Below, piece after piece: positions 1 through 52,666 of a stretch of 52,666 nt of DNA. Position 1 is the first letter of the stretch. Every line of letters begins with the position of its first letter. The position numbers and the translations under genes are program-made. The stretch is from an uncultured Ruminococcus sp. (GTDB lineage: Bacteria > Bacillota > Clostridia > Oscillospirales > Ruminococcaceae), in NCBI GenBank assembly GCA_902787825.1, contig CADAHS010000014.1, forward strand, positions 1 through 52,666, written 5' to 3'. The notes under the pieces were generated by a model, which saw only the letters and a list, made by a program, of their open reading frames with translations, did not search any database and was not told the origin of the DNA.

Positions 1-100
1 GTAAGGGGCTTTCGCTCTCTGCGGAGAGCGACAAGGGCGCCGCCCTTGACCCGCCACCTTTTTTTACGAGAAAAAGGTGGACGAAAAAACCTGTTTATAT
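1..100. repeat. multi-hairpin GC-rich intergenic element (edge of window)
   Basis: This stretch is made of consecutive inverted repeats and has no coding signal. Three perfect or near-perfect stems are visible: CGCTCTC/GAGAGCG near 12-30, AAGGGCG/CGCCCTT near 33-48, and CCACCTTTTT/AAAAAGGTGG near 54-81. It resembles the other multi-hairpin elements of this window (10942-11032 and 16181-16270) in architecture but not in sequence. Its left end is cut by the window edge. It may act as a transcript end or mRNA-stabilising element, but I see no clean T-run. Confidence 0.4.
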
Positions 101-163
101 ACTGGTCTTAGTTGTTTGAATAGAACTTTAAATTCTGATTTATCATAGTAACAATAAGTACAA

Positions 164-195
164 TGCCCCTGAGCACTTTGAAATGCTCAGGGGCA
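164..195. other. strong stem-loop upstream of the small paralog pair
   Basis: GCCCCTGAGCA and TGCTCAGGGGC form an 11-bp perfect stem around a short loop. No T-run follows on either strand, so it is not a clear intrinsic terminator. From here to the first gene at 460 (about 260 bases) I see no convincing gene. An open frame at 206-454 has no ribosome binding site and no protein-like pattern, and I did not find a clear promoter. Confidence 0.35.
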
Positions 196-459
196 AAACT
201 TCTATATGGGTACCCGTCTTATGACCTGCGGGTTTTCTGATACTTATGACCCAAAAATTGATAACAGTTCCGGCAGGCATGATTTGTGCATCTTTACACA
301 GTCTTTTGTTGTTTTTTACAAACAGATGCCTCGCTTTTTAGGCACATCTCCGAAATCTAATATCAAGTGCACGAATATAGCCTTCTCAAACGTAATGTAT
401 ATAGAAGCAGAAAAATCGCTTCGGGTCATTAAGCCTGAAAAACCCTGGAGGTGATCGGT

Positions 460-948
460 ATGAAAGATAATAATTCTAAAACACGTTTGATTGTTTTGCT
501 TTGCATACTTGCTGCGGCGGCAGCGGGTTTGCTCGTGTACTTATTTTACGATCCGACCCCGGAAATGGATAAGCCTTTCAAATACATAAACAAAAGCGAT
601 ATCAGCAAGGTTTATATGTGCAATGGAAACAAGGTAGAGCTTGACGACGATGAGCTTGATGAGTTTATTGATCTTCTCAAAGAGATAGAGGTCGGCAAGA
701 TTACTACCGAAACGGAACTTGACGGTTTTAGCAGAGGAGATATTCTGATCGTATTTAGTAACGGTGACGAACATTATATAGCACCAAACGGGAACCTGTT
801 TGATGTTGACGGGGTTACCTATGAAGCGTTATACCAACCCTGCAACGCTCTGAGCATGATGCGAGGCAGGATCCTGGATAAAAAACTGCCAATAAAAATA
901 GAAGTTATAGATCCGAACAACCCATACCCATTAAAGCCGTACATATGA
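460..948 (+). CDS. small membrane-anchored protein, paralog of the next gene
   Basis: I do not recognise the family. The 162-aa product has a charged N-terminus, one hydrophobic segment at about residues 10-30, and an acidic, probably extracytoplasmic, globular domain. The ATG at 460 is preceded by GGAGGTG at 447-453, so it is preferred over the in-frame GTG at 451 that overlaps this site. The segment PFKYINKSDISKVYMCN is nearly repeated in the following gene (PFKDINKSEISKVYMCN), as are ELDD-ELDEFI and C-NAL-MR-RIL. The two genes are therefore a tandem duplication. The pattern of short beta strands after a single anchor suggests a cell-surface or periplasmic-face domain, but no enzymatic motif is visible. 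It is likely co-transcribed with the downstream paralog 70 bases away. Confidence 0.75.
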   Translation: MKDNNSKTRLIVLLCILAAAAAGLLVYLFYDPTPEMDKPFKYINKSDISKVYMCNGNKVELDDDELDEFIDLLKEIEVGKITTETELDGFSRGDILIVFSNGDEHYIAPNGNLFDVDGVTYEALYQPCNALSMMRGRILDKKLPIKIEVIDPNNPYPLKPYI

Positions 949-1018
949 AATGCTCGGCTGTACTTTAGCTCATCGCTCAGAAAGAAAAACTGTCGGCAAG
1001 AATTGGTAGGTGAGAATT

Positions 1019-1477
1019 ATGAATAAAAACATAAAGAAAAAAATCATTCCCATTTTAATTTTCGTTGTTGCAGCTTCAGTTATCGGTGTGATACTGTTTT
1101 TTGCTTTCAAAGAATCATCCGAAATGTCCCAGCCGTTTAAAGATATAAACAAAAGCGAAATAAGCAAGGTCTATATGTGCAATAATTACGGTGTCCCTAA
1201 GGCGGAGCTTGACGACAAGGAGCTTGACGAGTTCATCGGGCTTCTCAGGGAGATAAAGACGGGTAAGACCCTGACCAAGGAAGAAGTATCGATCGACGGG
1301 TTCAGCACCGCAAGGATAAAAATAGAGTATACAAACGGCGATACAAAAGTGTTAGGACCTAACAATGACATCTTTTGTATTGACGGCACCCCTTATGAAT
1401 CAGAAAAAGAGTCATGCAATGCTCTGGAGAAAATGCGGGAAAGGATCCTGAATAATACCTCTGATAAAACCGTCTGA
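1019..1477 (+). CDS. small membrane-anchored protein, tandem paralog
   Basis: The product is 152 aa and has the same plan as the gene before it: a basic N-terminus, a transmembrane segment at about residues 9-30, then an acidic soluble domain with the shared block PFK-INKS-ISKVYMCN and a conserved C-terminal Cys-Asn-Ala-Leu. The ATG at 1019 follows AGGTG with a 6-base gap and is preferred over the upstream GTG at 1010. It carries a short insertion relative to its paralog (NYGVPKA) and a different middle, so the copies have diverged well beyond a recent duplication. Function unknown. A bidirectional terminator follows at 1509. Confidence 0.75.
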   Translation: MNKNIKKKIIPILIFVVAASVIGVILFFAFKESSEMSQPFKDINKSEISKVYMCNNYGVPKAELDDKELDEFIGLLREIKTGKTLTKEEVSIDGFSTARIKIEYTNGDTKVLGPNNDIFCIDGTPYESEKESCNALEKMRERILNNTSDKTV

Positions 1478-1508
1478 AACAACTTACAGATAAGCTAAAA
1501 AAGCAAAA

Positions 1509-1551
1509 AACTGTCGGTACGACACACGTTCGCACCGACAGTTTGTTTTTT
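1509..1551. terminator. bidirectional intrinsic terminator
   Basis: AACTGTCGGT (1509-1518) pairs with ACCGACAGTT (1534-1543). A T-rich run follows on the + strand (GTTTGTTTTTT) and another on the - strand (TTTTTTGCTTTTTT). It separates the converging small paralog pair (+) and rplL (-). Confidence 0.85.
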
Positions 1552-1566
1552 CAATTTATCTGTTGA

Positions 1567-1938
1567 TTACTTCAGCTCAACAGTTGCACCGGCAGCCTCA
1601 AGCTTGCTCTTGATCTCCTCAGCGTCAGCCTTGGAAACGCCTTCCTTGATTGCCTTAGGAGCACTCTCAACGAGCTCCTTAGCCTCTTTAAGTCCGAGAC
1701 CTGTGATCTCCTTAACAGCCTTGATAACGCCCATCTTAGCGTCACCGAAGGAAGCGAGAACTACGTCGAACTCAGTCTTCTCCTCAGCAGCAGCAGCAGC
1801 TCCGCCAGCAGCAGGAGCAGCAGCGATAGCAGCTGTTACACCGAACTCTTCCTGGATTGCGTCTACAAGCTCTGAAAGCTCGAGAACGGAAAGTGTCTTG
1901 ATCTCTTCTACGAAATTCATAATTTTCTCTGAAGCCAT
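1567..1938 (-). CDS. rplL: 50S ribosomal protein L7/L12
   Basis: This is the stalk protein of the large ribosomal subunit, which recruits and stimulates translational GTPases. The 123-aa product has the family layout: an N-terminal dimerisation helix pair (about 1-30), an Ala-rich flexible hinge ([16 protein letters not shown], about 35-50), and the C-terminal GTPase-binding domain with [20 protein letters not shown] and a Glu-Ser-Ala-Pro-Lys loop. Length and motifs are normal. The ATG is preceded by AAGGAGATTATTATC. It follows rplJ after a 123-base spacer containing several small hairpins, which may set the extra L12 stoichiometry. Confidence 0.98.
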
Positions 1939-2061
1939 GATAATAATCTCCTTATAATTTATTTTGTCATACGGCTCTTTGCCGTCGGGGACACGCCCCT
2001 TTTGTCAGGGTCTATGCCCTGTTACCCTGCAAGTGCCTGAGCACTGCGTATTATGCCGCTA

Positions 2062-2574
2062 TTATGCAGCGTCGCCGCCCTTGCTGTCTGCAACAGCCTT
2101 GAGTGTAGCAGCAAGCTTCTGAATAGGTCCCTGAAGGGAGCCGACCAGCTGTGCAAGCAGTGTCTCTCTTGAAGGGATCTTGGAAAGAGCCTTGACTCCT
2201 GCCTGATCGTATACTTCCTTGCCGATATAACCTGCTTTGAGGATGAGCTTTTCACCATTGAACTGCTCTCCGAACTTTCCGAGTACTCTTGCAGGAGCTG
2301 TCTGGTCATCGTTGGATATAGCAAATGCTGTTGTACCCTCCAGAACTCCGTCAAAGCCCTCATAACCTGCGTTGTGCAGTGCAAAACGAAGAATAGTGTT
2401 CTTCTCTACGAAGTAGGTAACTCCTGCCTCTCTCAGCTCTTTTCTGAGCTTGGTGTCCTCCTCAACTGTGAGTCCCTTGTAATCAACAAGTACACCTGCT
2501 GCTGAGTTGTTGATGAGGTCTGTGAGCTTTGCGACCTTTTCCTGCTTTGCAAGCAAAACCTTCTCACTTGGCAT
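2062..2574 (-). CDS. rplJ: 50S ribosomal protein L10
   Basis: L10 anchors the L7/L12 stalk to 23S rRNA. The product is 170 aa from MPSEKVLLAK, chosen because AGAGGTG lies 9 bases upstream; an in-frame extension upstream would run into the leader. The conserved L10 core is visible (VDYKGLTVEEDTKLRKELRE, then the NTILRFALHNAGYEG and LEGTTAFAIS blocks). L10 proteins normally control their own operon by binding the leader RNA, and such a leader is present at 2595-2750. It is the first gene of an rplJ-rplL operon that is detached from rplKA in this genome. Confidence 0.98.
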   Translation of the reverse strand: MPSEKVLLAKQEKVAKLTDLINNSAAGVLVDYKGLTVEEDTKLRKELREAGVTYFVEKNTILRFALHNAGYEGFDGVLEGTTAFAISNDDQTAPARVLGKFGEQFNGEKLILKAGYIGKEVYDQAGVKALSKIPSRETLLAQLVGSLQGPIQKLAATLKAVADSKGGDAA

Positions 2575-2594
2575 CTTCTTTTTCACCTCTTTGA

Positions 2595-2750
2595 AAATAG
2601 TCTGCACAGCGTAAACTAAAAAAGAAAACCCCTTTCGCCAAAAGACAAAAGAGATACAAAGTCATTTATTCAAACTTTGCTATTCCTTCCTCGGCGGGTC
2701 TTACAAATAAGCGTCTGCTAATTTTGCCTGCTGTCTTTAGATACGAATGC
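2595..2750 (-). ncRNA. ribosomal protein L10 leader
   Basis: The mRNA leader between the rplJ promoter and gene carries the hallmark of the L10 leader: CTAAAGACAGCAGGC (top strand near 2726-2740) and, further 3', the partner block GCCGAGG (near 2689-2698). These form the kink-turn-containing element bound by L10(L12)4 in Firmicutes. A second stem, CAAAGT/ACTTTG, follows near 2655-2680. The family is known; assignment here is by motif and position. Confidence 0.8.
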
Positions 2751-2756
2751 TTATAT

Positions 2757-2785
2757 ATTATACCAGACCCACTCGCTTTTGTCAA
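2757..2785 (-). promoter_or_regulatory. sigma-A promoter of rplJL
   Basis: On the minus strand a consensus TTGACA (2785-2780) is followed after exactly 17 bases by a consensus TATAAT (2762-2757). Transcription should begin near 2750 and enter the L10 leader. Confidence 0.92.
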
Positions 2786-2830
2786 CATTTTTCGCCTTTT
2801 CATATGTAAACGTTTTGTGAATGTCCGGGA

Positions 2831-2951
2831 TAAAAAAATTGCAGAGCTTTGAGGCTCTGCTGAAACAAAACAAAAAAACTATGTGTAGAACAAAAGAAAG
2901 GAGACAACAAAACGGATGTTAACCGGGGAAAACCCCGTTACCATTAACATC
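2831..2951 (-). ncRNA. candidate small RNA gene (~120 nt)
   Basis: The minus strand carries a complete short transcription unit. A promoter lies at 2986-2958, start near 2951, then a 5' stem-loop in which GATGTTAA pairs with TTAACATC around an inner CGGGG-TTTT-CCCCG hairpin (2914-2951). About 50 pyrimidine-rich unpaired bases follow, and then a terminator hairpin GCAGAGC/GCTCTGC (2860-2841) with a seven-T tail. No ribosome binding site precedes any start codon in it. The unpaired part contains TCTCCTTTC, complementary to GAAAGGAGA Shine-Dalgarno sequences such as that of rbfA. A trans-acting RNA that masks ribosome binding sites is inferred, not shown. Confidence 0.6.
2841..2860 (-). terminator. 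terminator of the candidate small RNA
   Basis: GCAGAGC (2860-2854) pairs with GCTCTGC (2847-2841) on the minus strand and is followed by AATTTTTTTA. No annotated gene lies between it and the promoter at 2958, so it ends the small RNA and not an mRNA. Confidence 0.8.
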
Positions 2952-2957
2952 AATGTA

Positions 2958-2986
2958 ATTATATCGTTTTTTTGCAATAAAGTCAA
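2958..2986 (-). promoter_or_regulatory. sigma-A promoter of the candidate small RNA
   Basis: TTGACT (2986-2981) and TATAAT (2963-2958) on the minus strand are separated by exactly 17 bases. This differs from consensus at one position only. Confidence 0.8.
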
Positions 2987-3200
2987 GCATATTCCGTGCT
3001 TTCAAAAAAAAAATCTTACATTTTGTAATATTTGCACAAAAACAACCATTCTAAAATCTTCCATATCCCCCGACCTTCTTACCAAGCTGCATAATTACAT
3101 TGATCAGAATCTATACTATTATCAGATCAATAGCGGACGATATTTAAATCATCACTGCTTGCAGCAATACCTTTTCTATCTTCTTGCTTCTAAAAGAAAA

Positions 3201-3311
3201 GGCTTCAGCACAGGGAAAGGAAGTCCGGTCCCGGACCAAGGCACAAAACGCAAACCCGTTTTTATTGTTGCCGAGGTCTGAAAAAAGACTTCCCTACCCA
3301 ATGCCGAAGCC
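3201..3311 (-). ncRNA. rod-like structured RNA element, 3' of the DUF378 gene
   Basis: Nested complementary blocks fold the whole 111 bases into one imperfect rod. The pairs are GGCTTC-GCA (3201-3210) with TGC-GAAGCC (3302-3311), GGAAGTC (3219-3225) with GACTTCC (3287-3293), GGACC (3233-3237) with GGTCT (3275-3279), GGC (3240-3242) with GCC (3270-3272), and AAAACG (3245-3250) with CGTTTT (3257-3262). On the minus strand the closing stem is followed by TTTTCTTTT, which suggests that strand is the transcribed one. It starts about 20 bases after the DUF378 stop codon. Family not recognised; it is short for 6S RNA. It may be only an elaborate terminator. Confidence 0.4.
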
Positions 3312-3329
3312 GTGGGTCGAGTGGGGGAG

Positions 3330-3533
3330 CTACTCCCTTACCAGCTCATTTTCCTTGAACAGCAGTGAGATGCACCAGATCGCAGATGCAGCTACAAGAG
3401 TGTAGATGATCCTGCTCAGTACAGCGCCCATTCCGCCGAAAAGGAATGCCACCAGGTCAAACTGGAAGATACCGATGAGTCCCCAGTTGATTCCGCCGAT
3501 TATCAGCAGTGTCAACGCAAGCTTATTCAACAT
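3330..3533 (-). CDS. DUF378 (YuzA-like) small membrane protein
   Basis: The 67-aa protein matches the DUF378 pattern: an N-terminal membrane helix with LTLLIIGGINWGLIGIFQFDLVA, a Gly-rich turn, and a second helix ending ISLLF. Two transmembrane segments are seen, at about residues 3-25 and 40-60. Function is unknown in the family. The start is secure, with GGAGGAAAGATCA directly before ATG. It stands alone; a rod-like RNA fold begins just after its stop. Confidence 0.88.
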   Translation of the reverse strand: MLNKLALTLLIIGGINWGLIGIFQFDLVAFLFGGMGAVLSRIIYTLVAASAIWCISLLFKENELVRE

Positions 3534-3672
3534 TGATCTTTCCTCCTTTCAGAGCTTTTCAACGCTCTGTAAAACTATTATTGACACACAATGCTTTTTT
3601 ATTCAGTGCTTTTTTGGTAAATACTACTCAAAATATGAGTTTAAATTCTATGAAATAGTCGTATAGAATTAC

Positions 3673-3701
3673 TGGACAAAAAATGAATTGTGTGGTATAA
3701 T
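3673..3701 (+). promoter_or_regulatory. sigma-A promoter of the epimerase gene
   Basis: TGGACA (3673-3678), a 17-base spacer and TATAAT (3696-3701) on the + strand lie 38 bases before the epimerase start codon. Confidence 0.8.
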
Positions 3702-3739
3702 AACTTTATATAAATCAAACAAAGGGATATGAGTAAATA

Positions 3740-4747
3740 ATGGGAAAAGTAACCAAAAATTTTGATTTCAAAGGCGTTGAATGCGTTAGAATGCAGCACG
3801 GCAGGTATTTCTGCATTGTCGCCCCGACAATGGGCGCTTCGGTGCTTAGACTGCGTGACGAGCTTAACAAGATCGACGTTTTCCGCTACAATGAAAGCGT
3901 TACAGCCGAGGAGATAAACAACGCAAGAGAGATCTGGGGGCTGCCAACGCTATATCTGCCGAACCGTTTTGCTGACGGTATCGTGCTCACATCAGACAAT
4001 GAATATCAGCTTCCGATAAATGAAAAGCAGTTTCACAACACTATACACGGCTGGGTGCACAAGCGTGCGCACACCATCGAAAGCGTGACAGAGCAACAGG
4101 ACAAATGCGTTGTGGTAACATCGTTCACTCACGACGAAAAAGACGAGATGTACGAGCTTTTCCCCGTTGACTTCAAGATAAGCTACACATTTACACTTTC
4201 AGACGATGGGCTGAAGCAGGAAATAGATCTTACAAATCTGAGCAAAAAGGCTTTGCCTGTCTCGCTTTGCACGCACACAACGATAAATTCACCGATGGTA
4301 GACGGCGGCGAGGAAAAGGATCTCAGACTGTTCGTTCCTATCGGAAAAAGATGCGAGCTGAACGACAGGTGCCTTCCAACAGAAAGACTGCTTGAGCTCA
4401 GCGACTGGGACAAGGAGTATCTTACGGGCAAAATGCCTACGCTTCAGGAGCTTGACAACGATATGTATACTGCCGAAACGAACAAGCTTGACGGCAAGGA
4501 CTTCTATGGCGTTTACATAAAGGATACTGTCAACGGCACTATGGTGCTCAACGAGGTATCACAAGAGTTTAAGTTCTGGAATATGTGGAATCACAATGGT
4601 GTAAACCATTATTTCTGCCCCGAACCGATGACAGCTATGATAAACTGCACTAACCTTAGTCTGCCAAAGGAAGTTACCGGGTACAGTGAGATCTCACAAG
4701 GCGAGACTTACAGCTGCTGGCAGAGTTTTGCCACTAAGAAGGTATAA
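3740..4747 (+). CDS. aldose 1-epimerase family protein (GalM-like)
   Basis: A 335-aa protein of the galactose mutarotase-like (beta-sandwich) superfamily, which interconverts alpha and beta anomers of aldoses. Family features seen are the early NRFADG segment, NTIHGWVHKRAH with the substrate-binding His, the TYTF/SYTFTLSDDGL strand, THTTINSP with a second His, and a C-terminal FWNMWNHNG...FCPEPMTA block with the conserved Glu near the end. Length is typical. Proximity to cellobiose phosphorylase suggests a role in handling glucose or glucose-1-phosphate partners, since that enzyme releases a specific anomer. The start has a distant AAAGGG; a very short ATG-AGT-AAA-TAA frame precedes it at 3729. 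The exact sugar is unknown. Confidence 0.85.
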   Translation: MGKVTKNFDFKGVECVRMQHGRYFCIVAPTMGASVLRLRDELNKIDVFRYNESVTAEEINNAREIWGLPTLYLPNRFADGIVLTSDNEYQLPINEKQFHNTIHGWVHKRAHTIESVTEQQDKCVVVTSFTHDEKDEMYELFPVDFKISYTFTLSDDGLKQEIDLTNLSKKALPVSLCTHTTINSPMVDGGEEKDLRLFVPIGKRCELNDRCLPTERLLELSDWDKEYLTGKMPTLQELDNDMYTAETNKLDGKDFYGVYIKDTVNGTMVLNEVSQEFKFWNMWNHNGVNHYFCPEPMTAMINCTNLSLPKEVTGYSEISQGETYSCWQSFATKKV

Positions 4748-4749
4748 CG

Positions 4750-5409
4750 ATGGGGCTCAGGGAATCATTAGGCGATGCGGTAAACAACTACCGTGAGATC
4801 CAGCGTGAAAGGATAAGATGGGCACCGCTGCTGGCGATATTTGTTGTTTTGAGCATTCTTGCATCAGGAATAAAGATGCTGATAGTAAGCGGTGCAGATA
4901 ACCTCGGCGGCAAAGCCACAGTGCAGAGATTCTATACGGGTAATCTTGTTCGGCTTATTATAATGTGTCTGGTGGTCGCTGCATTCACCGTTGTTGTTTT
5001 CAAGACTTGGAAAGGCAAGCAAAGTTCAGTGGAGCAGCTGATATTCACGATCGGCTCCGGGGTAATCGTTATATTTTTTGCGATCACTGCACTTTTGCCG
5101 GTGCTGAGCATCTCAAAAGAGCTTAAAAATCCGAAAACGACAGAGCAAAGCAGCTATACGCTATGCACCGACAGCAACGGTAAGCACTATGTCGCATTTA
5201 ACGACAGAGGTGCGGTGCTGCTTGAGATACCTGCGGATAAATATCACGAGCTGCAAAAAGGAAATGCCTCGGACAAAAAAAGCACAGGACAAGCTCACCA
5301 GCTTGTTATAGAAGACGGATACAGCGACGTTCAGTTCTATGAATCCGCAATCACTGTCACATACTATAATAAGTCTATTATTTACGAAAATGTGGCTTTT
5401 AAAACATAG
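4750..5409 (+). CDS. membrane protein of unknown function
   Basis: A 219-aa protein with three predicted transmembrane segments, at about residues 25-48, 66-86 and 95-116, followed by a soluble C-terminal domain of about 100 residues with alternating beta-strand-like pattern and a lysine/serine-rich loop. I do not recognise a family. It begins 2 bases after the epimerase stop, so it is probably co-transcribed and translationally coupled with it. AAGGT in the end of the epimerase gene can serve as its ribosome binding site. Confidence 0.7.
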   Translation: MGLRESLGDAVNNYREIQRERIRWAPLLAIFVVLSILASGIKMLIVSGADNLGGKATVQRFYTGNLVRLIIMCLVVAAFTVVVFKTWKGKQSSVEQLIFTIGSGVIVIFFAITALLPVLSISKELKNPKTTEQSSYTLCTDSNGKHYVAFNDRGAVLLEIPADKYHELQKGNASDKKSTGQAHQLVIEDGYSDVQFYESAITVTYYNKSIIYENVAFKT

Positions 5410-5602
5410 GTCTTATTTCTAAAGTCGAGAGCTTCACTGTAAAATCGCATTTGCCTCTTTATGAGGTATAACAAAACAGCAGAAACTTTGGCAGATAACC
5501 TCTTGCCTTTTGCTTCTGAAAGCGAAGCGTTCTTGCATCTGGAAGGGTAATAATTAATGAAAATTAATTTTTATACATACTAACACGAAAGGTGGATATT
5601 TT

Positions 5603-8086
5603 ATGAAATTCGGTTTCTTCGATGACGTCAACAAGGAATATGTCATCACCAACCCGAGAACTCCGTATCCGTGGATAAACTATCTCGGTTCACAGGCGTT
5701 CTTCTCCCTCATCTCAAACACAGCAGGCGGCTACAGCTTCTATAAGGATGCGAGACTCAGAAGAATAACACGTTACCGCTACAACAACGTGCCTATCGAT
5801 ATGGGCGGAAGATATTTCTATATCAACGACAACGGAACTGTATGGAACCCGGGCTGGTCTCCTGTTAAGACAGAGCTCGATGCGTATACCTGCCGTCACG
5901 GTATGGGCTATACAGTCATCAAGGGCGAAAAGAACGGCATCGAGGCTGAGGTGACTTTCTTCGTTCCAAACAACTATAACGGCGAAGTTCAGCAGGTAGT
6001 CCTCACAAACAAGAGCAGTGAGAAGAAGACCTTCAAGCTCTTCTCTTTCGCAGAATGGTGTCTGTGGGATGCTCAGGACGACTGCACAAATTTCCAGAGA
6101 AACTTCTCAACAGGCAGAGTTGAAGTTGACGGCTCTGTTATTTACCACAAGACAGAATACAGAGACAGACGTGACCACTATGCTTTCTACTCTGTAAATG
6201 ACAGCATCGACGGCTACGATACCGACCGTGACTCATTCATCGGTCTGTACAACGGCTTCAACAATCCTCAGGCTGTTATCGCAGGCAAGGCAACAGATTC
6301 CTTCGCTGACGGCTGGTCTCCGATCGCTTCTCACTACAAGGAGATCACGCTTGAAGCAGGTCAGAGCAAGACTCTCGTCTTCGTACTGGGCTATGTTGAG
6401 ATGCCTGTCGATCAGAAGTTCGAGGCTGACGGCAAGACTATCAACAAGGTAAAGGCAAAGGCTATGATCGAGCAGTTCAATACTCCTGAGAAGGTAGCCG
6501 CAGGTCTTGCAGAGCTCAGAGAGTCATGGGACAAACTGCTGGGCATACTCAACGTTTCTACCCCTGACGACAAGGTAGACCGTATGGTGAATATCTGGAA
6601 CCAGTATCAGTGTATGGTAACATTCAACCTGTCACGTTCTGCTTCCTACTTTGAGTCAGGTATCGGCAGAGGAATGGGCTTCCGTGATTCCAACCAGGAT
6701 ATACTCGGTTTCGTTCACCAGATACCCGACAGAGCAAGAGAGAGGATCATTGATATCGCTTCCACACAGCTTCCCGACGGCGGATGCTATCACCAGTATC
6801 AGCCGCTTACCAAGAAGGGCAACTCCGATATCGGCGGTGACTTCTCTGATGATCCGCTGTGGATGATACTCTCTGTTTCCGCATACATCAAGGAAACAGG
6901 CGACTGGGGTATACTCGATGAAATTGTGCCATACGACAATGATGAGTCAAAGGCAGCGCCTATGCTCGATCACCTGAAGGTATCCTTCTACCACATCGTA
7001 AACAACCTTGGTCCTCACGGACTGCCTCTTGCTATGCGTGCTGACTGGAACGACTGCATCAACCTGTCATGCTATTCAGATACTCCGGGCGAGAGCTTCC
7101 AGACATATACCAACCCCAAGTTCGCTGCTGAGGGCGGCTACTCCAAGATAGCTGAGTCCGTAATGGTAGCTACACTGTTCACATACACAGGTCCTAACTA
7201 CGTTTCGATACTCAAGCATCTCGGCAAGGACGATGAAGCTGCGGCTGCACAGGCTGAGATCGACAAGATGAAGAAGAACGTTATGGAGTCCGCATGGGAC
7301 GGCAGCTGGTTCCTCAGAGCTTATGACGCTAACGGCGAGAAGATGGGCTCCAAGGAGTGCGAAGAGGGTCAGATATTCATTGAGCCTCAGGGCTTCGCTA
7401 TCATGTCCGAGATAGGCAAGGAGCAGGGCGCAGATATGAAGACCCTTGCTGCTATCGACGAAAGACTTAACACCAAGTTCGGTCTTGTACTCAACAACCC
7501 TGCATTCACCAAGTACTATATCCAGTACGGTGAGATCTCCACATATCCCGGCGGATATAAGGAGAACGCAGGTATATTCACACACAACAACGCTTGGATA
7601 ATCTGTGCTGCTGCTTATGCAGGCGAAGGCGACCAGGCATTCAAGTACTATTCCGAGATCGCTCCTGCATTCACCGAGGAGACTTCCGATATCCACAAGA
7701 CCGAGCCTTATGTATACGGTCAGATGATAGGCGGTAAGGACGCAGGCTCTGATATCGGCCAGACAGGCAAGAACTTCGGTCAGGGCAAGAACTCCTGGCT
7801 GACAGGTACAGCTGCATGGAACATGGTAGCAATCTCCCAGTACATACTCGGTGTACAGCCTGATTTTGACGGCCTGAAGATAGACCCATCTATCCCTTCC
7901 AAGTGGGACGGATTCAATATCACCAGACAGTACAGAGGCAATACCTACAACATAACTGTCAAGAACCCAGACCACATTTCAAAGGGCATCAAGTCCGTTG
8001 TATGTGACGGTGTTAAGGTCAACGGCAACGTTCTCCCTGTTTTCGAGGCAGGCACAGAACACACCGTTGAGGTAGTAATGGGATAA
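5603..8086 (+). CDS. cbp: cellobiose phosphorylase (GH94)
   Basis: Cytosolic phosphorolysis of cellobiose to alpha-glucose-1-phosphate and glucose, which saves one ATP per disaccharide in cellulose degraders. The 827-aa length and sequence fit GH94 cellobiose phosphorylases closely: N-terminal beta-sandwich ([18 protein letters not shown], then [12 protein letters not shown]), linker helices, an (alpha/alpha)6 barrel with [15 protein letters not shown], and the DWNDC motif (D481-D484) that holds the general acid, then a C-terminal beta sheet domain ([15 protein letters not shown]). The start is supported by GAAAGGTGG. No signal peptide is present, as expected for an intracellular enzyme. Codon use is very biased (strongly expressed gene). 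No clear promoter was found in the 193-base gap before it. It ends before a convergent ribosomal operon. Confidence 0.97.
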
Positions 8087-8104
8087 ACCGATTTTGGTGG
8101 CTAT

Positions 8105-8204
8105 CGGGGGAAACCCTTTTGGAGAAGGGTTTCCCCCGAACCCCTTTCCTAAACCTTTTATTGCTTTTTCGCCATTTGGGTTTACAACCCAAATGGCGAA
8201 AAAG
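8105..8204 (-). repeat. two-hairpin dispersed repeat, copy 1
   Basis: Read on the minus strand it contains hairpin 1 (CTTTTTCGCCATTTGGG with its complement, loop TTGTAAA region), the linker GCAATAAAAGGTTT, then hairpin 2 with GGGGGAAACCCTTCTCC and its complement. The same order and linker occur at 26415-26514 and 37732-37830 on the opposite strand. It lies between the converging cellobiose phosphorylase and rplA genes. Confidence 0.85.
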
Positions 8205-8300
8205 TAGTAGGGTGCAAAAAAGAGTCTGAGGAGAATCTTTACTGAGAGAATTCACACGATAATGCACAAAAAGTGCTTTATCCAAAACATATATACAAAA

Positions 8301-8335
8301 AAAGAGCTATGGACTAATCCATAGCTCTTTTCTTT
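8301..8335. terminator. bidirectional terminator
   Basis: AAAGAGCTATGGA (8301-8313) pairs perfectly with TCCATAGCTCTTT (8318-8330) across a CTAA loop. T-rich tracts flank it on both strands. It serves cellobiose phosphorylase (+) and rplA (-). Confidence 0.9.
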
Positions 8336-8361
8336 CATAATTCCATATCGGATCAAATATA

Positions 8362-9057
8362 TCAGTTACCGTACTTTGCAGTACTGATCTTGATTCCAGG
8401 ACCCATTGTTGATGCTACAACAACGCTCTTGAGATACTGTCCCTTTGCAGCAGCCGGCTTTGCCTTTACGATAGCTCCGATAAGTGTCTCAAAGTTCTCG
8501 TTGAGCTTTTCTGCTCCGAATGAAGCCTTGCCGATCGGGCAGTGAATGATATTGGTCTTGTCAAGACGGTACTCGATCTTACCTGCCTTAGCCTCTGTTA
8601 CAGCCTTTGCTACGTCAGGTGTTACTGTACCTGCCTTCGGGTTTGGCATAAGTCCACGAGGTCCGAGGATTTTACCAAGACGTCCTACAACGCCCATCAT
8701 ATCAGGTGATGCAACTACTACGTCGAATTCCATCCAGTTTTCCTTCATGATCTTGTCAACAAGATCCATTCCGCCTACATAGTCAGCACCTGCCTCCTTG
8801 GCAGCATCGTACTTGTCCTCCTTGCAGAATACGCAGACTCTTACGGTCTTACCTGTTCCGTTCGGAAGTACTACAGCACCTCTTACCTGCTGATCGGCGT
8901 GTCTTGAGTCAACACCCAGACGAACGTGAAGCTCGATCGTTTCATCGAACTTTGCCTTCGCACCCTTAGCTGCAAGTTCAAGAGCCTCAGGAGCTTCATA
9001 TGCCTTAGTCTTGTCGATAGCCTTTACGCTGTCAACATACTTCTTGCCATGTTTCAT
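8362..9057 (-). CDS. rplA: 50S ribosomal protein L1
   Basis: L1 forms the mobile L1 stalk that helps eject E-site tRNA, and it represses its own operon by binding the rplK leader. The product is 231 aa, normal length. Typical blocks are MKHGKKY, the [23 protein letters not shown] segment, VVLPNGTGK, and the [20 protein letters not shown] signature. A GAGGAGG ribosome binding site precedes ATG. It is the last gene of rpmG-secE-nusG-rplK-rplA and ends at the terminator at 8301-8335. Confidence 0.98.
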
Positions 9058-9131
9058 TAATTTTTCCTCCTCTTAAGTGGTAATACGGAATAATCCTCCC
9101 ACCCCTGCGTCATTATTTACGCAGCGATCGA

Positions 9132-9557
9132 TCAATCTTCAACTACAACGCCCATTGAACGGCATGTGCCTGCGATCATGCTCATTGCACTCTCAAGGCT
9201 TGATGCGTTCAGGTCAGGCATCTTCTGCTCTGCGATCTTCTGGATCTGCTCCTTGGTGATCTTAGCAACCTTCTTCTTGTTAGGTTCGCCTGATGCGTGC
9301 TCCAGCTTGCATGCCTTCTTGATAAGAACGGCTGCCGGTGGAGTCTTTGTGATAAATGTAAATGATCTGTCGGCATATACTGTGATTACAACCGGAATGA
9401 TAAGTCCTGCATCGTTCTTAGTTCTCTCGTTGAAATCCTTTGTGAATGCCATAATGTTTACACCGTGCTGACCGAGTGCCGGTCCTACCGGTGGTGCAGG
9501 AGTTGCCTTTCCTGCCGGGATCTGCAGCTTGATATAGCCTACTACCTTCTGTGCCAT
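9132..9557 (-). CDS. rplK: 50S ribosomal protein L11
   Basis: L11 shapes the GTPase-associated centre of the 50S subunit and binds thiostrepton together with 23S rRNA. The product is 141 aa from [23 protein letters not shown] six bases upstream fixes this start, rather than the upstream in-frame ATG that overlaps the ribosome binding site. The [20 protein letters not shown] motif and the C-terminal RNA-binding domain with TGTCRSMGV are present. Its leader carries an L1-type binding motif (9579-9612). Confidence 0.98.
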
Positions 9558-9578
9558 TATTCGCACCTCCATAATTAA

Positions 9579-9612
9579 GTGGTCAGGCGAGTCACTTTTG
9601 CGACTCTCCCAC
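9579..9612 (-). promoter_or_regulatory. probable L1-binding leader element of rplKA
   Basis: On the minus strand GTGGGAG (9612-9606) and CCTGACCAC (9587-9579) flank a GAGTCGC/GTGACTC hairpin. This GTGGGAG ... CTGACCAC pair is the pattern used by bacterial rplK leaders to mimic the L1 site of 23S rRNA. It sits about 20 bases before the rplK start codon. Identity is by motif recall; binding is inferred. Confidence 0.6.
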
Positions 9613-9673
9613 GTTTTTGGAAGCCTTTATATTAATAAATATTGCTTCCGTTACGAATGATTTTCCCTTTCCC

Positions 9674-10204
9674 TCACGCTTCAGGCTTGACCTGGGTAAG
9701 CGGCAGGGTGACTGATGTTTCTCTGCCGAACATTGATACAAGCACGTCTGCGGTCTGTGCTTCAAGGTCGATCTTCTCGACTTTGCCCACAAATCCTTCA
9801 AACGATCCGCCTGTTACCTCGACATTGTCGCCAACCTTGAAGTTTACGGTGACATTCTCGCTTCTCTTGGTCTCTACGCCCAACGCCCTGACTTCCTTCT
9901 CAGAAAGCGGTACAGGCTTGCTTGCAGGACCTACGAATCCCGTTACACCTCTTGTGTTTCTGACAATGTACCATGACTCATCTGTCAGCACCATTTTCAC
10001 CAGCACATAGCTTGGGAACAGCTTCTTTTCAACTTCAGTGGTCTTATTCTCCTTGACCTCGGTCACGATCTCCGTAGGGATCCTCACCTCGGGGATAAGC
10101 TCCTGAAGCTTTCGGTTCTCAACGACCTTCTCAATATTCTCCGCAACCTTATTCTCATATCCCGAATAAGTATGCACAACATACCATTTTGCTTCTTCTG
10201 ACAT
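9674..10204 (-). CDS. nusG: transcription termination/antitermination factor NusG
   Basis: NusG binds RNA polymerase and couples elongation to pausing, Rho or ribosomes. The 176-aa product starts MSEEAKWYVVHTYSGYENKVAENIE; GGAGGTC eight bases upstream fixes this start. The NGN domain (about 1-115, including RNTRGVTGFVG) and the C-terminal KOW domain (VGDNVEVTGGSFEGFVGKV) are both intact. It lies between secE and rplK as in most bacteria. Confidence 0.98.
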   Translation of the reverse strand: MSEEAKWYVVHTYSGYENKVAENIEKVVENRKLQELIPEVRIPTEIVTEVKENKTTEVEKKLFPSYVLVKMVLTDESWYIVRNTRGVTGFVGPASKPVPLSEKEVRALGVETKRSENVTVNFKVGDNVEVTGGSFEGFVGKVEKIDLEAQTADVLVSMFGRETSVTLPLTQVKPEA

Positions 10205-10250
10205 GCTTTTGACCTCCATATCTCGAAGTTGTCTTAAACCTGATAGGATC

Positions 10251-10514
10251 TTACTTTCCTATCTTCAGGATAGCCTGGATCGCATACCAAAGACCTGTGT
10301 CAACTGCAAACAGGAAAAGTCCCGTGAACGCCATTACGCCCATTACTATACCTGTATTGTTGATGACTTTCTTCTTTGTCGGCCAGACGACCTTCTTCAT
10401 CTCACTTCTGAGCTCTTTGAAGTAACGTCTGATACCGCCTTTTTTCCTCGGCACTTTGGACACTGCTTTTTTAGCCTTATCCTTTGCAGACTTAGTAACA
10501 TCATTCTTAGCCAT
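10251..10514 (-). CDS. secE: preprotein translocase subunit SecE
   Basis: SecE clamps SecY in the membrane protein-conducting channel. The 87-aa product has a basic Lys-rich N-terminus (about 1-27), the amphipathic surface helix with RYFKELRSEMKKVVWPTKKKV, and one C-terminal transmembrane helix (about 57-80). This is the one-helix form typical of Firmicutes with a longer charged N-tail. It lies between rpmG and nusG. Confidence 0.96.
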   Translation of the reverse strand: MAKNDVTKSAKDKAKKAVSKVPRKKGGIRRYFKELRSEMKKVVWPTKKKVINNTGIVMGVMAFTGLFLFAVDTGLWYAIQAILKIGK

Positions 10515-10537
10515 TATTCATAGCTCCTTTCTGACTA

Positions 10538-10687
10538 TTACTTAGTCTCTTTGTGAAGAGTATGCTTCTTACAGAACTTGCAATACTTGTTCATTTCAAG
10601 TCTGTCAGGATCATTCTTCTTGTTCTTTTTTGTGTTGTAATTTCTCTGCTTACATTCTGTACATGCAAGTGTGATCTTTACTCTCAT
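10538..10687 (-). CDS. rpmG: 50S ribosomal protein L33
   Basis: A 49-residue protein beginning [19 protein letters not shown] and ending [16 protein letters not shown]. The two Cys-X2-Cys pairs show the zinc-binding (C+) form of L33. It has a GGAGGTG ribosome binding site. It is the first gene of the secE-nusG-rplKA operon, preceded by a leader of about 150 bases and a consensus promoter. Confidence 0.95.
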
Positions 10688-10839
10688 TTCGGCACCTCCT
10701 GACGAAATTTGTACTCCGCAAGAACACCCGGAGCACGTCTGCCTCCCTCATTCAAAGTCCATTCGGGCTTCCGAGGTAACTTATGATCTTTTCGCACCCT
10801 TTAAAAAAGGACACAAAAAAATAGACCTCACAAAGAGGT
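10688..10839 (-). other. long 5' leader of rpmG-secE-nusG
   Basis: About 150 transcribed but untranslated bases lie between the promoter and rpmG. Near the start, ACCTC/GAGGT forms a 5-bp hairpin followed by CTATTTTTTT, a weak attenuator-like structure (10811-10840). Close to the gene, GTGCTCCG pairs with CGGAGTAC (loop of 10, near 10709-10735). I recognise no known leader family. Regulation by early termination is possible but unproven. Confidence 0.35.
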
Positions 10840-10845
10840 AAATAT

Positions 10846-10874
10846 AGTATACCTCATTTGCATTGTTTTGTCAA
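10846..10874 (-). promoter_or_regulatory. sigma-A promoter of rpmG-secE-nusG-rplKA
   Basis: Consensus TTGACA (10874-10869), exactly 17 bases, then TATACT (10851-10846) on the minus strand. Confidence 0.92.
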
Positions 10875-10941
10875 GCTTTTTTTCGCTGTTTTTTTATTTT
10901 TTCACATTTAGTTTTTCAGATCTCCGCACCACTCGGGCATT

Positions 10942-11032
10942 GGGGGGGGGCAAACGGCGAGCGTTTGCTCGCTCGCAGGGGCGGCTGCGCCGCCCCTGCG
11001 TTCCGCCGCCCAAAGGGCTGCGGCGTTTGCCC
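10942..11032. repeat. GC-rich multi-hairpin element at a stop codon (copy 1)
   Basis: The element is bounded by GGGGGGGGCAAAC and GTTTGCCC, which are complementary. Inside are three further hairpins: GCGAGC/GCTCGC, AGGGGCGGC/GCCGCCCCT, and CCGC-CCC/GGG-GCGG. It begins immediately after the TAA of the minus-strand gene at 11033. A similar element with the same ends but different inner stems lies at the gltX stop codon (16181-16270). Confidence 0.65.
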
Positions 11033-11314
11033 TTATGAGACCTTCAGCCACGCACAAGCGATGTCCAGCGCTTCGTAAAGGCTATCCTTCTTGGCAGTCT
11101 TGACGATAGCCTCCAGAGGGCTGATAGTCATATCCGTGGACATTTTTCTTATCATCACTTTATCAGCAATCTCAAGCTCGCCGACCTTTTTGGTGCTTGT
11201 GATCTCCATCTGTACAACGAATTCGTCGTACATATTTCCAAAATAGAGCTGATTACCCTTTCTCACAAGCGGTAGTCCCTTGTAGGTGAAAAATGCATTT
11301 TTTTCTTTTGCCAT
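11033..11314 (-). CDS. conserved-looking hypothetical protein, 93 aa
   Basis: I do not recognise this small soluble protein. The sequence MAKEKNAFFTYKGLPLVRKG, with alternating hydrophobic residues and several short strands followed by a C-terminal helix (LYEALDIACAWLK), suggests a compact alpha/beta or split-barrel fold. AAGGAGGAACGATC precedes the ATG, so it is clearly translated. It has no membrane segment or metal-binding motif. It stands alone between the Gld-type operon and a GC-rich hairpin element that abuts its stop codon. Confidence 0.7.
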   Translation of the reverse strand: MAKEKNAFFTYKGLPLVRKGNQLYFGNMYDEFVVQMEITSTKKVGELEIADKVMIRKMSTDMTISPLEAIVKTAKKDSLYEALDIACAWLKVS

Positions 11315-11387
11315 GATCGTTCCTCCTTATTCTGTGCAGTATGTTTATTGTATACCGCTTTGTCTGAATTTTTTGTCTTATCGTGAA

Positions 11388-12854
11388 TTAAAAATCTGTG
11401 CGGAGAGTTTTGCCGTCCGCCAGGGCATTTATGTCAGCGGTGACTGCGTCTGCCCAGCTTTGCGGCACAAAGTATGACATCTTTGCATTGACCCTTGCGC
11501 CATAGCCTTCGCCCGTTTTTACAAGCTCAAGCCTGTCAGCTGTCCCGTCATTTTTGTTATAAACAACGGTGAGCTTTGCGTCGCCCTTAACATCTTCGGT
11601 AAATATTTTATTCGTCGGACATTTCATGAGCAGCTCATAGAACTGTCTGAACTTATATATCTCAAGCTCTTTTTCACCGCACTTCACCGATACGGTTCGC
11701 ATCTTGGAAATATCTTCGTTTATTCTTGTATTGTCGCCGCCCTCGTTGGTGATAACATACTCGGTCTTTTTTCCGTCAGCGGTTATCTCAACACTTCTGA
11801 GGTTGACAAGATAATTCGGAAGCATCACTTCTGAGATAAGCTCCTGTGCGGTGATCTCCACCCACGGAAGATACTGCTTTGCAACGGCATAGATACACTC
11901 GGTATCGCTGCTGCCTTTGATAAAGCAATAGTACTTTTCCTGCTCACTGCTGTCGTCTCGCTTGACTGCGTTTCCGATAAACAGCGTAAGATCCACCGTA
12001 CCCTCCTTAAAGCTGACGGTAACAGCAGGCTCTTTCAGCCCGTACTCGGCAAGCTTTGTATCGTCCGGTCTGATACACTCACAATACTGTGCGTTGAGTC
12101 CGTAAAGTCCATTGACAGTTGCTGACGCCTTTTGCATATCAAGTTCAGCCTTTATCGGCAAGCTCATCTGCCACCTGCCTGAATTGCGCTGAACAACAAT
12201 GTCAGCTGAGCCTTTTTTGCCGACCGTGAGCTTTGCGTCCAGAGTTTCGGTGGCTTCCGACACGGGTGTCATTACCGTTGAAACAAAGTCCTCAGCCTTT
12301 CCCGTGAGATATGTTCTGACGCTGCTTTCCACCAGCCAGACCTTATCGCTCCCCTGCACCGATGCATACACATACCTCTCATCTCCGGGTGAAACATCAC
12401 CGATAAGCACTCTCACCTTAGTCGAGTCTTTATATACTATCTCGCCAACACCTTCGGGCTGGTCAAGTCCGTACTTTCCAAGGTCAGCTGCGTCCTGCTC
12501 TACAAGCTTATATGGATGTATGCTTTTGCACAACGTTATCAGGGCGTTTGCGAGCCTGACATCCTGTTTTATCCCTTTAAGCTCGATTATCTGCGGAATG
12601 CCGTTTGAAGTCACCTCGGCAGTATAGCTTTTGCCGCCTGAGGTCACAGTGACAGAGGCGATGTCCTCACGAGAGGTAATATAACCGCTGTTATGGCTGA
12701 ACTCATGCTGTGAGGCTTGCTGCGAGCTTTGCTCATCTTGTGTGTGCTCGTGCATACTCTCACTGTTATCCGACAGCGACATAAAGACGATCGCTCCCGC
12801 AAAGACGGCACAGCAGACAAGCCCTGCGATTATACCGATGATCTTGTTTTTCAT
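11388..12854 (-). CDS. DUF4340-type protein of a Gld-like ABC system
   Basis: A 488-aa protein with an N-terminal membrane anchor (about residues 4-26), a low-complexity Gln/Ser/His linker (about 32-55), then two related units. Each holds a segment of the type LGKYGLDQPEG or LAEYGLKEPAV followed by a strand-rich block ending near YLTG or YLPW. This duplicated arrangement is typical of DUF4340, a family found next to GldF/GldG-like ABC subunits. It probably sits on the outer face of the membrane as an accessory subunit. It is the last gene of the operon, after the GldG-like gene. Substrate unknown. Confidence 0.75.
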   Translation of the reverse strand: MKNKIIGIIAGLVCCAVFAGAIVFMSLSDNSESMHEHTQDEQSSQQASQHEFSHNSGYITSREDIASVTVTSGGKSYTAEVTSNGIPQIIELKGIKQDVRLANALITLCKSIHPYKLVEQDAADLGKYGLDQPEGVGEIVYKDSTKVRVLIGDVSPGDERYVYASVQGSDKVWLVESSVRTYLTGKAEDFVSTVMTPVSEATETLDAKLTVGKKGSADIVVQRNSGRWQMSLPIKAELDMQKASATVNGLYGLNAQYCECIRPDDTKLAEYGLKEPAVTVSFKEGTVDLTLFIGNAVKRDDSSEQEKYYCFIKGSSDTECIYAVAKQYLPWVEITAQELISEVMLPNYLVNLRSVEITADGKKTEYVITNEGGDNTRINEDISKMRTVSVKCGEKELEIYKFRQFYELLMKCPTNKIFTEDVKGDAKLTVVYNKNDGTADRLELVKTGEGYGARVNAKMSYFVPQSWADAVTADINALADGKTLRTDF

Positions 12855-12922
12855 TTTACCTTACCTTTAACGCAAGCAGCCGCCTCTTTTACGGATCTTC
12901 CGGGAGGCGATGCCCATGATTA

Positions 12923-14482
12923 TCATCTGCGTTTTCTTCTTATGCAGATCACTATTCCAGTTGCTGCCACAGCCACAGGTACAGCGAGTATAAACAACCA
13001 TTTGAGCACTGTTTTCTCGCCCTCATTGATATCAAAGACGCTGTCCTTTATGACCTTTGGCTCTATTCTGAAACCGGGATCCTTTCCTGTCAGCTTGCTG
13101 AAAATGGTGAGGATCATATCCCTGTTGCTGTAATTTCCATACGCCATGAACTGGTCTTCAGCGATAGAGGACGTTCCGAAAAGCACGATGCTGCTGCCGT
13201 TTGTTTCATTTGTTCCTAATGCTGCATAGCACTGTTTACTATCTTCAAGCACCTTGAACTCGTTATTGACCAAAGCTGCGATATCAGCGGTATAGCCGTT
13301 ATCTGTGCTGGAAAGCAGTTTTTGCACCTTGACTGACGAATCCGCTGTGTCCACAGTATTTACCGGCCTTGACTGGGCGATAAGTATCTGCGGGTCAGAT
13401 GTTTGCATATTATCGGAAAGAAGCTGTGAAACCTCTCCTGCAAGAGTATAGTACGGTTGATTATAGTAGTTGTCCTGCTTACTTTCGCATACCACGCCCT
13501 CGCCCACTGATAAGCCGTACTTGTTCAGCACGCTTCCAAGTACAGGGGCGTTGACCTGTGCGGCGTGGGAAAAACATATCAGCTGCTTGCTGCCTTTGCT
13601 CAGAAAGCTCGTGAGCTTATCTGCGTCGGGCTGCATATAGTCCGTTTGCGGAGCAGGTATCACAGCTACATCAATATTCTCGGGAATCTCTTCTTTGGTG
13701 ATATCCACCGTCGTAAGATCATATCCGTTTGCTTCAAGCAGAGTTTTCATATAGCTGAGATCTCCAAGCTCGTTTCTTCCTGTGAGAAATGCGATATGCA
13801 CGGGTTTTGGGTCGGTAACAGCAATGAGCGCTGAGGTAAACGCCGTTTCGGCATTTGACGACTCGATATAGCTTGAAAAATACTGCACAAATGAAGTCTG
13901 CGAGCCTTCGAGGTTTTTGCGTGCATAAGACTGAACAGTAAAGCCTGAGTTTGAGAGGCTCTGGACGAGCTGATCGTTAAAATTCACAAGCTCCGAAACG
14001 CCGACCTTTCTTGTGCGGTTCATCTGCTTGCCATCTATCTCGGTGCGGGTCTCAAACACGATATCCATATCCCCGACATCGGTATATGACCGCACTATAT
14101 CAGGATTTTTGTCGATATCCACATACCTGTAAGATATATGGCGGTTGGTACGGCAATAGTTTTTCAAAAGCTCCGCTGCCTGCTTATTATACGGGTAGTT
14201 GAAATTCTCAAACGTATTCTCATCGGAGAAGATCGTCACAAGCACGTCGGTATCTATCTTATTGACGTATTCAAGCGACTTGTCAGAGATGGTATATCTC
14301 TTTTCGCCTGTCAGATCCACGCTCAGCGGATAACGGTCAAAAAACATCGTTGCCGCAGCATTTGCAAGCACGACTGCTGCAACTACGACCACTGTGAGTA
14401 TCAAAGAGAGCGTTGAGTGCTTGAGCCGGGCTGACAAGCCTTTTTTCTTTTTTTCGGGGGAGATCTTTTTACTTTCCTTCAC
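12923..14482 (-). CDS. GldG-like ABC transport auxiliary protein
   Basis: A protein of about 519 aa with transmembrane helices near both ends (about 26-50 and 490-512) and a large extracytoplasmic region between. The early block RYTISDKSLEYVNKIDTDV, followed by a strand-helix domain with VHIAFLTGRNELGD and VAVIPAPQTDY, fits the GldG/ABC-transport-auxiliary family (DUF-type Gtr-like fold). The stop of the permease is about 10 bases upstream. I prefer the GTG at 14482 because GGGGG lies about 8 bases before it; another GTG at 14488 is too close. In Bacteroidetes GldG works with GldA and GldF in gliding, but here only an envelope-related export role can be inferred. Confidence 0.8.
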   Translation of the reverse strand: MKESKKISPEKKKKGLSARLKHSTLSLILTVVVVAAVVLANAAATMFFDRYPLSVDLTGEKRYTISDKSLEYVNKIDTDVLVTIFSDENTFENFNYPYNKQAAELLKNYCRTNRHISYRYVDIDKNPDIVRSYTDVGDMDIVFETRTEIDGKQMNRTRKVGVSELVNFNDQLVQSLSNSGFTVQSYARKNLEGSQTSFVQYFSSYIESSNAETAFTSALIAVTDPKPVHIAFLTGRNELGDLSYMKTLLEANGYDLTTVDITKEEIPENIDVAVIPAPQTDYMQPDADKLTSFLSKGSKQLICFSHAAQVNAPVLGSVLNKYGLSVGEGVVCESKQDNYYNQPYYTLAGEVSQLLSDNMQTSDPQILIAQSRPVNTVDTADSSVKVQKLLSSTDNGYTADIAALVNNEFKVLEDSKQCYAALGTNETNGSSIVLFGTSSIAEDQFMAYGNYSNRDMILTIFSKLTGKDPGFRIEPKVIKDSVFDINEGEKTVLKWLFILAVPVAVAATGIVICIRRKRR

Positions 14483-14494
14483 AAGCACACCCCC

Positions 14495-15199
14495 TTAGCT
14501 GTATCTTCGCTTTTCCGTGAGCCTTACGGTCAGGAAAAGGAACACAAAAACCGCACTTATGAAAAACAGAACATTTGAAATATCGAATATTCCGTAGGTA
14601 AAAGCGTAATATCTTTCAGAAAACGCAAGTTTATCCGCAATTTTTGAAAGAAACTCAAATGGCAGCTTGGAGCCTATTGCCGAAAGGAAGCTGACGCACA
14701 TCAGCACGCCAAAGCACATTACAGCTGACACGGGCTGGCTTTCGGTGCAGCAGGAGCAGAAGATACCTATGGCTATAAATGATGCTCCGAGCAAAGCAAG
14801 TCCTATGAGATTGCCCAGCACAACACTCCAGTCCGGTGATGAATATATCCATGTTACCAGAGCCATTACAAGCGTTATACTTATTGCTGCGAGGTAAACG
14901 GTAAAGGCTGCAAGGAATTTTCCTGCGACGATGCCGGTGATGCTCACAGGTGAAGTCAGCAGGCACTGATCTGTTCTGGAACGCCGTTCCTCTGCCATTG
15001 TCCTCATTGTGAGTATAGGGATCACTACTACAAGAATTATGATAAGGGAGCTGAACAGCATATCCATTCTTGTTTTGCCCTCTGAGAGGCTGGTCACATA
15101 GAACATCAGCCCTGCATAGCAATAAAACATTGCAAGAAACACATAACCTATCGGTGTTACAAAATAGCTTTTCAGCTCACGTTTGAATACAGCACCCAC
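14495..15199 (-). CDS. ABC-2 type permease (GldF-like)
   Basis: A 234-aa integral membrane protein with about six hydrophobic segments, typical of ABC-2 permeases. Family signs are the N-terminal FKRELKSYFVTPIGYVFLA amphipathic start and a cytoplasmic loop LTMRTMAEERRSRTDQCLLTSP after the second helix. It begins with GTG just 2 bases after the ATPase stop, indicating coupling. It forms the channel of the Gld-type exporter with the ATPase upstream. Confidence 0.85.
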   Translation of the reverse strand: MGAVFKRELKSYFVTPIGYVFLAMFYCYAGLMFYVTSLSEGKTRMDMLFSSLIIILVVVIPILTMRTMAEERRSRTDQCLLTSPVSITGIVAGKFLAAFTVYLAAISITLVMALVTWIYSSPDWSVVLGNLIGLALLGASFIAIGIFCSCCTESQPVSAVMCFGVLMCVSFLSAIGSKLPFEFLSKIADKLAFSERYYAFTYGIFDISNVLFFISAVFVFLFLTVRLTEKRRYS

Positions 15200-15201
15200 G
15201 G

Positions 15202-16152
15202 TCAGCGCACCTCCTTTTGTACGTCGTCGCCCTCGGTGAGTCTGATAAATATCTCCTCAAGGGTCGGCTTTGAGGTACGCATTTCAAGAATGCACCAGCC
15301 GCCTTTTGCGGCACAGGCGAAAACATCTCTGCGGACATCAGTATCCTTATGGGTTTTGAGCACAAAGCTGTTCACGCCGTCCTTGGATTTAACACTGCTG
15401 ACTTTTTCAACGCCCTTGAGCTTATGAAGTTCAGCCTTGATCTTTTCTTTTTCGCCCTCTGCGGTAACATAGACATTTCTTTGGTCGTCAAACCGTGAGA
15501 GGATATTCTCCTCGGTATCGTCCGCAACGATCTTACCGTGGTCGATAACGACGATCCTGTCGCAGACCGCCTGGATCTCGGTAAGGATATGCGACGAGAG
15601 TATCACGGTATGCCTTTTGCCAAGTTTTTTTATAAGTGTCCGGATCTCGATTATCTGCTTTGGATCAAGCCCGACGGTCGGCTCGTCAAGAATAAGTATC
15701 TTTGGGTCGCCCACAAGTGCCTGGGCGAAGCCTACTCTTTGTTTATAGCCCTTTGAGAGATTGCGTATCAATCTGCTGCTGACGCTGCCTACACCGGTGA
15801 GCGTGCAGATATCATTCAGATGTGACAGCTTTGGAAGCTTGCATTTTTTTAGCTCGTACACAAAGCTGAGGTACTCATTCACGGTCATATCAGGGTAAAG
15901 CGGTGGGATCTCCGGAAGATAGCCCATTTCCTTTTTTGCCTTTGCAGGCTGATCGGTGATATTGCAGCCGTCGATGAGCACTGAACCTGACGAAGCAGAG
16001 ATATACCCGGTGATGATATTCATTGCTGTTGTTTTTCCCGCTCCGTTTGGTCCGAGAAATCCCAGTATCTCGTTATCGTTCGCATTGAAGGACACATCGC
16101 TGAGGGCTTTATGAGAGCCATAGCTTTTGGTGATATTCTTAACCTCTACCAT
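15202..16152 (-). CDS. ABC transporter ATP-binding protein (GldA-like)
   Basis: A 316-aa ATPase beginning MVEVKNITKSYGSHKALSDV. Walker A is GFLGPNGAGKTT, signature LSKGYKQRVGFAQ, Walker B ILILDEPTVGLDP, and the H-loop Ser-Ser-His is present. A C-terminal domain of about 80 residues follows, as in ABC-2 drug/GldA-type ATPases. GAGGAGG seven bases before the ATG at 16152 fixes the start; an in-frame extension upstream is only translation of the GC-rich repeat. It heads an operon with permease, GldG-like and DUF4340 proteins. Confidence 0.9.
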   Translation of the reverse strand: MVEVKNITKSYGSHKALSDVSFNANDNEILGFLGPNGAGKTTAMNIITGYISASSGSVLIDGCNITDQPAKAKKEMGYLPEIPPLYPDMTVNEYLSFVYELKKCKLPKLSHLNDICTLTGVGSVSSRLIRNLSKGYKQRVGFAQALVGDPKILILDEPTVGLDPKQIIEIRTLIKKLGKRHTVILSSHILTEIQAVCDRIVVIDHGKIVADDTEENILSRFDDQRNVYVTAEGEKEKIKAELHKLKGVEKVSSVKSKDGVNSFVLKTHKDTDVRRDVFACAAKGGWCILEMRTSKPTLEEIFIRLTEGDDVQKEVR

Positions 16153-16180
16153 GATCGTATCCTCCTCTCGCAGTTTTTCT

Positions 16181-16270
16181 TGTGGGGGGGCAAACCACGG
16201 CACCGCAGGTGCCGCCGGTGGTGCCGCAAGCGGCACCACCTTGCTTTTCTCGCAGAGAAAAGGGTTTGCC
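16181..16270. repeat. GC-rich multi-hairpin element at a stop codon (copy 2)
   Basis: It has the same complementary ends as 10942-11032 (GGGGGGGCAAACC and GGTTTGCCC), with three different inner hairpins: GGCACC/GGTGCC, GGTGCCGC/GCGGCACC, and CTTTTCTC/GAGAAAAG. It starts directly after the gltX TAG and separates gltX from the Gld-type operon, so it may limit read-through or stabilise the gltX 3' end. Confidence 0.65.
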
Positions 16271-17722
16271 CTATACGGACAGCTTGTCTATGCCCTTATT
16301 TATCCTGTCCAGCGTGTCCTGCTTGCCAATGATGTATGCTATCTCGACTCCGCCGCCGGGTGTGGACTGCTTGCCTGAAAGCGCTACTCTCAGCGGCCAC
16401 AGAACAATGCCGTTTTTAACGCCCATCTTCTCAATAAGTCCGAACAATGCGTCATGTATGCCGTCGATGCTCCAGTCATCAAGCGCTTCAAGCACAGGCA
16501 GCACAGCTTTCAGCGACTCCAGTGAGTTTTCAAGGTTAGTCTTCATCTTCTTGTGACAGTACATCTCTTTGTCGTATTCAGGCAAAGCATCAATGAAATC
16601 CACCATTTCGGGAATATCTGTGAAAACCTCTGTTCTTGCCTGCAAAAGCGATGCAACATACTCAACATCAACATCTTGTCTGTGTACCGCCTGCTTTATA
16701 TAGGGTATCGCATACTCTGCAAACTTTTCAGGTGTCAGAGCTTTGATATACTTTGCGTTGATCGCTTTGAGCTTGAGCGGGTCAAAAATCGCCGGCGCCT
16801 TTGAAAGCCCGTGAATATCAAATTCCTTAACAAGCTCCTCAAGCGAATAGATCTCGTTCTCACCCTTTGGCGCCCAGCCAAGCAGTGCGATATAATTCAG
16901 CACAGCCTCCTTGAGATAGCCCTTTTGTATAAGATCCTGGAACGAAGCATCTCCGTCACGCTTTGAAAGCTTATGCTGCTTGTCTTTCATTATATGCTCA
17001 ACGTGTATGTATGTCGGCACTTCCCAGCCGAACGCCTTATAAAGCAGCTCGTACTTGGGAGCAGAGGAAAGATACTCGTTTCCTCTTACAACGTGAGTTA
17101 TACCCATAAGGTGGTCGTCCACAACATTTGCAAAATTATATGTCGGCATTCCGTCTGTCTTGATAAGGATCTGATCCTCCAGCTCACAGCAGTCGACCGT
17201 TATATCTCCGTAAAGCTCGTCGTGAAAAGTCACCTGACCCTCCTTGGGCATTTTCTGTCTGATGACATACGGCGTACCCGCTTCAAGCTTTGCCTTGACC
17301 TCTTCTTTTGAAAGGTCACGGCAGTGCCTGTCATAGCTGTACGTTTTGCCCTGTGCCTCAAGCTCAGCTTTCAGACCGTCAAGCCTTTGCTTATCGCAAA
17401 AGCAATAGTAAGCCTCGCCTTTTTCAACAAGCTCCTGAGCGTACTTTTTGAACATTCCCATTCTTTCAGACTGGATATACGGACCCACAGGACCGCCGAT
17501 ATCCGGACCCTCGTCCCAGTTCAATCCGACATCTTTGAGAGTTTTGTAGATAACATCAGTCGCACCCTCAACATATCTTTCCTGATCGGTATCCTCGATA
17601 CGCAGGATAAAATCGCCGCCGTTCTGCTTTGCGATAAGATATGCAAACAGTGCTGTCCTGAGGTTTCCGATATGCATATATCCCGTTGGTGACGGTGCAA
17701 ATCTTGTTCTGACTTTATTCAT
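16271..17722 (-). CDS. gltX: glutamyl-tRNA synthetase
   Basis: Charges tRNA-Glu with glutamate. The 483-aa class I synthetase has the HIGH-type motif PSPTGYMHIGN at residues 10-20, the KMSKS-type motif KLSKRDGD at about 250, and a C-terminal helical anticodon-binding domain. It has the length of bacterial GluRS. Whether it also charges tRNA-Gln (non-discriminating) cannot be told from the sequence here. It follows ribF by 15 bases at the end of the rimP-ribF operon. Confidence 0.97.
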   Translation of the reverse strand: MNKVRTRFAPSPTGYMHIGNLRTALFAYLIAKQNGGDFILRIEDTDQERYVEGATDVIYKTLKDVGLNWDEGPDIGGPVGPYIQSERMGMFKKYAQELVEKGEAYYCFCDKQRLDGLKAELEAQGKTYSYDRHCRDLSKEEVKAKLEAGTPYVIRQKMPKEGQVTFHDELYGDITVDCCELEDQILIKTDGMPTYNFANVVDDHLMGITHVVRGNEYLSSAPKYELLYKAFGWEVPTYIHVEHIMKDKQHKLSKRDGDASFQDLIQKGYLKEAVLNYIALLGWAPKGENEIYSLEELVKEFDIHGLSKAPAIFDPLKLKAINAKYIKALTPEKFAEYAIPYIKQAVHRQDVDVEYVASLLQARTEVFTDIPEMVDFIDALPEYDKEMYCHKKMKTNLENSLESLKAVLPVLEALDDWSIDGIHDALFGLIEKMGVKNGIVLWPLRVALSGKQSTPGGGVEIAYIIGKQDTLDRINKGIDKLSV

Positions 17723-17737
17723 CGATATCCGTTCCTT

Positions 17738-18676
17738 TCATATGGCTTCGGTGCAAAGCTTTGCGTGCGCAAAATACTCTGCCGCCTGCCTGGTATCCTT
17801 ATCTATCTGCTCTTTGAGCATTTCAACGCTGTCGAATTTTTTTTCGGCTCTGAGAAATCTGTCGAAGTACACCTTTACCGTTTTGCCGTAAAGGTCGCCC
17901 TCAAATCCGATTATATACGTTTCCGCCAGCGGTGTGGTCTGCTTATTGAAGGTCGGCTTCACTCCGACATTTGTCACTGCACCATACTGTCTGCCTTCCA
18001 CACAGGCTCTTGTGCAGTAAACTCCGAACTTGGGGATTATCTGTCCCTGCGGTATCTGCTGGTTTATCGTCGGATGCTCAAGCGTCCTTGCTATGCGCTG
18101 TCCCGGGACCACAGGAAGCTCCATAAAAAATGTGTATCCCAGCATCTCGTTGACCATATCCATCTCGCCAAAGCGTATCGCACTTCTGATAACGGTCGAG
18201 CTTATAACGCCGTTTGCATCGCAAAGCTGTCTTATGACATCGACCTTTATACCGTATTTTTCTCCAAGCTCCCGCAGTGTGTCACAGTCGCCCTTTGCTC
18301 CGCTTCCGAAGCGAAAATCCGTCCCGCAGACGGCTCTTTCGCAGTTGAGCTTGTCCTTGAGCACCTTTTTCACAAAGTCCTCGCACGACATCTGCTTATA
18401 ATCTGAAAATGCAGGTGAAAACAGATACTCGACTCCGAGCTTTTCAAAGCATTTATGTTTACATCGGTCGGTAAGTATCATTTCTATTTTTCCGTCGTGC
18501 CCTTTGGTAGTTACCGTGTCGGTAGCAAAGGTGAACACCGCCGGCTTCAAGCCTGATTTTCTGTACTCACAGGCTTTGCCGATGACGAGCTGATGACCCC
18601 TGTGCACGCCGTCGAAAAGCCCCAGTGCCACCGCCGTTTTTTCGGCAATTCTCTCATTATCTTCAAGGTATTTCAA
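17738..18676 (-). CDS. ribF: bifunctional riboflavin kinase / FAD synthetase
   Basis: Converts riboflavin to FMN and then FAD in the cytosol. The 312-aa product has an N-terminal nucleotidyltransferase domain (ALGLFDGVHRGHQ, about 17-29; the HxGH-like nucleotide-binding motif) and a C-terminal kinase domain (GVYCTRACVEGRQYGAVTNVGVKPTF). The start is a TTG at 18676 with GGGGGT six bases upstream; the nearby ATG is out of frame. It lies between the NUDIX gene and gltX. Confidence 0.95.
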   Translation of the reverse strand: MKYLEDNERIAEKTAVALGLFDGVHRGHQLVIGKACEYRKSGLKPAVFTFATDTVTTKGHDGKIEMILTDRCKHKCFEKLGVEYLFSPAFSDYKQMSCEDFVKKVLKDKLNCERAVCGTDFRFGSGAKGDCDTLRELGEKYGIKVDVIRQLCDANGVISSTVIRSAIRFGEMDMVNEMLGYTFFMELPVVPGQRIARTLEHPTINQQIPQGQIIPKFGVYCTRACVEGRQYGAVTNVGVKPTFNKQTTPLAETYIIGFEGDLYGKTVKVYFDRFLRAEKKFDSVEMLKEQIDKDTRQAAEYFAHAKLCTEAI

Positions 18677-18692
18677 ACCATTACCCCCATGC

Positions 18693-19511
18693 TCACCTCT
18701 GTGAGCTTTTGAAAGCCCACATCATCTCACCGGTAAGGCTTATTCCGCCGGGCTGTGCGGGAACGTCCTCACGCTTTACCCACACCGCTTCTGACAGTTC
18801 GGAAGCATCCATTTTTATTTCCCGTGAGCCGCTGACCTTTGCAAAATAGCCTATCAGCAAATTCTGCGCAAAGCCCCACGGTTGGGTCGCAAAATACTCA
18901 AGATCGGTTATTTCCAGACCCGTCTCCTCCATAGCTTCACGCTTTGCTGCCGCTTCGGCAGACTCGCCCATTTCCACAAAGCCAGCCACAAGGGCGTACT
19001 TTTTATACTCCCTGCCTGCATATCTTGTCAGCAGGATACTGTCGTTTTTCTCGTCGATTATACCAAGTATCACCGCAGGAGAAAGCTTTGGATAGACCTC
19101 ATTTTTGCAGTCTGTGCAGACCATACAGCGTTTTTGCGGCGAATGTTCAAGCCTTGCTCCGCACACGCTGCAAAACCTGTTCTCACAATGGAAGCAATAA
19201 TAATGGTAGCCTGTCACCACCGCATACTGCTCGTCATCTGCTTCAACGTATCTTATCCTGTCAAGCGGTTCAAAGCCAAAGCCTTTTGCCGAGGCTTTTT
19301 CAAGGCAAAGAAAATATCTTGTGCCGTCGGCTTTGAATATAAAAACATTTCTGACCTTGTGGTCAAGCTCACACATCTGCGGCAGGACTGCCTTATTATC
19401 GTCTATACGAACGAGCACACTTCTGCCGTCAAAGCAAAGCACGCTGTCGCTGTCACCTGCAGGCTCCGGATCGTACTGTATATCCACGTTTTGTGGAATA
19501 TCCTGAAACAT
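18693..19511 (-). CDS. nudC: NADH pyrophosphatase-type NUDIX hydrolase
   Basis: A 272-aa NUDIX protein, probably hydrolysing NADH or NAD-capped substrates to mononucleotides. It has an N-terminal domain, a four-Cys zinc ribbon (CFHCENRFCSVCG ... CMVCTDC, about residues 115-150) and a complete Nudix box GFVEMGESAEAAAKREAMEE followed by TGLEI. The combination of zinc ribbon and Nudix box is that of NudC. The ATG follows AGGTGATATT. It is inserted between truB and ribF, genes that are usually adjacent in Firmicutes. Confidence 0.9.
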   Translation of the reverse strand: MFQDIPQNVDIQYDPEPAGDSDSVLCFDGRSVLVRIDDNKAVLPQMCELDHKVRNVFIFKADGTRYFLCLEKASAKGFGFEPLDRIRYVEADDEQYAVVTGYHYYCFHCENRFCSVCGARLEHSPQKRCMVCTDCKNEVYPKLSPAVILGIIDEKNDSILLTRYAGREYKKYALVAGFVEMGESAEAAAKREAMEETGLEITDLEYFATQPWGFAQNLLIGYFAKVSGSREIKMDASELSEAVWVKREDVPAQPGGISLTGEMMWAFKSSQR

Positions 19512-19519
19512 AATATCAC

Positions 19520-20428
19520 CTAAAAGAAATTCTTGAAGCTGCGAAAAAGCTCGCCTTCATATCTGCCAAGCCCTAAGAATCCACCGTCTGACCCAAAGAC
19601 ACGGTATATTCCGCCGCTGTTTCCCAACGGTGCTTTCACCTGTCGTGAATGGAGCTTGACTCCGTTTTTATAAAGAGCTGTCAGCCTTTCATCAAGTCTG
19701 ACATCGTCATAAAGTTCAAACGCTTTCTGAACAGGCATAACTATCTCTGAGAGCCTGCCCTGTTCACAGATCTGAGTGATCTGCTCTATCGTATGGCAAT
19801 GCTTTATATCAAAACCGCCTGAATACGTTCTGACAAGGCTGGTCATAACTCCGCCGGTACCGAGCCTGTTACCGATATCGTCAATGATCGTTCGCACATA
19901 AGTACCTTTTTCGCAGGAGATCTTCATCTCTCCCTGCTGAGTACATTCATCAAAACTGAGTATCCCGATGCTGTGCACAACACATTTCCTTGGCGTTCTC
20001 TCAACGGTCCTACCCTCACGAGCGAGCTGATAGAGCCGTTTTCCGTCCACCTTGACAGCTGAATACATCGGCGGGAGCTGGGTTATCTCCCCTTCAAACT
20101 CCGCTTTTATGCTTTCAAGCTGAGACCGTGTGACATTTGCCGGCTTTTGTTCAAGCACCTCACCGGTAATATCAAGCGTATCGGTAACGATGCCCAGACG
20201 AAATCCTGCTATGTATTCTTTTTTTGTATCGGGCAGAATATCGCAGGCTTTTGTAGCCTTTCCCACAAAGACCGGAAGGACTCCATGTGCCATTGGGTCA
20301 AGCGTACCTGCGTGTCCCAGACGCTTTATTTTCAGCACACCTCGCAGCTTTGCAACGACATCGAACGATGTCCAGCCCTGCGGTTTGTTCACAGGCAATA
20401 TGCCTGCTATGTTCTCGTTTTGCATCAT
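19520..20428 (-). CDS. truB: tRNA pseudouridine(55) synthase
   Basis: Makes pseudouridine 55 in the T-arm of tRNAs. The 302-aa product has the catalytic Asp in HAGTLDPMAHGVLP (D44), the NKPQGWTSFDVV opening, and EKGTYVRTIIDDIG. Adjacent ATGs at 20428 and 20425 are both possible starts; no good ribosome binding site is visible and translation probably couples to the nrnA stop about 10 bases upstream. Confidence 0.96.
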   Translation of the reverse strand: MMQNENIAGILPVNKPQGWTSFDVVAKLRGVLKIKRLGHAGTLDPMAHGVLPVFVGKATKACDILPDTKKEYIAGFRLGIVTDTLDITGEVLEQKPANVTRSQLESIKAEFEGEITQLPPMYSAVKVDGKRLYQLAREGRTVERTPRKCVVHSIGILSFDECTQQGEMKISCEKGTYVRTIIDDIGNRLGTGGVMTSLVRTYSGGFDIKHCHTIEQITQICEQGRLSEIVMPVQKAFELYDDVRLDERLTALYKNGVKLHSRQVKAPLGNSGGIYRVFGSDGGFLGLGRYEGELFRSFKNFF

Positions 20429-20437
20429 ATCATCATA

Positions 20438-21385
20438 TCAGCCAAACAGCTTTTCCACGCCGTCAAGCAGCCTTTTGCGTACATCTTCCAGCGTTCCCTG
20501 CATCTCGCAGCCTGCGGCTCTGATATGTCCGCCGCCGCCGAACTGCTGGCAGAACTCGGACGCATTGAGCTTATCTGTTGTTCTGACCGATATCTTATAG
20601 TAGTCGGTATGTCTTTCCTTGACAGTTATGCCGATGTCCACGCCCTCGACTGAAAGGGGTATTGATGCAAGGCCGTCAAACTCCGACTGGTCAACGCCGC
20701 ACTCTGCCATCAGCTTCCTTGTAAGCACTATCATTGAGCATCTGCCATCAAAATAGTAATTCATATTGCTGATGACCTTCTGTTCGACTTCCATTCTGCC
20801 TCTGCTCTTTACATCGAACATTTCACGGTTGATATTGGCGTAGTCGATGTTATAAGCCATAAGCTCGGCTGCAATGATATGAGCCTTTGGTGTGGTGTTT
20901 TCATACTTGAAGCAGCCTGTATCAGTGGAAATCCCGGTATAAAGGCACTTTGCTATCTGGTCAGAAAGCTTTTCGCCGCTGAGTTTTAGTATCTCATAGA
21001 TTATCATAGCTGCTGCGGAAGCCTCGCCGTCAACATAAGTCTTCTTGGCAAAATGCTTGTTTGAGATGTGATGGTCTATGCAAAGATCCACCGCACCCTC
21101 ACGCTGATACTGCAAAAGATTGCTGCCTATCAGGTTGGGATCCGCAATATCCACTGCGACTACATATTTCTCCTCAAACTCCTGCGGTCTGTATCCCTCA
21201 AACATAAAAGCGTATCTGCTTGGCAGCTGGTCACTGTTGAGCACATTTGCGTGCTTTCCTATCCCACGCAGAAAATAGCACAGTGCAAATCCCGAGCCGA
21301 GCGTATCTCCGTCGGGGCTTTTGTGAGTTAGTATTGTATAATTATCGTTAGTTAGGAAAATATCCAGTATTTCCTGAAAGTCCAT
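20438..21385 (-). CDS. nrnA: DHH/DHHA1 phosphoesterase (NrnA-like nanoRNase / pAp phosphatase)
   Basis: Degrades short oligoribonucleotides and, in related enzymes, 3'-phosphoadenosine 5'-phosphate. The 315-aa product starts MDFQEILDIFL; AAAGGAAG seven bases upstream supports this start over an upstream in-frame ATG at 21412. Metal-binding motifs visible are HKSPDGDTLGS, VVAVDIADP and CIDHH, and the C-terminal DHHA1 domain has FGGGGHIRAAG. Its position between rbfA and truB is classic for Firmicutes. Confidence 0.93.
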   Translation of the reverse strand: MDFQEILDIFLTNDNYTILTHKSPDGDTLGSGFALCYFLRGIGKHANVLNSDQLPSRYAFMFEGYRPQEFEEKYVVAVDIADPNLIGSNLLQYQREGAVDLCIDHHISNKHFAKKTYVDGEASAAAMIIYEILKLSGEKLSDQIAKCLYTGISTDTGCFKYENTTPKAHIIAAELMAYNIDYANINREMFDVKSRGRMEVEQKVISNMNYYFDGRCSMIVLTRKLMAECGVDQSEFDGLASIPLSVEGVDIGITVKERHTDYYKISVRTTDKLNASEFCQQFGGGGHIRAAGCEMQGTLEDVRKRLLDGVEKLFG

Positions 21386-21408
21386 ATTCTGCTTCCTTTC
21401 AAAGACGG

Positions 21409-21804
21409 TCATTCTCCGTCATCATGTTCTTCACTGTTTTGTGTCTGAGTGTCCTGCTGCGGCACGAGCTTTTTGAGCCTGCGGGTTATCTCTGCTGAAC
21501 GTTCTATTGAATTATCCGCAATAAAGCTCAGCTCCGGACACTTCTTGACCCCCAGCACCTTGGATATTTCTTTTTTTATCAATCCTTTGGCACTGTCAAG
21601 ACCCTTGACCGCTTCTTTAGCGCTTTCAATACCCTCAAAGCTTGAAATATAGACCTTGCAATAAGAGCCGTCGCTTGCCACATCACACCTTACCACGGTC
21701 AGCATCATTCCGCCGTGCAGGCGAGGGTCTTTAAGCTCTCTTATCATACCGCAGACTATTCTTTTGATATCCTCCGACATTCTGCCTGCTTTATGTGAAG
21801 CCAA
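21409..21804 (-). CDS. rbfA: ribosome-binding factor A
   Basis: Late 30S maturation factor. The product is about 131 aa with the KH-like fold and the family segments RMSEDIKRIVCGMIRELKDPR and KVYISSFEG. An ATG at 21810 touches the GAAAGGAGA ribosome binding site, so the TTG at 21804, seven bases further, is the better start. That ribosome binding site is exactly complementary to TCTCCTTTC in the candidate small RNA at 2831-2951. Confidence 0.93.
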   Translation of the reverse strand: MASHKAGRMSEDIKRIVCGMIRELKDPRLHGGMMLTVVRCDVASDGSYCKVYISSFEGIESAKEAVKGLDSAKGLIKKEISKVLGVKKCPELSFIADNSIERSAEITRRLKKLVPQQDTQTQNSEEHDDGE

Positions 21805-21824
21805 TGTCATTCTCCTTTCGGTTT

Positions 21825-21859
21825 AGGCAGCACCGCACAACGATCGTGAGGTATTGCCT
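21825..21859. repeat. imperfect inverted repeat between infB and rbfA
   Basis: AGGCAGCACC (21825-21834) and GGTATTGCCT (21850-21859) pair with one mismatch and one G-U around a loop of 15 that contains a smaller CAC/GTG stem. There is no T-run, so it is not an obvious terminator; it may be an mRNA processing or stability element in the operon. Confidence 0.4.
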
Positions 21860-21936
21860 TAAATTATCCTGATCTGTGTATTTCTCAATAATGCTTTTCA
21901 ATAGTTATTTGTAGTTCTTTTTGAATTGAAAAAAAT

Positions 21937-24510
21937 TTAATCTCTGTACTCCTCCATGATATAGCCCTCAAAGATATCGCCTTCCTTGATATCTGAGAAC
22001 TTTTCAAGCGTGATACCACACTCGAAGTTCGCAGCGACCTCCTTGGCGTCGTCCTTGAATCTCTTGAGGCTGCTCATCTTGTCGTCTGCGATTATTATAC
22101 CATCTCTTACAACACGAATAAGGTCGTTTCTTCCGATCTTTCCGCTGAGGACATAGCAGCCTGCAACGGTTCCGACGTTGGAGATCTTATATACCTGTCT
22201 TACCTCAACTCTTGCGGTATCGACCTCTCTGAACTTAGGTGCGAGCATACCCTTCATTGCTGCGGTAAGATCCTCGATAGCGTCATAGATTATTCTGTAA
22301 AGCCTGATATCGACACCGTCCTGCTCTGCGTTCATCTTTGCAACAGGATCCGGACGAACGTTGAATCCGACGATGATAGCCTTTGAAGCGCTTGCGAGCA
22401 TTACGTCGCCCTCGGAAACTGCTCCGACTGCGCCGTGGATGACCCTGACCTTGACCTCATCATTTGAGAGCTTTTCAAGCGACTGCTTTACAGCCTCGAC
22501 CGAGCCTTGAACATCTGCCTTTACGATAACAGGCAGCTCCTTCATCTCACCCTCGCTGATCTGCTCGAACAGATTATCCAGAGTGACCTTATTATACTGG
22601 CTGAACTCAGCCTCCTTAGCCTCGTGCTTTCTCTGCTCAACAAGCTCTCTTGCGAGCTTTTCGTCTGCAACGGCATTGAACACGTCGCCTGCGCTTGGGA
22701 CCTCGCCCAGACCGGTTATCTCAACAGGTGTTGACGGTCCTGCTTCGGATATAGCTCTGCCCTTGTCGTCGGTCATTGTTCTTATTCTTCCGACAGATGT
22801 GCCGGCGATGATTATATCGCCTGATCTGAGAGTACCGTTCTGTACAAGCAGTGTAGCCACAGGACCCTTGCCCTTATCAAGTCTTGCCTCGATAACAGTA
22901 CCCTTTGCAAGCTTATCCGGGTTAGCTTTAAGCTCCTTGACCTCGGCAACGAGCAGGATATTTTCAAGCAGGTCGTCGATACCCATACCTGTCTTTGCGG
23001 AAACAGGCACAGCGATAACGTCGCCGCCCCACTCCTCGACAACGAGGTCATGCTCGGTGAGCTGCTGCTTGATCCTGTCCGGATCTGCGGTATCCTTATC
23101 CATTTTATTTATAGCAACGATTATTGATACGCCTGCTGCCTTAGCGTGGTTGATAGACTCTACGGTCTGAGGCATGATTCCGTCATCTGCTGCGACAACG
23201 AGTATAGCGATATCAGTGATATTCGCTCCTCTTGCTCTCATTGCTGTGAACGCCTCGTGACCCGGGGTATCAAGGAACGTTATCTTCTGGCCCTTATAGT
23301 TCACCTGATATGCGCCGATATGCTGTGTGATTCCGCCTGCCTCGCCATCGGTAACGTGGGCATTTCTGATCCTGTCAAGTATAGATGTCTTACCATGGTC
23401 AACGTGACCCATAACAACGACAACAGGGCATCTTGGCTTGAGATCCTCTGCCTTGTCCTCATCGTCAACGATAAGTCTTTCCTCGATAGTTACAACGACT
23501 TCCTTCTCTACCTTTGCGCCCAGCTCGTCTGCAACGATAGCTGCTGTATCAAAGTCAACGACCTCATTTATACCTGCCATTACGCCAAGTCCCATGAGTT
23601 TTTTGATAACAACAGATGCGGTAACTTTAAGCCTTGAAGCAAGCTCCGAAACTACGATCTCGTCAGGTATCATTACCTTGAGCTGCTGCTTTCTTGCTCT
23701 TTCAAGCTCAAGTCTGCGCAGCTTCTCTGCCTCGGTCTCTCTCTTGTGGGAGAACTGCTGCTTCTTATGCTGCTGAGATTTCTGAACGAGCTTCTGCTTC
23801 TTTGCCTGATTGTCCTTGGTTCTGTTATGCTTTGTATTTGCAAGATTATCGTACTTCTCGTTATACTTATCAAGCTCTACATAACTTCCTCTTGTGTCGA
23901 TGGTAGTAGTTTTTGAGTAGCTGCTCTCGTCGTCCGAAGAGAGGGTATAACCCTTGTCGTCCTTAGACGCACTTCCGCCGAAGCCGAGCTGTGTTCTTAC
24001 ACCATAATCCTTTTTCTTAGCAGGCTCGTGCTTTTTGTCTGACTTCTTTGACTTTTTCTCAGTCTTGGCCTCGACCGGCTTAGGCTCAGCCTTTGCTTCC
24101 GGTTTTGCATCAGCCTTTGGCTCCGGTTTAGCGTCAGCCTTTGGCTCCGGTTTAGCGTCAGCCCTTGCCTCAGGCTTTGCTTCAGCTTTTACTTCTGCCT
24201 TTTCCTCGGTTTTCGGTTCTTCGGTCTTAGCAGCAGCTTTCTTAGTCGTTTTCTTCTCCTTAGGCTCCGTCTTCTTCTCGCCCTCTGGTCTTACATTATT
24301 AGCGAAATACTCGTTGAAATTTTCCACCTGATTTTTCTGGGTGAAATATTCAAGCACATACCCTACCTCCTCAGGCAGCAGCGACGCCTGAGTTTTTCTG
24401 GTCTCTCCATCATATGTTTCAAGGCACTTAACTATATCCGTATTGGCTACATTAAGATCCTTTGCAAGCTCACCGAGCTTAGTTTTGGTTATCTTCTTTT
24501 CCATAGGCAA
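21937..24510 (-). CDS. infB: translation initiation factor IF-2
   Basis: GTPase that places initiator tRNA on the 30S subunit and promotes subunit joining. The 857-aa product has an N-terminal IF2-N helical domain, a long low-complexity linker, a second IF2-N domain ([23 protein letters not shown]), then the G domain with [21 protein letters not shown] and SAKTG, and C-terminal domains. The linker holds Lys-Pro-Glu-Ala and Ala-Asp-Ala-Lys-Pro-Glu-Pro repeats, near-identical in DNA around 24080-24220. AGGAGG is six bases before TTG at 24510 and twelve before ATG at 24504; the TTG start is favoured. Confidence 0.97.
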
Positions 24511-24553
24511 TTATGTCCTCCTTGTTTATCGCACCTTCAAGCCGTGCAGGCTG

Positions 24554-24886
24554 TTAAAGATCAAATTCGCTTTTATCGGTCTGTATCTGCTCCAGTCCCT
24601 TTGAGCAGGACTTTGCAAAGCCCGCATCGGTCATTGCCATTATCCCGAGCTTTTTGCCCAGACTGTACCATATATCGTCCATGGTCATATCCAATCTGTA
24701 CAGCGGGATATCGTTCTTTGCACACACAAACCGTGCTTCTTTCAGGGACTTTTCGGAAATGTCCGTTGCTGTGAACACTGCCTTGGCTTCCCTGATATTG
24801 CAGGACTGTTTTACCATATCCATTCCCATGACCAGCTTTCCTGCTTTTCTGCACATGGTCAGGGTGCCTGATTTATTACTGTTCAT
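24554..24886 (-). CDS. ylxQ: L7Ae-family RNA-binding protein YlxQ
   Basis: A 110-aa protein with the L7Ae/L30e kink-turn-binding fold: GTLTMCRKAGKLVMGMDMV, then AKAVFTATDISEKSLKE. The start is the ATG at 24886, which overlaps the end of ylxR by 11 bases and has GGAG eight bases upstream. It is a standard member of the nusA-infB operon. The natural RNA partner is not established from sequence. Confidence 0.9.
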   Translation of the reverse strand: MNSNKSGTLTMCRKAGKLVMGMDMVKQSCNIREAKAVFTATDISEKSLKEARFVCAKNDIPLYRLDMTMDDIWYSLGKKLGIMAMTDAGFAKSCSKGLEQIQTDKSEFDL

Positions 24887-25127
24887 TTGCAAGCTCCGCT
24901 TCCAGCTGGGCAACTATCTCGTCGCTCACCTTTATTCGTTTTGACTTGCCTGCTTTTTTCAGGCACTGTGTATCTCTGCATATATATGCGCCTCTTCCGG
25001 CTTTCTTACCTGTGGGGTCAACACTTACGTTTCCCTCGCTGTCGGTAACTATTCTGATAAGCTCCTTTTTGGGCTTCATCTCACCGCAGCCGACGCACAT
25101 TCTCATAGGTATCTTTTTTGTTTTCAT
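24876..25127 (-). CDS. ylxR: YlxR/RnpM family nucleic-acid-binding protein
   Basis: An 83-aa protein of the DUF448 family with RMCVGCGEMKPKKELIRIV and GRGAYICRDTQCLKKA, the two hallmark blocks. Family members bind RNA, and one has been reported to modulate RNase P. It begins 3 bases after nusA and overlaps ylxQ, so the cluster is translationally coupled. Confidence 0.93.
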   Translation of the reverse strand: MKTKKIPMRMCVGCGEMKPKKELIRIVTDSEGNVSVDPTGKKAGRGAYICRDTQCLKKAGKSKRIKVSDEIVAQLEAELANEQ

Positions 25128-25130
25128 ACC

Positions 25131-26210
25131 TTATTCCTCTTCATTAACAGGTATCTCCGGCAGAATATCTATCTTGTAGCCCGTAAGACCTGCCGCAAGC
25201 TTAGCGTTCTGTCCCTTGTTTCCGATAGCCAGCGACAGCTGATTGTTTGGAACGATGACCTGACATCTCTTCTGGACCTTATCGCCCTCTACCAGATCCT
25301 CAAGCAGATCGACTCTGATGACCTCAGCAGGTGCGAGCGACTTTGCGATGAACTCCGCAGGATCGTCGCTGTAAGTGATAACGTCGATCTTCTCACCACG
25401 CAGCTCATTTACGACTGCGGTGATCCTTGACTTTCTCGGTCCAATGCAGGCGCCGACCGCATCAACATTAGGATCTTTAGAGATGACTGCGATCTTGCTT
25501 CTTGCTCCTGCTACTCTGGAAATAGCCTTTATCTCAACTGTTCCGTCTGCTATCTCCGGGACCTCGATCTCAAACAGTCTTTTCACAAATTCCCTCTGTG
25601 TTCTTGATATTCTGATAACAGGCTGTCTTTTCTCTGAATTTGCGATACCTGCGACATAGACCTTTATCATATCTCCTGCTTTGAGCGTTTCACCCGGTAT
25701 CTGCTCTTTTCTTACAAAATAGACCTCATTCTTGTCGATAGTAACTATCGCATTGAGCGTTACAGGCTCGACCTTCTGAACGACTGCCGAAACGACCTCA
25801 CGCTCCTTATCCTGATACTGCTCGATCAGCCTTGCCTTTTCGTAGTCCTTGATATCGTGCTTTATCGACTGCTTGGCATTCTGTGCGGCAACCCTGCCGA
25901 ATCTTGCCGGGTCAAGCGGGATATCCACCCAGTCGCCTACGATCACATTGGGGTCAAACATTCTTGCTTCCTCCAGCCAGATCTCGTTATCCGGGTCGTC
26001 AACATACTTAACGTCCATGACCTCTTTTTGAAGCTTCATCTCAAATTTATTCTGCTCCGGGTCGATGTCCACCACGATATGCTCGCACATCGGGTAATCC
26101 TTCTTGATCGCTTTCATGATACCCTGCTTTATCTTTTCGATAAGCACGTCTTTTTCAATATGATTTTCCTGTTCCAATGCACTGAGTGCGTCAAATATTT
26201 CCTTGTTCAT
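25131..26210 (-). CDS. nusA: transcription termination/antitermination factor NusA
   Basis: RNA-polymerase-associated factor controlling pausing and termination. The 359-aa protein has the N-terminal RNAP-binding domain, the S1 domain (PGETLKAGDMIKVYVAGI) and two KH domains (VGACIGPRKSRI; SLAIGNKGQNAKLAA). It lacks the C-terminal acidic repeats of enterobacteria, as usual in Firmicutes. The ribosome binding site TAGGA is close to the ATG. The gap from rimP is 328 bases and holds a dispersed repeat, which is unusual for this operon. Confidence 0.97.
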   Translation of the reverse strand: MNKEIFDALSALEQENHIEKDVLIEKIKQGIMKAIKKDYPMCEHIVVDIDPEQNKFEMKLQKEVMDVKYVDDPDNEIWLEEARMFDPNVIVGDWVDIPLDPARFGRVAAQNAKQSIKHDIKDYEKARLIEQYQDKEREVVSAVVQKVEPVTLNAIVTIDKNEVYFVRKEQIPGETLKAGDMIKVYVAGIANSEKRQPVIRISRTQREFVKRLFEIEVPEIADGTVEIKAISRVAGARSKIAVISKDPNVDAVGACIGPRKSRITAVVNELRGEKIDVITYSDDPAEFIAKSLAPAEVIRVDLLEDLVEGDKVQKRCQVIVPNNQLSLAIGNKGQNAKLAAGLTGYKIDILPEIPVNEEE

Positions 26211-26414
26211 TTTCCTACCGATCCTTTCTGATATGGTCTGCCATATGGCTTTTTTACTTTTATTATAAGGAGCACTGCTCCATAGTTAAGATTGTTGTAT
26301 CCTGACGATAACGCCGTTTTGTATGCTGAATAATTGAGGATATCCTTTGAGCACTGTTGAAATAATTCTCTTGAAAATGAGCCTTCTTCAGATCTTCTCT
26401 CAGAACTCTCACTG

Positions 26415-26514
26415 CTTTTTCATTATCGGGGTCTTGACCCGGATAATGAAAAAGCAATAAAAGGTTTGGTGAAAGAGGGTTTGGGAGAAAACTCTTCTCC
26501 AAAAGTTGTTTCCC
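26415..26514 (+). repeat. two-hairpin dispersed repeat, copy 2, inside the rimP-nusA operon
   Basis: Hairpin 1 pairs CTTTTTCATTATC with GATAATGAAAAAG. The linker GCAATAAAAGGTTT follows, then a partly degraded hairpin 2 (GGGAGAAAACTCTTCTCC ... TTGTTTCCC). It fills much of the 328-base gap 26211-26538 between rimP and nusA; no gene is supported there. A spurious reading frame runs through it. Confidence 0.85.
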
Positions 26515-26538
26515 AACAGCTCTCAGGGTTTTCCCCAA

Positions 26539-27039
26539 TTATTCATCAAACAGATCAGCGTCATCGTTTAATTTTACATATGCACAGTCTGAAAGCCTGA
26601 ACTCGACATTTGCCACGCCATCGCCGTTTTCGTCAAGCGTCTGGCATAGTATCTTATCCTTTTCGTATCCGACCAGTCCAACGACATATTCTTTCTCGCC
26701 GTTCTCGTCCGGGCGTATCAGCCTGACTCTGATGACATCACCGATACACACCTCAAAGTGCTCGGGTGTCCTCAGCTCTCTGCCAAGTCCGGGGCTGCCG
26801 CACTCCAGCACATAGCTTTGCTGGATAGGGTCGGCATCGTCAAGCGCCTTGTTCATCGGACGGGTGAACGCTTCACAATCGTTCATATCGACTCCGCCGT
26901 CCTTGTCTATGAGCACTCTCAGGTACCACGTTGCACCTTCTTTTTCAAACCGCACATCCCACAGGAAAAGTCCAAGCTCGTCAGCTATGGGTTGTGCCAG
27001 CTCACGCACCTTTTGCACGGTGCTTTTCTTATTGTCCAT
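26539..27039 (-). CDS. rimP: ribosome maturation factor RimP
   Basis: Early 30S assembly factor. The 166-aa protein has the family sequence VRELAQPIADELGLFLWDVRFEKEG, the DCEAFTRPMNKALD block and ESPGL-type motif (here ECGSPGLGRELRTPEHFE). The C-terminal SH3-like domain is intact. GGAGGAAATCT precedes the ATG. It is the first gene of the nusA-infB operon, with its own promoter and a leader hairpin. Confidence 0.95.
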   Translation of the reverse strand: MDNKKSTVQKVRELAQPIADELGLFLWDVRFEKEGATWYLRVLIDKDGGVDMNDCEAFTRPMNKALDDADPIQQSYVLECGSPGLGRELRTPEHFEVCIGDVIRVRLIRPDENGEKEYVVGLVGYEKDKILCQTLDENGDGVANVEFRLSDCAYVKLNDDADLFDE

Positions 27040-27053
27040 AGATTTCCTCCATA

Positions 27054-27089
27054 CAAAATCAAAAGACCGGAAGTCAAGTTCCAGTCTTT
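27054..27089 (-). terminator. attenuator-like hairpin in the rimP-nusA leader
   Basis: On the minus strand AAAGACTGGAA (27089-27079) pairs with TTCCGGTCTTT (27072-27062) as an 11-bp stem with one G-U, followed by TGATTTTG. It lies between the promoter and rimP, so read-through control of the whole operon is plausible. The T-run is interrupted, so termination would be partial. Confidence 0.5.
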
Positions 27090-27110
27090 CATTAAAAGCC
27101 TATTATAGAT

Positions 27111-27139
27111 AGTATAACACATTAATATCATTTTTTCAA
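27111..27139 (-). promoter_or_regulatory. sigma-A promoter of the rimP-nusA-infB operon
   Basis: TTGAAA (27139-27134), 17 bases, TATACT (27116-27111) on the minus strand. Confidence 0.85.
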
Positions 27140-27202
27140 GGCTAAACAGGAACTTTTCAACTGATTTATTGAATTTTCAGAACCTAATTTGTAAAAAATG
27201 TA

Positions 27203-27694
27203 TTAACTCCGGTCCTCTTCCTGTTTCTTTTTAGCCTTTTTCCCGAACGGTCCGAACCTTCTGGGCTTTTCCTCGGATTCTTTTTCCTGCTTTTCGTCCT
27301 GCTTTGGCGGCTCCTGCGGCTGTGTGACCTCCTGTGGCAGAGGCGCAAGCGATGGACGGTTTTTGCGTGTACCCTCCACAAAATCTATCGGGACAGTGAA
27401 CATAATTCCCGTATTGGGGTGAGAAAGATCTCCGACGGTATTATAGACGACCTTTCTTGCTATCTCCAGCTGATCGTTTCGGATCACCGAAAGGATAGTT
27501 CTGTTATCGTCCTCCGCACCGCTGAGGATCGCTCTTATCGACGAGCTGATAAAGCTGCTGTCCAGCCGTGAAAGCGTTGTTGCAAGACCCGAGGACTCTA
27601 TAATGGTCGCTCCTCCCAGACCCGCTGCGGACATACCCTCCAGCAGACTGTCCAGAACGTCTGTTTTATTCAGGATCAATACCATCAGCTTCAT
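27203..27694 (-). CDS. P-II-like (GlnB-fold) protein with a charged C-terminal tail
   Basis: A 163-aa protein. Residues 1 to about 105 follow the P-II ferredoxin-like pattern (MKLMVLILNKTDVLDSLLEGMSAAGLGGATI ... GIMFTVPID), but the T-loop signature with the modifiable Tyr is absent. The last ~55 residues are Pro/Gln, then Glu/Lys rich and end in a basic cluster (KKAKKKQEED), suggesting an unstructured tail. Classic P-II proteins sense ATP, ADP and 2-oxoglutarate; this member's ligand cannot be told. No ammonium transporter or glutamine synthetase is near. It follows an LCP-like gene by 22 bases. The start has GGGGG upstream. Confidence 0.7.
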   Translation of the reverse strand: MKLMVLILNKTDVLDSLLEGMSAAGLGGATIIESSGLATTLSRLDSSFISSSIRAILSGAEDDNRTILSVIRNDQLEIARKVVYNTVGDLSHPNTGIMFTVPIDFVEGTRKNRPSLAPLPQEVTQPQEPPKQDEKQEKESEEKPRRFGPFGKKAKKKQEEDRS

Positions 27695-27715
27695 TGCTTT
27701 TCCCCCGTATCAGAA

Positions 27716-28729
27716 TTATTGAGCTTTTGTTGTTGTAGTTGCCTGTGCAGGTGTCGTTTCGGGCACAGCCGCTGCGGGCGGCTCGGTCGGCTCGGTAGGC
27801 TGTGTGACTGCACCGCTTTGCTTGCTTGCATCAAAGGCTACGCCAAAGGCTGAGGCAACCGTCGAAAGATATTCTTTATTCATTGTGAAAGCGGTAAAAT
27901 CTGCGTTCCACATTCCCGTTGGATTGAGCGATTTCGCAGGGATATCCTTTTCCTCCAGCATAACGTTCATATATTTTCTGATCTCATTGAACGCCTCTTT
28001 GGTGATGTTGGTATCGCTGTTTTTGGATAGTATCTCATACAGGTTGAAAAGATTGTCCTTTGTAACATCAGCCTGTCTGAATCCGTTGTTTACCAGCTGC
28101 TCCAGAGCTGCACTCAGAAATTCAAGATTGCCCTGCTTTTTGGTGTTGAAAATGCTGTCGATACTTGCAAGGTTGATTATCTGTCTTCCGGTGAGCGTTA
28201 CAAGGTCGCCCTTTGGAACAGAGATATCGTCCTTGTTACTGTCCTGAGATATGTAGTAAAGCTCCTGCGGTGCAGTGTAGGACATTCCGCCCAGAAAGTC
28301 TGCGACCTGCTCAAATGCTGAGTTAGACACGGTCATATAGTAGTCGATACTGATCCCGAAATTATCCGAAACTGCACGTTCCAACTTTTTCATACCGCCC
28401 TCAGCGAGCACTTCCTTATATGTTTTCCCCGAGTCACGGGTCTTTGTGACATCTGTCTGCGGAACAATGGTTATCTGTCTTTTATCGGAATCTATCCTCA
28501 TCACGCAAAGATCCTTAAAATCGCCCTGATCGCTCACCCTTGCGAACAAAATGTTCAGGCTTCTTGCGGAATCTGCCTTGGAGTCGGTCGTTGTTGATTC
28601 AAACACCTTATACTTTTTCAGCATATAGTATGACACACCGCCCACAAGTGATAATGCAAGCAGGAGTGTGAGAAAATACACCAGCGCAACAGGTGCTTGT
28701 GACCTATGCTTTTTATTAGTACTTGCCAT
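27716..28729 (-). CDS. LytR-CpsA-Psr (LCP) family-like membrane protein, degenerate
   Basis: A 337-aa protein with a cytoplasmic basic start, one membrane helix (about 13-36), an extracytoplasmic LCP-like domain and a Pro/Thr-rich C-terminal tail. The LCP pattern is clear (LCVMRIDSDKRQITIVPQTD; ISIDYYMTVSNSAFEQVADFLGGMSY; KGDLVTLTGRQIINL). The residues that normally bind the polyprenyl pyrophosphate head are changed: the usual RSDT position reads KDLC, IPRDT reads VPQTD, and the later RxR...RQ region reads IDSIFNTKKQ. It may have lost cell-wall glycopolymer transferase activity or use another ligand. It is probably in one transcript with the P-II-like gene. Confidence 0.72.
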   Translation of the reverse strand: MASTNKKHRSQAPVALVYFLTLLLALSLVGGVSYYMLKKYKVFESTTTDSKADSARSLNILFARVSDQGDFKDLCVMRIDSDKRQITIVPQTDVTKTRDSGKTYKEVLAEGGMKKLERAVSDNFGISIDYYMTVSNSAFEQVADFLGGMSYTAPQELYYISQDSNKDDISVPKGDLVTLTGRQIINLASIDSIFNTKKQGNLEFLSAALEQLVNNGFRQADVTKDNLFNLYEILSKNSDTNITKEAFNEIRKYMNVMLEEKDIPAKSLNPTGMWNADFTAFTMNKEYLSTVASAFGVAFDASKQSGAVTQPTEPTEPPAAAVPETTPAQATTTTKAQ

Positions 28730-28845
28730 TTGAATAACTCCCTTTCACCTTCAAGCACGACCTGACATCTGTCGTGACCGGATCGAATAATCGTAAAAAT
28801 TTTAAAAACCTATTGAACTTATTGACATTTGGGTGTAAACTATAA

Positions 28846-29493
28846 TCATGACCCGTCTGACTGTTCATAAGAGATCATATTACAGTCAAGAAGCTTTGGC
28901 TTGCGGTCTGATACTTCAAGATCCGTATCAACATAAAGCTGCGGATTTCTGTCTGCGGAGATTATCTTCATCTCCAGACCTGCACGCTTTGCCATATTCA
29001 CCGTCTGAAGCGTCCCTGATCCGCACTTTTTTTCCTTGAGCAGACCAATTATCCTTGACGAATTGTCCACCATGAACTGGTTTCTCAGCTTATACCGGTC
29101 ACGGTTGCCGGCAACTGAGACCACGACCTTTTCATCACAGTCATTGAGCAGCAGCGAGTATTTATACTTATCCAGCGCAGACACTATTTCACGGTACTGC
29201 TGGGCATAAGGCAGGGCGCAGACAAGTCTGATCTGTCCGTATCTTTCCGACCTTGCTGCCTCAAGCACGAGCTGTGCACAGATAAGATCGACCCCATCGG
29301 ACATTCCTGATATAAATGTCTTATAACCGTCGTTGATAGCTTCGATTATAAGCATCTGAAGCGAGCTTACCAGACATTTCATTCCCTGCTTGTGAAGATT
29401 TCCGCCGAAGGGAAGGTCTCTGCTGCGGTGTCCGGTAAAGCAGCAGGTAGTTTTTCTGTTTCCGTGGTAGTCCTGTACACTGAGCTCCTTCAA
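28846..29493 (-). CDS. SLOG-family (DUF1273/YpsA-like) protein
   Basis: A 215-aa soluble protein with the SLOG Rossmann-like pattern of YpsA/DUF1273: CFTGHRSRDLPFG at residues 18-30, FISGMSDGVDLICAQ at about 62-76, and LPYAQQY. SLOG proteins are predicted nucleotide-derivative or ADP-ribose binders; the biochemical role is unknown. The start is TTG at 29493, nine bases after GGGAGG. It has its own consensus promoter and precedes the LCP-like and P-II-like genes on the same strand. Confidence 0.8.
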   Translation of the reverse strand: MKELSVQDYHGNRKTTCCFTGHRSRDLPFGGNLHKQGMKCLVSSLQMLIIEAINDGYKTFISGMSDGVDLICAQLVLEAARSERYGQIRLVCALPYAQQYREIVSALDKYKYSLLLNDCDEKVVVSVAGNRDRYKLRNQFMVDNSSRIIGLLKEKKCGSGTLQTVNMAKRAGLEMKIISADRNPQLYVDTDLEVSDRKPKLLDCNMISYEQSDGS

Positions 29494-29531
29494 CGCATTC
29501 TGCCTCCCGATGAAATAACACCATTTAATAT

Positions 29532-29560
29532 ATTATAGCACATTCATTTTTTATTTTCAA
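29532..29560 (-). promoter_or_regulatory. sigma-A promoter of the SLOG gene
   Basis: TTGAAA (29560-29555), 17 bases, TATAAT (29537-29532) on the minus strand. Confidence 0.85.
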
Positions 29561-29627
29561 TAGCAAAAGCAAATTCTGCATACCATTTTTTATCCATACC
29601 GCTGTGCACAGATCACAACAGATGATA

Positions 29628-29649
29628 AAGCTCTTTTATGAAAGAGCTT
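29628..29649 (+). other. stem-loop in the alr 5' region
   Basis: AAGCTCTTT (29628-29636) pairs perfectly with AAAGAGCTT (29641-29649) over a TATG loop. It lies 43 bases before the alr start codon with no T-run. It may affect mRNA stability or translation; no clear alr promoter was found. Confidence 0.4.
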
Positions 29650-29691
29650 CGCCGGGATATAAACCTCAGCAAACGAAAGGAAGTTAGTAAA

Positions 29692-30813
29692 ATGAATTGT
29701 TTAAGACGCTGCTGGGCGGAGATAGACTTATCCGCCATAGAATACAACCTCAGCCGGTACCGCAAGTACCTCAGAGACAGCACGGAGCTTTTATGTGTAG
29801 TAAAAGCAAACTGCTATGGTCACAGTGATAATCTGGTGATACCGCATCTTGAAAAGCTTGGCGTAAGGTGGTTTGCGGTCTCAAATCTTATTGAAGCCGA
29901 ACATCTGCGCACCCTTGGCGTTAAGGGCGAGATAATCATTCTTGGCTACTCCCCCGAGGAAAACGCCGACGACCTGATAAAGTTCAATATTATACAGGCT
30001 TGCACCGAATACTCATACGCTGTGAAGCTCAACGAGAATGCAACACAGGGAAAAGTGCGTATCCACGCCGCCATTGACACAGGAATGACAAGGATAGGTC
30101 TGCACGGTGATACAGCGTCAAATGCAGATGAGATACAAAAGATGCTCAGACTTGAAAACCTGAGCGTTGAGGGAATGTTCACGCACTATGCTGTTGCGGA
30201 CAGTCAGGAAGAGGAAAGCATAGCTTACACCAAAGCGCAGACCGAAAAGATACTTGCGCTTGATGACGAACTGAAACGCCGCGGGGTGAACCTTGGCTGC
30301 GTTCATTTTCTCAACTCAGCAGGCGGTGTCCACTGCCCCACCGAAAGAAGTGCGCTGGCAAGGTTAGGTATAATCCTATACGGTCTTTACCCTGACCCGT
30401 CCGACCCGCTGCCGTTTGAGCCAAAGCCGGCAATGGAGCTTAAAGCTGTTATCTCGCAGGTCAAATACATAGAAAAAGGCACAACTGTCAGCTACGGACG
30501 CACATTCACTGCCGACAAACGGATAAAGCTTGCAACGGTTACTGCTGGCTATGCCGACGGTTTCCCACGCTCACTTTCAAACAAAGGTGAGGTCATTATA
30601 AAAGGTATACGCTGCCCGGTAGTCGGGCGGATCTGCATGGATCAGTTCATGTGTGATGTTTCAGATGTTGCCGACGCAGCGGTCGGAGATGTAGTCACGC
30701 TGTTTGGCAAGCAGATAACTGCTGATGATATTGCTCAGCTGACCGGTACCATCGGATACGAGATCGTCTGCGGCATTACCGCAAGGGTACCCCGCATAGA
30801 AGCAAGAAAATAG
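29692..30813 (+). CDS. alr: alanine racemase
   Basis: PLP enzyme interconverting L- and D-alanine for peptidoglycan. The 373-aa product begins MNCLRRCWAEIDLSAIEYNL; GAAAGGAAG upstream supports this ATG over an earlier in-frame one at 29638. The PLP lysine is K38 in VVKANCYGHS (the family usually has NAYGHG), and the second catalytic base region VSYGRTF and C-terminal GRICMDQFM are intact. It is a single-gene unit ended by the hairpin at 30861-30884. Confidence 0.95.
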   Translation: MNCLRRCWAEIDLSAIEYNLSRYRKYLRDSTELLCVVKANCYGHSDNLVIPHLEKLGVRWFAVSNLIEAEHLRTLGVKGEIIILGYSPEENADDLIKFNIIQACTEYSYAVKLNENATQGKVRIHAAIDTGMTRIGLHGDTASNADEIQKMLRLENLSVEGMFTHYAVADSQEEESIAYTKAQTEKILALDDELKRRGVNLGCVHFLNSAGGVHCPTERSALARLGIILYGLYPDPSDPLPFEPKPAMELKAVISQVKYIEKGTTVSYGRTFTADKRIKLATVTAGYADGFPRSLSNKGEVIIKGIRCPVVGRICMDQFMCDVSDVADAAVGDVVTLFGKQITADDIAQLTGTIGYEIVCGITARVPRIEARK

Positions 30814-30860
30814 AAGCAAGAGGCAAGAGATCTTCTTAATCAAGGTTCGATATAAATACA

Positions 30861-30892
30861 AACGGACGGCATAAGCCGTCCGTTTTCTTGCT
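30861..30892 (+). terminator. terminator of alr
   Basis: AACGGACGGC (30861-30870) pairs with GCCGTCCGTT (30875-30884) over ATAA, followed by TTCTTGCTTCTT. Confidence 0.85.
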
Positions 30893-30918
30893 TCTTGCCT
30901 CTTATTATCTTGCATCTA

Positions 30919-30950
30919 AAAAAGGTCGGACATTTCTGTCCGACCTTTTT
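30919..30950. terminator. bidirectional terminator (nifJ, alr)
   Basis: AAAAAGGTCGGACA (30919-30932) pairs perfectly with TGTCCGACCTTTTT (30937-30950) over TTTC. It ends nifJ on the minus strand and backs up the alr terminator on the plus strand. Confidence 0.92.
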
Positions 30951-30965
30951 GGGGTTATGGAAAAA

Positions 30966-33900
30966 TTACTTCTTTTCCTCGTTGTTGTAAAGCTTAGCGT
31001 ATCTGAGCAGGTAATCATATCTGTCAGCAGCATTCTTAACAGCCTTATCAAACAGCTTAGCAGCTCTTTCAGGGTTCTGTCTTGCAAGAGCGTTGTATCT
31101 TACCTCGCCCATGATGAACTCCTTATAATCAGCTGTAGGAGCCTTGGAATCGAGTGTGAACGGATTCTTGCCCTCAGCCTTGAGCTCAGGATTGAATCTG
31201 TACAGATGCCAGTAACCAGCCTGAACAGCCTTCTTCTCCTCAGTCTGAGCGATAGACATACCACCCTTGATACCGTGGTTGATACATGGAGCATAACCGA
31301 TGATGAGTGACGGACCGTGGTAAGCCTCAGCCTCGCTGATAGCCTTGATACACTGGTTCATATCTGCACCCATTGCGATATGTGCAACATATACATAGCC
31401 ATAGGACATTGCGATACCTGCAAGATCCTTCTTCTTAACTTCCTTACCGGCAGCTGCGAACTGTGCAATAGCGCCTGTAGGAGTTGACTTGGAGGACTGT
31501 CCGCCTGTGTTGGAGTAAACCTCGGTATCGAATACGAAGATATTTACGTCCTCGCCGGAAGCGATAACATGGTCAAGTCCGGAGAATCCGATATCGTAAG
31601 CCCAGCCGTCACCGCCGAAGATCCAAAGGGACTTCTTCTTGAGGTAATCAGCATCCTTGAGGATCTCATCACTTGCCTTGGTCTTGTTCTTCTTCAGCGC
31701 TGCAACCAGAGCATCTGTTGCCGGAGCGTTCTTTGCGCCGTCGTCAACAGTAGAGAGGTACTCTTCACAAGCCTTCTTTACGTCCTTGTTCTTTGTAGCC
31801 TTTGAAAGCTCAAGAACCTTAGCGATAACTCTGTTTCTGATCGTGGACTGTGCGAGGAACATACCATAGCCGTACTCTGCGTTATCCTCAAACAGTGAGT
31901 TAGCCCAAGCAGGACCCTTGCCGTCCTTATTTGTTGTATAAGGAGTTGAAGGTGCAGAACCGCCCCAGATAGAGGAGCATCCTGTTGCGTTAGCTATATA
32001 CATCCTGTCGCCGAACAGCTGAGTGATGAGCTTAGCGTAAGGTGTTTCGCCGCAGCCTGCGCAAGCGCCGGAGAATTCAAGCAGAGGCTGCTTGAACTGT
32101 GAGCCCTTGACAGTTGTTTCCTTGAACTTCTCAAATACCTCAGGCTTTTCAGCGAGTGTAAGACCGTAGTTGAATACTTCCTGCTCTGCGAGCTGGCTCT
32201 CCAGAGGCATCATAGAAAGTGCCTTGTTGCCCTTCTTGCCCGGGCATACATTTACACATGAGCCGCAGCCTGTGCAGTCAAGAGCTGACATTGTCATAAC
32301 GAAGTTGAAGCCAGGCATACCTGTGCATGGGATAGCCTTTTCCTGAGCGAGCTTAGGAGCCTTCTTCAGCTCTTCATCTGTCATGATAACAGGTCTGATA
32401 ACAGCGTGCGGGCAGACATATGAGCAGAAGTTACACTGGATACAATTCTCGTTGTTCCAAGCCGGAACGTCAACAGCGATACCTCTCTTCTCAAATGCAG
32501 CAGAGCCCTGTGGGAATGTACCGTCTGCCATCTTCACGAATGTGGAAACAGGCAGCTTGTCGCCTTCCTGAGCGTTGCATGGGATCTGGATATTGTTTAC
32601 GAAATCCTGGAGTGTCTTGTTGCCGGGAACCTTGACCTTGCTCATACCCATCTTGGAATCCTTAGCGTTCTTCCAGGACTCAGGTACCTTGACCTCAACT
32701 ACCTGCTGGCAGCCTGCGTCGATAGCGTCATGGTTCATCTTAACGATAGCCTCACCCTTCTTGGAGTAAGAAGCTGTCGCAGCGTCCTTCATGTACTTGA
32801 TAGCGTCCTTGATAGGAATGATGTTAGCAAGCTTGAAGAATGCAGACTGAAGAACAGTATTGATCCTGTTGCCAAGACCGATCTCCTTACCGATCTTAAC
32901 GCCGTTGATGATATAGAACTTGATGTTGTTCTCAGCGATATATCTCTTTACCTGACCGGGGAGGTGCTTGTCAAGCTCCTTCTCGCTCCACTGGCAGTTG
33001 AGCAGGAATGTTCCGCCCGGCTTTATGTCATTAACGATGTTGTACTTGGTGATGTACGACTCGTTATGGCAAGCAACGAAATCTGCCTGGTTGATGAGAT
33101 ATGTGGACTTGATAGGTGTCTTACCGAATCTGAGGTGAGAAACTGTTACACCGCCGGACTTCTTTGAGTCATATGCGAAGTAAGCCTGTGCATACAGATC
33201 AGTATGGTCACCGATGATCTTGATGGAGTTCTTGTTTGCACCAACAGTACCGTCAGCGCCAAGACCCCAGAACTTACAAGCGGTCGTTCCCTCAGGAGCT
33301 GAGTTGAGCTTGCCCTCGCTCTTGAGAGAGAGGTTTGTAACGTCGTCCTCGATGCCGATAGTGAAACGTGGCTTGTAGGTATCCTTCCAGGAAGCGTTCC
33401 AGTAAACAGCCTTGATCTGGTCAGGAGTTGTATCCTTTGAACCAAGACCGTATCTGCCTGAAGCAACAGGAACATCGTGGAACTGTGTGCCCTTGAGCGC
33501 TGCAACAACGTCAAGATACAGAGGCTCGCCAAGTGAACCCGGCTCCTTTGTTCTGTCAAGAACAGAAACCTGCTCGCAGGTGTTAGGAATAGCTTCAACG
33601 AACTTGGAAGCTACGAAAGGTCTGTAAAGTCTTACCTTAACAAGACCGAGCTTTGTGCCCTCGGTAGCGTTGAGGTAATCTATTGTTTCTTCGATAGTGT
33701 CACATACAGAGCCCATTGCAACGATAACGTGTGTTGCATCAGGTGCGCCGTAGTAGTTGAACAGCTTATAGTCTGTTCCGATCTTCTTGTTCACCTTGTT
33801 CATGTAGCTCTCAACGATACCCGGGATAGCCTCGTAGTATGGGTTGCAAGCCTCACGAGCCTGGAAGAAGATATCAGGGTTCTGAGCTGTACCACGAAGT

Positions 33901-34541
33901 ACAGGGTGCTCAGGATTGATAGATCTGTTTCTGAACTCCTCGATCTTCTTGAAGTTCACCATGCTTCTTACGTCTTCGATATCCCATGTCTCGATCTTCT
34001 GGATCTCATGAGATGTTCTGAATCCGTCGAAGAAATGAAGGAACGGAACTCTGCCCTCGATAGTTGAGAGGTGTGCAACCGTACCAAGATCCATAACCTC
34101 CTGCGGGTTTGAAGAACAAAGCATTGCAAAGCCTGTCTGACGGCAAGCATATACATCGGAATGATCTCCGAAGATGTTAAGTGCATGAGAAGCAACGCAT
34201 CTTGCTGATACATGGATAACGCAAGGGAGCAGCTCACCTGCGATCTTGTACATATTAGGGATCATAAGAAGAAGTCCCTGTGATGCTGTGTAAGTGGTAG
34301 TGAGTGCACCTGCTGCGAGTGAGCCGTGAACTGTTCCTGAAGCACCTGCCTCAGACTGCATCTCTGCAACCTTTACAGGAGTACCGAACAGGTTCTTCTG
34401 ACCCTTTGCAGACCACTGGTCTGTTACCTCTGCCATAACAGAAGAAGGTGTGATCGGATAGATAGCAGCGACTTCTGTGAATGGGTATGATGCCCAGGCA
34501 GCAGCGTTGTTTCCGTCCATGGTTTTCATTTTTCTTGCCAT
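30966..34541 (-). CDS. nifJ: pyruvate:ferredoxin (flavodoxin) oxidoreductase
   Basis: Single-chain enzyme oxidising pyruvate to acetyl-CoA and CO2 with reduction of ferredoxin, central to anaerobic fermentation and hydrogen formation. The 1191-aa length is full. It starts MARKMKTMDGNNAAAWASYPFTE with AAAGGA upstream; domains follow in the usual order: pyruvate-binding domain I, CoA-binding region, two ferredoxin-type clusters (CIQCNFCSYVCP and CTGCGSCVNVCPG), a further Cys pair (GACAGCGETPY), and the thiamine diphosphate site (GDGWAYDIGFSGLDH ... SNTGGQ). Codon use is strongly biased, so expression is probably high. Confidence 0.97.
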   Translation of the reverse strand: MARKMKTMDGNNAAAWASYPFTEVAAIYPITPSSVMAEVTDQWSAKGQKNLFGTPVKVAEMQSEAGASGTVHGSLAAGALTTTYTASQGLLLMIPNMYKIAGELLPCVIHVSARCVASHALNIFGDHSDVYACRQTGFAMLCSSNPQEVMDLGTVAHLSTIEGRVPFLHFFDGFRTSHEIQKIETWDIEDVRSMVNFKKIEEFRNRSINPEHPVLRGTAQNPDIFFQAREACNPYYEAIPGIVESYMNKVNKKIGTDYKLFNYYGAPDATHVIVAMGSVCDTIEETIDYLNATEGTKLGLVKVRLYRPFVASKFVEAIPNTCEQVSVLDRTKEPGSLGEPLYLDVVAALKGTQFHDVPVASGRYGLGSKDTTPDQIKAVYWNASWKDTYKPRFTIGIEDDVTNLSLKSEGKLNSAPEGTTACKFWGLGADGTVGANKNSIKIIGDHTDLYAQAYFAYDSKKSGGVTVSHLRFGKTPIKSTYLINQADFVACHNESYITKYNIVNDIKPGGTFLLNCQWSEKELDKHLPGQVKRYIAENNIKFYIINGVKIGKEIGLGNRINTVLQSAFFKLANIIPIKDAIKYMKDAATASYSKKGEAIVKMNHDAIDAGCQQVVEVKVPESWKNAKDSKMGMSKVKVPGNKTLQDFVNNIQIPCNAQEGDKLPVSTFVKMADGTFPQGSAAFEKRGIAVDVPAWNNENCIQCNFCSYVCPHAVIRPVIMTDEELKKAPKLAQEKAIPCTGMPGFNFVMTMSALDCTGCGSCVNVCPGKKGNKALSMMPLESQLAEQEVFNYGLTLAEKPEVFEKFKETTVKGSQFKQPLLEFSGACAGCGETPYAKLITQLFGDRMYIANATGCSSIWGGSAPSTPYTTNKDGKGPAWANSLFEDNAEYGYGMFLAQSTIRNRVIAKVLELSKATKNKDVKKACEEYLSTVDDGAKNAPATDALVAALKKNKTKASDEILKDADYLKKKSLWIFGGDGWAYDIGFSGLDHVIASGEDVNIFVFDTEVYSNTGGQSSKSTPTGAIAQFAAAGKEVKKKDLAGIAMSYGYVYVAHIAMGADMNQCIKAISEAEAYHGPSLIIGYAPCINHGIKGGMSIAQTEEKKAVQAGYWHLYRFNPELKAEGKNPFTLDSKAPTADYKEFIMGEVRYNALARQNPERAAKLFDKAVKNAADRYDYLLRYAKLYNNEEKK

Positions 34542-34667
34542 TTTTTGAATCATTCCTTTCTGGATATTTAGCCCCGAGGGCATAAAGTCGATCCCGGCAA
34601 GGATCGTAAATGTGACTTAAAGATTCTCCAAAGCATAAAATCATTTCTATGTCACTTTAACTATTAT

Positions 34668-34696
34668 AGTATATCACTATTTTTCAAATTTGTAAA
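34668..34696 (-). promoter_or_regulatory. sigma-A promoter of nifJ
   Basis: TTTACA (34696-34691), 17 bases, TATACT (34673-34668) on the minus strand. The leader to the start codon is about 120 bases. The remaining stretch 34697-34872 is AT-rich and shows no gene. Confidence 0.75.
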
Positions 34697-34860
34697 TAGC
34701 TTTGTCGTTTTTTTAATGAAAAAAAACGCCACAAGTTTTGAATTTTTCTTTTTCTTGAAAAAACAATTTCCCATTGTATTTTTTATTCACCTCAAGTTAG
34801 CCGGAGGCAACTCTCAAAACACGTTTGCCGCACCTGTTCATCAATGATCTTTCATCGGGT

Positions 34861-34895
34861 AAAAACAAAAGCGGTCTGTGAAACGATCACAGACC
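34861..34895 (-). terminator. terminator of cbiB
   Basis: On the minus strand GGTCTGTG (34895-34888) pairs with CACAGACC (34880-34873) and is followed by GCTTTTGTTTTT. Confidence 0.85.
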
Positions 34896-34901
34896 ACAGT
34901 G

Positions 34902-35864
34902 CTATCTTAAAATGAAAAACAATCCTATGCGGATCGCAGCGATGATAAAAATGAGCAGTACCTCTGCGCCGGTAACGAGCTGATTCACCCAATAGATGCT
35001 GTTTGCATCAGGGGCAGCTGTTTCCTCTCCGAGTATCATCTTTTTCCCGTTTGGATATCCGCTGTCGATAGAGCAGCCAAGCAGCCCTGCACACATCGAC
35101 TGGGTATGAGCTGCTGTTTTGTTCTGGGAATCGTTTCTGAAATAGCGGTATGTTTCGTCACCGCACTTTGCGTCAAGCATCAGCAGCGAGCCGTCTTTTT
35201 TGCAAAGTGCCGCCGCAAGCTTTGCAGGGATAAAGCTGAAAAATCTGTTCACAGCTGAGGCTTTGTTTCCCGATCTGTCCTCGTAGCCGCCGAGCCTTCC
35301 GCCTATCCTGTCAGCAAGATTGACTGTACGGTAAACAAGTCCGCCGACACCGCCGAGAAGACCGATCCAGAAAACAGGTGCAACAGCGTTATCTATCACA
35401 TCGGCGCTCGTCTGCTCAAGAGTACATCTGACTATATCCTGTACATCAAGCCCCGAAGCGTCCATTCCGGTAAGCTGCTCGAAATACTTTCGTGCGGATT
35501 TCACGTCCTGCGATTTTGCACAGTGCATTATCCTTGCCGCAAGCTCCTTCGGGGTCCGGACCGAGATCGCTGTCCAGCACATAATGCTTTCCACAAGTAT
35601 CCCCAGTATATCCGAGATCATATACGAAACAACGAACAGCGCCAGACCTGCCGCCAGCACTATTGATATCGCAAGGAACTCAAACATTCCGCCTGCTGCG
35701 TTTCTTGCGTCCGGCTCATCGGCATAGGCGTGCTTGATGCGGATATCAAGTCCGCAAAGCAGCTTCTTTATTATGTTCAAAGGATATGCACCCGACTGCG
35801 GATCGCCCAGCAGCGAATCCAGCACAAAGCCTATCGCAAGTGCACACAATGAATTCATCAGCAT
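34902..35864 (-). CDS. cbiB: adenosylcobinamide-phosphate synthase (CobD/CbiB family)
   Basis: Integral membrane enzyme that attaches the aminopropanol arm to cobyric acid in cobalamin synthesis. The product is about 320 aa with five or so hydrophobic segments and the family blocks GFVLDSLLGDP near the N-terminus, DNAVAPVFW, VNLADRIGG, and the C-terminal DSGYPNGKKMILGE. GGAGAG abuts the ATG at 35873, so the ATG at 35864 ten bases further is the better start. No other cobalamin gene or riboswitch is visible nearby, so it acts with remote genes or in salvage. Confidence 0.88.
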   Translation of the reverse strand: MLMNSLCALAIGFVLDSLLGDPQSGAYPLNIIKKLLCGLDIRIKHAYADEPDARNAAGGMFEFLAISIVLAAGLALFVVSYMISDILGILVESIMCWTAISVRTPKELAARIMHCAKSQDVKSARKYFEQLTGMDASGLDVQDIVRCTLEQTSADVIDNAVAPVFWIGLLGGVGGLVYRTVNLADRIGGRLGGYEDRSGNKASAVNRFFSFIPAKLAAALCKKDGSLLMLDAKCGDETYRYFRNDSQNKTAAHTQSMCAGLLGCSIDSGYPNGKKMILGEETAAPDANSIYWVNQLVTGAEVLLIFIIAAIRIGLFFILR

Positions 35865-36021
35865 TTTTATCATCTCTCCAAATTTTCAACACTGCTTTAC
35901 AGTATAACACAATTCTCGCTTTTTTTCAACCGAAATTGTAAACTTTTTTCGGACACTGCAAAAAAGTGCCGTCTGCTGTTTTTCGGAAATCCAAAATTCA
36001 TTTTTTGTACGCATAGAGCTG

Positions 36022-36050
36022 TTGACTTTTGCAGCAAAATAGTGTATGAT
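36022..36050 (+). promoter_or_regulatory. sigma-A promoter of guaB
   Basis: TTGACT (36022-36027), 17 bases, TATGAT (36045-36050) on the + strand, 55 bases before the start codon. Confidence 0.85.
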
Positions 36051-36059
36051 AAAGAATAA

Positions 36060-37583
<1,524 letters not shown>

Positions 37584-37591
37584 TAAACACA

Positions 37592-37620
37592 AAGCCGGGA
37601 GAAATCTCGGCTTTTTCTTT
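37592..37620 (+). terminator. terminator of guaB
   Basis: AAGCCGGGA (37592-37600) pairs with TCTCGGCTT (37605-37613, one G-U) followed by TTTCTTTATT. Confidence 0.85.
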
Positions 37621-37731
37621 ATTGGCAATTGAACTATTCGCGGATGAAACATCTCAGCTGTGCTTTTCAACCAACAGCTGCGGTTCTCTTGCGGAATAAT
37701 TCTCACCAAGCTCTCTTTTGGACTCTCACCT

Positions 37732-37830
37732 CTTTTTCGTTATCGGGGATTTATTCCCCGATGGCGAAAAAGCGATAAAAGGTTTCTGAAGGGGGTTTGG
37801 GGGGAACTCTTCTCGAAAAGAGTTCCCCCC
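37732..37830 (+). repeat. two-hairpin dispersed repeat, copy 3
   Basis: Hairpin 1: CTTTTTCGTTATCGGGGA with TCCCCGATGGCGAAAAAG. Linker: GCGATAAAAGGTTT. Hairpin 2: GGGGGGAACTCTTCTC with GAAAAGAGTTCCCCCC. This is the best preserved copy. It lies between the guaB terminator and the promoter of the XRE regulator; the rest of the 351-base gap shows no gene. Confidence 0.88.
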
Positions 37831-37878
37831 AACTACTGGTTGAGTGGCGCAGATGCGTTGTTTTCAACCGTCAGTTTG

Positions 37879-37907
37879 TTTACATTTCAGTTTTTGTGTG
37901 CTACGAT
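37879..37907 (+). promoter_or_regulatory. sigma-A promoter of the XRE-ABC operon
   Basis: TTTACA (37879-37884), 17 bases, TACGAT (37902-37907) on the + strand, directly before the AAAGGAGG ribosome binding site. Confidence 0.7.
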
Positions 37908-37934
37908 GAGTACACGAAAGGAGGACATTCCCCG

Positions 37935-38558
37935 ATGATCGACATGATCAAGATCGGCAAATTCATCAGCTCATGCCGAAAAGAAAAAGGACTTACCCAG
38001 GCGCAGCTTGCAGAAAAATTCGGCATCACCGACAGGGCTGTTTCCAAATGGGAAACAGGCAAGAGCATTCCCGATGCGTCGATAATGCTTGAGCTTTGCG
38101 AGCAGCTTGGGATAAATGTCAACGAACTGCTCAGCGGGGAAAAACTTGATATGACAAACTATAATGAACAGGCAGAGAAAAACCTGCTCGACCTCAAAGA
38201 GAAAGAAGAAAAGGCAAGCAGGAATATGCTCACGATGGAAGTAGTCATCGGCTTCATCTCAACAACCGCATTTCTTGCACTTTTGCTGTTCGGGGTCTTT
38301 GCGCCGGGGCTTTCGCAGGTGTGGCGCATCGTGCCGTGCGTTATCGGAACTGTCATCTTTGCAGTATCAATGCACGTTTGCATAAAGATAGAGCAGACCG
38401 CAGGCTACTACGAGTGCCCGCACTGCAAGCATACCTTCGTGCCCACACTCAGACAAACATACCTTGCGCAGCATATCGGCAGAACAAGAAAAATGGTTTG
38501 TCCGCACTGCCGCAAAAAAGGCTGGTGCAAAAAAACACTTACAAAAAATGAAGAATAA
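37935..38558 (+). CDS. XRE-family regulator with membrane helices and zinc ribbon
   Basis: A 207-aa protein with an N-terminal helix-turn-helix of the Cro/CI type (KIGKFISSCRKEKGLTQAQL, FGITDRAVSKWETGKSIPD, residues about 5-62), a basic/acidic linker, two membrane helices (about 98-120 and 128-148), and a C-terminal zinc ribbon (CPHCKHTF ... CPHCRKKGW). A DNA-binding protein tethered to the membrane suggests it senses an envelope signal, perhaps the state of the ABC exporter that follows. The ATG at 37935 has AAAGGAGG ten bases upstream; an upstream in-frame reading comes from the repeat. Confidence 0.85.
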   Translation: MIDMIKIGKFISSCRKEKGLTQAQLAEKFGITDRAVSKWETGKSIPDASIMLELCEQLGINVNELLSGEKLDMTNYNEQAEKNLLDLKEKEEKASRNMLTMEVVIGFISTTAFLALLLFGVFAPGLSQVWRIVPCVIGTVIFAVSMHVCIKIEQTAGYYECPHCKHTFVPTLRQTYLAQHIGRTRKMVCPHCRKKGWCKKTLTKNEE

Positions 38559-38573
38559 CAGGGGGAAACAACA

Positions 38574-38807
38574 ATGAACATACTTGCAGAGATAAAAAGT
38601 TTTGAGGACCTTAAAGAGTACCTTCCATTTATCATACCTATCGCAGTTTTGCAGCTCAGTCTTATGCTGGCGGCACTGATAAGCATACTCAGACACAAGC
38701 AGTACAAAACAGGCAACAGAGCGCTGTGGCTGATAATCTCACTGCTTGTCAGCATCATCGGACCAATACTCTATTTTGTGCTTGGCAAAACCGACGAGGA
38801 AGAATAA
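38574..38807 (+). CDS. PLDc_N-domain small membrane protein (YxlE-like)
   Basis: A 77-aa protein with two transmembrane helices (about 17-38 and 49-69) matching the PLD-nuclease N-terminal domain pattern (ALWLIISLLVSIIGPILYFVLGK). B. subtilis YxlE, encoded with the YxlFG ABC exporter in the sigY operon, is of this type. It ends directly before the ATPase start, so the genes are coupled. Function unknown; a role in regulating or assembling the exporter is inferred. Confidence 0.8.
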   Translation: MNILAEIKSFEDLKEYLPFIIPIAVLQLSLMLAALISILRHKQYKTGNRALWLIISLLVSIIGPILYFVLGKTDEEE

Positions 38808-39707
38808 ATGAAAATACTTGAAGTAAAAGACCTGTGCAAACGTTTCGGCTCAAAGACCATTCTGGACGGGCTTTCCTTCTCGGTCAACGAGGGGAGCGTG
38901 TTCGGCTTCATCGGCAGAAACGGCGCAGGCAAAACTACCACAATGAAAATTATTCTCGGACTGCTTCAAGCTGACAGCGGCGAGATAACCGTCTGCGGCG
39001 AAAAGGTACATTACGGCAGCACCCCGACAAACAGATATATCGGCTATCTGCCTGATGTTCCGGAGTTTTACGGATACATGACCGCCGGGGAGTACCTGCG
39101 GCTTTGCGGCGATATAACCGGAATGAAGCAAAGTGAGATAAAGACCCGAACAAGTGAGCTTCTGGAACTTGTGGGGCTGGCAGGTGAAAAGCACCGCATA
39201 AAAGGCTATTCCCGTGGAATGAAGCAGCGTCTGGGCATAGCTCAGGCTCTTATCAACAAGCCACGCCTGCTGATCTGCGACGAGCCGACCTCTGCTCTTG
39301 ACCCGGTCGGAAGAAAAGAGATACTTGAAATAATCCGTTCGGCACGGGGCGAAACAAGCGTTATTTTTTCAACACATATCCTCTCGGACGTTGAAAGGAT
39401 ATGCGATGACACCGCAATTCTCGAAAAAGGAAAGATCGCTCTTTCGGGAACAGTCAGCGAGCTCAGGGCTAAACGCTCAGGGAGCGATCTGCACATCGTT
39501 TTTGCCAACGCTTCAGACTGCCGGAAGGCTGCTGCGCTGCTTGGCGCAGAGATCTCTGATAACGGCACTGTGATCATCAGAAATGCTTCTGAGGACAAAT
39601 TGTTCGCAGCGCTCAGAACGATAAGTGACAGCAAGCTTCCCGTATCAAAGATAGAACACGCCGAAGCCGATCTCGAACAGCTGTTTATGGAGGTGATCGG
39701 CAAATGA
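38808..39707 (+). CDS. ABC transporter ATP-binding protein (YxlF-like)
   Basis: A 299-aa ATPase: Walker A GFIGRNGAGKTT, signature YSRGMKQRLGIAQ, Walker B LLICDEPTSALDP, H-loop STH. A C-terminal ~75-residue domain is typical of exporters of antibiotics or peptides. It overlaps the permease by 4 bases (ATGA). Together with the PLDc_N protein and permease it mirrors the yxlEFG arrangement. Confidence 0.93.
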   Translation: MKILEVKDLCKRFGSKTILDGLSFSVNEGSVFGFIGRNGAGKTTTMKIILGLLQADSGEITVCGEKVHYGSTPTNRYIGYLPDVPEFYGYMTAGEYLRLCGDITGMKQSEIKTRTSELLELVGLAGEKHRIKGYSRGMKQRLGIAQALINKPRLLICDEPTSALDPVGRKEILEIIRSARGETSVIFSTHILSDVERICDDTAILEKGKIALSGTVSELRAKRSGSDLHIVFANASDCRKAAALLGAEISDNGTVIIRNASEDKLFAALRTISDSKLPVSKIEHAEADLEQLFMEVIGK

Positions 39708-40474
39708 ACGGATTTTCACCATTTCTGAAAAAAGAATTCTTCGAGCTGTACCGTAAAGGCAGACTGCTTCTGTTCGGCATACTGTTCGTGTTCTTTGGAA
39801 TTTTAGCTCCTGCAACCGCCAAGCTCACCCCGGCACTTTTTAAAATGATGTCAGGAGAACTTGAGCAGCAAGGCATTATCATCAAGGACGTGACCTCCAC
39901 CGCTGCAAGCTCCTACGAGCAGTTTTTCAGCAACCTGTCAATTATCCTGATAGTTTTTGTTGTCGTATTTGCAAGCAGCATCACAAGCGAGTTTTCTAAA
40001 GGCACAGCGATACCGCTTCTCACAAAGGGGCTTTCAAGGGTCTCGTTTTTCCTGTCAAAGCTGCTGTCATCACTAACCATATGGTCAGCAGGTCTGTGGC
40101 TGTGCTTTGGCATCACCTACGGCTACACCCGGTATTACTGGAATGACGATTCGGTAAAAAGCGTTGTCCCTGCGTTTATGCTCTGGTGGCTGTTCTCGGT
40201 AATGGTCATATGCGTGATGTTCTTTTTTGCATCGCTTGCTTCGACACACATTCAGGTACTGATTGGTACCGGCTGCGTTGTTTTCACAATGTCACTCCTC
40301 GGCTTTACGCAGTCTATCAAGAAATATCTGCCCTCCTCACTTACTGACAGTATGGATCTGTGTACGGGCAAAAGGTCGGTATCGGATATCCTGCCTGCAA
40401 TAATCATTGCAGCGGCGATCACACTGATCTCGGCTGCTTTGGGCATGATGCTGATAAACAAGAAAAAAATTTAA
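39704..40474 (+). CDS. ABC-2 type permease (YxlG-like)
   Basis: A 256-aa membrane protein with about six hydrophobic segments; NGFSPFLKKEFFELYRKGRL is the usual cytoplasmic N-terminal lead of ABC-2 permeases. A large loop between the first two helices is followed by ITSEFSKGTAIPLLTKGLSR, the typical cytoplasmic coupling segment. It pairs with the ATPase in front. Substrate unknown. A terminator follows at 40485. Confidence 0.9.
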   Translation: MNGFSPFLKKEFFELYRKGRLLLFGILFVFFGILAPATAKLTPALFKMMSGELEQQGIIIKDVTSTAASSYEQFFSNLSIILIVFVVVFASSITSEFSKGTAIPLLTKGLSRVSFFLSKLLSSLTIWSAGLWLCFGITYGYTRYYWNDDSVKSVVPAFMLWWLFSVMVICVMFFFASLASTHIQVLIGTGCVVFTMSLLGFTQSIKKYLPSSLTDSMDLCTGKRSVSDILPAIIIAAAITLISAALGMMLINKKKI

Positions 40475-40484
40475 CAAACAGATA

Positions 40485-40514
40485 AAACGGCGGAAAACAT
40501 TTCCGTCGTTTTTT
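40485..40514 (+). terminator. terminator of the XRE-ABC operon
   Basis: AAACGGCGGAA (40485-40495) pairs with TTCCGTCGTTT (40501-40511, one G-U) and a T-run follows. Confidence 0.88.
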
Positions 40515-40527
40515 GTACCAAAAGGTC

Positions 40528-40556
40528 TTGAAATGTCCTTTTAAATATGCTATAAT
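40528..40556 (+). promoter_or_regulatory. sigma-A promoter of the Thr-rich lipoprotein
   Basis: TTGAAA (40528-40533), 17 bases, TATAAT (40551-40556). The leader carries an AGCGGAA/TTCCGCT stem-loop (about 40576-40594) just before the ribosome binding site. Confidence 0.88.
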
Positions 40557-40621
40557 AATTTTTGGTATTATCCGACAGCGGAAAGACGTTCCGCTTAGTT
40601 TTGAAAGGAGTGCTATCGGAT

Positions 40622-41191
40622 TTGAAAATACCTCAGAAGCTTTTGGTACTGCTTTGTGCAGGTCTGTTCCTGAGTTTGTGCAGCTGCGGAGAGTCCAGCT
40701 CATATAACGGTCCGCTGAAGCCATACTCGATGCAGGAGACCGAACGCATACCGGATTCTTCCTCAGAGACTGATTCCTCAGAGGACGATTCCTCAAAAAA
40801 GACAACCAAAAAGAGTTCATCAGATTCTTCTGATAACAGTGACAGCAGTTCTCAGACAACTTCGGAAACTACCTCTGAAACAACATCAGAGACCACATCA
40901 GAAACAACCTCTGAGACTACGTCTGAAACTACAACCACAACGACAACCACAACCACTACGACCACCACGACTACGTCTTCTTCAAGGCAGACTCTTCCTC
41001 CTGTGACCCTGCCGCCTGTGACGCAGCCACCCGTTACCAGACCGACATCACAACCAACACCTTCACAGACTCAGCAGCCAACACCTACACAGACTCAGCA
41101 GCCGACCTCTCAGGACACTCAGCCAACACCACCGACTCAGTCCTCAGAGCAGCAGTCTTCTGAATCAAGAGGAACACTTCTTGATCTGTGA
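40622..41191 (+). CDS. Thr/Ser/Pro-rich lipoprotein of unknown function
   Basis: A 189-aa secreted protein. The start is a TTG at 40622 with GAAAGGAG 11 bases upstream; no ATG fits. The signal peptide (KIPQKLLVLLCAGLFLSL) ends in the lipobox LCSC, so the protein should be lipid-anchored. After a short Ser/Asp/Lys stretch come six or seven Ser-Glu-Thr-Thr units, a run of about 16 consecutive Thr, then Pro-Val-Thr and Pro-Thr-Gln repeats, with no globular domain. Such Thr/Pro-rich segments resemble the glycosylated linkers of ruminococcal cell-surface proteins. It may be a surface spacer or a mucin-like coat protein. The repeats are degenerate at the DNA level, so they are not freshly expanded. 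Confidence 0.75.
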   Translation: MKIPQKLLVLLCAGLFLSLCSCGESSSYNGPLKPYSMQETERIPDSSSETDSSEDDSSKKTTKKSSSDSSDNSDSSSQTTSETTSETTSETTSETTSETTSETTTTTTTTTTTTTTTTSSSRQTLPPVTLPPVTQPPVTRPTSQPTPSQTQQPTPTQTQQPTSQDTQPTPPTQSSEQQSSESRGTLLDL

Positions 41192-41218
41192 TACACCGGA
41201 TATTGATTTAAGGCACAA

Positions 41219-41252
41219 AAAAGCGACGGAAAAATTCCGCCGCTTTTATTTT
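41219..41252. terminator. bidirectional terminator (lipoprotein, serS)
   Basis: AAAAGCG-CGGAA pairs with TTCCG-CGCTTTT with one mismatch in the stem; T-rich tracts lie on both sides. It separates the lipoprotein (+) and serS (-). Confidence 0.85.
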
Positions 41253-41260
41253 TGCTATCT

Positions 41261-42544
41261 TTACTTTGAAAGCTTGTCCTTTCCGCCCATGTACATTCTC
41301 AGAGGCTCAGGGATAGCTACGCTTCCGTCAGCCTTGAGGTTGTTCTCCAAAAATGCGATCAGCATTCTCGGAGGCGCAACGACTGTATTGTTGAGGGTGT
41401 GCGCAAAATACTTCTGTCCGTCTGCGCCCTTTATCCTTATCGCAAGTCTTCTTGCCTGTGCGTCACCAAGATTTGAGCATGAGCCGACCTCAAAGTACTT
41501 TTTCTGTCTTGGGCTCCATGCCTCAACGTCACAGCTCTTGACCTTCAGATCCGCAAGGTCGCCCGAGCAGCATTCCAGTGTTCTTACCGGAATATCAAGG
41601 CTGCGGAAGAAATCGACACTGTTCTGCCACAGCTTGTCGTACCATTTCATTGAATCCTCAGGCTTGCAGACAACGATCATTTCCTGCTTTTCAAACTGAT
41701 GTATCCTGTATACTCCACGCTCCTCGATGCCGTGAGCACCAACTTCTTTTCTGAAGCAGGGTGAGTAGCTCGTCAGCGTCTTCGGAAGCTCGCTCTCAGG
41801 AGTGATCGTGTCAATGAACTTGCCTATCATCGAGTGCTCTGAGGTACCTATAAGATACAGATCCTCACCCTCGATCTTATACATCATATTCTCCATTTCC
41901 GCAAAGCTCATAACACCCGTAACAACATCCGAACGGATCATGAACGGCGGAATATAATATGTAAAGCCCCTGTCTATCATAAAATCTCTTGCATATGACA
42001 GGATAGCCGAGTGCAGCCTTGCTATGTCACCCTTGAGATAGTAAAAACCATTGCCCGATGTTCTTCTTGCAGCGTCAAGGTCGATGCCGTCAAAGCTCTC
42101 CATTATATCAACGTGATACGGAACCTCAAAATCCGGAACAACAGGCTCGCCAAAACGTTCTATCTCAACATTCTCGCTGTCGTCCTTTCCGATCGGTACG
42201 CTTGGATCAATGATATTTGGAATGACCAGCATTCTCTCACGGATCTGTGCCTCGTAGGTCGTTTCGTCCTTTTCAAGCTGCTCCAGCTCCTCGCCGATAG
42301 CAGAGACCTCAGCCTTGACCTTCTCAGCCTCGTCCTTCAGTCCCTTGCCCATAAGACCTCCGATCTCCTTGGACATTACCTTTCTTTTGTTTCTCAGCTC
42401 ATCGCACTTTGTCTTTGCAGCTCTGAACTTAGCATCAAGATCAAGCACCTCGTCAACAAGAACAAGCTTTTCGTCCTGAAACTTTTTCCTGATGTTTTCC
42501 TTTACAAGCTCCGGCTCGGAGCGAACAAGTTTGATATCCAGCAT
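41261..42544 (-). CDS. serS: seryl-tRNA synthetase
   Basis: Class II synthetase charging tRNA-Ser. The 427-aa protein has the N-terminal coiled-coil arm (about 30-105) that binds the long variable arm of tRNA-Ser, motif 2 with CFRKEVGAHGIEERGVYR, and motif 3 with EVGSCSNLGDAQARR. AAAAGGAGAAG precedes ATG. The promoter-to-gene leader is only about 60 bases and has no T-box, unlike serS in many Firmicutes. Confidence 0.97.
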   Translation of the reverse strand: MLDIKLVRSEPELVKENIRKKFQDEKLVLVDEVLDLDAKFRAAKTKCDELRNKRKVMSKEIGGLMGKGLKDEAEKVKAEVSAIGEELEQLEKDETTYEAQIRERMLVIPNIIDPSVPIGKDDSENVEIERFGEPVVPDFEVPYHVDIMESFDGIDLDAARRTSGNGFYYLKGDIARLHSAILSYARDFMIDRGFTYYIPPFMIRSDVVTGVMSFAEMENMMYKIEGEDLYLIGTSEHSMIGKFIDTITPESELPKTLTSYSPCFRKEVGAHGIEERGVYRIHQFEKQEMIVVCKPEDSMKWYDKLWQNSVDFFRSLDIPVRTLECCSGDLADLKVKSCDVEAWSPRQKKYFEVGSCSNLGDAQARRLAIRIKGADGQKYFAHTLNNTVVAPPRMLIAFLENNLKADGSVAIPEPLRMYMGGKDKLSK

Positions 42545-42607
42545 ATTTTACTTCTCCTTTTTCTCCCGCACAGCAAGGCGGGCATATCTCATAAAAATAC
42601 ACTATAT

Positions 42608-42636
42608 AATATACCACTGTTCGCCTTTTTTGTCAA
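42608..42636 (-). promoter_or_regulatory. sigma-A promoter of serS
   Basis: TTGACA (42636-42631), 17 bases, TATATT (42613-42608) on the minus strand; a CCCGC/GCGGG hairpin lies in the short leader. Confidence 0.88.
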
Positions 42637-42694
42637 TCACCCTTTTGACAAAACAACGCCCTGACATTACTAAACCGTTTTAAACAGAATACTC

Positions 42695-42976
42695 TCAGGA
42701 CTCGTTTTCAAAGCGTTGCTGCCCTATCTCGCTTTTGTACTGCTCAAGCACTGCCTGTTCGGTCATCTGCCTGAAGCTTGAATTTATCGGGTGAACAACG
42801 TCCCTGTAACTGCCGTCAGACTCACGCCTGCTGGGCATTGCCACAAAAAGCCTGCTGTCACCCTGCACGACCTTGATATCGTGAACTGCAAAAACATTGT
42901 CAAATGTAACGCTCACCACTGCACGAAGTCTTCCCGTGTCAAGCAGCTTTCTTATCTTTACCTCTGTTATTTTCAT
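42695..42976 (-). CDS. spoVG: SpoVG
   Basis: A 93-aa RNA/DNA-binding regulator: MKITEVKIRKLLDTGRLRAV, FDNVFAVHDIKVVQG, FVAMPSRRESDGSYRDVVHPI are all family hallmarks. SpoVG is kept in many non-sporulating Firmicutes as a pleiotropic regulator, so it does not by itself imply sporulation. The ATG at 42976 follows AGGGA; an upstream TTG at 42994 in the same frame is less likely. It lies about 80 bases before the serS promoter on the same strand. Confidence 0.96.
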   Translation of the reverse strand: MKITEVKIRKLLDTGRLRAVVSVTFDNVFAVHDIKVVQGDSRLFVAMPSRRESDGSYRDVVHPINSSFRQMTEQAVLEQYKSEIGQQRFENES

Positions 42977-43072
42977 ACCTGTGCGTCCCTTCAAATGTTA
43001 ATATGTAATAAAATTTTTACCCATATTATTAAAAAATAATCAAAAGGTCTTTATTTTTATAAAAAAATGTAC

Positions 43073-43096
43073 TATAATATACTGTGAACAAATATT
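43073..43096 (+). promoter_or_regulatory. -10 element and candidate LexA operator before murC-lexA
   Basis: TATAAT (43073-43078) has a poor -35 (TTTATT at 43050) 17 bases upstream. GAACAAATATTC (43085-43096), at about the transcription start, differs by one base from the Firmicute SOS box GAAC-N4-GTTC. As lexA is 22 bases after murC and seems to share this promoter, self-control by LexA is plausible. Confidence 0.4.
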
Positions 43097-43121
43097 CGTC
43101 AGTTGAAACGGAGTCTTTTTG

Positions 43122-44555
43122 ATGATAAGCAATAAGATACTTGAAAATATAAAACACGTTCATTTTATCGGCATCGGCGGTTCGGGTATGTACCCGATAG
43201 TGCAGATCTTCCACAGCAAGGGCTACCATATCACAGGCTCGGACAACAATGAGACCGAAACGCTCGAAGCTGTGAGAAAAATGGGTATAACCGTCTTTAT
43301 GGGACAGCGTGCGGAAAATATCCGGGGCGCAGACCTTATAATCTATACCGCTGCAATAATGTCTGATAACCCTGAGCTTATCGCCTCTAAAGAAGCTGAA
43401 AAAGCCGGCAGAGCAAAGGTCTTTGAAAGAGCAGATATCCTGGGGCTTATCACAAGCTGGTACGACGATGCCGTCTGCGTATGCGGAACACACGGAAAGA
43501 CCACAACATCATCAATGCTCACCCAGATCTTTCTTGACGAGGGCGTTGACCTTTCCTGCGTTATCGGCGGAAAGCTGCCAAGCATAAACGGCTCCGGCAG
43601 AAGCGGTTCAAGCAGCATTATGGTGTGCGAATCGTGCGAGTATCAGGATCATTTTCTCAAATTTCACCCCGACGTTGCGGTGATACTCAACGTTGACGCA
43701 GACCATCTGGAATATTTCAAGAATATCGGCAACATCATAAAAAGCTTTAACATATTCGCAAACAAGACCACAAAATGTATCGTCTTCAACGGCGACGACG
43801 AGAATTCCCACAAAGCTGTTGACAGCGTAGATAAAGAGAAAATAACCTTCGGCTTTGACCGCAGAAACGACTACTCTGCTGTCATTACAGCAAAAAAAGG
43901 TCTGCGCACAGACTTTGAGGTGTTCTATAAGGGCGAATCTGCCGGCACAATGGCTATACACGTCCCGGGGGATCACAACGTCCTGAACGCTCTCGCTGCG
44001 ATCGCAGCTGCAAGATATGAGGGCGTTTCGTGGGAAGGAATAAAAAAAGGTCTTGACAGCTTTTTCGGTGCCATAAGACGCTTCCAGAAGATAGACGAGG
44101 TCAGCGGCATCACCATTGTTGACGACTACGCTCATCACCCAAAGGAGATCGAGTGTACTCTCAAAGCCGCAAAAGGACTTGATTTTAATAAGGTCTGGGC
44201 AGTGTTCCAGCCATTTACCTATTCAAGAACAAAAATTCTTATGGACGACTTTGTCAAGGCGCTTGAGATCGCAGATATTGCTGTAATAACCGATATTATG
44301 GGCAGCCGTGAGAAAAATACCGACCATATCTATACCGAGATGCTGGGTGAAAAGATCAAAGGCTCGGTATACTTTATCACCGACCACGAGCTTGTCGATA
44401 AGCAGACCGCCGAGCAGAAGGAGTATAACTTCTCACAGTGCGTTGACTACATCGCACAAAACGCTTCCGAGGGCGACCTTGTTATTACACTTGGCTGCGG
44501 TGATGTATACAAGCTTGCAAAAATGCTTGCTTCAAAACTCAGAGAAAAAAACTGA
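43122..44555 (+). CDS. murC: UDP-N-acetylmuramate--L-alanine ligase
   Basis: ATP-dependent addition of L-Ala to UDP-MurNAc, the first amino acid of the peptidoglycan stem. The 477-aa product has the N-terminal nucleotide-sugar-binding HFIGIGGSGM, the ATP loop GTHGKTTTSSM (about 122-132), the NVDADHLEYF block and the C-terminal DDYAHHPKE. The ATG at 43122 has GGAG eight bases upstream and is preferred over the TTG just before it. It is followed by lexA. Confidence 0.97.
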   Translation: MISNKILENIKHVHFIGIGGSGMYPIVQIFHSKGYHITGSDNNETETLEAVRKMGITVFMGQRAENIRGADLIIYTAAIMSDNPELIASKEAEKAGRAKVFERADILGLITSWYDDAVCVCGTHGKTTTSSMLTQIFLDEGVDLSCVIGGKLPSINGSGRSGSSSIMVCESCEYQDHFLKFHPDVAVILNVDADHLEYFKNIGNIIKSFNIFANKTTKCIVFNGDDENSHKAVDSVDKEKITFGFDRRNDYSAVITAKKGLRTDFEVFYKGESAGTMAIHVPGDHNVLNALAAIAAARYEGVSWEGIKKGLDSFFGAIRRFQKIDEVSGITIVDDYAHHPKEIECTLKAAKGLDFNKVWAVFQPFTYSRTKILMDDFVKALEIADIAVITDIMGSREKNTDHIYTEMLGEKIKGSVYFITDHELVDKQTAEQKEYNFSQCVDYIAQNASEGDLVITLGCGDVYKLAKMLASKLREKN

Positions 44556-44576
44556 TCTTTGCAGAATGGAGGCTTT

Positions 44577-45164
44577 ATGAACCTTTCAGAAAACGAAAGA
44601 CAAGTCTATGACTTTATCAGAAAGCAGATAGATGAGGGCTATCCCCCAACGGTAAGAGAGATCTGTTCGCAGCTTGGGTTCAGATCTACCTCCACAGCTC
44701 ACAGATATATTGCCTCGCTGACACGCAAAGGACTTATCGAAAAGGGAGATAAACAAAACCGTGCGATCCGCCTTGCCGGACAAAGCGGTGTGCGTATACC
44801 CCTGGTCGGCGTTGTTACAGCAGGCAAACCAATAACCGCAATAGAGGATATCACCGATTACATAAGCTTTCAGCCTCACAAGAACTATCCGGGCGAGCTT
44901 TTTGCGCTTAAAGTTTCGGGCGAATCTATGATAAACGCTGCGATCCTCGACGGCGACATTGTCATTGTGGAAAAGACCCCATATGCCGAAAACGGCGAGA
45001 TAGTTGTAGCAATGGTCGATAACAGCGATGCCACTGTCAAAAGGTTCTTTAAAGAGGACGGTCATTTCAGGCTCCAACCCGAAAACGACAGCATGGATCC
45101 TATCATCTCAGATGACGTTCAGATAATCGGCAAGGTAATTGCTGTAATGAGATATATAAAATAA
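44577..45164 (+). CDS. lexA: LexA SOS repressor
   Basis: Represses DNA-damage genes and cleaves itself when RecA filaments form. The 195-aa protein has the winged-helix domain (ERQVYDFIRKQIDEGYPPTVRE, then FRSTSTAHRYI), the Ala-Gly cleavage site at A82-G83 (VVTAGKP), and the Ser-Lys catalytic pair S117 (SGESM) and K155 (ATVKRF), close to the E. coli positions. GGAGG five bases before ATG at 44577 fixes the start. It seems to be in one transcript with murC. Confidence 0.97.
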   Translation: MNLSENERQVYDFIRKQIDEGYPPTVREICSQLGFRSTSTAHRYIASLTRKGLIEKGDKQNRAIRLAGQSGVRIPLVGVVTAGKPITAIEDITDYISFQPHKNYPGELFALKVSGESMINAAILDGDIVIVEKTPYAENGEIVVAMVDNSDATVKRFFKEDGHFRLQPENDSMDPIISDDVQIIGKVIAVMRYIK

Positions 45165-45194
45165 ATCAACGGTTTCAGCCAGAAAGGCAGATAT

Positions 45195-45959
45195 ATGAGT
45201 CAGATTTGTAAAAACTGCGGTGCTGTTATCGCCGACGGCGAGCGTATGTGTCTGAACTGCGGTAAAGTCCTCCCCAAAACTGTTAAGGCAGTTGTCAGGG
45301 AAGGCAACCAGTTCAGTGCGATCAATCAGGGTATGTATCAAAACACCCAGATGACCGACGTGAAAAGACAGTTCTCACCTACCATGGCGGCAAGCAACCA
45401 GACCTACTCCAAAGAGCGCAATCGTGCCGCAAAACATACTTTTGAAAAGAATAAAAAGCTGCAAACCAGCAATAATTCCATAAAGATGAACTATGCCAAC
45501 ACCGATTTCGATGCACAGGCAAACGCTTTGCGGCCCACCGAGGTCGAAACGGGCAGCGGCAACGAGAGCAAAAGCAAGCTCCACCCAATTGCCAACAGGA
45601 TCGGCTGGATCATTGCCTTTCTCATCTTTTTGTATTTCGCTTTCGGCGGAATTATGATACTTATTGCCAGAAACGATACATACAGCTACGAAAGCAGCAA
45701 AAAAGATCCGATAGTCGCTTCGACATACGCTGAAGCAATGCATAACTATTTCGATTCCGGCTGGTGGCACTACCGCATAACCAAAGGCGTGTACTACACC
45801 GGGAAGACCGAAAGCGGCGATAAGTATGAGATCTATTTCACGACGCACGACGGCGAGCGTTACGTTGATAAGCTTTACATCAACGGCGAAAAGGTCGAAT
45901 CCAACAATCTGATGAACTCCCATATCCGGGAAATGTTCACTGCGCCAAGCAAGCCTTAG
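45195..45959 (+). CDS. zinc-ribbon membrane protein of unknown function
   Basis: A 254-aa protein with an N-terminal double Cys-X2-Cys zinc ribbon (CKNCGAVIADGERMCLNCGK, residues 5-24), a basic low-complexity linker to about 130, a transmembrane helix (about 136-158), and an extracytoplasmic C-terminal domain of 90 residues rich in Tyr (HYRITKGVYYTGKTESGDKYE). This is the zinc-ribbon, helix, outside-domain plan common in Clostridia, with no known function. AGAAAGG precedes the ATG. It follows lexA by 30 bases and is terminated at 46006. Confidence 0.8.
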   Translation: MSQICKNCGAVIADGERMCLNCGKVLPKTVKAVVREGNQFSAINQGMYQNTQMTDVKRQFSPTMAASNQTYSKERNRAAKHTFEKNKKLQTSNNSIKMNYANTDFDAQANALRPTEVETGSGNESKSKLHPIANRIGWIIAFLIFLYFAFGGIMILIARNDTYSYESSKKDPIVASTYAEAMHNYFDSGWWHYRITKGVYYTGKTESGDKYEIYFTTHDGERYVDKLYINGEKVESNNLMNSHIREMFTAPSKP

Positions 45960-46005
45960 CTGTGCTTGATGCATCTGAACAGACATTATCATCTGATATA
46001 ACAAA

Positions 46006-46044
46006 GAGCCATTGGAATATGCCTTCCAACGGCTCCTTTTTTTT
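46006..46044 (+). terminator. terminator of murC-lexA-zinc-ribbon operon
   Basis: GAGCCATTGGAA (46006-46017) pairs with TTCCAACGGCTC (46024-46035, one mismatch) followed by CTTTTTTTT. Confidence 0.92.
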
Positions 46045-46058
46045 GCGCACTGCCCCGC

Positions 46059-46090
46059 AAAGAAAAAAGACGGCGTGCGCCGTCCTTTTT
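46059..46090 (-). terminator. terminator of the DUF4097 gene and candidate small RNA
   Basis: GACGGC (46084-46079 region) and GCCGTC form a perfect stem around GCAC/GTGC on the minus strand, followed by TTTTTTCTTT. The plus strand also has a T-run, so it can act in both directions. Confidence 0.88.
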
Positions 46091-46160
46091 CCTGTCTGTC
46101 TCCTTTGGGTGTTTGGTGTATCATTTGTCTTATTTAGAAATCTCTACTCTTCTCCCCTAT
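46062..46160 (-). ncRNA. candidate ~98-nt small RNA from the 3' region of the DUF4097 gene
   Basis: A promoter-like array (46167-46223) points into a short region that ends at the terminator 46059-46090. The predicted transcript begins with the purine-rich AUAGGGGAGAAGAGUAGAG and is mostly single-stranded up to the terminator stem. It contains no start codon with a ribosome binding site. It also fits a 3'-UTR-derived RNA, as the DUF4097 mRNA would use the same terminator. The start site is inferred from the -10 TACTAT (46172-46167). Confidence 0.45.
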
Positions 46161-46166
46161 GTCTAT

Positions 46167-46223
46167 ATAGTAACATCTCTTTCTAAAAAAACTCTTAAAA
46201 AAAGTCTTAAAAAAAGCTTAAAT
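46167..46223 (-). promoter_or_regulatory. TTAAG-array promoter, copy 2 (CiaR-box-like)
   Basis: Read on the minus strand: TTAAG, 6 bases, TTAAG, 7 bases, TTAAG, 21 bases, TACTAT. The first two half-sites read TTTAAG-N5-TTTAAG. The same spacing occurs in copy 1 at 47299-47355. No good -35 hexamer exists, so an activator is expected to bind the array. Confidence 0.6.
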
Positions 46224-46301
46224 CTCATCAAATTTTACCGTCAAAATATAATTGATCGGGAAGCTCTCTCTTGAAACCAGCGGGATCCCTCGGGTCGTTT
46301 A

Positions 46302-47228
46302 TCAATTATTGACGAGTATATTGACATCGCCGGAAGATGTGTCTATGCTGATGCTATTGCTGCCCGAGCCGGCAGTATAGGTATCTCCATCTCTTGACAG
46401 CGCAAGCTCTGAATAGAACTCGCCTGATGAGGTATCCACCTCTGCCTCAAAGTCGGCGTCTTTAGGAACACAAATAGTCACATCGCCCGATGAAGCGTCC
46501 ACTCTGAGCTTCTTCGGAACATTCTCAAATTGGAATTTCATATCTCCGCTTGACGCATCAGCAGCGACCTTATCTGCCTCTTTGACATCAATGTTTATCT
46601 TTCCCGACGAGGTGTCAACATCTATATTGCCGACCTTTGCGGCAGTTATGCTAACGCTGCCGGAAGACGAGTCTGCACTTATGCTGTCAGCATCGCCGTC
46701 AAGCTCAATTTCTACATCTCCGGATGATGAATCGCTTTTTATCTTGTTTGCTTTGCAGTCCGTGATCTCCAGCTTGCCCGAGGACAGATCCGAATTTATC
46801 GTATCAGCGGTTATCCCGTCGATCTTGCAGTCGCACGAGGATCCGTCGATACTGAACTCTGAAAGCTCGCTGTTTTTCGGCAGGCTCAGATAAAGATCCT
46901 TCTTTGGTGTTTCAAACACCATCATCTCGCCGGATTTGCAAAACTGGATATGCAGCGTATCGCCATCGACCCAGGTGTGCATTCTCCTGCTTTCCTTCAA
47001 GTCCTTGTCGCAGGATTCACTGACATCGAGCGTGTCCTTGTCGTGCAGCGATACCTTAATATCCCCTGCCAACCAGTTGATTTCTATTTTACTGATCTTT
47101 TCGCTTATCTCTCTGTCACCGGTGGTGTACTTGTCTGCATTTGAATAATTGTTCATCGAACAGCTTCCCAGACAGATAACTGCGGTCACCGCCAGAAAAA
47201 GCGCCGCAAGAGTCGATTTGATTTTCAT
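46302..47228 (-). CDS. DUF4097 lipoprotein with SSG repeats
   Basis: A 308-aa secreted lipoprotein. The signal peptide is followed by the lipobox LGSC with the lipidated Cys at residue 23. The mature protein is a string of about eight units of the form Asp-(Ser/Thr/Ala)-Ser-Ser-Gly-(Asp/Lys)-Val-x-Ile, spaced about 20 residues, which is the repetitive beta-solenoid pattern of DUF4097. LiaG of the B. subtilis Lia envelope-stress operon belongs to this family. AAGGAG precedes the ATG. Its promoter carries a TTAAG array, so it probably belongs to an envelope-stress or two-component regulon. Confidence 0.85.
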   Translation of the reverse strand: MKIKSTLAALFLAVTAVICLGSCSMNNYSNADKYTTGDREISEKISKIEINWLAGDIKVSLHDKDTLDVSESCDKDLKESRRMHTWVDGDTLHIQFCKSGEMMVFETPKKDLYLSLPKNSELSEFSIDGSSCDCKIDGITADTINSDLSSGKLEITDCKANKIKSDSSSGDVEIELDGDADSISADSSSGSVSITAAKVGNIDVDTSSGKINIDVKEADKVAADASSGDMKFQFENVPKKLRVDASSGDVTICVPKDADFEAEVDTSSGEFYSELALSRDGDTYTAGSGSNSISIDTSSGDVNILVNN

Positions 47229-47298
47229 TCATATTCTCCTTAGTTCCATAAACCGCAAATATTGGGGTGCAGTCTTTAGTGAAGGGTTTCCGGTTATA

Positions 47299-47355
47299 AG
47301 CATACCAACCCTTCCTGAAAAAATCCTTAATTCAATTCTTAAAAAATGCTTAAAA
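47299..47355 (-). promoter_or_regulatory. TTAAG-array promoter, copy 1, of the DUF4097 gene
   Basis: On the minus strand: TTAAG (47353-47349), 6 bases, TTAAG (47342-47338), 7 bases, TTAAG (47330-47326), 21 bases, then TATGCT (47304-47299), overlapping a second -10 candidate TATAAC. The spacing is identical to copy 2. The array lies where the -35 and upstream region would be. Its T-run also doubles as the tail of the terminator of the ABC operon. Confidence 0.65.
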
Positions 47356-47382
47356 AACGGCAGGACATATTCTGTCCTGCCG
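47352..47382 (-). terminator. terminator of the ABC-2 exporter operon
   Basis: CGGCAGGACA (minus strand, 47382-47373) pairs with TGTCCTGCCG (47367-47358) over a 5-base loop, followed by TTTTTT. Confidence 0.9.
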
Positions 47383-47392
47383 CTGATCCTGC

Positions 47393-48532
47393 TCAGATCG
47401 CTTTTTTCTGTTTTTTAACTATGAGGGAAACTGCAAATATAGCCGCAGCGAACAGAAGCTGAATGCCTACGCACATCATTACGGTCGAAAGCTTGAACTG
47501 TTCTGTGCTAAGACCGCAGATCATATCATTAGCCTTGACGTACCAGTATGCAGGCAGGAACCTTGCAGCTGCAAGCACACTGCTTGAAAGCATCTCCTGC
47601 GGAACGAACATTCCGCAGAGGAAAGCCATTCCAAGACCAAGTACCTGTGTTACGAACGCAAGCACGTTGTCACCTATTCCAAGCTCTGCAAACAGCAGTG
47701 CGATCGAAACACAGACAAGCGTGAATGCTACTGTGTTGAGTACTGCGTACCACATATTGCCCGAGAACATTCCGCCGTTTTTGCCAACGCCAAATGCCAT
47801 AAGTATCAGCCATATGATGAATACGAAGATGCCGCTTGCTGCGATAGTCTGAGCTGAAACGCTTGAAGTTTTTATGCTTGAGCACTTTGTTCTGAAGCCG
47901 ACACCTTTTTTGTTCATCGCAACGACGACGGGGCAAAGCACGCTGACGATCAGGCTGAGAAGTGCATAGGGCATATAGTTGAAAAACGATGCAGCTTTGG
48001 TCTGTGCGCTCTCGTTCTCAAACGTCTCAAATGTAACCTCTGTCTTGACATCAAGTGCCTGCTGCGCCGCATCAAGCGCCTTGTCAAGCTCCATACCGCC
48101 TGCCATATAGGTCCTTACTGTCGAAACGTAGGTGTCAAGGTTGGAGTCTGCAAGCTTGTTGGTGTAGCTGTCGTGAAGATAGCGTGCAGTGAAAAGTCCG
48201 TCTGTTTCGCCCTTTGAAAGCTTATCCTGATAGCCCTCGTTTATGGTGATAACATAGTTTGTTGAGGTGACGTACAAAGCGTCGATGAGCTTATCCTTGT
48301 CGTCCTCAAAGTCAACGATGATGTTGTCCTTTGCAAGATATTCGCAAAGCTTTCTGCTTGCATCTGTCTTGTCGTGGTCGAAGATCGTAAGCGCCATTTT
48401 TGAAGTCTTGAATGTATCTGCGCCGCCGCCGACATTTGTAAAGTTGAGTATCAGCAGGAATATGCCAAGGAACACAAGCATAGACAGCCATTTTGTCTTT
48501 GCGATCTTGAAAAACAGCTTAAAGACTTGCAT
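47393..48532 (-). CDS. ABC-2 type permease, second subunit
   Basis: A 379-aa membrane protein: an N-terminal helix (about 12-32), a large extracytoplasmic domain of about 160 residues (ALTIFDHDKTDASRKLCEYL and following), then five or six helices. This is the ABC2_membrane_3 layout of heterodimeric exporters. It has the same length as the permease in front and a similar plan, and starts 14 bases before that gene ends, so the two are coupled and probably form one channel. Confidence 0.9.
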   Translation of the reverse strand: MQVFKLFFKIAKTKWLSMLVFLGIFLLILNFTNVGGGADTFKTSKMALTIFDHDKTDASRKLCEYLAKDNIIVDFEDDKDKLIDALYVTSTNYVITINEGYQDKLSKGETDGLFTARYLHDSYTNKLADSNLDTYVSTVRTYMAGGMELDKALDAAQQALDVKTEVTFETFENESAQTKAASFFNYMPYALLSLIVSVLCPVVVAMNKKGVGFRTKCSSIKTSSVSAQTIAASGIFVFIIWLILMAFGVGKNGGMFSGNMWYAVLNTVAFTLVCVSIALLFAELGIGDNVLAFVTQVLGLGMAFLCGMFVPQEMLSSSVLAAARFLPAYWYVKANDMICGLSTEQFKLSTVMMCVGIQLLFAAAIFAVSLIVKKQKKAI

Positions 48533-49658
48533 ACTTACGCCTCCTTGTCATTAAAAGTCCGAGTGTGATGAATACAACTATCGTGATCATCATAGTTACG
48601 ATACACTGAATGTATCTTGTGTAATCCTCATAGATGTTGAGGCTGAAAAAGCTCTCGCACATTACCGCCGCAGGGTTGACCTTGTTGAACCATGCGAATG
48701 AGGATTCTGCGATCTTCTGCTTTATGCCTGCGTCCATAAGTCCGCTGCAGAAGCAAAGCAGAAGTGATGATGCTGTACACAGTGCGTTCTTTGTGTTTTC
48801 ACTGAATCTGCCTATCGAGCCTATCACAAAGCCCAGCGAGCTTCCCACGAAGCCTGCAAGTATCGCCGTGAGGTAAACAAGCGGTATCCTGTCGCCCATA
48901 TCAACACGCAGCACGGTAATAATGAACGTTACTGCGATCACCATACAGATAGCCTGCACAACGAATGTTGCACACAGGTTTGAAAGTATCGTAGTGATCT
49001 TTGGGGTGGGTGAAACGCACTTTCTTGCGCCAAGCGCAGAGAGATTTCCCTGGTTGTGAGTTGCAACGTGCAGACCGGCAATAGAGCCGAACATAGCTAC
49101 CATTGCAAGCAGATTGTAAAAATACTGATCATACATATTGGTGTTGCCGTTTGAAAGTGCCTCGGACTTTACGGTGCTTATCTCCTCAGTCAGAGCCTTT
49201 GTGACATCACCGATCTTTGCAGGATCGCTCTTGGCTGTGTCAGTGATTATCTTTGCGCTGAGATTGTACTTTTCAACAAACTTTTCAAGCATCGTGCTTT
49301 TGAGGCTGTTTGAGGAAACTGTCAGAGATAGCTGATCGTCTACGAAGATTATTCCACGAACATCTTCGTCTTTGAGCTTTTTAAGAGCATCTTCCTTGTC
49401 GGTATAGATGAATGAAAACATCGCATCATCGCCGGTTTCCATATTTTCTGCGACCTGCCTGAAAGCCTTTGCGCCCTCCTCGGAGTTTACAACTACCGCT
49501 GTCCTGACGGTGGTGAACTTGATGTCGTTGTCGTAGATGTTTCCGAAAGCCACCTTGAAGAAAGTGCCCAGCGCTATCGGATATATGATGAGCCATATGA
49601 TTATTTCTCTTACACGAAGGCTCGTTAAGATGTCATATTTGAAATTATGCCTGAACAT
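48519..49658 (-). CDS. ABC-2 type permease, first subunit
   Basis: A 379-aa membrane protein starting MFRHNFKYDILTSLRVREIIIWL. One helix is followed by a large outside domain (TTVRTAVVVNSEEGAKAF and following) and then a C-terminal set of helices with the GARKCVSPTPKITTIL coupling loop. AAAGGAG eight bases before ATG at 49658 supports this start; an ATG at 49685 overlaps the ATPase stop (ATGA) and is possible. It pairs with the second permease downstream. Confidence 0.9.
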   Translation of the reverse strand: MFRHNFKYDILTSLRVREIIIWLIIYPIALGTFFKVAFGNIYDNDIKFTTVRTAVVVNSEEGAKAFRQVAENMETGDDAMFSFIYTDKEDALKKLKDEDVRGIIFVDDQLSLTVSSNSLKSTMLEKFVEKYNLSAKIITDTAKSDPAKIGDVTKALTEEISTVKSEALSNGNTNMYDQYFYNLLAMVAMFGSIAGLHVATHNQGNLSALGARKCVSPTPKITTILSNLCATFVVQAICMVIAVTFIITVLRVDMGDRIPLVYLTAILAGFVGSSLGFVIGSIGRFSENTKNALCTASSLLLCFCSGLMDAGIKQKIAESSFAWFNKVNPAAVMCESFFSLNIYEDYTRYIQCIVTMMITIVVFITLGLLMTRRRKYASL

Positions 49659-49681
49659 ACTGTTTCTCCTTTTGTCTTTCG

Positions 49682-50629
49682 TCATTCGCTGTCTCTGAGC
49701 TGCTTTCCGGTTATTTCAAGGAACACATCGTTGAGTGTAGGAAGCTCCGAATAAACTCTGCCAAACGCAATATCGTGCTCCTGAAGCACTCCAAGGATCC
49801 TGATGAGGTTGTGTTTACCGCCCGAGCAGTAGATGTAGAGCTTTGAGTCTTTGTACTGTACGTCGTAAACGTGCACAAGACCACTCATCTGCTGGATAAT
49901 GCTGTCATCAGGCTGCTCCATCTCTATTGAAACTGTTTCTGTGTTCTTTATCATCTTTTTAAGCTCTGCTTTAGTGCCAAGGGCGATGTTCTTGCCCTTA
50001 TCCATTATCGCAATGCGTGAGCAGATCTGCTCGACCTCCTCCATATAATGAGAGGTATATATAATAGTAGCACCCTGAGCGTTAAGTTCAAGTATGCCCT
50101 CAAGGATCTTGTTTCTGCTCTGAGGATCGACCGCAACAGTCGGTTCGTCAAGGATTATCAGCTCCGGCTTGTGGGCGATACCGCAGGCAATGTTGAGTCG
50201 TCTGAGCAAACCGCCCGAAAGCTTTTTGGGTCTGAACTTTGTGAACTCCTCAAGACCCACAAACTTTATCGCATCGTCAACATATTTCTTTCTTGTCTGT
50301 TTATCGGTGATATAAAGTCCGCAGAAATAGTCGATGTTTTCAATAACTGTAAGCTCATCGTAGACCGCAACATTCTGCGAGATAACGCCGATACGCTTTT
50401 TAAGTGCGTAGTTTGTCGGGGTCATCTTTTCGCCGAAGATCTCGATCTCACCCTTGTCAAAGTCAAGCAGTGACAGCAGACAGTTGATCGTTGTTGTCTT
50501 GCCCGAACCGTTGGGTCCGAGAAGTCCGAAGACCTCACCCTGTTTGATCTCAAGATCGAAATGATCCACCGCTATAAGCTCCTTGTATCTTTTCACCAGA
50601 TTGCTGATCTTAACTACTGTCTGAGCCAT
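49682..50629 (-). CDS. ABC transporter ATP-binding protein
   Basis: A 315-aa ATPase: Walker A GLLGPNGSGKTT, Q-loop near VISQNVAVYDELT, signature LSGGLLRRLNIACG, Walker B LIILDEPTVAVDP, H-loop SHY. The C-terminal ~80-residue extension is typical of DrrA/YhaP-like exporters of lipids, drugs or peptides. GGGAGGAAACAAC precedes ATG. It heads the exporter operon and is divergent from the two-component system, which is the usual layout for an antibiotic- or envelope-responsive exporter. Confidence 0.93.
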   Translation of the reverse strand: MAQTVVKISNLVKRYKELIAVDHFDLEIKQGEVFGLLGPNGSGKTTTINCLLSLLDFDKGEIEIFGEKMTPTNYALKKRIGVISQNVAVYDELTVIENIDYFCGLYITDKQTRKKYVDDAIKFVGLEEFTKFRPKKLSGGLLRRLNIACGIAHKPELIILDEPTVAVDPQSRNKILEGILELNAQGATIIYTSHYMEEVEQICSRIAIMDKGKNIALGTKAELKKMIKNTETVSIEMEQPDDSIIQQMSGLVHVYDVQYKDSKLYIYCSGGKHNLIRILGVLQEHDIAFGRVYSELPTLNDVFLEITGKQLRDSE

Positions 50630-50675
50630 GTTGTTTCCTCCCGTGTGTCTGTTTTGTTTTTCTTACTGTAACTAC

Positions 50676-50708
50676 ATTATATCACGCCGTTTGTCACTTT
50701 GTAAGTGA
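50676..50708 (-). promoter_or_regulatory. promoter of the ABC operon with overlapping inverted repeat
   Basis: TATAAT (50681-50676) has only a weak -35 (TTACAA) 17 bases upstream. The perfect inverted repeat TCACTT-TGT-AAGTGA (50694-50708) covers that -35 region. This form suits the dimeric NarL-type response regulator encoded divergently, so direct control of the exporter is likely; activation or repression cannot be decided. Confidence 0.55.
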
Positions 50709-50752
50709 ACAGAGTAACTAATCGATATGACATTTGTAATATTGTATCGTAA

Positions 50753-50782
50753 TTGACAAAAGGGTCGAAAATGTGGTATCAT
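50753..50782 (+). promoter_or_regulatory. sigma-A promoter of the two-component system
   Basis: TTGACA (50753-50758), 18 bases, TATCAT (50777-50782) on the + strand. Confidence 0.75.
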
Positions 50783-50808
50783 ATCTTTTAAGAAAAGCAG
50801 AAAGAGGG

Positions 50809-51873
50809 GTGGACACTATATCTGAACTGATAGAAAAACTGATAATAACTCTGGTGTGCTCCACCTGCCTGATAGATCACTCGACCAGCACAAGTATGCC
50901 TGTTGTAGCACTTCTCACAAGCATAACGATCAGCTGTCTTGTCACCTTGGTAAAAACCAGATATATGCAGTATGCTCTTGTCACAGTGTTTATCGGCTGC
51001 TGCTTTGTAAGCCCCTGTTTTGCGATCTTTCTTCCGCTTATCGCCTATGACATATCACGCAAAAAGCTGTATGTGCTTGCTTTCGCAGCTCTTGCGGCGC
51101 TTGGCTTTCAGACTTACAGCGGCGATCTCAGACTGCTGTTCACAACGATCACCTTCAGTGTCATCTCCGTAACAGTCGAGCTGCTCTCCTCACGATCTCA
51201 CCTGCTGAAATCCGAGCTTATCAAAACCAGGGACAACGCCGTTGAATACTCAAACGAGCTTATCAGAAATCAGGATAACGAGATCCACCTTGCGACACTC
51301 ACCGAGCGAAACCGTATTGCCCGTGAGATACACGACAACGTCGGACATATGCTCACAAGGACTATCCTGCAAATGGGTGCGATACAGATAATCAATAAGG
51401 ACGAAGATCTTAAAGAACCGCTTGACAGCGTAAAGTCAACGCTTGATGAGGCTATGACCTCGATAAGAAAAAGCGTGCATGATCTGCACAACGACTCAAT
51501 AGACCTTGAATACTCTCTGCGTGATGCGATCTCACCTCTCAAAGAGAAATTCGAGCTGACCTTTGATTATGATGTTTCCAATCACATCAGCGGAAAGATC
51601 AAATACTGCTTTATCGCTGTCGTCAAAGAGGCTGTCAACAACATTATCAAGCACTCAAACGGCAACAGCGTAAATATCACAGTGCGTGAACACCCGGCAA
51701 TGTGCACACTCAGTATTGAGGATAACGGCAAATGCGCCGAAAACATATCCTCCGGCGGCATAGGTCTTGATAATATGCACGAAAGAGTAAAAGCGCTTGG
51801 CGGAGTTCTGAATATCACCCCGAGTGAACAGGGCTTTAAAATATTCATAAGTATCATGAAAAAGGGGAATTGA
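50809..51873 (+). CDS. DesK/LiaS-type sensor histidine kinase
   Basis: About 354 aa. The N-terminal ~110 residues form several closely packed transmembrane helices without a sizable outside loop, as in intramembrane-sensing kinases. The HisKA_3 motif ERNRIAREIHDNVGH has its phosphoacceptor His near residue 175. The HATPase has EAVNNIIKHSNG, IEDNG and GGIGLDNMHERVKALGG. The start is unclear: the promoter's -10 excludes earlier codons, and the GTG at 50809 lies inside its own purine-rich ribosome binding site; the next in-frame candidates are unusual codons. It overlaps the regulator gene. Confidence 0.9.
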   Translation: MDTISELIEKLIITLVCSTCLIDHSTSTSMPVVALLTSITISCLVTLVKTRYMQYALVTVFIGCCFVSPCFAIFLPLIAYDISRKKLYVLAFAALAALGFQTYSGDLRLLFTTITFSVISVTVELLSSRSHLLKSELIKTRDNAVEYSNELIRNQDNEIHLATLTERNRIAREIHDNVGHMLTRTILQMGAIQIINKDEDLKEPLDSVKSTLDEAMTSIRKSVHDLHNDSIDLEYSLRDAISPLKEKFELTFDYDVSNHISGKIKYCFIAVVKEAVNNIIKHSNGNSVNITVREHPAMCTLSIEDNGKCAENISSGGIGLDNMHERVKALGGVLNITPSEQGFKIFISIMKKGN

Positions 51874-51878
51874 CAAAT

Positions 51879-52499
51879 ATGAAGATAATTGTTATAGACG
51901 ACGATAATCTGGTTGCGCTTTCACTAAAGACCATTCTTGAAAGCACCGGCAATATCGAGGTCACAGCAATAGGTCACAGCGGTGAAGACGCTATCGCACT
52001 TTACAGCGCCCACAAACCCGATGTTATGCTGATGGATATTCGTATGCAGGGTATGACGGGACTTGAAGCAGGCGAAAAGATACTCGCCTCGGACAGCAGC
52101 GCAAAGATACTTTATCTCACGACATTCTCTGATGATGAATATATCGTCAAAGCCCTCAATATCGGAGCAAAAGGCTATATCCTCAAACAGGATTTCAACG
52201 GTATAGAGCCTGCTCTGCAAGCGGTCATGAACGGTCAGAGCGTGTTCGGCGATCAGGTCATCAGCAAGCTCCCTGAGCTTATGAGCGGCAAGGAACAGTT
52301 TGACTATTCCCGCTGCGGACTTACCGACAAGGAGTGGGAGCTGACTACGCTCGTCGCACAGGGCCTGAGCAACAAAGAGATCGCCTCAGAAATGTTTCTC
52401 AGCGAAGGAACTGTCCGCAACTATCTCAGCCAGATCCTTGAAAAGCTCGACCTGCGTGACCGCACCCAGCTCGCAATCTTCTATTTCAACCATAAGTAA
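51879..52499 (+). CDS. NarL/LuxR-type response regulator
   Basis: A 206-aa regulator with a receiver domain (IIVIDDDN; phosphoacceptor D53 in MLMDIRM; Thr in LTTFSDDEY; Lys in YILKQ) and a C-terminal LuxR helix-turn-helix (LTDKEWELTTLVAQGLSNKEIA and EGTVRNYLSQIL). The ATG at 51879 follows GGGGAATTGACAAAT; a TTG at 51870 overlapping the kinase stop is possible. It probably acts on the divergent ABC operon through the inverted repeat at 50694-50708. Confidence 0.93.
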   Translation: MKIIVIDDDNLVALSLKTILESTGNIEVTAIGHSGEDAIALYSAHKPDVMLMDIRMQGMTGLEAGEKILASDSSAKILYLTTFSDDEYIVKALNIGAKGYILKQDFNGIEPALQAVMNGQSVFGDQVISKLPELMSGKEQFDYSRCGLTDKEWELTTLVAQGLSNKEIASEMFLSEGTVRNYLSQILEKLDLRDRTQLAIFYFNHK

Positions 52500-52666
52500 G
52501 CTATTTTGATCGGTCTCTTAAAAAGTGTTCCTAAGCTAAATCAGAATTAACGTTCAAGCCACTAAGGCTTAGTAGCAGCTCCGCTGCTAAGGGGTTTCGT
52601 CTAAGGGGGAAACCTAAGGGAAGACAAGGAAGCCCTGCCTTACGGCGCCGGTACACGGACTTTTCT
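52500..52666. other. intergenic end of window with hairpins
   Basis: After the regulator stop there is no gene. AGCAG-CTCC-GCTGCT-like and GGTTTC ... GAAACC stems are present near 52575-52615 and resemble the multi-hairpin elements of this genome. The right end is cut, so no clear repeat family or terminator can be named. Confidence 0.3.

Follow-up and report, generated by a model that had tools for sequence, protein, structure and literature searches.

Two arrays of TTTAAG-type half-sites lie in predicted promoters on the minus strand of this DNA, and both are likely to be read as activator boxes by one OmpR/PhoB-family regulator encoded on another contig of the same genome (C35), which would thereby control a surface lipoprotein, an exporter and a small RNA. 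Comparison of related genomes supports the existence of an OmpR-type regulon that includes the surface lipoprotein and the small RNA. Both the regulon and the RNA would be new, although of the known CiaR/csRNA kind, and our literature searches yielded no paper that we recognised as describing such a regulon or RNA in these bacteria. Hereafter, "the window" denotes the whole stretch of 52,666 nucleotides that was analysed, and "the own genome" that of the uncultured Ruminococcus sp. from which it comes.

Array A (47299..47354, minus strand) is located in the predicted promoter of a gene for a DUF4097 lipoprotein, and array B (46167..46222, minus strand) in that of the small RNA. The original prediction described each as three TTAAG half-sites with spacings of 6 and 7 bases, followed after 21 bases by a -10-like hexamer. 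These spacings are exact, with the minus strand reading TTAAG-CATTTT-TTAAG-AATTGAA-TTAAG-N21-TATGCT from 47353 and TTAAG-CTTTTT-TTAAG-ACTTTTT-TTAAG-N21-TACTAT from 46221, and half-sites 1 and 2 do form TTTAAG-N5-TTTAAG in both arrays. The arrays themselves therefore stand as described, but the count of three does not, because a fourth, weaker half-site is present 10 bases before an extended -10. Alignment with relatives gives the complete unit as TTTAAG-N5-TTTAAG-N6-TTTAAG-N5-TTTnAG, then N10 and the extended -10 TGnTAnnnT, so that the 21-base distance is the sum of N5, half-site 4 and N10. In array A the half-sites are TTTAAG (47354-47349), TTTAAG (47343-47338), ATTAAG (47331-47326) and TTTCAG (47320-47315), and the extended -10 TGG-TATGCT follows after N10 (hexamer 47304-47299). 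Array B consists of TTTAAG at 46222-46217, 46211-46206 and 46199-46194 and TTTTAG at 46188-46183, with the extended -10 TGT-TACTAT again after N10 (hexamer 46172-46167). Half-site 4, degenerate in both window arrays, is a full TTTAAG in the relatives G002, G023, G087 and G186. Among 20 distinct sites, the T of the TG in the extended -10 is kept in all and its G in 19; the T, A and final T of the -10 hexamer are kept in all 20, and each TTAAG position of half-sites 2 and 3 in 19 or 20. The poor -35 of both promoters is consistent with an extended -10.

A genome-wide search recovers both window sites together with a third full array, although the form with three half-sites is incomplete. Among the best 150 candidates, a 12-site model finds three full arrays in the own genome (C14:46166, C14:47299 and C36:3889), with the next match at E 0.019; the model includes these three sites, so that it matches them by construction, as it does for its E values of 6.7e-13 (array A) and 2.7e-13 (array B). 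The targets in this genome are the small RNA, the LiaG-like DUF4097 lipoprotein and a MacB/FtsX exporter (C36:3889). Single TTTAAG-N5-TTTAAG dimers, followed by TCAG and with GATCTCCTGC nearby, occur at G000:C35:3236-3258 (L124) and G000:C70:3266-3286 (L125); no -10 is visible at either, and they may be non-promoter binding sites or chance occurrences.

Among the best 150 candidates per genome, 13 of 29 genus genomes have array sites at E <= 1e-8, and the remaining 16 have a best match of 0.008 or weaker. All 23 sites that reach E <= 1e-5 are in those 13 genomes. Ten of them precede a lantibiotic-protection-type ABC operon, eight of these directly after an OmpR-type regulator gene. Five precede a MacB/FtsX exporter and another five the small RNA (in each case in the own genome, G009, G020, G006 and G016), and three precede a DUF4097 lipoprotein (own genome, G009 and G020). 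Genus matches weaker than E 1e-5, among them G020 C124, G020 C64 and G006 C88, were excluded from these counts. Two of the excluded sites might mark further members of the regulon: a weaker array at G020:C124:3060-3115 (L159; E 1.6e-4) precedes a leucine-rich-repeat (LRR_5) protein, and another at G020:C64:3165-3216 (L160; E 3.9e-4) precedes a 465-residue protein without a Pfam family. Under stricter filters, a family sample of 148 genomes (best 37 candidates per genome) yielded arrays at E <= 1e-4 in the own genome, G087 and G186, and an order sample of 394 (best 14 per genome) yielded one in a further genome, G545. The arrays of G087, G186 and G545 each precede an ABC gene of this lantibiotic-protection type; the own ABC ATPase matches the TIGR03740 model below its cut-off (197.5 of 309.75 bits). 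Because the genomes are related, such counts are not independent.

As the original prediction noted, no OmpR-type regulator lies in the window; 14 were found in the genome, every one on another contig. The candidate is the OmpR/PhoB-family protein at G000:C35:8148-8825, which matches the Pfam models Response_reg (83.0 bits) and Trans_reg_C (90.4 bits) above cut-off. Its best NCBIfam matches are MtrA, PhoB and VanR, all below cut-off, and the closest solved chains are RegX3 and MtrA. An orthologue (E <= 1e-60) is found in 12 of the 13 array genomes of the genus versus none of the other 16 (Fisher p 2.5e-7, not corrected for relatedness), and in the family sample of 148 an orthologue (E <= 1e-75) is present in exactly the three array genomes, the own included. 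Furthermore, in 10 genomes (eight of the genus, G186 and G545) the array is situated between an OmpR-type regulator gene and the ABC operon. Further along, nine of these 10 loci also carry a kinase gene of the same family, and in the tenth, in G010, the contig ends first. Across its length, the G545 regulator shares only some 47% identity with its closest relative in the set. The recognition helix NTLNVH[IM]SKLRKKL is shared by 14 of the 15 array-linked regulators, including the own, and the fifteenth, from G545, has nearly the same helix (NTINVHISKLRSKI). Among the 14 OmpR-type regulators of the own genome, the helix of the candidate, NTLNVHISKLRKKL, occurs once. The co-occurrence of array and regulator, their adjacency in 10 genomes and the conservation of the small RNA support the proposal that an OmpR-type regulon operates here with a logic like that of CiaR.

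It is fairly unlikely that the arrays are read by a different protein, which could be one of the 13 other OmpR-type regulators or the LuxR/NarL-type regulator beside the ABC operon in the window. A different OmpR-type regulator (C36:17867) is indeed encoded on the same contig as the exporter array, the gene for a GerE-domain response regulator is some 4.6 kb away from that of the lipoprotein, and G016 carries arrays without a detectable C35-type regulator. Neither the co-occurrence of array and C35-type regulator in genus and family, nor the array that abuts the C35-type gene in 10 genomes, nor the absence of the C35 recognition helix from the other 13 OmpR-type proteins would be expected on such a reading. 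In G016, which has two strong arrays, identity to the regulator reaches no more than 44% in a partial match and 41% when the full length is compared. The regulator gene is adjoined by a peroxiredoxin gene in the own genome, G006, G009, G010 and G020, and this flanking gene was likewise not found in G016 (by a search without a positive control), which makes it plausible that a gap in the assembly accounts for the missing regulator.

The preferred candidate, the C35 regulator, is followed by genes for an ABC ATPase, a permease, a small membrane protein and a HisKA/HATPase kinase; the membrane protein matches DUF1648 weakly, at E 0.017 and below cut-off. The kinase (G000:C35:11191-12075, L124; 294 residues) matches the NCBIfam VanS model over nearly its full length, below cut-off (149.7 of 400 bits). 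Since a simple hydropathy scan reveals only one hydrophobic stretch, at the N terminus, the kinase is unlikely to have an extracellular sensor domain and may instead receive its signal from a partner, for example the ABC transporter. In G545, which belongs to another genus of the family, the regulator gene (within G545:C25:59000-71000, L162) is followed by the array, then by a gene for an ABC ATPase and three permease-like genes in a row.

Taken together, these features suggest the following mechanism. The kinase would respond to a signal, probably damage to the envelope or an antimicrobial peptide, and two dimers of the C35 regulator would bind head to tail, one to TTTAAG-N5-TTTAAG and the other, 6 bases further on, to TTTAAG-N5-TTTnAG. 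The proximal dimer would end 10 bases before the extended -10 and replace the -35, as in CiaR-activated promoters. Array A would then turn on the LiaG-like surface lipoprotein, array B the non-coding RNA of about 98 nucleotides and the third array the MacB/FtsX exporter. We infer that binding is direct and that it activates rather than represses, as well as the nature of the signal, for which the targets (lantibiotic-type and MacB-type transporters and a LiaG-like lipoprotein) point to peptide or cell-wall stress. Four points count against this explanation: the -10 of array A (TATGCT) is weak, G016 has arrays but no regulator orthologue, the regulator's own ABC operon carries no array in the own genome or in G009, and most of the close lipoprotein homologues examined in relatives have none upstream.

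The predicted small RNA (46063..46160, minus strand) runs from about 46160 to 46063 as judged from nucleotide conservation, alignment and folds, with its start set 7 bases after the -10. It ends in an intrinsic terminator, GACGGC-GCAC-GCCGTC-T6 (46063..46084, minus strand), that is evident in both sequence and folds. That one array would serve the lipoprotein and the other a short RNA had been predicted at the outset, and the RNA part gains support from conservation that covers array, RNA and terminator, seen in the own genome and in four of 60 other genomes searched, at nucleotide identities of 87% (G009), 77% (G020) and 72% (G006 and G016). The match begins at query position 35-51, at or just before the array, and stops at 207-210, the end of the terminator; the other matches in that search are short pieces, mostly of the T-rich array. 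Within the RNA, the conserved blocks CATAGGGGAGAAG, ATGATACACC and GGAGACAGAC are separated by stretches that vary in length, and therefore no reading frame is kept. The molecule is mostly unpaired apart from its 3′ hairpin, which together with its run of U's is present in all five sequences, and the folds are more stable than those of shuffled sequences (z -3.6 to -5.8). A consensus fold also keeps the hairpin. Of its 13 predicted pairs, two are changed on both sides yet kept, but one or two of the aligned sequences break or lack several pairs, and the covariation term is +1 kcal/mol, so that covariation adds little.

It is unlikely that array B makes no small RNA and serves instead as the promoter of a gene for a short peptide, or of a transcript antisense to the convergent zinc-ribbon gene. 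An ATG at 46124 does open a frame inside a conserved block, and transcription from array B is directed at the convergent gene. The peptide-coding reading was rejected, however, because in the alignment, judged by eye, insertions and deletions among the relatives disrupt the frame after this ATG and no Shine-Dalgarno sequence is visible before it. The hairpin present in five of five sequences would end the transcript about 100 bases short of the convergent gene, which has a terminator-like hairpin of its own, and the nucleotide match to relatives is confined to the span from array to terminator.

A small RNA from array B thus remains the favoured reading, and it resembles csRNAs in being a short, intergenic predicted RNA with a promoter of this type and a terminator at its end (46160-46063). 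An Rfam search of 45900-47500 assigned no family to the own sequence, the only match being to part of CsrC, with a score well short of the cut-off (17 of 61 bits, E 0.018). A CsrC-type RNA was rejected, since no CsrA is found in 25 genus genomes (the own, which is 90% complete, and 24 relatives); CsrA was found in three of 41 genomes searched, all of other families. The RNA would act by base pairing. By eye, its conserved motifs (GGGGAG, GGAG) resemble Shine-Dalgarno sequences rather than their complements. Target prediction against 75 start regions of the own loci gave nothing convincing: the best value, -32.3 kcal/mol, is below the 10th percentile (-29.6) and above the minimum (-34.6) of 30 shuffles, and the region concerned is rich in GGGGG and CTCTT repeats and is an unlikely gene start. 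The value for the start region of the lipoprotein gene is -13.7 kcal/mol. In G006 and G016 the small RNA directly follows the ABC operon, the same place as in the window, but the DUF4097 gene is missing from between the two. In G020, the genes that surround this locus in the window are found on contigs C59 and C60, and the assembly probably breaks between them at the corresponding position. A pattern scan of genome contigs for the RNA returned six records; four are relatives already in the set, and L128 and L131 have no array and look like chance matches.

The gene served by array A (46302..47228, minus strand) encodes a LiaG-like lipoprotein of 308 residues with a Pfam DUF4097 match (E 3.5e-32). 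Its match to the NCBIfam LiaG model has an E value of 3e-38 yet is below cut-off (131.7 of 285 bits), and its assignment as a lipoprotein is based on a signal with LGSC, identified by eye. By-eye examination also revealed a terminator-like hairpin and T-run (47353..47381, minus strand) that close the upstream ABC operon and reach into half-site 1 of array A, which suggests that the lipoprotein gene needs its own promoter; G020 has a similar arrangement of hairpin and array. On the other side, a terminator-like hairpin of the convergent zinc-ribbon gene (45195-45959) faces the small RNA (45999..46040, plus strand; by eye). With these hairpins flanking them, the units driven by the two arrays seem to be isolated from their neighbours. 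Not all relatives place the lipoprotein under the control of an array. When homologues at E <= 1e-50 were considered, leaving out a second G020 copy (C9), an array was found upstream of two of nine close homologues (G009 and G020), and none within the 1.5 kb scanned for the other seven. A search of genome contigs with the lipoprotein gave no match.

The ABC operon directly upstream of the lipoprotein gene is of the DrrA-like/ABC-2 type (47393-49685). Divergent from it, at 49682-52499, is a pair of genes for a HisKA_3 kinase and a GerE-domain response regulator. Perhaps pair and operon represent a second envelope-stress system beside the arrays.

The exact pair TTAAG-N6-TTAAG occurs eight times in the 2.59 Mb of the own genome, two of these being the window arrays, versus four occurrences of the reversed pattern. 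In the window, the bare pair with one mismatch was found six times where 3.87 are expected, and 20 of 100 shuffles reach six; this is not significant, and the short motif alone therefore proves little. The complete unit was scored with a matrix trained on 11 promoter arrays of ABC operons, all from other genomes and all with targets of other kinds than those in the window (11 of 13 such arrays were used; those of G186 and G545, shifted by one base, are out of register and were left out). Arrays B (48.5) and A (44.8) rank first and second of 105,218 window positions, followed by 2.3 at an overlapping position. The full unit is far beyond chance, and both window arrays are confirmed as genuine, the initial observation being exact though incomplete. 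It is accordingly extremely improbable that T-rich tracts beside terminators merely resemble a CiaR box by coincidence, a reading that could point to the chance frequency of the one-mismatch pair and to the start of array A within a terminator-like T-run, given that no score exceeds 10.8 among 200 simulated windows, half of them first-order and half fourth-order, and that the full unit precedes homologous genes in several genomes.

Several known systems invite comparison. PhoB binds tandem pho boxes, which are head-to-tail 11-base repeats of which the last replaces the -35. The arrays described here are likewise tandem and head to tail, with a different half-site and a different regulon. Another is the CiaRH regulon of Streptococcus with its csRNAs, which is governed by an OmpR-family regulator (PMC3091779, PMC8317062, PMC9603419). 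The CiaR box is described as a direct repeat, TTTAAG-N5-TTTAAG, with the -10 at a distance of 10 bases, and CiaR targets include short terminator-ended RNAs of 51-202 nucleotides (PMC3091779). The CiaR-promoter pattern NTTAAG-N5-TTTAAG, with the G of each half-site, is found in half-sites 1 and 2 of both arrays; the proximal pair is TTTAAG-N5-TTTTAG in array B and ATTAAG-N5-TTTCAG in array A, its last half-site deviating and its G being kept. The CiaR-like distance of N10 from half-site 4 to the -10 is found in both window arrays and in the other aligned sites; the G186 and G545 arrays are one base out of register, further upstream. CiaR promoters have one repeat, in contrast to the two tandem repeats, or four half-sites, seen here. 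The recognition helices, VVEVYVSKVRKKL in CiaR (PMC3091779) versus LNVHISKLRKKL here, have the end SK[LV]RKKL in common, which is a resemblance and no evidence of orthology. Unlike in CiaRH, the regulator here sits with a lantibiotic-protection-type ABC operon, and the small RNA, unlike the csRNAs, is without an Rfam family. These comparisons support the view that the system works like CiaR/csRNA, as a likeness of design with a regulator that resembles MtrA/VanR/RegX3-type proteins.

The original prediction likened TTTAAG-N5-TTTAAG to the CiaR box. The repeat is the same, but it is not CiaR-specific, because it is also read by an OmpR-type regulator of B. anthracis (PMC4938410) and by PmrA of A. 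baumannii (PMC10927774). PmrA shares with the present case the box, the OmpR family and a role in envelope defence (polymyxin resistance), and differs in being from a Gram-negative organism, in its targets pmrC and naxD and in the one repeat described (PMC10927774). In CprRK-CprABC of Clostridioides difficile, as here, a two-component system controls a lantibiotic-type ABC transporter, and a further shared feature is that the regulator gene is distant from the operon (PMC5786555). CprK is reported to have an extracellular loop of 113 residues (PMC5786555), in contrast to the 294-residue kinase here with its single N-terminal hydrophobic stretch.

The distribution of the arrays also hints at how the regulon may have changed. 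The box is between regulator and ABC operon in 10 of the 15 genomes with an array-linked regulator. In G002:C45, G023:C57 and G087:C35 (L150, L151, L163), the regulator is an orphan with no kinase or ABC genes beside it, and the array has remained with the ABC operon at another locus. Regulator and ABC genes do adjoin in the own genome and G009, but no array lies in the gap between them, where the best matrix scores are -33.9 and -51.1, nor is one found in the whole regulator stretches of 16 kb and 14 kb, respectively; the lipoprotein, exporter and RNA still have theirs. G020 and G006 have arrays both at the ABC operon and at these other targets. The simplest reading would be an ancestral box at the ABC operon, later recruitment of further targets and then loss of the ancestral site. 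We tentatively speculate, at somewhat less than even confidence, that the regulon has been rewired such that in the own genome and G009 the regulator acts only in trans, on the exporter, the lipoprotein and a new RNA family, the last forming a post-transcriptional arm of the peptide-stress response with an origin independent of that of the streptococcal csRNAs.

For these bacteria, the analysis points to a box, to the regulator that probably reads it, to the probable kind of signal and to a new predicted small RNA. The absence of the presumed ancestral site from two genomes makes the proposed rewiring open to direct study. If a second TTTAAG-type box drives envelope genes together with a small RNA, the plan seen in CiaR and its csRNAs may be a solution that recurs.
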